From: an uncultured Bacteroidales bacterium
Lineage (GTDB): Bacteria > Bacteroidota > Bacteroidia > Bacteroidales > UBA932
Direction: 5' to 3'
DNA: 32,195 nucleotides
NCBI GenBank assembly: GCA_944326385.1
Contig: CALVDT010000052.1
Coordinates: 1 to 32,195 of the forward strand
The first letter of the stretch is position 1, and every line of letters starts with the position of its first letter. Below are positions 1 to 32,195 of the stretch, piece by piece. The position numbers and the translations under genes were made by a program. The notes beneath the pieces were generated by a model, which was given only the letters and a program-made list of their open reading frames with translations, did no database searches and had not been told where the DNA came from.

Positions 1-108
1 ATTCTATGGTCGGAAGCAAATATGCGAAATCAATTCAAATCGACACGTGACTTTTCTTTATGTATTTAATTATATATAAATAAGTTACAAAAGTTTGTTA
101 AAAAATCT

Positions 109-141
109 TTTGGACACTAGTGTTAAATATTCTTAAATTTG
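109..141 (+). promoter_or_regulatory. Bacteroidota-type promoter for the DUF3467-kdsC-maf operon
   Basis: A TTTG at 109-112 is followed after 21 bases by TAAATTTG at 134-141, which fits the Bacteroidota -33/-7 consensus (TTTG, 19-21 bases, TAnnTTTG). Transcription would begin near 148, giving a leader of about 140 bases before the chosen start at 290. The leader contains a small hairpin, TGTAC-GCCA-GTACA, at 194-207. Upstream of 109 the DNA is AT-rich and I see no gene in it. Confidence 0.7.
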
Positions 142-289
142 CGGGCGACTCAAAAGGGTACTTTCCGTGTTACGCTTGATTCAGGAATCCTCATGTACGC
201 CAGTACACTGCGGTTTCTTCATCTTCGCAAGCCTTGAAATTCCTCCTTTTGGGTCACCCACAATGTTTTTAACGGAAAAGGACAACAAT

Positions 290-613
290 ATGGAAGACCA
301 GAACAACAAGAAAGGATCTCAGCTCAGCATCGAGATCAAGCCGGATGTGGCCAAAGGAGTATATTCGAACCTCGCACTCATCACCCACTCTCCGACAGAA
401 TTCGTAGTGGACTGCGTGTCGAATCTGCCGGGGTATCCGAAAGCGGAAGTGGTAAGCAGGGTGATAATGACGCCTGAAACCGCCAAAAGACTGATGCTGG
501 CGCTTCAGGACAATGTCGCAAAATACGAAGCACAGTTCGGCCAGATCAGATTCGCATCCGACCAGCACAAGATAACATTCCCTGTAGGCGGAGGTCAGAA
601 CGGATTGTCCTGA
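290..613 (+). CDS. DUF3467 family protein
   Basis: This is a small soluble protein of 107 residues in the DUF3467 family, which is common in Bacteroidota and has no established function. The family signature is visible as the run from SIEIKPDVAKGVYSNLALI through FVVDCVSNLPG to the segment RVIMTPETAKRLMLALQDN, followed by a short tail with FGQI. The frame stays open upstream to a GTG at 167 and an ATG at 263. I chose the ATG at 290 because family members begin just before this conserved region and the upstream residues look like translated leader. It is the first gene of an operon and ends two bases before kdsC. There is no signal peptide or membrane segment. The family call is fairly sure; the role is unknown. 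Confidence 0.85.
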   Translation: MEDQNNKKGSQLSIEIKPDVAKGVYSNLALITHSPTEFVVDCVSNLPGYPKAEVVSRVIMTPETAKRLMLALQDNVAKYEAQFGQIRFASDQHKITFPVGGGQNGLS

Positions 614-615
614 TT

Positions 616-1143
616 ATGGAAGAGACGTTCAAGACAATCAAGGGCTTCGCTTTCGATGTGGACGGAGTCCTGACAACGGGTGGCATACTCGCGAATCTGG
701 ACGGGGAGCTTTTCCGTACATTCGACTCAAAAGACGGATTCGGACTCAGGATGGCCTCCATGCGTGGTTATCACCTCGGTATCATCACCGGCGGCCGTTC
801 GGAAAGCATCAGGAAACGGTTCCTGACTTGCGGAGTGAAGGCTGAAGATGTCTATCTGGGGTCAAGGGACAAGATAGAAGACTTCGATGATTTCTGTGCC
901 AGACATGGAGTCCGGCCGGAAGAAGTGATGTATTTCGGAGATGATCTTCCGGACATACCTGTCATGCTCAAATGCGGATGCGGTGTCGCTCCGGCTGATG
1001 CCGTGGAAGAAGCCCTGGAAGCAGCAGACTATGTCTCTCCGAAAGCAGGAGGCAGAGGTTGCGTGAGGGACACCTTAGAGAAAGTGATGAAGGCCCAGGG
1101 GACATGGAGCCTTGACGTAGCATTGTATAAAAAGAAATTCTGA
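616..1143 (+). CDS. kdsC: 3-deoxy-D-manno-octulosonate 8-phosphate phosphatase (KdsC, HAD family)
   Basis: KdsC removes the phosphate from KDO 8-phosphate, giving KDO for the lipopolysaccharide inner core, in the cytoplasm. The protein is 175 residues, typical of the capless C0 HAD phosphatases that work as tetramers. HAD motif I is FAFDVDGVLTTG near residues 11-22, with the nucleophile and acid/base aspartates in DVD. Motif II is the threonine in IITGG near residue 58, and the motif IV region is YFGDDLPDIPVM near residues 105-116. A HAD phosphatase of this size with the DGVLT motif is nearly always KdsC, though a sugar-nucleotide relative cannot be fully excluded. It starts two bases after the DUF3467 gene and lies 18 bases before maf. 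Confidence 0.88.
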   Translation: MEETFKTIKGFAFDVDGVLTTGGILANLDGELFRTFDSKDGFGLRMASMRGYHLGIITGGRSESIRKRFLTCGVKAEDVYLGSRDKIEDFDDFCARHGVRPEEVMYFGDDLPDIPVMLKCGCGVAPADAVEEALEAADYVSPKAGGRGCVRDTLEKVMKAQGTWSLDVALYKKKF

Positions 1144-1161
1144 CAGGGCAGACAGTCATAT

Positions 1162-1746
1162 ATGGAGCTTAAAGGTAAACGTATTATCCTGGGCAGCGCT
1201 TCGCCCAGAAGAAAGGAACTGCTTGAAGGGCTTGATGTCGACTTCACTGTAGACACCGGAAATACATTCCGTGAGAATTTCCACGGAATCAGGGCCCTGC
1301 ATGAGATTCCGGTATTGATGTCGGAAGGGAAGTCGTACGGCTTCCACCGCCCGCTTGCCGAAGACGAGATATTGATTACATCTGACACCATAGTTATATG
1401 CGGAGATGAGGTCCTTGGGAAACCGGAGGACAGAGCAGACGCAGTACGGATGCTTGGCCTGCTCTCGGACAGGGAACACGAGGTCGTCACCGCCGTGACC
1501 ATAAGGTCGCTGGATGCAAAGGACACCTTCACTGACAATACCTTTGTAAAGTTCAGCAGACTGACTGAGGAGGAAATCGGATATTATATTGACCGTTACA
1601 GGCCTTATGACAAGGCCGGGGCATATGGCGTCCAGGAATGGATCGGATACATCGGCATCGAATCCATCCGCGGCTCCTTCTATACCGTAATGGGCTTTCC
1701 GGTATACGGGGTGTACCGGCATCTGAAGGAATTTATCGATAGATGA
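1162..1746 (+). CDS. maf: Maf family nucleoside triphosphate pyrophosphatase
   Basis: Maf proteins hydrolyse nucleoside triphosphates to monophosphates, acting on dTTP/UTP or on modified nucleotides, and are thought to clean the nucleotide pool. The 194-residue length is standard. Conserved motifs are ILGSASPRRKELL at residues 8-20, the metal-binding SDT in ITSDTIV near residue 73, and the C-terminal signature YDKAGAYGVQ-W followed by IESIRGSFYTVMGFPV. The arrangement resembles the YhdE (dTTP/UTP) subgroup, but substrate choice is inferred only from overall similarity. It is the third gene of the DUF3467-kdsC-maf operon and is followed by a 358-base non-coding stretch. Confidence 0.9.
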   Translation: MELKGKRIILGSASPRRKELLEGLDVDFTVDTGNTFRENFHGIRALHEIPVLMSEGKSYGFHRPLAEDEILITSDTIVICGDEVLGKPEDRADAVRMLGLLSDREHEVVTAVTIRSLDAKDTFTDNTFVKFSRLTEEEIGYYIDRYRPYDKAGAYGVQEWIGYIGIESIRGSFYTVMGFPVYGVYRHLKEFIDR

Positions 1747-1800
1747 AAACCATAAACATAATATTTGTTCGATAAATTGATAAATCTGTTTTTAGCGTAA

Positions 1801-1954
1801 ACTTCCGATTCCGCGACTGTAAGTCCGAAAAAACAGGTTGCCGACGGAGAATCGCATATTTCTGTCGGCCACGGATAAGAGCTCCGGTCCGCACGCTTCT
1901 TCTTTTTTTCAGTCAGATAGCTACGGCTATCCTTTTCAAAAAGAATAACCTGAC
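1801..1954 (+). promoter_or_regulatory. Structured intergenic element with partial resemblance to a cobalamin riboswitch
   Basis: The gap 1747-2104 has no gene. Within it, CCGCGACTGTAA (1811-1822) matches the cobalamin riboswitch core GCnACTGTnA. GGCCAC (1867-1872) lies where GCCACTG is expected, and AGTCAG (1911-1916) lies where the B12 box begins. The strongest hairpins are CCGACGGAGAA paired imperfectly with TTTCTGTCGG (1841-1867) and a perfect GATAGC-TACG-GCTATC hairpin (1916-1931). GTCAG (1912-1916) could instead pair with CTGAC (1950-1954). The GGGAAGG stretch and the rest of the B12 box are missing, and the next gene, valS, has no B12 link. It may be a degenerate riboswitch or an unrelated dispersed Bacteroidales element. 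That it is conserved RNA-like DNA is inference. Confidence 0.35.
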
Positions 1955-2023
1955 ATCCTCGAAAATACTTCATAAAATTTATAATTAAAAAATTCAAAAC
2001 AGCTTCTTAACGGAAAAACTTGC

Positions 2024-2031
2024 TATCTTTG
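2024..2031 (+). promoter_or_regulatory. -7 promoter box for valS
   Basis: TATCTTTG fits the Bacteroidota -7 consensus TAnnTTTG exactly. No good TTTG is present 19-21 bases upstream. Transcription would start near 2038 and leave a leader of about 67 bases before valS. This implies that the structured element at 1801-1954 lies upstream of the valS transcript rather than in its leader. Confidence 0.55.
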
Positions 2032-2104
2032 CAGACTTGTGCGCTGGAATCGTCATGCCCGGCCGGGAATATGGCGTTTCCCTTATTGATAACTAATTTA
2101 AAAT

Positions 2105-4756
2105 ATGGAACTTTCCGCTAAATACAATCCTTCGGCTACAGAGGACAAATGGTACGCCTACTGGCTGAAACACAAGTTCTTCCATTCGGAACCGGATGAA
2201 CGCGAACCCTATACGATAGTAATCCCGCCGCCTAATGTCACGGGCATACTCCACATGGGACATGTGCTGAACAATACCCTGAATGACGTGCTTGTCCGTA
2301 AAGCCAGGATGGACGGCAAGAACGCCTGCTGGGTGCCTGGAACGGATCATGCGTCCATAGCTACCGAAAACAAGGTGGTGGCAAAACTCAAGGCGGAAGG
2401 GATAGAAAAGGATGACCTGACGCGCGAGGAATTCCTGAAATATGCATGGGAATGGAAAGAAAAGCATGGCGGCATCATACTCAGCCAGCTGCGCAAGCTC
2501 GGTGCATCATGCGACTGGGACAGGACCCGTTTCACGATGGATTCTGACCTGAGCGAGGCTGTCATCAATACTTTCGTCTACTTTTACAGGAAAGGGTATA
2601 TTTACAGAGGTATCAGGATGGTGAACTGGGACCCGGTGGGACACACGGCCGTCAGCGATGAGGAAGTAGTGCACAAGGACACGGTCAGCAAGTTCTATCA
2701 TCTGAGGTATTTCATTTCAGACGGACAGGGGAATCCTACCGGCAAGTACATCATCATCGCCACCACAAGGCCGGAGACCATCATGGCCGATGCGGCTGTA
2801 TGTATCAACCCGGAAGATGAAAGATATCATTGGCTGAAAGGAAAGAAAGTTCTCATTCCTCTGATAAACAAGGAAATACCCATAATAGAAGACAGCTATG
2901 TGGAGATGGGGTTCGGTACAGGATGTCTGAAGGTCACCCCGGCACACGATGTGAATGACTATGAAATAGGGCAGAGGCACGGACTCCCTGTCATCGACAT
3001 CATAGACGACCATGGACGTCTGAACGAAAAGGCGCAGATATTGGTTGGAGAAGACCGTTTCGAGGCCAGGCGCAAGATAGAGGGAATGCTCAAGGATGCC
3101 GGAAACCTTGAAAAAGTCGAAGACTACACCTCTCCGGTCGGCTATTCGGAAAGGACCAATGCGGTCATAGAGCCGCGCCTTTCCATGCAGTGGTTCCTGA
3201 AAATGGACGCTCTTGCCAAGGATGCCCTTGAATCCGTGGAAAGCGGCAACGTGAAGCTTATCCCTGACAAATACAGGAACACATACAGGCATTGGATGGA
3301 GAATGTCCGCGACTGGTGCATTTCACGTCAGCTCTGGTGGGGCCAGCGAATACCTGCATATTACCTGCCTGACGGGCGGTTTGTAGTAGAACCTGATGCG
3401 GAAGCGGCTCTGGAGGCAGCCAGGAAAATAGACCCGTCCATCACTGAAGCTGACCTGAGACAGGACGAGGATGTGCTTGATACATGGTTCTCGTCATGGC
3501 TGTGGCCCATATCCGTCTTCGACCCTCAAAAGCCGGGACATCCGGACCATAAGCCGAACAAGGATCTGGCCTATTATTACCCTACGAACGATCTGGTCAC
3601 AGGCCCTGATATCCTCTTTTTCTGGGTCGCCAGAATGATAATGGCAGGAAACGAGTTCATGAAGGATGTGCCTTTCCACAACGTCTATCTTACCGGAATC
3701 GTGAGAGACAAGCTCGGAAGGAAGATGTCCAAGACCCTCGGGAATTCCCCGGATCCGCTGGATCTCATAGCAAAATACGGAGCCGATGCCGTAAGGCTCG
3801 GGATGCTTCTGTGCAGTTCTGCCGGAAACGATATCCTGTACGACGAAGCGCAGATAGAGCAGGGAAGGAATTTCTGCAACAAGATATGGAATGCATACAG
3901 ACTGATAGCAGGATGGAACGTGGACGCGCAGGCACAGCAGCCTCAGTCTGCGGCAGTAGCCGTGAAGTGGTTCGGATACAGGCTGGACCAGGTTCTTGAG
4001 CAGGTGGAAGACCATTTCTCCAAATTCAGGATCTCGGATGCCCTGATGACCATTTACAAATGTTTCTGGGACGATTTCTGCGCATGGTATCTCGAAGCAG
4101 TCAAGCCGGCGTACGGTGCCGGTATTGATGCAGCCACATACGAAGCTTCCCGCGGATATTTCGAAGCGTTGCTGAAGATGATACATCCGGTGATGCCGTT
4201 CATCACCGTGGAGTTGTGGCAGGTCTTGTCCGACCGGAAGGACGGTGAAACCATCATGCTGCTGAGGTATCCTCAGACAGGGAAATTCGATGCCGGTTTC
4301 ATTTCATCGTTTGAAATGGCTTGCGAGGCTGTCGCCGGCATCCGGAACATCAGGCAGCAGAAGAACATATCACAGAAGGAGGCTCTTACCCTCAAGGTGA
4401 AGACCGGTTTCCCTGTCTCGACGATTCCTGTCATAGAGAAACTGGCGAACGTATCGGTAGAGACTGCCGATTCATTCGGTGAAACAGCATCCGGTGTGAC
4501 TTTCATGGTCGGGACCAGCGAGATGTTCGTACCGCTCTCAGGCATGGTGAACCTTGAGGAGGAGACAGCCAAGCTCGAAGCTGTGATCGCATATCAGGAG
4601 AAGTTCCTCGAAAGCGTGCGGAAAAAACTTTCGAATGCGAAATTCGTGAACAGCGCACCTGAAAAGGTCGTCGCGTTGGAACGGAAGAAAGAGGCAGACT
4701 CACTTGCCAAGATCGATGCCGCCAAAGCCTCACTTAAAGCCCTGAAAGGGGAGTAA
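2105..4756 (+). CDS. valS: Valyl-tRNA synthetase
   Basis: ValS charges tRNA-Val with valine and hydrolyses mischarged threonyl-tRNA. At 883 residues it has full class I ValS length. The HIGH-type motif HMGH lies at residues 50-53 after PPPNVTG, and the KMSK loop is at residues 540-543. Between them is the editing domain, with ATTRPETI near residue 220, and the tryptophan-rich [16 protein letters not shown] segment follows. The anticodon-binding domain and a C-terminal coiled coil, rich in charged residues from about residue 815, complete the protein. The ATG at 2105 sits just upstream of the conserved N-terminus. The stop codon overlaps the start of the thioesterase gene. No T-box was seen upstream, as expected for this phylum. 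Confidence 0.97.
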
Positions 4757-5166
4757 TGTTAATTATGAAATCGGAACTTGAACTTGCCGTAAGGTATTAC
4801 GAGACAGACCAGATGGGGATTGTCCATCATTCGAACTACGTGAGGTATTTCGAGTGCGGAAGGTCGGATATGATGGCAAAGCATGGTCTTCCCATAGAAG
4901 TCATCGAGAGGGAAGGCGTAATGCTTCCCGTGGTGTCTGTCGAAGCGAAATACAGGAATTCCGCGAAGATGGGGGATACTGTAAGGATCGTGTCGAGGAT
5001 AGACAAGGTCCCCATGGCAAAACTTGAAGTGAACAATGAAATCTATAATCAGGACGGGCTGCTTTTGTGCACAGGCAAGGTTGTGCTCGGCTTTATCGAT
5101 GCCGTGACCCGTCATCCGGTCAGATGTCCGAAAAAACTTGCTGACCTCATAGCAGAGACATTATGA
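4756..5166 (+). CDS. YbgC/FadM-like acyl-CoA thioesterase (hot-dog fold)
   Basis: This 136-residue protein belongs to the 4-hydroxybenzoyl-CoA thioesterase-like family, which hydrolyses acyl-CoA thioesters in the cytoplasm. The signature is near the N-terminus: RYYETDQMGIVHHSNYVRYFE, where the aspartate of TDQMG is the usual catalytic residue and the HHSNY segment is conserved. The rest alternates strands as expected for a hot-dog domain. The ATG at 4756 overlaps the valS stop by one base; a second ATG at 4765 (MKSELEL) is equally plausible. It is translationally coupled to valS and overlaps the next gene by four bases. Its physiological substrate is unknown. Confidence 0.85.
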   Translation: MLIMKSELELAVRYYETDQMGIVHHSNYVRYFECGRSDMMAKHGLPIEVIEREGVMLPVVSVEAKYRNSAKMGDTVRIVSRIDKVPMAKLEVNNEIYNQDGLLLCTGKVVLGFIDAVTRHPVRCPKKLADLIAETL

Positions 5167-7136
5167 TTTCAATCAATTCATTGACTGTAGCTTATGGAGG
5201 ATTTACCCTTCTGGACGACATAAGTTTCCACATCAGCGGGAATGACAAGATCGGTCTGGTGGGAAAGAACGGGGCGGGTAAGTCTACCATACTGAAGCTC
5301 ATCTGCGGTCTGCAGAAGCCGACATCCGGAAAAATCGAGATGCCGGCAGACATGAAGATAGGCTATCTTCCGCAGATTATGGAGCATCATAAAGGGAAAA
5401 GCGTCATAGACGAGACCATGACTGCATTTTCCGAACTGTTCAGGATGGAGGAAGAGCTTGATTCGCTGATGGCTGAACTTTCATCCAGACAGGATTATGA
5501 TTCTCCGGAATACAGCCGTCTGATCGAGAAGATGAACGATGTCAATGACAGACTCACATACAGCAGGTCGGAATCGCCGGAAGTAGTTGCGGAAAAGACA
5601 CTGCTCGGACTCGGCTTCAGGCCGGAAGAGCTTTCCAGGCCGACCGAGACCTTCAGTCAGGGCTGGAACATGCGTATCGAACTGGCCAAGATACTTCTTG
5701 CCAAGCCAGACGTACTTCTGCTCGACGAGCCGACCAACCATCTTGACATAGAGTCCATAGAATGGCTTGAAGACTATCTCAAGGCCTACAAGGGCTCGCT
5801 TGTGCTGATTTCCCACGACAGGAAATTCCTCGACAACATCACCAACAGGACCGTCGAGATCATGCTCGGGCATATACATGACTACAAGGTTCCGTACAGT
5901 CAGTATCTTGAACTGCGCAAGGAGAGGATAGCACAGCAGAAAGCTGCTTACGAGAACCAGCAGCGCATGATAGAGAAGACCGAGGATTTCATCGAAAGAT
6001 TCAGATACAAACCCACCAAGTCAAACCAGGTGCAGTCCAGGATAAAGCAGCTCGACAAGCTGGAAAGGATAGATGTCGACATTGAGGACAATTCGGCCCT
6101 TTCAGTGAAGTTCCCGCCTGCACCGCGCTCCGGAGATGTAGTCTTCAAGGCAGACAATCTTTCCTTGGGCTATCCCAAACCGGACGGCAGCGGGAACAAG
6201 GTTGTCTTTACAGGTGCATGCATAGAAGTCCGCAGGGGAGAGAAAGTGGCATTGGTCGGGCGAAACGGAGAAGGGAAGACCACCCTTATGAGGGCTGTCA
6301 TGGGAGAACTTTCCCCATTGGAAGGGACAGCAAGGACAGGATACAATGTCAATATCGGCTATTATGCCCAGAATCAGGAAGATATCCTCGACAAGAACGA
6401 TACGGTCTTCGGGACATTGGACAAGATAGCGGTAGGGGATGTCCGGACTAAACTGCGCGATATCCTCGGGGCATTCCTGTTCAAGGGTGAGGACATAGAC
6501 AAGAAAGTGGCTGTGCTCAGCGGAGGAGAAAGGGCGAGACTCGCAATGGCGAAACTCATTCTCAAACCATACAATCTTCTGGCACTCGACGAGCCTACCA
6601 ACCACATGGACATCCGCTCGAAGGATATATTGAAGCAGGCCCTGAAATCGTACGACGGGACTCTGATCATAGTTTCCCATGACAGGGATTTCCTCGATGG
6701 ACTTGTCGGCAAACTTTATGAGTTCAAGGACGGGAAAGTGACGGAACATCTCGGCGGTATCGCGGACTTCCTGAGGAAACGCAGGATAGAGAACCTGAAC
6801 GAGCTCGAGAGGAAAAACGTACAGAACCGGACGGAACAGGAGGAGAAGCAGCCCGGAACTGGAAAAGCACAGGAAAGCGTATCGGAAGCGAAACAGGATT
6901 ATGTCCGGAAGAAATTCATCTCCAAGGAGGAACGCCGTACAAGGAATCGTATATCCTACCTTGAAAAAGGGATAGAGGAACTTGAAGGGAAACTGAAGGG
7001 GCTCGAAAAGATTCTGGCCGACCCGGGGCCGTCGGATGACATAATGGAACTTACAAGACAGTATCTGGAATTCAAGAGAGACCTCGATTCCATGACGAAG
7101 GAATGGGAAGATCTTGTGGAAACTCTGGAATCCTGA
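5163..7136 (+). CDS. ABC-F family ATPase, EttA/Uup-like
   Basis: ABC-F proteins are soluble tandem ATPases without membrane domains that act on the ribosome. This one has 657 residues. ATPase 1 has Walker A GKNGAGKST at 34-42, signature FSQGW at 164-168 and Walker B LLLDEPTNHLD from 185. The linker between the domains is long and charged. ATPase 2 has GRNGEGKTT, a canonical LSGGERARLAMAK and LALDEPTNHMD. The C-terminal part, from about residue 555, is a charged coiled-coil as in Uup. Glutamine replaces glycine in the first signature, a place where ABC-F proteins often vary. The ATG overlaps the thioesterase stop by four bases. Whether it is EttA, Uup or another subgroup, or protects against an antibiotic, cannot be told from this. 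Confidence 0.9.
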   Translation: MISINSLTVAYGGFTLLDDISFHISGNDKIGLVGKNGAGKSTILKLICGLQKPTSGKIEMPADMKIGYLPQIMEHHKGKSVIDETMTAFSELFRMEEELDSLMAELSSRQDYDSPEYSRLIEKMNDVNDRLTYSRSESPEVVAEKTLLGLGFRPEELSRPTETFSQGWNMRIELAKILLAKPDVLLLDEPTNHLDIESIEWLEDYLKAYKGSLVLISHDRKFLDNITNRTVEIMLGHIHDYKVPYSQYLELRKERIAQQKAAYENQQRMIEKTEDFIERFRYKPTKSNQVQSRIKQLDKLERIDVDIEDNSALSVKFPPAPRSGDVVFKADNLSLGYPKPDGSGNKVVFTGACIEVRRGEKVALVGRNGEGKTTLMRAVMGELSPLEGTARTGYNVNIGYYAQNQEDILDKNDTVFGTLDKIAVGDVRTKLRDILGAFLFKGEDIDKKVAVLSGGERARLAMAKLILKPYNLLALDEPTNHMDIRSKDILKQALKSYDGTLIIVSHDRDFLDGLVGKLYEFKDGKVTEHLGGIADFLRKRRIENLNELERKNVQNRTEQEEKQPGTGKAQESVSEAKQDYVRKKFISKEERRTRNRISYLEKGIEELEGKLKGLEKILADPGPSDDIMELTRQYLEFKRDLDSMTKEWEDLVETLES

Positions 7137-7176
7137 CTATTGCCTTACATGAAAACAACATACATGAACTGATAAT

Positions 7177-7929
7177 ATGGAAGAGCGGAAACCTCAATAT
7201 CTGTTCGGGATACACCCCGTAATGGAAGCGGTAAAGGCCGGAAAACAAATCGACAAGGTGCTTCTGAAACAAGGCCTTGAAGGTCATACATCCCGGGAAC
7301 TGATGGATGTGCTGAAGCAGAAAAACGTCCCGTTCCAGTTTGTGCCTGCAGAACGTCTGAACCGGATTGTCAAAGGCGCCCATCAGGGAGTCGTTGCCTA
7401 TATCTCGAATATCGATTATGTGCCATATGAAGAGCTTATCGATACGGCGCTTGCCACTGCAGCCTCTCCTGTGATCGTGATACTCGACGGTGTCAGCGAT
7501 GTCAGGAATCTCGGAGCCATAGCGAGGACTCTGGAATGTGCCGGCGGCAGCGGTATCATTGTCCCGGCAAAGGGTGGAGCTGCAATCAATGCTGAAGCCA
7601 TAAAGGCATCGGCCGGGGCTCTTATGAGACTCTCCGTGGCCAAGGTCCCTAATCTGAGGCTTGCTGTCTATTATTTGAAACAGAGCGGTTTCAGGATAAT
7701 CGCCGTGACAGAGAAGGTTTCCGGACTGATATATGATACTGACATGACCGGTCCTGTGGCTTTTGTAATGGGATCGGAGGGCAAGGGTATTTCCCAGGGA
7801 ATGCTGGATCTGGCTGACGATAAGGTGGCCATACCGATGGAAGGGGGCATTTCCTCTCTGAATGTGTCTGTAGCTACATCCGTAGTTCTTTACGAGGCTG
7901 TCCGCCAGAAGAAGATGAAATCCAGATAA
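7177..7929 (+). CDS. rlmB: 23S rRNA (guanosine-2'-O)-methyltransferase, RlmB-like (SPOUT/TrmH family)
   Basis: The protein is 250 residues. The N-terminal third is the substrate-binding domain seen in RlmB (LFGIHPVMEAVKAG, then HQGVVAY). The SPOUT domain follows, with motif 1 ILDGVSDVRNLGAIARTLEC near residues 103-122, motif 2 VMGSEGKGIS and motif 3 IPMEGGISSLNVSVATSVVLYEA, which builds the trefoil knot that binds S-adenosylmethionine. RlmB methylates the 2'-oxygen of G2251 in 23S rRNA. The near relative TrmH lacks the N-terminal domain, which favours RlmB. It follows the ABC-F gene by 40 bases and ends four bases before the dipeptidase, so it is probably part of the same transcript. Confidence 0.9.
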   Translation: MEERKPQYLFGIHPVMEAVKAGKQIDKVLLKQGLEGHTSRELMDVLKQKNVPFQFVPAERLNRIVKGAHQGVVAYISNIDYVPYEELIDTALATAASPVIVILDGVSDVRNLGAIARTLECAGGSGIIVPAKGGAAINAEAIKASAGALMRLSVAKVPNLRLAVYYLKQSGFRIIAVTEKVSGLIYDTDMTGPVAFVMGSEGKGISQGMLDLADDKVAIPMEGGISSLNVSVATSVVLYEAVRQKKMKSR

Positions 7930-7933
7930 GGAA

Positions 7934-8998
7934 ATGTTCGTACTGGATTCACATTGCGATACGCCCTCTCAGATACACCGGCTGAGGAATATTGGAATAT
8001 GGAACGGCCATGGGCAGGTGGATCTTCCGAAGATGAAGAAAGGGGGAGTGGACGGTGCTTTTTTCGCACTTTATGTCCCGTCTTCTCTCGGACCTGAAGA
8101 ATCTACTGCCTACGCCATGGAACTGATGGCCGATGTGTATGATGCAGTCGGAGCAAACCGGGATTCGGCGGCTATGGTGACATGCCGCCAGGAGGCTTTG
8201 GAGGCTCAGGCGAAAGGGCTGGTTTCCATATTCCTGGGACTGGAAAACGGAGCTGCCATACAGACGTCCCTTCCGCTGCTCAGACTTTTCCACCGTTTGG
8301 GAGTAAGGTACATGACCCTTACGCATTCGGACCACAACGATATCTGCGACTCATCCGGACCTTCACAGCCAAGATGGGGCGGGTTGAGTCCTTTCGGCAG
8401 GGAAGTCGTGGCTGAAATGAACCGGCTCGGCATGCTTGTGGATGTGTCCCATATCTCCGACAGGTCATTCTATGATGTGCTGGAGTGCTCAGCCAAGCCT
8501 GTGGTGGCTACCCATTCCTGCTGCCGTGCACTCGCCGGCCATAGACGGAACCTGACCGATGACATGATCAAGGCTCTTGCTTCACAAGGCGGTGTGGTGC
8601 AGATTAATTTCTATCCGGTATTCCTTGATGACGGCTTCGCAGCGAGACTGTCAGCTTCGGGAATCGAATCAGTCGGTGAGGCAGTGGAAGCTGAATTCAT
8701 CAAGGATCCGTCCGATCCGCAGAAACGGGAGGCGTGGTACAGGATAGAGGATGAACTGGCTTCTCTTGCAAGACCGTCATACAGACGTATTGCAGACCAT
8801 GTTGACCATGTAGTCTCGCTTGTCGGTCCCGACCATGCCGGTCTCGGGTCAGATTTCGACGGCATATCAGTCACACCTGACGGTATGGAGGATGTGTCGC
8901 ACTTCTCCCGGATACTCGATGAGCTCAGGCACAGGGGATACAGCGAAGGTGATATGGCAAAAATAGCCGGAGGGAACTTCCTGAGAGTGCTCGGTTAG
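7934..8998 (+). CDS. Membrane dipeptidase-like enzyme (peptidase M19, renal dipeptidase family)
   Basis: M19 enzymes are two-zinc hydrolases that cleave dipeptides, in some cases D-residue ones. This one has 354 residues. The zinc ligands expected in the family are visible: His7 and Asp9 in DSHCDTP, the bridging Glu104 in GLENG, His194 in THSCC and His203 in GHRRN. The aspartate of HAGLGSDFDG near the C-terminus is also conserved. There is no signal peptide, so the protein should be cytoplasmic. It starts four bases after rlmB and its stop codon overlaps the stop of the converging cinA gene. No hairpin terminator separates the two. Confidence 0.9.
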   Translation: MFVLDSHCDTPSQIHRLRNIGIWNGHGQVDLPKMKKGGVDGAFFALYVPSSLGPEESTAYAMELMADVYDAVGANRDSAAMVTCRQEALEAQAKGLVSIFLGLENGAAIQTSLPLLRLFHRLGVRYMTLTHSDHNDICDSSGPSQPRWGGLSPFGREVVAEMNRLGMLVDVSHISDRSFYDVLECSAKPVVATHSCCRALAGHRRNLTDDMIKALASQGGVVQINFYPVFLDDGFAARLSASGIESVGEAVEAEFIKDPSDPQKREAWYRIEDELASLARPSYRRIADHVDHVVSLVGPDHAGLGSDFDGISVTPDGMEDVSHFSRILDELRHRGYSEGDMAKIAGGNFLRVLG

Positions 8999-10260
8999 GC
9001 CTCCGTTCCGGAAAGTATGACACGTCTCAGCGCATCGAGTGCAGAGGCGGCAAAACGTTCGATATTCCTTTTTCTGTCATTATGGTAATGGAATTCCATG
9101 GTTCTGGTCTCCTTCCTTGAACTGATACCGACCCATACCTGGCCTACCGGCTTGCCTTCGGATGCTGACGGACCGGCATTCCCGGTAGTGGCGACGGAGA
9201 AATCCGAGTCTGTGATGCGCCTTACCCCTTCGGCCATGGCAGCGGCACATTCAGGACTTACAGCACCGTGCGTGTTTATTACCGACTTGGGAACTCCGAG
9301 TATGTTTTCCTTGACACTGCTGGCATATGACACTACGGAGCCGAGGAAATAAGCCGATGAGCCGGGTACGGATGTAAGCAAGGATGCTATCAGTCCGCCG
9401 GTACACGATTCCGCTGTACTTACCGTCCATCCATTAGACCGGAGCAGCCGGCCGGTCACTTCGGGAAGAGACTCCCCGGAACATGAATATATGTTGTCTC
9501 CGAGCAGACTTCTGAGCTTGGCGGTCTGTTCCTCGAAAATCTTTTCTGCATCAGGTACACCATAGACCGACATCCTCAGGGAAACGCCTTTCAGAGGATC
9601 TGGCAGATATGCAAGCCGGACACAGGAGGGGAGTCTCTCTTCCCATTCCGCAATCAGGTCTGAGAGGGCAGATTCCGCTATACCGTATGTCATGATGGTC
9701 CTGTGATGTATTTCCGACAGGCAGAATCCTTTTCTGATATCCTCCAAGACGTACGGCATCGCGCCTTCAGCCTCGAACGGGACACCGGGCAGGGAATAAA
9801 GCACTGCCTTGCGGCCAAAAGCCGTGTCCGGGAATCTGGCTACCATGACAGGGGCTGTCCCAAGCCTGTTGGGGATGACATCGCACCTGTCCGGGACATC
9901 CGCCTGCCGCAGATTGATATCCAGAACATCAAGCCCGCGGGATGAAAGTATCCTGTGGATTATTTCTGTCTGACGGCTGTCTCTGACATAACCCGTGCTG
10001 CCTGTGATATCGTACAGGACTCCCTTCGTGACATCATCCTTTGTCGGTCCGAGCCCTCCTGTCACGATCACTATCCCGTCATGTTCAAGACATCCTGCGA
10101 TTGCCCTTGCTATTTCATCCCTTTCATCGCCCACAGATATCATTTCCCGGACCCGGATCCCGGCTTTCCCGAGTTCCCTCGATATCATGGCCGAATTGGT
10201 ATCCGTTATCTGGCCGATGAGAATCTCGTCACCGATTGTGCATATGCTGGCTGTGATCAT
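8995..10260 (-). CDS. cinA: CinA family protein (nicotinamide-nucleotide amidase / ADP-ribose pyrophosphatase type)
   Basis: At 421 residues this is the full two-domain CinA. The N-terminal MoCF-biosynthesis-like domain covers about residues 1-170, starting with ICTIGDEILIGQITDTNSA and containing VTGGLGPTKDD. The C-terminal PncC domain has TAESCTGGLIASLL near residue 280, the serine being the expected nucleophile, then TGNAGP and GQVWVGI. In the characterised family the C-terminal domain deamidates nicotinamide mononucleotide, in NAD recycling, and the N-terminal domain hydrolyses ADP-ribose. It is the second gene of a pyrD-cinA operon, with its ATG overlapping the pyrD stop by four bases. 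Confidence 0.9.
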   Translation of the reverse strand: MITASICTIGDEILIGQITDTNSAMISRELGKAGIRVREMISVGDERDEIARAIAGCLEHDGIVIVTGGLGPTKDDVTKGVLYDITGSTGYVRDSRQTEIIHRILSSRGLDVLDINLRQADVPDRCDVIPNRLGTAPVMVARFPDTAFGRKAVLYSLPGVPFEAEGAMPYVLEDIRKGFCLSEIHHRTIMTYGIAESALSDLIAEWEERLPSCVRLAYLPDPLKGVSLRMSVYGVPDAEKIFEEQTAKLRSLLGDNIYSCSGESLPEVTGRLLRSNGWTVSTAESCTGGLIASLLTSVPGSSAYFLGSVVSYASSVKENILGVPKSVINTHGAVSPECAAAMAEGVRRITDSDFSVATTGNAGPSASEGKPVGQVWVGISSRKETRTMEFHYHNDRKRNIERFAASALDALRRVILSGTEA

Positions 10261-11288
10261 TTCCCGAGAATATGATTGTTGATTTTCCTGACAATGGACG
10301 GGCCTTCATAAATGAAACCGCTGTATACTTCCACAAGAGAGGCTCCGGCGTCAAGCATCTTTTTGGCGTCTTCACCTGACATTATGCCGCCGACTCCGAT
10401 TATCGGCAGCTTGCCTTTCGACTTTTCGCTGATATACCTGACAAGTTCCAGGCTTTTATTGAAAAGAGGTGCTCCCGACATGCCTCCGTTGCCGATTTCC
10501 CTGATTTTCTCTTCTGACAATGTCAGACCGTCACGTGATCTTGTAGTGTTTCCGGCCACGACGCCGTCAATACCGGACATCAGGGCATAGTCGATGATTT
10601 CGTCAAGCTGCTGGTGCGATATGTCGGGGGAGACCTTGATCAATATCGGACGGTATTCATCGAAGTACATCCGCAGGTCAAGGAGCTTGTCCACGATATC
10701 GGACAAAAAAGATACGTCCTGCAGATCCGACAGTCCGCTGACATTCGGGCAGGAGATATTTATGACGAACATGTCCACAAAGTCGTAAAGCATGGCAAAC
10801 GCCGATTCATAGTCCTTTGCGGCATCCTCGTTGATGCTTGTCGTGTTTTTGGATATGTTTCCGGCGATCAGGACTTTCGGCTTGACCCTTTTCAGCTGTT
10901 CCACGGCATTCTTGACGCCTTTGTTGTTTATGCCCATCCTGTTTATTATGGCCCGGTCTTTCACTGAGCGGAACAGGCGAGGCTTCGGGTTGCCTGGCTG
11001 CGGCTCCGGAGTCAGTGAGCCGATTTCGATGAAGCCGAATCCGAAATTCGCGAGGTCATTGTAGAATTCACCGTTCTTGTCAAGTCCGCCGGCAAGCCCG
11101 ACGGGATTCTTGAATTTCAGTCCGAAAACCTCTTTCTCCAGTTCCGGTGACTCTTTTCTGTAAATCAGCCGGACAATACTTCTCATGAAAGGAATATACC
11201 TCAGGAACCTGAGCATGGCAAAAGTCAGGTTGTGCGCTGTTTCTGGATTGAAACTGAATAAGATAGGCCGAATTATGTGCTTGTACAT
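10257..11288 (-). CDS. pyrD: Dihydroorotate dehydrogenase, class 2 (quinone-linked)
   Basis: PyrD oxidises dihydroorotate to orotate in pyrimidine synthesis and passes electrons to membrane quinone. The protein has 343 residues. The N-terminal extension of about 55 residues, with two amphipathic helices, is the membrane-associated quinone tunnel specific to class 2. FMN and substrate motifs follow: NPVGLAGGLDKNGE from 61, IEIGSLTPEPQPGNPKPR from 88, NRMGINNKG from 116, IKVSP, AGNTT and IGVGGIMSG. An oddity is Cys180 in NISCPN, where class 2 enzymes such as E. coli PyrD have the catalytic serine. Cysteine there is the class 1 base. It is first in the operon with cinA. Confidence 0.93.
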   Translation of the reverse strand: MYKHIIRPILFSFNPETAHNLTFAMLRFLRYIPFMRSIVRLIYRKESPELEKEVFGLKFKNPVGLAGGLDKNGEFYNDLANFGFGFIEIGSLTPEPQPGNPKPRLFRSVKDRAIINRMGINNKGVKNAVEQLKRVKPKVLIAGNISKNTTSINEDAAKDYESAFAMLYDFVDMFVINISCPNVSGLSDLQDVSFLSDIVDKLLDLRMYFDEYRPILIKVSPDISHQQLDEIIDYALMSGIDGVVAGNTTRSRDGLTLSEEKIREIGNGGMSGAPLFNKSLELVRYISEKSKGKLPIIGVGGIMSGEDAKKMLDAGASLVEVYSGFIYEGPSIVRKINNHILGK

Positions 11289-11311
11289 CTTGCTGAGATT
11301 TGTTTATCCGG

Positions 11312-11319
11312 CAAAGATA
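11312..11319 (-). promoter_or_regulatory. -7 promoter box for pyrD-cinA
   Basis: On the minus strand this reads TATCTTTG, an exact match to the Bacteroidota -7 consensus, placed 24 bases before the pyrD start. No clear -33 TTTG is present at the usual spacing. Confidence 0.55.
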
Positions 11320-11365
11320 GTAAACTGTCACGTAAATTTCTCATGGATTCCGCGAAGTTCCGGCT

Positions 11366-11809
11366 TTATTTCATGAATTCCTCGAATGTCCCGTCATCAT
11401 AGAATACGATGATTTTACTTGCTTTCCTCTGTTTCGGAGGAGTCTGCAGTGGAAAAAGCCCGTCCTGCCTGATTTGCTCCTGGTCGACGCCTTCATCATC
11501 CGGGTTGTCCTCCTCCTGAACCGGCTGCTCGGCTTCATCCTTGAACAGGGTAGTGTCGTCAGCATGGTTTACGGTGCTGAAAAGGGTAGTCGGAGGCATG
11601 TCCTTGTACATCCGGCCTTTTCCCGTTATCAGCCATTCGATGTTCAGTGACGGATAATTTTTGATAAGGCTGGCGAAAAATTCATATCCCGGTTTGTTCC
11701 GTCCGGATAAAATATGGGACACACTTGCCCTTGCCACCTTTATCTTGTCAGCAAAGGCCGCCTGAGTGATGTTTTCAGCTGCAAGAAACTGCTCAAGACG
11801 CTCGTTCAT
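11366..11809 (-). CDS. XRE/Cro-type transcriptional regulator
   Basis: This 147-residue protein has a helix-turn-helix at residues 1-66: MNERLEQFLAAENITQAAFA, then KIKVARASVSHILSGRNKPG and IEWLITGKGRMYKD. That is a typical HTH_3 domain, with recognition helix ARASVSHILSG. A long acidic linker rich in Asp, Glu and Gln leads to a basic/aromatic tail (ASKIIVFYDDGTFEEF) that I recall from other Bacteroidota XRE proteins. The frame is open upstream to 11854, but the ATG at 11809 begins exactly at the domain edge, and the region above it holds the repeats at 11826-11888. It is divergent from queA and probably represses itself. A toxin partner was looked for and none is adjacent. Confidence 0.85.
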   Translation of the reverse strand: MNERLEQFLAAENITQAAFADKIKVARASVSHILSGRNKPGYEFFASLIKNYPSLNIEWLITGKGRMYKDMPPTTLFSTVNHADDTTLFKDEAEQPVQEEDNPDDEGVDQEQIRQDGLFPLQTPPKQRKASKIIVFYDDGTFEEFMK

Positions 11810-11825
11810 GATTGTCAATTTTCTA

Positions 11826-11888
11826 TTTACAAATGTAATGAATATTTTGTTCACAAATGTAATTTATCGGCAATTTACAAAAGGAAAC
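11826..11888. repeat. Three direct repeats with exact 24-bp period, probable operator of the XRE gene
   Basis: TTTACAAATGTAAT begins at 11826, TTCACAAATGTAAT at 11850 and TTTACAAAAGGAAAC at 11874, each exactly 24 bases apart. The first contains the inverted repeat TTACA-AA-TGTAA. The first two also carry CAAATGTA, which on the minus strand reads TACATTTG, a -7 box match, so a bound protein would cover the promoters of the XRE gene. Binding by the XRE protein is inferred from position only. The rest of 11810-12292 is AT-rich and holds the sites listed separately, with no gene. Confidence 0.6.
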
Positions 11889-12118
11889 AGAACAGGGGAG
11901 TCGCGACTGAAACTTGAAGTCATACTTCATATTATCTATGTATATAATTGATTATACAGATGTTATATTACTATATCCTGTATTCTGCCCTGCCATGTAA
12001 GGCTTTTATGGTCGGATTTACCGTATTGTCATGCAGCATTACTTTATATAAGACATATAAAATACTGATTGCCAATTATATAGTATGGTTATATTTTTCT
12101 CATAACAAACACTTATTT

Positions 12119-12223
12119 TACTTTTGTTTACAGGTTACATAATTTAACATAGCGGTGTCTTTTTGTTGTTTTATGTTTAAAGTTGTAATTGATGTATTTA
12201 CAGACATGAATAACAAATGTAAA
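12119..12223 (+). promoter_or_regulatory. Probable queA promoter with overlapping TTTACA/TGTAAA half-sites
   Basis: TACTTTTG at 12119-12126 fits the Bacteroidota -7 consensus. It is directly followed by TTTACA at 12127-12132, then another TTTACA at 12197-12202 and ACAAATGTAAA at 12213-12223. The 10-mer ACAAATGTAA is identical to that in the first two repeats at 11826 and 11850. The shared words suggest that the divergent regulator also controls queA. The leader to the queA start would be about 160 bases. Confidence 0.45.
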
Positions 12224-12292
12224 CACAGAAACAGTTTCGCTATTTCATCGGAATTGATTAATTTCGCGGCAAAAAAAGAATTACAATTGCAA

Positions 12293-13504
12293 ATGATACC
12301 TGAAATCAGAATATCGGACTATGACTATTGTCTGCCGGATGACAGGATAGCAAAGTATCCTCTGCCGCAGCGCGATTCGTCCAAACTTCTCGAATATGCT
12401 GAAGGTTGCTTGAAAGAATTCGTTTTCAGGGATATCCCTGAGCTGATTCCGCAGGGTTCCATAATGGTGTTCAATGACACCAAGGTCGTTCCTGCGAGAC
12501 TGCATTTCCAGCGGGAGACTGGCGCCCATATCGAGATTTTCTGTCTGGAACCGGTTATGCCGGCCGAATACAGCCGGATTTTCTCCACGACTGACAGATG
12601 CCGGTGGAAATGCATAATCGGAAATGTGAAAAAATGGAAATCCGGCCTGCTGCACCTGTACAATCCCGGCAGCGATCCTTCTGTCGCGGCGCTTGACCTG
12701 AAAGCGGAACTTGTGTACAGGGACAACGAAGTATCCGTAGTGGAGCTTTCCTGGCAAGGCGCTCAGCCGTTTTCCAAAGTCCTGGAGATTTGCGGTACCG
12801 TTCCTATCCCGCCTTACTTGAACAGGGAATCAGAAGCTGTGGATTCGGAGCGGTACCAGACTCTTTATGCCAGATACAGAGGCTCGGTCGCCGCTCCTAC
12901 CGCAGGTTTGCATTTCACCGGACTCGAACTCGATGCCATCAAGGCAAAGGGCGTGGATATGGAGACAGTCTGCCTCCATGTAGGCGCAGGGACTTTCCTG
13001 CCTGTAAAATCGGATCTCATTTCCGGACACAGGATGCACAGGGAACCTTTTGTCGTGAAGAAATCCCTTATTGAAGCCCTTGCGTCGACTGACAGACAGG
13101 TTGTGGCGGTAGGGACTACATCGGTAAGGACTCTTGAATCCTTGTATTATGCAGGTGTTTCATGCCTCGAGAACGGTCATCCGGAGGACACCGGGCAGTG
13201 GACTCCTTATGAACGGGAATATCCCTACAGTACCGGAGAGGCACTTGGCGCACTTGTTTCATATCTTGACGCAAACGGACTGGACGAGCTCAGCATGGGG
13301 ACACGGATCATCATAGTCCCGGGATTCAGGTTCAGGATTGTGGATATACTTGTGACCAACTTCCATCAGCCCGAGAGCACGCTTCTGCTGCTTATATCCG
13401 CGTTCACCGACGGGGACTGGAGGACAATATATGATTATGCACTGTCGCACGGTTTCCGCTTCCTCAGCTATGGGGACAGTTCCATACTGTTCCGGAAACA
13501 TTGA
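12293..13504 (+). CDS. queA: S-adenosylmethionine:tRNA ribosyltransferase-isomerase (QueA), long form
   Basis: QueA transfers the ribosyl part of S-adenosylmethionine to preQ1 in tRNA to make epoxyqueuosine. Family motifs are DYDYCLPDDRIAKYPLPQRDSS at the N-terminus, MVFNDTKVVPARL, ICGTVPIPPYLNR, then RYQTLYAR and GSVAAPTAGLHFT. The C-terminus has TFLPVKSDLISGHRMH, VAVGTTSVRTLES and VTNFHQPESTLLLLISAF. With 403 residues it is longer than the usual 340-360, the excess lying mainly around residues 80-130 and 285-320. The frame is open up to 12155, but the ATG at 12293 starts the homologous sequence. Bacteroidota often carry such a long paralogue beside a standard queA, so it may have a shifted substrate; that point is recollection plus inference. 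Confidence 0.88.
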   Translation: MIPEIRISDYDYCLPDDRIAKYPLPQRDSSKLLEYAEGCLKEFVFRDIPELIPQGSIMVFNDTKVVPARLHFQRETGAHIEIFCLEPVMPAEYSRIFSTTDRCRWKCIIGNVKKWKSGLLHLYNPGSDPSVAALDLKAELVYRDNEVSVVELSWQGAQPFSKVLEICGTVPIPPYLNRESEAVDSERYQTLYARYRGSVAAPTAGLHFTGLELDAIKAKGVDMETVCLHVGAGTFLPVKSDLISGHRMHREPFVVKKSLIEALASTDRQVVAVGTTSVRTLESLYYAGVSCLENGHPEDTGQWTPYEREYPYSTGEALGALVSYLDANGLDELSMGTRIIIVPGFRFRIVDILVTNFHQPESTLLLLISAFTDGDWRTIYDYALSHGFRFLSYGDSSILFRKH

Positions 13505-13519
13505 TAAATTTCAAAATAC

Positions 13520-13545
13520 ATATTTGTTGCTGGCGCGCCAAATAT
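13520..13545. repeat. Inverted repeat after queA
   Basis: ATATTTG at 13520-13526 pairs with CAAATAT at 13539-13545 around a 12-base loop that contains GGCGCGC. No T-run follows, so it is not a clear intrinsic terminator. It could be a weak terminator or a binding site. Confidence 0.4.
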
Positions 13546-13573
13546 AGCTCACGTTCTACAAAGTCAAAAAAGA

Positions 13574-13606
13574 TTTGCCTTTGTTCTCGCTTAATCGCTA
13601 TATTTG
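13574..13606 (+). promoter_or_regulatory. Bacteroidota-type promoter for the acyltransferase gene
   Basis: TTTG at 13574-13577, a 21-base spacer and TATATTTG at 13599-13606 match the Bacteroidota consensus fully. The transcription start would be near 13613, 19 bases before the chosen ATG at 13632. This also argues against the upstream start at 13575 in the same frame. Confidence 0.75.
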
Positions 13607-13631
13607 GACTTGTAAAATAAACTTGACTGAT

Positions 13632-14816
13632 ATGATAGATCTTTCTGAATTCGAGAGCATCAGCCCTTATACTGATGAAGAAGCCGTAAAAGCGTTGAAC
13701 ATAGTGGCTGAAAATCCTGTTCTCATGGAGGTGTCGCAATATTTCTTCCCTGACGAATCGCCCGATTACCTGCAGAATCTGCTGAAACAGGTAAAAAGCA
13801 TCGACGATTTCCAGGTGATGGTGATGTCTAAAGTGATAGATTGGGTTCTGGAGCACACTGCGCACAATTTCTCTTACGACGGCATAGCGAATATCGACAG
13901 GGAAAGGAAATTCCTGGCATTGTCCAACCACAGGGACATCATTCTGGATCCGGCCATAACACAGCTTGTGCTTTTCAGAAACGGTATTCCTCTTACTGAA
14001 ATCGCAGTCGGAGACAACCTCATAACCAACAAGTTCATCGAGTATCTGATCCGTTCGAACAGGATGATCAAGGTGGTCCGCGGGATTTCCGCAAGGGAGC
14101 TGTATCTGTCTTCGCAGATGCTTTCAAAGTATATAAGGCTGAATATTACCGGCCAGAAAAGCTCGATATGGCTTGCACAGCGTCAGGGACGGACAAAGGA
14201 CGGTGAGGATATCACCGAGCAGGGGCTGCTGAAGATGCTCGACATGAGCGGGACAGCAGATTTCAAAAGGAACTTCGAGGAACTCAATATCATACCGCTC
14301 AGTATTTCCTACGAATACGAGCCATGCGACGTCCTGAAGGCCCGTGAACTGCTGATTTCCAGAACTTCCAAGTATGTCAAGGCTCCAGGTGAAGACTTGA
14401 ACAGCATACTGACCGGCATAAAGCAGCAGAAAGGGAATATCCATCTTAATATCGGTACACCTCTGACTTCTGAAGAGATTGAGGCCGCGTCGGAATGCGA
14501 CAAGAACGACCGCTATCAGTGGATACGTCATGCTGTCGATCTCCGAGTCATAGAGGGTTACAGACTATGGAAGACGAATTATATAGCTTATGACCTGGTC
14601 AACGGCGGCAACAAGTACAGTGAGGAATATTCGAACTACGAAGCCCAGGCATTCATAGATTATATGGAACGTCAGCTCGATACAGTTGAAAAATCACTCG
14701 ACCGCGAATCACTTCGTGAAATTTTCCTCAGGATATATTCCAATCCGGTCCTTTCCAAGGAACTTCTCGCTGAAAAACTTGAACTTCCCGGATGGAAACT
14801 CCAGTGGGGAAGATAG
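13632..14816 (+). CDS. PlsC-like 1-acyl-glycerol-phosphate acyltransferase family protein
   Basis: The protein has 394 residues and no obvious signal peptide. The acyltransferase block I appears as LSNHRDIILD at residues 97-106, though the spacing is not the standard HX4D, with aspartates at His+2 and His+6. Further blocks are VGDNLI, then a segment RMIKVVRGISARELYLSS and the IWLAQRQGRTKDG stretch, where family members hold the glycine-rich phosphate-binding block. Such proteins acylate glycerol phosphates or related lipids at the inner membrane face. It is longer than PlsC (about 240) because of an N-terminal domain of about 90 residues and a C-terminal extension. It has its own promoter and terminator. 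The exact acceptor is unknown. Confidence 0.75.
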   Translation: MIDLSEFESISPYTDEEAVKALNIVAENPVLMEVSQYFFPDESPDYLQNLLKQVKSIDDFQVMVMSKVIDWVLEHTAHNFSYDGIANIDRERKFLALSNHRDIILDPAITQLVLFRNGIPLTEIAVGDNLITNKFIEYLIRSNRMIKVVRGISARELYLSSQMLSKYIRLNITGQKSSIWLAQRQGRTKDGEDITEQGLLKMLDMSGTADFKRNFEELNIIPLSISYEYEPCDVLKARELLISRTSKYVKAPGEDLNSILTGIKQQKGNIHLNIGTPLTSEEIEAASECDKNDRYQWIRHAVDLRVIEGYRLWKTNYIAYDLVNGGNKYSEEYSNYEAQAFIDYMERQLDTVEKSLDRESLREIFLRIYSNPVLSKELLAEKLELPGWKLQWGR

Positions 14817-14845
14817 TTCCCGAATCTTGTTTTTTTATTTATACC

Positions 14846-14872
14846 GGCACCTCGAAAGGGGTGTCTTTTTTT
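14846..14872 (+). terminator. Intrinsic terminator of the acyltransferase gene
   Basis: GGCACCTC (14846-14853) pairs with GGGGTGTC (14858-14865), including two G-T pairs, around a GAAA tetraloop. Seven Ts follow at once. It lies 30 bases after the stop codon. Confidence 0.85.
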
Positions 14873-14965
14873 GTCCTTGCACACATTACTTAACATAATA
14901 TAAATTGTATGACAAAATTTGCCGGTGTTTTTTCCTGAAACAATCCTGAAGCCGTTGTAAAAAAT

Positions 14966-14997
14966 TTTCGATATGAATTTTATAGTTCTTATCTTTG
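14966..14997 (+). promoter_or_regulatory. Promoter for the small exported protein gene
   Basis: TATCTTTG at 14990-14997 is an exact -7 box. TTTC at 14966-14969, 20 bases upstream, is one base off the -33 consensus. Transcription would start near 15004, only 13 bases before the ATG at 15017. Confidence 0.6.
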
Positions 14998-15016
14998 CGG
15001 AGTTTTGTTAGACGGC

Positions 15017-15469
15017 ATGAAACCATTCCTTAAGGCAGTCATGATTGCAGCCGTATCGGCGGCTGTTTACTTTGTCTCTGCGGCATTACCGCCGGAGACA
15101 TTCTGCGGCTTGCAGAAATCCGTATCCGTCTGCGACTGCCAAGGGATTCCAGACAGCCACAGTCAGGCCAACTTTTCGGAATTCCACGGTTTCATAGCAC
15201 ATAATGCACTCAGAGGAACATCCGAGAAGATACAGACACCTGACAGACAGATTTTCTTATACAGGAATTCATCCGGAGGCTGGTCCGGCTACAATCCCGG
15301 CAATACGAAAAGACAGACACAATCAACTTGCAGACTGCCTTTTGACTCCGGTATAACTCATTCATCCCGTGCAAGATACTTCCTTCCTGCACATAATTCC
15401 AACATGCTTGACGGCGGCATGTCGTCGAATTCCGAAAGGATCCATATCCTTCATATCCTTATCATTTAG
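15017..15469 (+). CDS. Hypothetical small exported protein
   Basis: I do not recognise this 150-residue protein. Its first 25 residues, MKPFLKAVMIAAVSAAVYFV and onwards, look like a signal peptide or a single membrane anchor. The mature part is polar, with four cysteines in the first half (CGLQ, CDCQ) and one later, many Ser and Asn, and a short hydrophobic tail ending HILHILII. A TTG at 15005 is in frame, but the ATG at 15017 fits the signal sequence. It has its own promoter just upstream. Codon use is a little less regular than in its neighbours, so I cannot exclude a degraded or fortuitous frame, but the promoter and signal peptide favour a real gene. Confidence 0.55.
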   Translation: MKPFLKAVMIAAVSAAVYFVSAALPPETFCGLQKSVSVCDCQGIPDSHSQANFSEFHGFIAHNALRGTSEKIQTPDRQIFLYRNSSGGWSGYNPGNTKRQTQSTCRLPFDSGITHSSRARYFLPAHNSNMLDGGMSSNSERIHILHILII

Positions 15470-15479
15470 CCGGACCAAG

Positions 15480-15555
15480 GCAGGATGCTGCATCTGTCCT
15501 GCACATCGCTTCCGTATTTGCACTTAACGTGGATTCCGCACAGGAAATCCGCGTT
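15480..15555 (+). promoter_or_regulatory. Tandem hairpins upstream of the small membrane protein gene
   Basis: Hairpin 1 is GCAGGA (15480-15485) with TCCTGC (15497-15502). Hairpin 2 pairs AACGTGGATTCC (15526-15537) with GGAAATCCGCGTT (15543-15555), twelve pairs with one mismatch and a short loop. Neither has a T-run, so they may act as a leader structure, attenuator or RNA-stability element rather than a terminator. They lie between the stop at 15469 and the start at 15600. Confidence 0.4.
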
Positions 15556-15599
15556 GGGATATTATCAAATCTTTATAAATCAACAAAATATAATATACC

Positions 15600-16046
15600 A
15601 TGGAAAAAGAATTCAGCAGAGTACGCTCTGCACAGGATATAATCATTTCACTTATACTCGTTGCAGCTGGCGCCGTACTTGTCGCATTGCCTACGTCCGG
15701 CTCAGTCAACATTCTCGGTTTCTTCCTCATACTTGCGGGCCTTGTCCTGATTCTTGTACTGAAAACGGCCTACAGGCTCGACGGGACAAAGGAAACCTAC
15801 AGGAAATCGGAAAAATTCTTCCCGCAGAGCAAGAAGGATTCATTCACGAACGCCTTGAAGACTTCTCCGGACACTGTCGATCTCACTGAGGAAAATAAGG
15901 GCAACGGCTTGAGGTTAGACATTTTCTACAGCCATAAGACAGGCAAGGCATATTGCAGGCTTTATGAATATATACCTTACCGTTACGAGCCTTGCACTCC
16001 TTATTTCGAATATGGTGTGGACAAGGTTGCCAAACTCCTCAAATAG
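15600..16046 (+). CDS. Hypothetical two-helix inner-membrane protein
   Basis: This 148-residue protein is not one I can name. Residues 13-32 (IIISLILVAAGAVLVAL and on) and 38-56 (ILGFFLILAGLVLILVL) form two membrane helices with a short loop, so both ends should be on the same side. The soluble C-terminal part of about 90 residues is charged, then rich in Tyr and Phe, with LDIFYSHKTGKAYCRLYEYI and PYFEYGVDKVAKLLK. The ATG at 15600 begins a good membrane protein. The gene is followed by a strong bidirectional terminator at 16065-16112. Confidence 0.7.
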   Translation: MEKEFSRVRSAQDIIISLILVAAGAVLVALPTSGSVNILGFFLILAGLVLILVLKTAYRLDGTKETYRKSEKFFPQSKKDSFTNALKTSPDTVDLTEENKGNGLRLDIFYSHKTGKAYCRLYEYIPYRYEPCTPYFEYGVDKVAKLLK

Positions 16047-16064
16047 AGACAAGTATTCGATGGA

Positions 16065-16112
16065 CATATGAAAAAAGCGCCGGATTCTGAAGTCCGGCGC
16101 TTTTTTCATATG
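16065..16112. terminator. Bidirectional intrinsic terminator with 20-bp perfect stem
   Basis: Bases 16065-16084 are perfectly complementary to 16093-16112 around an 8-base loop. The core is GCGCCGGA/TCCGGCGC flanked by six As and six Ts, so it can stop transcription from both sides. It separates the small membrane protein gene (plus) from the DUF5723-like gene (minus). Confidence 0.92.
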
Positions 16113-16126
16113 GTCTCCCTCCCCTG

Positions 16127-17611
16127 CTACCTGGAGCGACGTTCCGCCCTTGCAGCCTTTCTGGCCATGGCGACATCGTCGAAAGCATTGCCAAGAGCGA
16201 TGTGGAAGCCGAATCTCAAGTTCATGTTGATCTGGTTCACAGGGACAACAGGCAGGCTGATATCTTCCGTAAGAGGAAGGCTCGCATATTCGAACATCAT
16301 GTAGTCGCAGCCTGCAAAGAAACCGATACCGCTTCTCGGAGTAAACTCGACGAGCCAGCCGATGGATTTGGCGGTGTTCAGCATGGAATAGTTGACTCCG
16401 ATGTTCACCCATTTCCCCGGGCGTGCATTCAATGCAAGGGTCAGTTCGTTCCTTGTGCTCGTGTAGCCGAACTTGGCATTGTAGAGCATACCGAGACTCA
16501 TCTTGTTCCAGAGAAAAGGCATCTCGACACCGAGATACAGCTGAGGCTTGATCCTGGAATTCACTTTTTCACCCTGGACTTCTTCTATGTCAAGAATTTC
16601 CTTGAATTTGTCCGTTATCTCATCGAAGGTGTCTCCTAAATTCGCACCCTCCCCTATCTGGATATTGTCGACACCAGTGTACGTGATATCTCCTGATGTC
16701 TGGAACTTCTGGACTGCATCTGCGGAGAAATTCACGAAGCCGAGATCCGTCACGGCGGCAGAGAACCTGATGCTGTCGAAGAATCTGTTTATGTACAGGC
16801 GGTATTCCGCTCCGAAATCGAATGCAGCACCCATGCCGGCAAGCCCGATCTGGTCCAAATTGGTTTCGACACCGAACCCTCCTTCTTCTTTGGTATAAAT
16901 GTCAATGCCTTTGGCCATGAGATATCCTGTGGCATCTGCCTGGACTCTCCACTGGTCGGAAGCCATCCTCAGATTCAGGTTGTTTATCCTTGCATCCAGA
17001 CGGGCGACAGGTGCAAGGAATTTGACTCTCGCACCGATGCTGAGACCTTTCACCAGATCCGAAAGATTATGCGAATAGCCGAGGGAAAGTTCTGCATAGG
17101 CATTGGCTATCGCACTGAGGTTCCTGATGTTGTATTCCTGCGGGTCGGCAGCGGCTCCTACTTTCAGGAACGTGAAAAGCTCCCTTGGGAGATTTATTTC
17201 ACCATCCACCTTCAGTCCGAGTCCGATGGTCCAGAAGCTGTTCCTGCCGGTGAAGAAGCCGAGGTTCAGGATATCCGTGTCAAAGTCTATGTCGAAATGC
17301 GGATTCGCCGGAAGACTGTTCAGGAAAGTATCGGACGACACGTCAGGATGAAGGAAAGTCAGGAGCGTACCGTCCCCTGTTCCGGACGGGAACAGGAAAT
17401 TGGACATGCCAACATTGCTTGTGACACCGAAGCCCAGATTGTCGATTGCTCCGAATCCGAGATATGATGCCCCTGGGGCAAAAGCGGGGTTCATCTTGTT
17501 CCTCATGACAGAATTCTCGGAGAAATAGCTGCCTTTCAGGGCCTGCCCGCTTGCAAGAAGCGGAAACAGGCATATAATCAATATCAAGTATAATCTTTTC
17601 ATAATCGACAT
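16127..17611 (-). CDS. Outer-membrane beta-barrel protein, DUF5723-like
   Basis: The 494-residue protein starts with a signal peptide (MKRLYLILIICLFPLLASGQ) and then shows a barrel-like pattern of alternating hydrophobic and polar residues with frequent glycine and aromatics, as in YLGFGAIDNLGFG, SFWTIGLGLKV and AYAELSLGYSHNL. This fits the DUF5723 group of Bacteroidota outer-membrane proteins, which somewhat resemble the PorV/FadL fold. An ATG at 17602 is an alternative that gives the cleaner signal peptide. It ends in a basic tail, ARKAARAERRSR, unusual for a barrel and perhaps periplasmic. The start lies only five bases after the stop of the large lipoprotein gene, so the two are co-expressed. 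Function is unknown. Confidence 0.75.
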   Translation of the reverse strand: MSIMKRLYLILIICLFPLLASGQALKGSYFSENSVMRNKMNPAFAPGASYLGFGAIDNLGFGVTSNVGMSNFLFPSGTGDGTLLTFLHPDVSSDTFLNSLPANPHFDIDFDTDILNLGFFTGRNSFWTIGLGLKVDGEINLPRELFTFLKVGAAADPQEYNIRNLSAIANAYAELSLGYSHNLSDLVKGLSIGARVKFLAPVARLDARINNLNLRMASDQWRVQADATGYLMAKGIDIYTKEEGGFGVETNLDQIGLAGMGAAFDFGAEYRLYINRFFDSIRFSAAVTDLGFVNFSADAVQKFQTSGDITYTGVDNIQIGEGANLGDTFDEITDKFKEILDIEEVQGEKVNSRIKPQLYLGVEMPFLWNKMSLGMLYNAKFGYTSTRNELTLALNARPGKWVNIGVNYSMLNTAKSIGWLVEFTPRSGIGFFAGCDYMMFEYASLPLTEDISLPVVPVNQINMNLRFGFHIALGNAFDDVAMARKAARAERRSR

Positions 17612-17616
17612 TATGT

Positions 17617-20600
17617 TCAGTTTTCACTATTCTCGCTTTCTCCGAGCGCACTGAGGTCTATTGTCACCCCACCCGGCACTTTCACTTTCAATGTGGCTTT
17701 CATATAAGAATTCTCCGTGACAGGCTCACCGCTCATATTCCCTGATGTCACGGTGAAATTCAGTCTGATGTAGCTCAGGTCGGTACCGTCTGCGCCCTCC
17801 TTGAGCTTCAGCATTATATCGAGCGGTGAAACAGACGGTTTGTCCTCGCTCCCGGCATGGACAGTCATCATCGAAGGCTCTGTAGGAATCAGCTCATGGT
17901 TGGAATCGAGAAGATCCACGCTAAGGGCAAGTTCCATAGGCAGACTGGATTCAATCTCCCCGCAAAGCCCCAGTGAATTCATGTTCAGAAGTTCACCGAG
18001 CTCATCAGGAAGCTCCTGCACCGTGCTTTCCTCTCCGCCTTCCTGTCCTTCCTGGCTTTCGTCAGGTTCCGACGGATAGGTATAGTCCATGGTGATGTTC
18101 AGATCTTCACCGAATTCAAACGGCACCACGAACTGGTATCCGATACCGAGCTGATACTCTGCGGAAGGCTCTATCATGAATTCTTCTTCAGGATCGGTCG
18201 CGGCTTCTATCCTGAGTTCCAGCTGGTCAGGAATTTTCTTCAGCAGCGAGGCTATGTCGCCATGGCAGTAAATGTAATCTGCAGGCTTGCCTTCTTCCGA
18301 CCCCGCTATCCACAGGTTCGTCTCCGTCAGCGACTCTGTGCCTTCAGCCTTCGGTATCGGAATCGTGATCACCTGGGCTGTCCCTGGTCCGCTTTCATAG
18401 ACAGGCGTGAGTGTCAATGTCCCTGTGACAGGGATGCCCACATTGCCGGTGACCTTTACCATTATGTAAGGATTGGCGAAATCCAGGGTCATGTCCTCTC
18501 CTTTCAGGAATTCCGGAAGATCCTTGCTGATGTCGATGGTCTGTTCGAGGTTGTTCTCCCCGCCTTCACCTTCCTGAGCCGGATCAAGACGGTAGTCGAT
18601 ATGGCCAGTGATATTGTCTATCTTTATCTGGCCTTCAGGGTTGCCGATGCTGGCCAGCACGTTTGCCTGGATGTCTTCTTTCATTCCTGACGGATCCGTC
18701 ATGGTGGTATTCATGGCGGAAAGGCTTCCCCATATCCTGATATCCTTGCTGACAGGGCCGGCTCCTATGAGGTTTCCATGTCCGGACAGATCCAGACTCG
18801 TGACTTTTACAGCCGGCATCGTATAGCCGGTCTCCTTGTCGAGGTTCCCGGAGAGTTTGATGATTCTGTCACCGTTCCCGTCAGGAGTATCGCTTATGGT
18901 GATGCCTGAATTCTCCGGAATCTCCAGCTGGATTTCTTCAGGGATTGTGATGTAAAGTTCAATCTGCAGATCTGAGTCCAGTTCCGGCAGTGCCACCGGT
19001 GTTATCTCCAGGTTGAATCCGGTGTCTGCGAGCTGGACCTTTCCGATTTCCAGCGACTTGATTTCACCGTTGTCCTGAATCGATGCAGGATCGAAAATAT
19101 CCACGGTCCTCGTCTGTTCCCCTATCTGGAAATTGAAGGTTTCTACATTGATGTCGCAATTGTCTATATCCATTCCAGGAATCTTGCCGCTCACTGTTAT
19201 GCCTTCTTTCACGAGGGCATCGATCACGTCATTGCCCACGATTATCCCTTCCGGGACATAGGCAGAGCCGGATACGACTACATCACCACCTGCAAAGAAC
19301 CCGGTCCCGTCCGGATTCTTTTCCGGTACAATGTCGAGATGGTCCACTTCGAGCTCTATGGTTGAAGGGATTTCATTCTTGAATTTCATGGAGACCGTTT
19401 CGCCTTCTTCCGTGAATACACAGTCATACATGTTTTCCACCTGTGCCGTATTCTTGAATACAAGCATGTCAGGGAAGGATATTGTCAATCCGTCGCTCAA
19501 TATCTCAAGGTCAGGCTTGGCGATATTGACTGTTATCAGCATCTGTTGTTTCGGAATCACTTTCAGCTTGCCGAGATCCTGGACTGATTCAGGAAGGTTG
19601 ATTTCCACCGGTGTCTTTATATCGGTGATGTCATGACGGATTCCGTCCAGCTCTACGGAGTATCCGGTGACCGCCAGCTCCGGCTTGACATTGAAGTTGA
19701 TCTTTATGTCATCTTCCTCCGTCGACGGCAGGGTCTTCAGCGATATGGAACCGCCGGCCGTGAATCCTGTCTCCACTGTCGCCTGCAGATCCACGTCTGA
19801 ACCTTCAAGCGGAGGCATGACGTATTCCACAGGCAGTTCCATGATTCTTCCGCTCTTCAGATCGACATTTTCAACGGTAAGGGTGTTCGACACGTTGTCG
19901 AGAACGGCTCCCGATTCATTGAATTCACCGAAACGTATGACTTCCCGTGAAGGGAAGCTGATGACAAGATCATGGAGTCCCGATTCCAGGCCGGCCATGC
20001 CTGACAGTCCCGATGACGATATGTCGATAATCAGTTTTGATGCCTGACTCATGGTGACACTCTCTATGGATCTCACTTCCTGAGGAAGGGTTATCGGCTC
20101 GAACGGCACTGCGACCGAAGTCTTTTCCGTTTCGCTTATATCGGCTATGTCCATGGTCATGTCTTCGATTTCCACGTTCAGGAATTCCACTTTTATATCC
20201 ATGGAGACAGGTCCGGCCGAAGCAAGCATCTTCCTGGTAGTGGCGATATGGTCTGAAAACCTTATGGCTCCCTCTGCATTTATGCTGACTATCTTGTCTG
20301 TCTTAAGCAGAGGAGTTTCCGGATTGCTCTCGTCCAGTACCCATTGCAGCTCTCCGAGACCTGTTATCGGATAGTCGCGTGAAACCGATATCGTGCTTTT
20401 GTCCTTTTCCGCAGACAGTACAAGGTCGCTCATGTCGAGCCTGCCTCCTGTCATGCCGTCAATCTGCACTATCTGGTCCAGATTGCTGATGGAAACCTCA
20501 GGAATGACTTCCCCCTCGGCAAGGAACGAATTGTTCATGGTTACGGTGACTCTCATTGCTGCATTTTCGTCCAGTTCAGTGACCTTTACGTTCGAGAGTC

Positions 20601-21339
20601 TGCCGTCCATTTCAAGGTGGATACTTACATTCACTCCTTTGTTTCCGTCATTGAGGCTGAACTCCTTCTCCGGCATCCAGGTATCTTCGATCGTCACGAT
20701 TTCGTCATCACCGACTTCCGGAAGCAGGTTTTCGAGATTGGAAGGATCGTATATCCCTTCGAATGTCGGGATAATGTAGGTCCCCAAATTCAATTTGAAC
20801 TGTTCTGGATTGGTTATCAGTGGATTATATTCATAGATTCCCGTATTTACCGATTGTCCGAATGGTTCTGCAGGTATATATCGGTTCACATCCGGCAGTT
20901 CCTGCATTCCGAAGTCTATCTTTCCGTCTTCAGGATTTTCAGGAAACTGGGATTCCCCGAAACTCATGCCGGAGAGGTCGATATCGACGGGCTCGCTGAT
21001 CTCCTGGCTGAAATCCATGGCCTCTATATTCAGTTTGGATGCCAGGTCCAGATCCTTTATATTCTCCGAAAGATCGAGCGGGTCACCGTCCAGTTTGAAA
21101 CCGTACACTCCCCCGCTCAGTGTCTCAAGATAATCGAAGTCTTCCTTCGGGAGCAGTTTGGACAATGTCAGCTGCTCAGTACTTCCCAGCGGGAAGACGA
21201 GTTCTTCTCCTCCGAACGCTACAGTCTTGTCTATTTTCGTAATGTCATACTCCTCGTTGACGCAAGACTGTGGCAGCGCGATGAAAACGGCAGCAGCCGC
21301 TGTCACGGATGCTGTCTTCAACCATGAATGCTTTACCAT
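17617..21339 (-). CDS. Very large surface or periplasmic lipoprotein built from repeated beta-sandwich-like units
   Basis: I do not recognise the family of this 1240-residue protein. The signal sequence MVKHSWLKTASVTAAAAVFI ends in ALPQSC, so Cys26 is a likely lipidation site. The rest is acidic, low in cysteine and dominated by strands, with recurring patterns such as DIDLSGM, LTVENVDL, VSGKIPGMDI and VTGNVGIPVTGTLTLTP. I read these as tandem beta-sandwich domains, each with a hydrophobic strand, an acidic loop and a Pro/Gly turn; the number is not certain. Low-complexity acidic stretches (QEGEGGENN, QEGQEGGEES) break the C-terminal half. The frame is open to 21375 but the ATG at 21339 gives the signal peptide. 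It precedes the barrel gene in one operon. Confidence 0.75.
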   Translation of the reverse strand: MVKHSWLKTASVTAAAAVFIALPQSCVNEEYDITKIDKTVAFGGEELVFPLGSTEQLTLSKLLPKEDFDYLETLSGGVYGFKLDGDPLDLSENIKDLDLASKLNIEAMDFSQEISEPVDIDLSGMSFGESQFPENPEDGKIDFGMQELPDVNRYIPAEPFGQSVNTGIYEYNPLITNPEQFKLNLGTYIIPTFEGIYDPSNLENLLPEVGDDEIVTIEDTWMPEKEFSLNDGNKGVNVSIHLEMDGRLSNVKVTELDENAAMRVTVTMNNSFLAEGEVIPEVSISNLDQIVQIDGMTGGRLDMSDLVLSAEKDKSTISVSRDYPITGLGELQWVLDESNPETPLLKTDKIVSINAEGAIRFSDHIATTRKMLASAGPVSMDIKVEFLNVEIEDMTMDIADISETEKTSVAVPFEPITLPQEVRSIESVTMSQASKLIIDISSSGLSGMAGLESGLHDLVISFPSREVIRFGEFNESGAVLDNVSNTLTVENVDLKSGRIMELPVEYVMPPLEGSDVDLQATVETGFTAGGSISLKTLPSTEEDDIKINFNVKPELAVTGYSVELDGIRHDITDIKTPVEINLPESVQDLGKLKVIPKQQMLITVNIAKPDLEILSDGLTISFPDMLVFKNTAQVENMYDCVFTEEGETVSMKFKNEIPSTIELEVDHLDIVPEKNPDGTGFFAGGDVVVSGSAYVPEGIIVGNDVIDALVKEGITVSGKIPGMDIDNCDINVETFNFQIGEQTRTVDIFDPASIQDNGEIKSLEIGKVQLADTGFNLEITPVALPELDSDLQIELYITIPEEIQLEIPENSGITISDTPDGNGDRIIKLSGNLDKETGYTMPAVKVTSLDLSGHGNLIGAGPVSKDIRIWGSLSAMNTTMTDPSGMKEDIQANVLASIGNPEGQIKIDNITGHIDYRLDPAQEGEGGENNLEQTIDISKDLPEFLKGEDMTLDFANPYIMVKVTGNVGIPVTGTLTLTPVYESGPGTAQVITIPIPKAEGTESLTETNLWIAGSEEGKPADYIYCHGDIASLLKKIPDQLELRIEAATDPEEEFMIEPSAEYQLGIGYQFVVPFEFGEDLNITMDYTYPSEPDESQEGQEGGEESTVQELPDELGELLNMNSLGLCGEIESSLPMELALSVDLLDSNHELIPTEPSMMTVHAGSEDKPSVSPLDIMLKLKEGADGTDLSYIRLNFTVTSGNMSGEPVTENSYMKATLKVKVPGGVTIDLSALGESENSEN

Positions 21340-21408
21340 TTTATATAAGTTGTGTAATATCATCAAATTGCACACTCAATTCCGGAATCGGGAATCCCGA
21401 TATTGCGG

Positions 21409-21416
21409 CAAATATA
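21409..21416 (-). promoter_or_regulatory. -7 promoter box for the lipoprotein-barrel operon
   Basis: On the minus strand this is TATATTTG, an exact match to the Bacteroidota -7 consensus. The leader to 21339 would be about 64 bases and contains the inverted repeat TCGGGA-A-TCCCGA (21388-21400). The rlmD-like gene is divergent, so this 160-base region drives both sides. Confidence 0.55.
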
Positions 21417-21471
21417 GTAAATTCCGCCGTATTTCAGTCATCTATTTGCCGGAATTATCAGTAATTTAATA

Positions 21472-21479
21472 TAATTTTG
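21472..21479 (+). promoter_or_regulatory. -7 promoter box for the rlmD-like gene
   Basis: TAATTTTG fits TAnnTTTG. A TTTG lies at 21445-21448, but the 23-base spacer is two longer than usual. The transcript would start near 21486, 13 bases before the ATG. Confidence 0.5.
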
Positions 21480-21498
21480 CATCCAAATTTCAGATGAA

Positions 21499-22908
21499 AT
21501 GAGCAGAAGAAAAAAAGATATTGTCCTGGAAAACATCGAGATAGAATCAGTTGCCGCTGAAGGGAAAGCGTTGGCCAGAGTGGACGGCGCTGTCCTGTTC
21601 GTCCCGTTTGCCGTCCCGGGCGACATAGTTGACGTAAGAATCACCAGGAAAAAGAAGAATTACATGGAAGGCTGTATCCTGAGGATTGCAAGGCCTTCAC
21701 CTCACAGGCTCGAACCTTTATGCAGCCACTTCGGGGTCTGCGGAGGATGCAAGTGGCAGCCTTTGCCATACGACATGCAGCTTCAGGCCAAACAGCAGCA
21801 GGTATACGACCAGCTTGTCCGTATAGGACATCTTGAAATTCCCGGAATCCTTCCCATAATCGGCTCTGACAGAATAACGGAGTACAGGAACAAACTGGAA
21901 TTCACCTTCTCCAGCAGGCGCTGGATAGATGCGGGGGAAGATCCCGCCTGCATTCCTCCTGAAGACAGGGCCGGGCTCGGATTCCATGTCGGACGCTTTT
22001 TCGACAAGGTGCTGGATATCAGGCATTGCTACCTGCAGCCTGAACCGTCGAACCGGATACGGCTTTTCATAAAGGAATATGCGATAAGGAATGGTCTGGA
22101 ATTCTTTGATATAAGGAATCATCACGGCTTTTTGCGGAACATGATTGTCCGGAACAACATGAAGGGTGACGTGATGCTCATTATCTGCTTCTACCATGAG
22201 GACAGCCATGCACGCACCGCCCTGCTCGATGCTGTCGCTTCTGCATTTCCCGAGATAAAGTCCCTGTGGTATGTGATAAACGGCAAAGCCAATGATTCCA
22301 TTGCCGATCAGGAATGCATTTTATATAAAGGTGACGACGCCATCTATGAGGAAATGGAAGGTCTGAGATTCAGGATAGGCCCGAAATCCTTCTATCAGAC
22401 AAACTCGCTGCAGGCATCAGTACTGTACGGCGTGGCGAGGGAATTTGCTGCCCTCACGGGCAATGAAACCGTCTATGACCTGTATACCGGAACAGGTACG
22501 ATTGCGCAGTTCGTCTCTGCAAAGGCTGCAAGGGTAATAGGAATCGAATATGTCCCGGAGGCCATCGAGGACGCCAAGGTCAATGCTGCCAATAACGGCA
22601 TCACCAACTGCGAGTTCTTTGCCGGGGACATGAAGGACGTGCTGACGGACGGTTTCATAGCCTTGCACGGAAAGCCCGATGTCATCATTCTGGATCCGCC
22701 TCGTGCCGGTATCCATCCCGATGTGGCGGAAGTCATACTCAACGCTGCCCCCCAAAGGATAGTCTATGTAAGCTGCAATCCTGCATCGCAGGCCAGGGAT
22801 CTTGCCGCCCTGAGTGGAAAATACCGGATTACAGCCGTACAGCCGGTCGACATGTTCCCTTATACCCACCATGTGGAGAATGTCGTCGCCCTTGACATCA
22901 GGCCATGA
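21499..22908 (+). CDS. rlmD: 23S rRNA (uracil-5)-methyltransferase, RlmD/RumA family
   Basis: This enzyme methylates C5 of a uridine in 23S rRNA using S-adenosylmethionine. At 469 residues it has family length. The order is a TRAM RNA-binding domain (residues 9-65, VLENIEIESVAAEGKALARV and on), then an iron-sulfur segment with Cys75, Cys81 and Cys84 in CSHFGVCGGCKW and a fourth Cys in IRHCYL near residue 180. The methyltransferase domain follows, with VYDLYTGTGTIAQF, IILDPPRAG and the catalytic cysteine in VYVSCNPASQARDL. The three subfamilies RlmC, RlmD and TrmA-like are hard to tell apart here. It has its own promoter and is followed by a 59-base gap to the Hdr operon. Confidence 0.88.
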   Translation: MSRRKKDIVLENIEIESVAAEGKALARVDGAVLFVPFAVPGDIVDVRITRKKKNYMEGCILRIARPSPHRLEPLCSHFGVCGGCKWQPLPYDMQLQAKQQQVYDQLVRIGHLEIPGILPIIGSDRITEYRNKLEFTFSSRRWIDAGEDPACIPPEDRAGLGFHVGRFFDKVLDIRHCYLQPEPSNRIRLFIKEYAIRNGLEFFDIRNHHGFLRNMIVRNNMKGDVMLIICFYHEDSHARTALLDAVASAFPEIKSLWYVINGKANDSIADQECILYKGDDAIYEEMEGLRFRIGPKSFYQTNSLQASVLYGVAREFAALTGNETVYDLYTGTGTIAQFVSAKAARVIGIEYVPEAIEDAKVNAANNGITNCEFFAGDMKDVLTDGFIALHGKPDVIILDPPRAGIHPDVAEVILNAAPQRIVYVSCNPASQARDLAALSGKYRITAVQPVDMFPYTHHVENVVALDIRP

Positions 22909-22936
22909 CACCCTCATGTAATTAAAATAATTTTTA

Positions 22937-22944
22937 TATCTTTG
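22937..22944 (+). promoter_or_regulatory. -7 promoter box for the Hdr-cysteate synthase operon
   Basis: TATCTTTG is an exact Bacteroidota -7 box. The transcription start should be near 22951, which places the in-frame GTG at 22953 almost at the first base and so supports the ATG at 22968. No -33 TTTG is visible at the usual distance. Confidence 0.6.
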
Positions 22945-22967
22945 TCAATTCAGTGAATTGCATTTTT

Positions 22968-23666
22968 ATGAAATTATACGACGAACTGCTGAAAGACTAC
23001 AGGGCCAAGGAAGGGCTGAAGACCTGCATAAACTGCGGGACATGTACAGCAATCTGCCCTGCTGCAGAGTTCTATAAATACGATCCCCGGAAGGTGATGG
23101 ACATAGTCCAGAGCCGTGACGAGGAAGAGATAGAAAAGCTGCTCAAGAGTGATTTCATCTGGTACTGCGGCGAATGCATGTCATGTGTCACACGTTGTCC
23201 GAGGAAGAACGGTCCCGGTCTCGTGATCATGGCGCTCAGAAGCCTTTCGGCAAGGCTGGGGTATTTCGTCTGCTCTGAAAAAGGGAGACAGCTCTACCCT
23301 CTTACGAAACTTCTGACCGGCAATATCCTCAATTACGGCTATTGCGTCTATCCCGATACATTCAAATGGGAAGATCACAAGGAATCGGGCCCTGTCTGGA
23401 AATGGCATCTGGAGCATATCGAGGATACCATGGCCCGTCTCGGGGCGAATTTCAAGGGTGAAGGCCCGGGAATCCTGAGGAAGATACCGCAGGAATCGCT
23501 TGACGAGCTCAAAAGCATCTTCGATGTCACCGGAGGTACCGAGCGGATAGAAACGGTAAACAGATTCTCCAAGGCTAAGGCCGAAGAGATGGGTATGGAC
23601 ATGGATGAATATTTCAGGGAGACTTTCGAACATACCTCGGAAGGACACCTGAACACCGGGGACTGA
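22968..23666 (+). CDS. HdrC-like iron-sulfur protein (sHdrC1-type)
   Basis: The 232-residue protein carries two [4Fe-4S] ferredoxin motifs close together, Cys20-X2-Cys23-X2-Cys26-X3-Cys30 in CINCGTCTAICP and Cys67-X2-Cys70-X2-Cys73-X3-Cys77 in CGECMSCVTRCP. Such HdrC-like subunits pass electrons between an HdrA flavoprotein and an HdrB catalytic subunit. The C-terminal half is without cysteine clusters and probably binds partners. No membrane segment is present. The length and its position before HdrB and HdrA fit the C1 subunit of sHdr complexes more than the short methanogen HdrC. The GTG at 22953 would overlap the promoter, so I use the ATG at 22968. Confidence 0.85.
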   Translation: MKLYDELLKDYRAKEGLKTCINCGTCTAICPAAEFYKYDPRKVMDIVQSRDEEEIEKLLKSDFIWYCGECMSCVTRCPRKNGPGLVIMALRSLSARLGYFVCSEKGRQLYPLTKLLTGNILNYGYCVYPDTFKWEDHKESGPVWKWHLEHIEDTMARLGANFKGEGPGILRKIPQESLDELKSIFDVTGGTERIETVNRFSKAKAEEMGMDMDEYFRETFEHTSEGHLNTGD

Positions 23667-23697
23667 CACAGTCCGGTCAATCAAGGAGTGAAATACA

Positions 23698-24768
23698 ATG
23701 ATATACCAAGGAAAAAAGAAAATATGGGCCGATTATCAGAAAGAAATTCCTGACAATCACTGGTTCTATGTGAGGAGCTGCATCAGGCAGAACTTCTTCC
23801 CGGGAGCGGAGAAGATGTTCCTCGAGATATGCAAGGGCCTGTTGAAGAAGGATTTCTATGAGACGGAGCACCATACTACCTGCGGAGGCATAGCCTACCA
23901 CTGCGACACGATTCCCCAGGAGACTGTGATGACCATAGTGGCGCGTCAGTTCGCCCTGATGACTGAAGCTGGGTACGAGAATTATGTAGCTTCATGCATC
24001 ACATCATTCGGGAACTATATCGAGATTCTGGAGACATGGAAGGAATTCCCGGAACTGGAGACCAGAATCAGGGAAATGCTCTGGAAAGCCTGCAGGCGTG
24101 AATTCAACAAACCGAAATATGTGGCCCATGCGAGCGATCTCATATACAAATACCGTAACGAGATAGCGGCCAGGGCAAAATACCGTCTCGTGAACAGGCA
24201 TACAGGAGAGCCGCTCCGTGTAGTCGAGCATATCGGATGCCATTACGCCAAGATGTTCCCTGCCAGGGGCATAGGCGGAGCCGAATATCCTTACGTATTG
24301 TGCGGAATGATAGAATCCTGGGGAGGGAATGTCATAGATTATCCTGAACGGCGTCATTGCTGCGGATACGGTTTCCGTCAGTATCATGTGAAGGCGAACA
24401 GGGGCTATTCCTTGTCCAATACCTATAAGAAGTTCGAGTCCATGGAGCCGTATCATCCTGATTTCATTCTCACGAACTGTCCAGGTTGCCCGTATTTCAT
24501 GGACAGATGGCAGTATGTCATCGCAGAGACCGAGGGCAAGACTTACGGGGAGAACGGATTCGGAATCCCGGTGCTCACTTATGAGGAGCTGGCTTCCCTT
24601 GTGCTCGGATATGCCCCATGGGACATAGGACTGCAGTTGCATCAGGTTGCGGTAGAGCCGCTGCTCGACAAGATCGGCATCGAATATGATCCTGCGAAGA
24701 AATATAAGGGCCTTGACGAGAAGGAACTGATGAAACCGGAACTGCCCGGAGTCCTGAGGTGCTGCTGA
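23698..24768 (+). CDS. HdrB-like CCG-domain protein with a degenerate first CCG site
   Basis: HdrB proteins hold non-cubane [4Fe-4S] clusters in CCG domains that handle disulfides or sulfur. Of the 356 residues, the second CCG domain is intact: C in EHIGCHYAK, CC in RRHCCGYGF and CPGC in TNCPGCPYF. The first is altered: Cys28, then TCGG (Cys62 with the preceding Cys replaced by Thr61) and Cys100 followed by ITS instead of a CX2C. So only one full cluster site is likely. A near-consensus Shine-Dalgarno, AAGGAG, stands nine bases before the ATG, rare in this phylum. It follows the HdrC gene by 31 bases. Its substrate is unknown. Confidence 0.85.
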   Translation: MIYQGKKKIWADYQKEIPDNHWFYVRSCIRQNFFPGAEKMFLEICKGLLKKDFYETEHHTTCGGIAYHCDTIPQETVMTIVARQFALMTEAGYENYVASCITSFGNYIEILETWKEFPELETRIREMLWKACRREFNKPKYVAHASDLIYKYRNEIAARAKYRLVNRHTGEPLRVVEHIGCHYAKMFPARGIGGAEYPYVLCGMIESWGGNVIDYPERRHCCGYGFRQYHVKANRGYSLSNTYKKFESMEPYHPDFILTNCPGCPYFMDRWQYVIAETEGKTYGENGFGIPVLTYEELASLVLGYAPWDIGLQLHQVAVEPLLDKIGIEYDPAKKYKGLDEKELMKPELPGVLRCC

Positions 24769-24811
24769 AGCATCTGTAACTAAAAGTACTGAACCCTACC
24801 CTGAATCTGAA

Positions 24812-25834
24812 ATGAAAGAGAACATAGTCATCATCGGCGGCGGAATAGCCGGACTTGAAGCTGCGGCCCAGCTTCTGGATCTCGGGTACAAGCCGATAAT
24901 AATCGAGAAAAACGACCATCTCGGAGGCCATGTCGCCGACTGGAACAAGCTTTTCCCGGACATGACCCCTGCAAATGATGTAGTCAGCTCCCTTGTGGCA
25001 AGGGCCGCGGATGCAAATATATTCCTGAACACCGAGATCTCGTTTGTAAACAGGCTGAATGACAGTTATAACATCATGCTGTCAAACGGTATTTCCATAA
25101 TCACCCGGATAATACTCCTTGCGACCGGTTTCTCTCTGTTCGATGCATCAAGGAAAGAGGAATACGGATACGGGGTCTATGATCAGGTGATTACAAACAA
25201 GGATCTTGAACACTGGTTCAATACCGGAGACGACCCGCGCATCGGCGACTGTGCAATGAACGCTGTCGGCTTCGTGCACTGTGTCGGTTCACGCGATGAA
25301 AAGGCCAGGAACAGCCAGTGCTCGAAGGTCTGCTGCATCACTGCCGTGAAACAGGCTATCGAACTGAAGCAGATGTTCCCTGAATCAATGGTCTACTGCT
25401 TCTATATGGATCTGAGGATGTTCGGAAAGAAATTCGAGGATTTCTATATATCGGCCCAGAGGGATTACGGCATCCGCTTCATACGCGGACGGGTCTCGGA
25501 AGTGAGCGAGAATATTGACGGAAGGGTGATTGTCAAGGCTGAGGATACCTTATCCGGCAAACCGGTGAAGGTCACTCTTGATCTTCTCGTACTCATGGCC
25601 GGTATGGTATGCAGTCCGGACAGTACCAAGGTTGCCAACATGACCAGTCTTCCTCTCGACTCTGACGGTTTTCTCAAATCAAGGGACAATATCGCCGATA
25701 TCATAGATTCTCCGAGAGAGGGGATCTTCTATGCAGGGGCATGTACGGGGCCGAAGACTGTCCCGGAGACTCTTGCAGAAGCCAGAGCGGCCTCACTGAA
25801 GATACATCTTTATATTAAAGGGCTGGAGAAGTGA
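24812..25834 (+). CDS. HdrA-like FAD flavoprotein without ferredoxin domains (sHdrA/QmoA-type)
   Basis: The 340-residue protein has the dinucleotide-binding motif GGGIAG at residues 9-14 and an FAD-binding fold through to the end (ATGFSLFD near 104, DGFLKSRDNI and then FYAGACTG). Cys157, Cys170, Cys174 and Cys175 in HCVGSRDE and QCSKVCC are the HdrA-type cysteines that hold a [4Fe-4S] cluster. It lacks both the N-terminal and C-terminal ferredoxin domains of methanogen HdrA, so it cannot bifurcate in that way. Size and layout match sHdrA or QmoA. Its stop overlaps the next start by one base. The 10-mer TAAAAGTACT upstream (24781-24790) also precedes the cysteate synthase gene. Confidence 0.86.
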   Translation: MKENIVIIGGGIAGLEAAAQLLDLGYKPIIIEKNDHLGGHVADWNKLFPDMTPANDVVSSLVARAADANIFLNTEISFVNRLNDSYNIMLSNGISIITRIILLATGFSLFDASRKEEYGYGVYDQVITNKDLEHWFNTGDDPRIGDCAMNAVGFVHCVGSRDEKARNSQCSKVCCITAVKQAIELKQMFPESMVYCFYMDLRMFGKKFEDFYISAQRDYGIRFIRGRVSEVSENIDGRVIVKAEDTLSGKPVKVTLDLLVLMAGMVCSPDSTKVANMTSLPLDSDGFLKSRDNIADIIDSPREGIFYAGACTGPKTVPETLAEARAASLKIHLYIKGLEK

Positions 25835-26166
25835 TGGATTTCGGATTCAGAATATCGCCGAGTTCAGCTGTCAATCTGGACAATGTCGATCTCGAGAAGT
25901 TCGAGGAACTGCACAGGATCGAGCCTGATGTATATAAATGCATGGCATGCGGCTCCTGCAGTGCGACCTGCCCTGCCGCAAGATTCTCGGGAATGAGTCT
26001 CAGGAAAGTGATTCTCGCATTGCAGCGGGGAAAGGAAAAGGAAGCGCTGGCCATGATGAAAAACTGCATGCTCTGCGGAAAATGCACCATGGTGTGTCCG
26101 AGAGGCATCAATACAAGGCATCTTATCCTGTCCATCTGCAGAATCTACAAGGAGGAGACCAAATGA
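25834..26166 (+). CDS. Short HdrC-like double-cluster ferredoxin subunit
   Basis: The 110-residue protein has two [4Fe-4S] sites: Cys36, 39, 42 and 46 in CMACGSCSATCP and Cys78, 81, 84 and 88 in CMLCGKCTMVCP. It is the classical short HdrC and would connect the HdrA flavoprotein to the membrane subunit that follows. The GTG at 25831 is also possible, but the ATG at 25834 overlaps the hdrA stop in the common TGATG way. Four bases overlap the next gene, so all three are probably translationally coupled. Confidence 0.88.
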   Translation: MDFGFRISPSSAVNLDNVDLEKFEELHRIEPDVYKCMACGSCSATCPAARFSGMSLRKVILALQRGKEKEALAMMKNCMLCGKCTMVCPRGINTRHLILSICRIYKEETK

Positions 26167-28040
26167 GAGAGAGATTTCTGACAGGCTACAACGATTTCGT
26201 GCTTCCGTTTGTCTGCGGGATGCTTTTCGTCATCATCTACTGTCTTGCAGGCATGATAAGGATCATCATGCAGCTGCCGGTCCAGGACAGGAAGAAGTTT
26301 TTCCTTTCCCTCATAACACCGAAGACCCTGATCAAGGACATCAAGGATATTTTCCTCAAATGCCTTATCCATGTCGACCTTTGGAAAAGGAACAAGCTGC
26401 TCGGCTACATGCATTCCAGCATAGCGTTCGGGTGGTTCATGCTGATAGTGGTGGGGCATATAGAAGTCATCCTCTACACTTCGAACCTCGGAGCAAAGGC
26501 CCTCTACTATCCGATCTTCTTCAGATATTTCGTTGCCGAGACGGAAAGCACCATGAGAGGGTCGCTGATATTCTTCCTCATGGACTTCTTCCTGCTCGTG
26601 GTACTCAGCGGAATCGTCCTCGCGATAATAAAAAGAGTCAGATCGCGGCTTTTCGGCATGAGGCGTACCACCAACCCGAGTTTCCTTGACCTGGTCGGAC
26701 TTTATTCTCTCTGGTCAATCTTTCCGCTCAGGCTTCTGGCGGAATCATTTACCGCAGACATCAGCGGAGGCTCCTTCCTGACAAAGTCCCTGAATTATGT
26801 CTTCACTGAATTTCTCAGCAACCATGCCAACATGCTGCCTGCATGGTGGGCATATTCATGCGCCCTGGGGATATTCTTCTTCGTGCTGCCTTTCACAAGG
26901 TACATGCACATCCCGACAGAGATTCTCCTTATACCGCTGAGGAATGCCGGAATCAGGATTGTCAATGCCAGAAAAGGACTTGCCAAAGCCCAGGTATATG
27001 CCTGTCCGAGCTGTGGCGTATGTATCGATGCATGTCCGATGGGAGTCCAGAAAGGCAACATAAAGGACACCACCGTGTATCTCAACCGGCAGATCAAAAG
27101 GAACAACGAGACAAGGATAGAAGAAATAAGCGACAAATGTCTCCTTTGCGGCAAATGTACTGCTGTCTGCCCTGTCGGAGTCGAAGGGGACAAACTGAGG
27201 ATAGCCCAAAGGTCCATAAGGAAATACAGTTACAGTCCAGACTACTCGAATATTGATGTCGCGGCTGAAATAAATGCATGTAACAACTTTGTTAGTGGTG
27301 ATAACAACAATGTTTCATCCATTGAAAACAAGAAGGTTCTCTACTTCGCAGGTTGTATGACAGCCTTGACGCCTGCCATAAGGAAGACCACTGTGTCTAT
27401 TCTGTCCAAGGCAGGTATCAGCTATAGCATGATGGATAAGGATGGCGGCATATGCTGCGGGAGACCGATATTCATGGCAGGAAGATTCGACCAGGCAAAG
27501 CAGCTTGTGGAGAAGAATACCGAAATCATAATGAATTCCGGTGCAGACATACTTCTTCTTACCTGCCCTATCTGCTACAAGATTTTCAGGGAGAAGTACA
27601 CGCTTCCGGGGATCGAGATCATCCACCATACTGAATTCATCGAAAGACTCATATCTTCCGGAAGAATCAAGATCAGCAAAGACACGACCAGATATGTTTT
27701 CCATGACCCTTGCGAACTCGGACGTGGATGCGGAGTCTACGAGCAGCCGAGAAAAGTCCTTGCTTCTGCCGGAAACCTTGTAGAAGCAGCAAAGAACCGT
27801 CAGGAAAGCATCTGCTGCGGCGGCAGTCTCGGAAGTCTTACTCTCGGGTTCGACAAAAGGAGGGCCATGACCGAAAACGCATTGGCAAACCTTGTCTCCG
27901 ATGACCCGGACAGGATAGTGACTGCATGTCCTTTGTGCCTTGATACGTTTGCCAGATATTCTGACCGTCCTGTGGAAGACATTTCCCAGGTTATCGACAG
28001 GGTGTCGGTTCCGGCGGATAAGAAACGAAACGATAATTAA
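26163..28040 (+). CDS. Membrane cytochrome-like domain fused to ferredoxin and HdrD-like CCG modules
   Basis: The 625-residue protein is a fusion. Residues 12-34, 82-104, 134-156 and 226-246 are membrane helices (a further one near 172-192 is less clear) of the NarI/DsrM/HmeC cytochrome b type. Histidines 84, 99, 221 and 249 are candidate heme ligands. Two [4Fe-4S] motifs follow at Cys281-291 and Cys326-336. The C-terminal half has two intact CCG domains: Cys398, CC 431-432 and CPIC 468-471, then Cys517, CC 551-552 and CPLC 589-592. It should exchange electrons with menaquinone. The ATG at 26163 follows AAGGAGG by seven bases and overlaps the upstream stop; the frame is open to 25938 but that lies inside the previous gene. 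Confidence 0.85.
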   Translation: MRERFLTGYNDFVLPFVCGMLFVIIYCLAGMIRIIMQLPVQDRKKFFLSLITPKTLIKDIKDIFLKCLIHVDLWKRNKLLGYMHSSIAFGWFMLIVVGHIEVILYTSNLGAKALYYPIFFRYFVAETESTMRGSLIFFLMDFFLLVVLSGIVLAIIKRVRSRLFGMRRTTNPSFLDLVGLYSLWSIFPLRLLAESFTADISGGSFLTKSLNYVFTEFLSNHANMLPAWWAYSCALGIFFFVLPFTRYMHIPTEILLIPLRNAGIRIVNARKGLAKAQVYACPSCGVCIDACPMGVQKGNIKDTTVYLNRQIKRNNETRIEEISDKCLLCGKCTAVCPVGVEGDKLRIAQRSIRKYSYSPDYSNIDVAAEINACNNFVSGDNNNVSSIENKKVLYFAGCMTALTPAIRKTTVSILSKAGISYSMMDKDGGICCGRPIFMAGRFDQAKQLVEKNTEIIMNSGADILLLTCPICYKIFREKYTLPGIEIIHHTEFIERLISSGRIKISKDTTRYVFHDPCELGRGCGVYEQPRKVLASAGNLVEAAKNRQESICCGGSLGSLTLGFDKRRAMTENALANLVSDDPDRIVTACPLCLDTFARYSDRPVEDISQVIDRVSVPADKKRNDN

Positions 28041-28053
28041 AAGTACTATAATC

Positions 28054-29340
28054 ATGACCTTTAAACCTGTAGACTACACTTTGATGAACTGTGCAGACGG
28101 AAGGATGTTCGAAGATTCCGGCTGGACGCTGGCAGACCCGCAGAGCAAGACCCCTTCACTTGTAAGGGCTGTATATAAGGAAAGGAAATTCACTCTTCGC
28201 GATGATCTGGACGGCTTCTACCGTTTTGCGAACTGGCTTCCGGTCAAAAGGACCCTGAACCATTCTTCCGCACCGGTCACATATAAGAGCAAGGCTCTTG
28301 CCGAATACCTTTCGCTGGACAACCTGTATATTACCTTTTCCGGTTATTATCCGGAAATAGGAGCATCGATGCAGACCTGTTCATTCAAGGAGACCGAAGC
28401 ATATTCAGTATGTGCAAGGCTGCCGGAAAACGAGGAAAGGATACTTGTCGTGGCATCTGCCGGCAATACTGCGAGAGCTTTTGCAAAAGTCTGCTCCGAT
28501 AACGGAATCCGCCTCCTTCTCAGTATCCCGGAGGACAATATCCATGCTCTATGGTTCGAAAAGCCGCTGGACAGCTGCGTGAGGATCATGGCTGCTCCCA
28601 AAGGTGCGGATTATTTCGATGCTATCGCACTCGGAGACAAAGTATGCGAGTCTCCGCGTTTCTTTGCGGAAGGCGGTGCCAAGAACATAGCAAGAAGGGA
28701 CGGCATGGGGACTACCCTGCTGTCAGCCGTGGAAGTCATCGGCAGGATTCCTGATGCCTATTTCCAGGCCATCGGAAGCGGGACAGGTACCATTGCTGTC
28801 TGGGAGAACAATCTCCGGCTTATCGAAGACGGCAGATTCGGCAGCCATAAGATGAAGCTGTATCCATCACAGAATGATCCGTTCACCATAATGTACGATT
28901 CCTGGAAGGCCGGTTCAAGGGAACTTCTGCCCCTGACTCCGGACGAGGCAAGGAAACAGGCCTCGATAATAAAGGCAAAGGTCCTTTCCAACAGGAAACC
29001 GCCGTATTCCCTTGCCGGAGGTCTCTACGATGCCATGAAGGATGCCGGAGGAGACATCTACAAGGTGACGAACGATGAGCTGGATCAATGGAAGGAACGG
29101 TATCATGCACTTGAGGGAGTCGACATTTACTCTGCTGCTGCCGTAGCGGTTTCAAGTCTGGAGAAAGCGGTAAAGGACGGCACTGTGAAGCATGATGACA
29201 TCATAATGCTGAACATAACGGGCGGCGGTGAGGAACTTGCCAAGGCTCATAAGAAAGTGGTTTATGCCCAGCCTGACATTGTCCTGGATCCGGCTCTCCC
29301 TGCATCGGAGATAATCGGCAAGGTAGAAAAACTGTTTTAG
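28054..29340 (+). CDS. Cysteate synthase (PLP-dependent, threonine synthase fold)
   Basis: Cysteate synthase makes L-cysteate from O-phospho-L-serine and sulfite. It is known from coenzyme M synthesis in Methanosarcina and, in Bacteroidota, supplies sulfonolipids. The 428-residue length fits. The PLP lysine is Lys112 in TCSFKETEA. The phosphate cup is SAGNTARAFA near 135-144, with GSGTGTIAVWE further on. Stretches such as LYITFSGYYPEIGASMQT, EGGAKNIARRDGMGT and NRKPPYSLAGGLYDAMKDAGG are closest to archaeal cysteate synthases as I recall them, not to ThrC. The ATG at 28054 lies 13 bases after the Hdr fusion gene. The enzyme assignment is from family memory, not from a search. Confidence 0.82.
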   Translation: MTFKPVDYTLMNCADGRMFEDSGWTLADPQSKTPSLVRAVYKERKFTLRDDLDGFYRFANWLPVKRTLNHSSAPVTYKSKALAEYLSLDNLYITFSGYYPEIGASMQTCSFKETEAYSVCARLPENEERILVVASAGNTARAFAKVCSDNGIRLLLSIPEDNIHALWFEKPLDSCVRIMAAPKGADYFDAIALGDKVCESPRFFAEGGAKNIARRDGMGTTLLSAVEVIGRIPDAYFQAIGSGTGTIAVWENNLRLIEDGRFGSHKMKLYPSQNDPFTIMYDSWKAGSRELLPLTPDEARKQASIIKAKVLSNRKPPYSLAGGLYDAMKDAGGDIYKVTNDELDQWKERYHALEGVDIYSAAAVAVSSLEKAVKDGTVKHDDIIMLNITGGGEELAKAHKKVVYAQPDIVLDPALPASEIIGKVEKLF

Positions 29341-29349
29341 AATATCATC

Positions 29350-30279
29350 ATGGGATTGTTTTTGCTTCAGGCTGCCGACAGCGTTGCCGCAGCCGACACA
29401 CTGGATCTTCAGAAGACCACAGTGGAACTTGTGGAAAAACTGGCCACGACTCCGGCTGACCAGCTGCTTGCAGAATTCGGGGACAAGGCTATTGCATTCG
29501 GGCTTAAAGTCCTGGCTGCTCTTGTCATCTATGTGGTCGGAGCATGGATTATCAGGAAAATCAAGAAGATAATCCACAATATCTTCGTAAAACGGAATAC
29601 GGAGCATTCCATAGCATCTTTCGTGGAAAGCCTTGTCAGCATAGCCCTGACTGTATTTCTGGTCATCTTCACCATCAGTGCACTCGGGATAAACACCACT
29701 TCCATAGCAGCCTTGCTTGCTGCAGGAGGTATGGCCATAGGTATGGCATTGAGCGGGACTGTCCAGAATTTTGCCGGCGGAATAATGCTGCTGGTTTTCA
29801 AACCGTTCAAGGCAGGTGACTTTATCGAGGCACAGGGCTTCAGCGGAACCGTTACCGATGTGACCATAGTCAGCACGAAACTCACCACGACAGACAACAG
29901 AAGCATAATCATACCTAACGGTGCCCTGTCGAACGGTACGATCAACAATTACTCCCAGAACGTGTACCGCAGGCTGGAATGGCTGGTCGATGTAGAATAT
30001 GGCGCATCCTCGCCTAAAGTCAAGGAAGTTCTCCAGAAGATAGTGGATGACGAAAAACGCATAGTATATTCACCGGCAGCCCCTGCTGATCCTACTATTG
30101 CCCTCAATGCACTGAGAGACAGCAGTGTCCAGTTTGTAGTGCGGGCATGGGTGAAGAAGGAGGATTACTGGGATGTGCTGTATGCCGTGAATGAGGCGAT
30201 TTATCTAAGGATTCCGGAGAATGGGATAGAGTTCCCGTTCCCGCAGCTTGATGTTCATATAAACAATGGAGACCAGTAG
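29350..30279 (+). CDS. mscS: MscS family mechanosensitive channel
   Basis: The 309-residue protein is a small-conductance mechanosensitive channel of the inner membrane that releases solutes under hypo-osmotic shock. Membrane helices are at about residues 48-68, 90-112 and 116-142. The third has the Gly/Ala-rich pore pattern, GMAIGMALSGTVQNFAGGIM. The cytosolic beta domain follows with FKPFKAGDFIEAQGFSGTV and IIIPNGALSNGTINNYS. An alpha-beta domain and FPFPQLDVHI end the protein as in E. coli MscS. The N-terminal 40 residues are polar and helical. It starts nine bases after cysteate synthase. Its last nine codons and stop lie inside the inverted repeat at 30252-30301. Confidence 0.92.
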   Translation: MGLFLLQAADSVAAADTLDLQKTTVELVEKLATTPADQLLAEFGDKAIAFGLKVLAALVIYVVGAWIIRKIKKIIHNIFVKRNTEHSIASFVESLVSIALTVFLVIFTISALGINTTSIAALLAAGGMAIGMALSGTVQNFAGGIMLLVFKPFKAGDFIEAQGFSGTVTDVTIVSTKLTTTDNRSIIIPNGALSNGTINNYSQNVYRRLEWLVDVEYGASSPKVKEVLQKIVDDEKRIVYSPAAPADPTIALNALRDSSVQFVVRAWVKKEDYWDVLYAVNEAIYLRIPENGIEFPFPQLDVHINNGDQ

Positions 30280-30301
30280 GTCTCCATTGTTTATATGAAC
30301 A
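30252..30301. repeat. 23-bp perfect inverted repeat spanning the mscS stop codon
   Basis: Bases 30252-30274 are perfectly complementary to 30279-30301 around the four-base loop AGTA. The left arm encodes the last residues of MscS (VHINNGDQ), and the TAG stop (30277-30279) spans the end of the loop and the first base of the right arm. No T-run follows, so it is not a classical intrinsic terminator. It would give a very stable hairpin on the mRNA 3' end, or might be a protein-binding or duplication-derived site. Confidence 0.85.
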
Positions 30302-30304
30302 AAC

Positions 30305-30321
30305 GTCTTCCGAAGGAAGAC
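30305..30321. repeat. Short perfect hairpin GTCTTCC-GAA-GGAAGAC
   Basis: Seven perfect pairs around a three-base loop stand three bases after the 23-bp inverted repeat. The pair of hairpins may form one transcript-ending structure. Loop context is GAA. Confidence 0.6.
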
Positions 30322-30345
30322 TATGTCCTCTTAACCCCCGTTGGC

Positions 30346-30464
30346 GGTGTGTTATAAATGCAAACTGCTGCGTTATTATCGGGATTCAGGCTAAGTCATT
30401 TACGAAAGTAAACTCCTGTCGCCTTCACCCTCAACGCCTTGCATTTTATCAATTCCAACACACC
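30346..30464 (+). ncRNA. Candidate structured RNA with nested helices and a GAAA tetraloop
   Basis: A 119-base fold can be drawn by eye. P1 pairs GGTGTGTT (30346-30353) with AACACACC (30457-30464). P2 pairs ATAAATGCAA (30354-30363) with TTGCATTTTAT (30439-30449), with one bulged base. P3 pairs GCGTT (30370-30374) with AACGC (30433-30437), and P4 pairs CAGG (30387-30390) with CCTG (30415-30418). P5 is TTTAC-GAAA-GTAAA (30399-30412). The GNRA loop closed by C-G is on the plus strand. The fold lies in the gap between mscS and the flavodiiron gene, just before a terminator. It could be a small RNA, a 3'-UTR structure or a dispersed repeat. I know no family that fits. Confidence 0.4.
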
Positions 30465-30468
30465 TAAA

Positions 30469-30510
30469 GAGACTGCACCAAAATTTACCATTTTGACGCA
30501 GTCTCATTTT
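30469..30510. terminator. Terminator between mscS and the flavodiiron gene
   Basis: GAGACTGC (30469-30476) pairs with GCAGTCTC (30498-30505), and the loop contains a second stem, CAAAAT (30479-30484) with ATTTTG (30490-30495). A short T-run follows on the plus strand (ATTTT), and a short one on the minus strand, so it may work in both directions. It ends five bases before the flavodiiron stop codon. Confidence 0.65.
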
Positions 30511-31700
30511 CATATCCTGTCGGCAAGGGCGGCCATGTCACATTTTTCAGGAGAGTAAGCCTGCGGGAATGAAATACCGTCGGAAATGAGTTCAAATCCC
30601 AGTTTCGAGGCCATCTCGTTCAGAAGCTTCACACTGGCGCCCGCCCATGTGTAAGAACCGAATGCTGCAAAGCGTCTGTTCTTCATCAGACGAGCCGAAA
30701 GGCCGTACATGAAATTATATGCCGGAGGAAAAATATCGTTATTGTAGGTCGGAGCTCCTACTGCGATCGTATCATATTTGAAGGCATCCCTGTATGCGTA
30801 TGAAACGTTCTCGGTGCAGAGATTGTGGATAGCATATTCCACTCCCCTTTTCTCCAGTTCCGCAGCCAGTGCCTTTGCAGCCTTGGCTGTATTCCCGTAC
30901 ATCGAAGCATAGACTATGCATACCCCTTTCTCTCCTTCATAGCGGCTGAGCTTGTCGTAATATGCCATTACTTCAGGAATATTTTTCTCCCATACCGGAC
31001 CATGCGTGCTGCAGATTCTGGCAATCTCCAGTCCGGAAAGCTTTTTCATCGCAGCCTGTACCGTCTGCCCGTATTTGCCGACGATATTGGAGTAATAGCG
31101 TCTCATTTCATCCTTGAAGGCCGAGAACGAGTCTGCTGCACTGTCCGTGCTTCCGAGCAGTCGTGCAGACGAGTCTGTAATCCCATCTGCCACACCTCCG
31201 AACGTACCGAAGGCATCTCCGGAAAACAATGTCTTTTCCTCTTCGAAATATGTAACCATGGTTTCCGGCCAATGTACCATCGGAGCCATGTAAAACGCGA
31301 GTGTGCTTGAGCCGAGACATATCTTGTCTCCTTCCTTCACCACTTGGATATTGTCGGCAAGCCCGTAATACCCCTTTATCATAGGTACTGTCTTGGCGTT
31401 CCCTATTATGCGGATGTCAGGATAATTCTCGCGGATAAGAGCCATCAGGGAAGAATGGTCCGGCTCCATGTGGTTGACCACAAGGTAGTCTATTTTCCTG
31501 TCTCCGATCTCCTTCCTGATGTTCTCCAGATATTCGGCCGCAAAACCGGCTTCTGCTGTGTCAATCAAGGCAATCTTCTCATCGATGACCAGATAAGAAT
31601 TGTAGCTTACACCGAACGGCAGCGGCCACATGCCTTCAAATATGACTTTCTCAAGGTCATTGACCCCGACATATCTTATTTTTCCGGAAATATTCCCCAT
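30510..31700 (-). CDS. Flavodiiron protein (FprA/ROO-like oxygen or NO reductase)
   Basis: Flavodiiron proteins reduce O2 to water, or NO to N2O, protecting anaerobes in the cytoplasm. The 396-residue protein has a metallo-beta-lactamase-like di-iron domain: His77, Glu79, Asp81 and His82 in NHMEPDHS, His143 in VHWPETM and Asp162 in SGDAFG, with a later CSTHGPVW His. The flavodoxin domain starts near residue 250 with the FMN-binding loop YASMYGNTAKAA and continues with AVGAPTYNNDIFP. No rubredoxin or extra module is present, so it should take electrons from separate rubredoxin or ferredoxin. The frame is open to 31733, but the ATG at 31700 begins the conserved sequence. It converges with the mscS operon. 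Confidence 0.92.
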   Translation of the reverse strand: MGNISGKIRYVGVNDLEKVIFEGMWPLPFGVSYNSYLVIDEKIALIDTAEAGFAAEYLENIRKEIGDRKIDYLVVNHMEPDHSSLMALIRENYPDIRIIGNAKTVPMIKGYYGLADNIQVVKEGDKICLGSSTLAFYMAPMVHWPETMVTYFEEEKTLFSGDAFGTFGGVADGITDSSARLLGSTDSAADSFSAFKDEMRRYYSNIVGKYGQTVQAAMKKLSGLEIARICSTHGPVWEKNIPEVMAYYDKLSRYEGEKGVCIVYASMYGNTAKAAKALAAELEKRGVEYAIHNLCTENVSYAYRDAFKYDTIAVGAPTYNNDIFPPAYNFMYGLSARLMKNRRFAAFGSYTWAGASVKLLNEMASKLGFELISDGISFPQAYSPEKCDMAALADRI

Positions 31701-31730
31701 GATTTTTTTTGTTTTATCTGTTATAAATGG

Positions 31731-31738
31731 CAAATATA
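31731..31738 (-). promoter_or_regulatory. -7 promoter box for the flavodiiron gene
   Basis: The minus strand reads TATATTTG, an exact -7 match. The transcription start would be near 31724, 24 bases before the ATG at 31700. No clear -33 element is at the usual distance. Confidence 0.6.
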
Positions 31739-31865
31739 AATAAACTCGCCCACATACGGATAGATTTCGGAAGAATAATGCAAGCTGCTGGAAATGAAAC
31801 GTAATGTGCGGTTATATTCCATATCCGTCATTGGGGGCATATTTGCCATTTGTTTTTACATTCAA

Positions 31866-31928
31866 TACGGCATATTCTATTGGAGAAAAATGAAATTTTC
31901 CCATTTTTCTCCAATAGAATATGCCGTA
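31866..31928. repeat. 27-bp perfect inverted repeat upstream of the ATPase gene
   Basis: Bases 31866-31892 are perfectly complementary to 31902-31928 around a nine-base loop. Arms begin TACGGCATATTC and end in GGAGAAAAATG at the loop side. The structure could be a bidirectional terminator, a transposon-like end or a regulator site. A smaller inverted repeat, ACGGATA (31756-31762) with TATCCGT (31822-31828), lies in the same 257-base gap. Confidence 0.75.
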
Positions 31929-31945
31929 ATCCGGATATTTTTCTC

Positions 31946-31953
31946 TACTTTTG
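31946..31953 (+). promoter_or_regulatory. -7 promoter box close to the ATPase start
   Basis: TACTTTTG fits TAnnTTTG and lies only four bases before the ATG at 31958. If it is used, the transcript would start at or inside the start codon and be leaderless. Otherwise translation may start lower, for example at the ATG in VMHNGM. Confidence 0.4.
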
Positions 31954-31957
31954 CTGC

Positions 31958-32195
31958 ATGATCATACCAAGAGACAAATATTTACATGAACTGAGAAGCG
32001 TAATGCACAACGGAATGATTAAGATCATTACCGGAGTGCGTCGTTGCGGCAAATCCTACCTTCTGTTAGAGCTGTTCAAAAAATACTTGCTTGAAGACGG
32101 TGTGGATGAAAACCATATCATTCAAGTTGACTTGGAGGACCGTCGTAACATACGACTAAGGAATCCGGATGCATTATTGGATCACATCGACAGCC
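31958..32195 (+). CDS. AAA-type ATPase, DUF4143 family (N-terminal part only, runs off the window)
   Basis: Only 79 codons are visible. They start MIIPRDKYLHELRSVM and contain the Walker A loop GVRRCGKSYLL near residues 26-36, then the pattern VDLEDRRNIRLRNPDALLDHI. This matches the common bacterial AAA ATPases with a C-terminal DUF4143 domain, which are of unknown function and often occur in mobile, variable positions. The codons look more AT-rich than those of neighbours (CGT CGT TGC GGC, TTG, AAT), which hints at a different origin. The C-terminal DUF4143 part is outside the window, so the family call rests on the N-terminus. Confidence 0.75.
   Translation, partial: MIIPRDKYLHELRSVMHNGMIKIITGVRRCGKSYLLLELFKKYLLEDGVDENHIIQVDLEDRRNIRLRNPDALLDHIDS

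Follow-up and report, generated by a model that had tools for sequence, protein, structure and literature searches.

The described systems closest to the gene cluster analyzed here include sHdr, the mycobacterial protein EtfD and the HdrABC complex of methanogens. By the definition in PMC11582611, sHdr has a gene called Hyp (H) that lies between A and C2, and PMC6067878 assigns an associated LbpA gene to sHdr clusters. Two sHdr-LbpA types are distinguished: type I has the order C1B1AHC2B2, and type II has the order C1B1AHB3 with EtfAB. EtfD is a membrane ETF:menaquinone oxidoreductase whose single chain carries a membrane part together with two [4Fe-4S] motifs and two CCG domains. Gut Bacteroidales have bioactive sulfonolipids, and the enzymes that use cysteate are known. 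Among the literature matches listed, no paper joining an Hdr complex to sulfonolipids was found by title or abstract opening. The words of both subjects occur in passages of PMC11129491 that do not join them, and a term search did not find the word "sulfite" in papers on cysteate-using enzymes (PMC9304779, PMC11211663, PMC10191378, PMC12927429).

Organization of the Hdr-like locus

The host of the window, which is the whole stretch of 32,195 nucleotides that was analyzed, belongs with Candidatus Cryptobacteroides (Bacteroidales). The open reading frames from 22968 to 30279 are all located on the forward strand (Table 1). Five Hdr-like genes in the order C1-B-A-C2-D are followed by cysteate synthase, which ends at 29340. 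Spacers of 31 and 43 bases separate C1 from B and B from A, respectively, and A/C2 and C2/D each share a 4-base overlap. Gaps of 13 bases and 9 bases lie on the two sides of cysteate synthase, toward D and MscS, respectively. Profiles and gene order thus confirm the observation of the earlier note, which had described a five-gene Hdr-like run with a probable cysteate synthase 13 bases on. The enzyme passes the TIGR03844 equivalog cut-off (453.9 vs 324.9 bits), and the MscS gene and cysteate synthase are present together in 26 named loci. Upstream of C1, the promoter evidence is weak, because the pattern TANNTTTG, which we take to be the Bacteroidetes promoter consensus, occurs 20 times in the window where 12.6 occurrences are expected.

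Table 1. Features of the Hdr-like locus and its upstream region.
Feature	Position	Strand	Evidence
Possible promoter -7 element TATCTTTG	22937..22944	+	24 bases upstream of the C1 start codon
C1, HdrC-like, two [4Fe-4S] motifs	22968..23666	+	ATG at 22968; NF041779 HdrC, E 1.5e-22, 80 bits
B, HdrB-like subunit	23698..24768	+	NF041780 HdrB, E 2.6e-36
A, short HdrA-like FAD protein, 340 aa	24812..25834	+	HdrA-like profile match
C2, HdrC-like, two [4Fe-4S] motifs	25831..26166	+	NF041779, E 3.1e-10
D, EtfD-like, with a membrane part joined to two [4Fe-4S] and two CCG domains	26163..28040	+	PF02754 twice, Fer4
Cysteate synthase (PLP enzyme)	28054..29340	+	TIGR03844, 453.9 bits
MscS-type channel, final gene of the run	29350..30279	+	PF00924, PF21082

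The five Hdr-like genes form more than a chance assembly, since tblastn recovered the whole set at 79 of the 91 cluster loci fetched from the order sample and at 73/80 named loci. Elsewhere in the phylum, 31 of 127 genomes gave a match (E up to 1e-10) with a best identity of 31%, so this type of cluster was not seen in those genomes.

Comparison of the subunits with known complexes

C1 and C2 each carry two four-cysteine sets, and the eight motif cysteines are kept in 17 and 14 aligned sequences, respectively. B carries a CCG domain by profile search, with one complete conserved set (C181, C221-222, C261 and C264) and a second set that is incomplete and also conserved (C28, C62 and C100). B is the probable site of sulfur chemistry; its relatives are 57-95% identical in 90/295 genomes (E < 1e-100). 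Residues 4-330 of A align as one stretch with PDB 6tjr (349 aa; E 1.1e-58), which we take to be sHdrA. Four cysteines of A (C157, C170, C174 and C175) are conserved in 19 sequences.

The window cluster and methanogen HdrABC share the A, B and C families, whereas A of the window lacks the bifurcation-linked ferredoxin domains. The bit scores of A, B and C1 (249, 126 and 80) lie far below the canonical Hdr cut-offs (1100, 450 and 350), and C1 reaches 49 bits against the QmoC cut-off of 300. Among the matches listed, no curated cut-off of a canonical Hdr, QmoC or DsrK model is reached by any of the five Hdr-like proteins. Canonical HdrABC was ruled out on these grounds, as was the Qmo complex, for which the comparison covers QmoC.

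sHdr and the window cluster have in common the C1-B-A core order (the identity of B1 is assumed from this order), a short A without ferredoxin domains, and sulfite as the expected product. In contrast to sHdr, the window cluster has no Hyp gene, and A and C2 overlap directly. Soluble B2/B3 is absent and C2 is followed by the membrane-Fer4-CCG fusion, no LbpA gene is present in the operon or linked to the cluster, and the genes are located with those of lipid biosynthesis. The earlier note had drawn a resemblance to sHdr; membership in sHdr, judged by the LbpA, Hyp and B2/B3 features, is not supported by these sequence comparisons. A true sHdr system served by an unlinked lipoate-binding protein appears very unlikely. 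The core order and the full alignment of the short A with 6tjr would suit such a system, as would an H-protein-type gene somewhere in 41/44 cluster genomes. However, the strong H-protein matches lie on other contigs or more than 400 kb away, and three cluster genomes (G018, which is 99% complete, G047 and G255) have no H-protein match. TusA was found in 6/30. Neither LbpA nor TusA was retained as a required sulfur carrier.

In the plasmid searches, the matches to B came from one Picosynechococcus record and three of Acidithiobacillus, and those to A from Picosynechococcus and Ilyobacter. A C1-B-A cluster was not found in the Acidithiobacillus plasmid regions viewed. The plasmid cluster of Picosynechococcus sp. 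PCC 7003 (L154) has the same C1-B-A-C2 order, with B 41% and A 43% identical. Unlike the window cluster, it continues with a soluble HdrB-type protein and a flavoprotein, and no cysteate gene is annotated in the 19 kb viewed.

Subunit D and the proposed electron route

D contains two CCG domains and Fer4 motifs by Pfam. The cytochrome-like domain proposed in the earlier note was not found by Pfam (E up to 0.001); it rests on four hydrophobic segments, the conserved His70, His84 and His249, and the fold match to EtfD. AlphaFold gave a model of mediocre quality for D (pLDDT 69.9, pTM 0.51), and the best Foldseek match of this model is EtfD (PDB 9ojn; E 5.3e-18, TM-score 0.42, rmsd 15.2); by sequence, the match to 9ojn spans the CCG half only. 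D appears to resemble EtfD, a quinone reductase, in its single-chain architecture and heme-type histidines. All CCG cysteines are kept in D and not in EtfD. D is also accompanied by HdrA, B and C genes, and no EtfA or EtfB gene lies within 22968-30279. The predicted likeness to EtfD lends support to the D-linked route of electrons to menaquinone that had been suggested previously.

Linkage and co-occurrence with sulfonolipid genes

The run SulA-SDR-C1-B-A-C2-D-cysteate synthase is present at 9/80 named loci, and cysteate synthase does not adjoin D in 29 of the 70 that could be judged. The SulA-type protein of one locus (L046) matches 7u7h, apparently A. finegoldii SulA (E 2.7e-190), 28eh (E 2.7e-178) and serine palmitoyltransferase (E 2.3e-69). 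It keeps the AKSLPMP motif, and Lys281 is the SulA marker lysine according to PMC9304779. By its closest matches and the presence of this lysine, the gene is assigned by sequence as SulA/CFAT. In a separate clade, the cluster is linked to SulA via a different, threonine-synthase-like enzyme. The name CapA was dropped for this enzyme; CapA is cystathionine-synthase-like. Linkage to SulA occurs in families f27, f41, f81 and f108 and linkage to TIGR03844 in family f1, and the linked families fall in separate clades of the A+B tree.

Among 295 Bacteroidales genomes, 92 have the cluster and 209 have SulA: 86 have both, 6 the cluster only, 123 SulA only and 80 neither. By family, the respective counts are 49, 0, 46 and 25. 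The association within families is weak, as the observed overlap was reached in 299/5000 draws of a within-family permutation. TIGR03844 is present in 33/92 cluster genomes and 47/203 others (odds ratio 1.9, p 0.03; p 0.24 when restricted to the more complete genomes). Co-occurrence of the cluster with cysteate synthase is weak, and SulA is its stronger partner.

Cluster and CysH (APS reductase) are negatively associated among the 209 SulA genomes (odds ratio 0.30), with both in 56, cluster only in 30, CysH only in 106 and neither in 17. CysH is missing in 7/8 genomes where the cluster is linked compared with 25/84 where it is unlinked (p 0.002). A CysDN-CysH module (L241, G062) adjoins SulA and its partner enzyme as the Hdr-like cluster does, and would likewise supply sulfite, whereas it begins at sulfate and is unrelated in sequence. 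In G062, CysH-CysD-CysN-transporter-CysQ adjoins SulA; in G145, CysH sits between SulA and its partner enzyme.

Several observations weigh against the simplest reading. The cluster is linked in 8/92 cluster genomes, although 28 of the 91 fetched loci have less than 3 kb on one side. CysH is also present in 60/92, 17 SulA genomes have neither the cluster nor CysH, and the association within families is weak.

It is unlikely that the complex serves anaerobic Bacteroidales as a general system for redox or for the detoxification of sulfide and is tied to sulfonolipid genes mostly by shared ancestry and lifestyle. This reading would account for the 84/92 unlinked loci and the weak within-family association, and a role in sulfide detoxification has been proposed in a Black Sea study for an Hdr gene set of isolates, Labilibaculum among them (PMC11129491). 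Labilibaculum is also reported to have capnine lipids (PMC12927429). Complete operons that contain SulA, SDR and cysteate synthase argue against this reading, as do the fact that the cluster is joined to a different partner enzyme in each of two separate clades, the presence of SulA in every family with the cluster, and the complementary pattern with CysH.

It is quite unlikely that the complex runs in reverse, assimilating or detoxifying sulfite or a different oxidised sulfur compound by reduction, and shares the operon because it controls the sulfite level. Hdr-type chemistry is reversible, and a substitute for sulfite reductase would be useful because the siroheme enzyme (PF01077) occurs in 2/80 SulA genomes and is missing in the other 78. 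However, the 30 genomes with cluster and SulA and no CysH have no evident internal sulfite to reduce, 106 genomes with CysH and SulA lack the cluster, and a sulfite sink would compete with the cysteate synthase of the same operon.

Proposed role in sulfite supply

We consider it fairly probable that C1-B-A-C2-D is an oxidative source of sulfite for sulfonolipids. The complex would be membrane-anchored and non-bifurcating, with the non-cubane cluster of B as the site where sulfide-level sulfur is oxidised to sulfite. Electrons would pass from C1 to the FAD of A, then to C2, D, heme b and menaquinone. The neighbouring cysteate synthase would couple sulfite with phosphoserine, and SulA and a ketoreductase would convert cysteate to capnine for sulfonolipids. 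The complex may thereby replace or supplement the sulfate-CysDN-CysH route to sulfite. The feed into cysteate that the earlier note had put forward draws support from gene order in two distinct clades, co-occurrence with SulA and partial exchange with CysH; we infer the reaction, its direction, the sulfur donor and the electron path.

By a narrow balance, the complex may represent a third kind of Hdr-type sulfur oxidation, which is membrane-anchored and LbpA-independent and makes sulfite for biosynthesis rather than energy. Sulfonolipid head groups would then be formed from sulfide with menaquinone as the oxidant, and in strictly anaerobic Bacteroidales the complex would act as a modular substitute for the sulfate-APS reductase route. 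The analysis points to two exchangeable sulfite modules for sulfonolipids. The analysis also cautions against reading Hdr-like genes in a Bacteroidales genome as proof of sulfur-based energy metabolism. If the proposal is true, fermenting gut anaerobes would carry out Hdr-type sulfur oxidation as a sulfide-using step of anabolism.

The Hdr-like cluster and its sulfonolipid neighbors

The five Hdr-like genes of the window (C1, B, A, C2 and D) form a real run with a cysteate synthase gene. The order, shared strand and tight spacing described in the earlier note were all seen, with genes at most 43 bases apart and two overlaps of 4 bases each, and the cysteate synthase exceeds the cut-off of its model, TIGR03844 (454 versus 325 bits; profile search). 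The contig (C52) belongs to an assembly of 2.3 Mb that is 87% complete. The closest named locus, L074 from an uncultured Bacteroidales MAG, shows 83-96% identity per gene, and L078 from Candidatus Cryptobacteroides intestinipullorum is 80-94% identical to the window genes. The gene 3´ of the cysteate synthase in G224, which belongs to the window's family, encodes a SulP-type transporter and not MscS.

The run SulA-SDR-C1-B-A-C2-D-cysteate synthase was observed at 9 of the 80 named loci, 67 of which contain sufficient upstream sequence, and a VOC-family gene precedes it at seven of these nine. The candidate SulA (cysteate acyl-ACP transferase) was identified as such because its matches to 7u7h (2.7e-190) and 28eh, 'Cysteate-C-fatty acyltransferase' (2.7e-178), are stronger than that to serine palmitoyltransferase (2.3e-69), and because it has the marker lysine that PMC9304779 describes. 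A VOC/glyoxalase-family protein of ~356 aa recurs among both the Hdr-kind and CysH-kind sulfonolipid clusters. Cysteate synthase directly follows D at 41 of the 70 judged named loci and is absent beside the cluster at 29.

Counting the window, the cluster is linked to a gene for SulA or for a PLP enzyme of the cysteate type in 8 of 92 cluster genomes from five families, which is a lower bound because 28 of the 91 fetched loci have <3 kb on one side. In four of the eight (families f41, f81 twice, and f108), a threonine-synthase-like enzyme of ~409 aa replaces the TIGR03844 protein; the internal cluster order differs in f81, and f27 is linked to SulA alone. This enzyme also adjoins SulA in L045, L047, L225, L241, L242 and L244-L247, and may be an additional type of cysteate synthase that has no name yet. 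For Bacteroidota, two kinds of cysteate enzyme are described in a review (PMC10191378). The TIGR03844 and threonine-synthase-like linkages occupy separate clades in a quick tree of A + B (111 rows), which indicates that the joining arose, or was retained, at least two times.

Locations of the genes and loci discussed in the text
Feature	Location	Strand	Remark
C1, B, A, C2, D, cysteate synthase, MscS channel gene	window, from 22968	+	window gene order
VOC/glyoxalase-family protein	L101:6133-7203, L047:13169-14239, L241:7237-8331
Threonine-synthase-like PLP enzyme	L046:11412-12641	-	beside SulA; TIGR03844 just 108 bits, PRK08197 threonine synthase 149
CysH example	L241:8344-9087
SulP-type transporter	L035:10876-12651		G224
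C1-B pair	L053:8105-9858		G224, second copy
C1-B-A-C2-HdrB-flavoprotein	L154:8242-13982		Picosynechococcus plasmid

Likeness to sHdr

Subunit A (340 aa) aligns in one full-length stretch with PDB 6tjr (349 aa; E 1.1e-58), which we take to be sHdrA of Hyphomicrobium denitrificans, whereas methanogen HdrA chains match A piecewise within far longer proteins. Subunit B has one complete CCG set and one incomplete set, which are kept in 20 aligned sequences. Among the matches listed, the Hdr-like proteins all score below cut-off for the canonical Hdr, QmoC and DsrK models. In alignments, D contains eight cubane-type cysteines and two complete CCG sets, and its membrane part conserves His70, His84 and His249. 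The predicted structure of D is of middling quality (pLDDT 69.9), and among solved structures it most resembles that of Mycobacterium smegmatis EtfD (9ojn; E 5.3e-18, TM-score 0.42, rmsd 15.2), with which only the CCG half aligns at the sequence level. EtfD is described as passing electrons through iron-sulfur clusters and heme b to menaquinone, with two Hdr-like clusters that differ from those of Hdr by a threonine and a histidine (PMC13083937). Unlike EtfD, D retains the cysteines at the Hdr-like cluster sites.

The sHdr genes are described as type I (C1B1AHC2B2) or type II (C1B1AHB3 with EtfAB; PMC11582611), and are termed "inevitably associated" with LbpA (PMC6067878). The core is common to both systems, but the cluster departs from sHdr in Hyp, B2/B3 and LbpA, no gene for the last being linked to the cluster. 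The sHdr label of the earlier note is thereby weakened; the cluster may work like sHdr and yet not itself be sHdr. As to a possible sulfur donor, an H-protein match is absent in 3 of 44 cluster genomes, and TusA is present in 6 of the 30 genomes searched. Black Sea isolates including Labilibaculum euxinus are reported to carry a full heterodisulfide reductase gene set, with sulfide detoxification proposed (PMC11129491), and Labilibaculum is reported to make capnine lipids (PMC12927429). Among the papers listed by our literature searches, none links an Hdr complex with sulfonolipids in its title or opening abstract lines.

Distribution of the cluster and SulA

The cluster, scored by relatives of B (E <1e-100, 90 genomes) and two fragments (G063 and G012), occurs in 92 of 295 Bacteroidales genomes. 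The complete five-gene set is present at 79 of the 91 loci fetched around B (tblastn), and several of the remaining 12 lie at contig ends. Just A and B were detected at the fetched locus in three genomes of family f2, and C1 and B alone at three fetched loci. C1-B pairs without adjoining A, C2 and D (L194, L214 and the second copy in G224) are perhaps a related complex with different partners. Among 127 genomes from the rest of the phylum, 31 gave a match, with a top identity of 31%. A plasmid of Picosynechococcus sp. PCC 7003 carries a similar cluster, whose B and A are 41% and 43% identical to those of the window.

SulA (E <1e-100) is present in 209 of the 295 genomes and overlaps with the cluster: 86 genomes have both, 6 just the cluster, 123 just SulA and 80 neither (p 9e-10). 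The corresponding counts are 81, 2, 101 and 62 when 49 less complete genomes on a hand-made list are set aside, and 49, 0, 46 and 25 by family. Shared ancestry matters to this overlap, because within-family permutation gave a mean of 83.1 versus the 86 observed, which was reached in 299 of 5000 draws. Joint absence is nevertheless visible inside individual families: the cluster, SulA and cysteate synthase are all missing from G126, a relative in the window's family, and the cluster-less members of f41 and f81 also lack SulA. TIGR03844, above cut-off in 80 genomes, is weakly associated with the cluster (both 33, cluster only 59, TIGR03844 only 47, neither 156; p 0.03, or 0.24 with the less complete genomes set aside).

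Partial exchange with the CysH route to sulfite

CysH (APS reductase; TIGR02055, E <1e-30) was called in 182 of 295 genomes, 158 of them over the family cut-off. Among the 209 SulA genomes, its association with the cluster is negative: 56 have both, 30 just the cluster, 106 just CysH and 17 neither (odds ratio 0.30, p 0.0006). With one genome per family, the median odds ratio is 0.33 and the median p 0.053; by SulA family, the counts are 40, 9, 45 and 1. A weak match of CysD-level strength was obtained in 7 of the 17 SulA genomes that have neither. All three cluster-bearing members of the window's family lack CysH, which is absent from 7 of 8 linked versus 25 of 84 unlinked cluster genomes (p 0.002). 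Near SulA, G062 encodes VOC, CysH, CysD and CysN, then an anion transporter that scores under the cut-off of its model, then CysQ and the threonine-synthase-like enzyme; CysH sits between this enzyme and SulA in G145.

Siroheme sulfite reductase (PF01077) was searched for in 80 SulA genomes. It was found in none of the 30 with the cluster and without CysH, in 1 of the 17 with neither (all such genomes in both cases), and in 1 of 33 searched, from 106, with CysH and without the cluster. CysH in Bacteroidales SulA genomes thus occurs nearly without this reductase, as if sulfite were diverted. In genomes with CysH a siroheme reductase is therefore seldom available to sulfite, and cysteate is a likely fate of CysH-made sulfite in SulA genomes.

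Proposed mechanism

Archaeal cysteate synthase joins sulfite and phosphoserine. In the cluster, B would convert bound sulfide-level sulfur to sulfite, and electrons would pass through C1, A and C2 to D, with menaquinone as the probable acceptor. The potentials (sulfite/sulfide ~ -116 mV; menaquinone ~ -74 mV) allow this flow if cysteate synthase holds sulfite low. The substrate of SulA is described as cysteate, not serine or phosphoserine (PMC9304779). We read the cluster as a sulfite source mainly because of its exchange with CysH and the scarcity of siroheme reductase, and the case for sulfite supply to sulfonolipids, as first proposed in the earlier note, is stronger than from the window alone.
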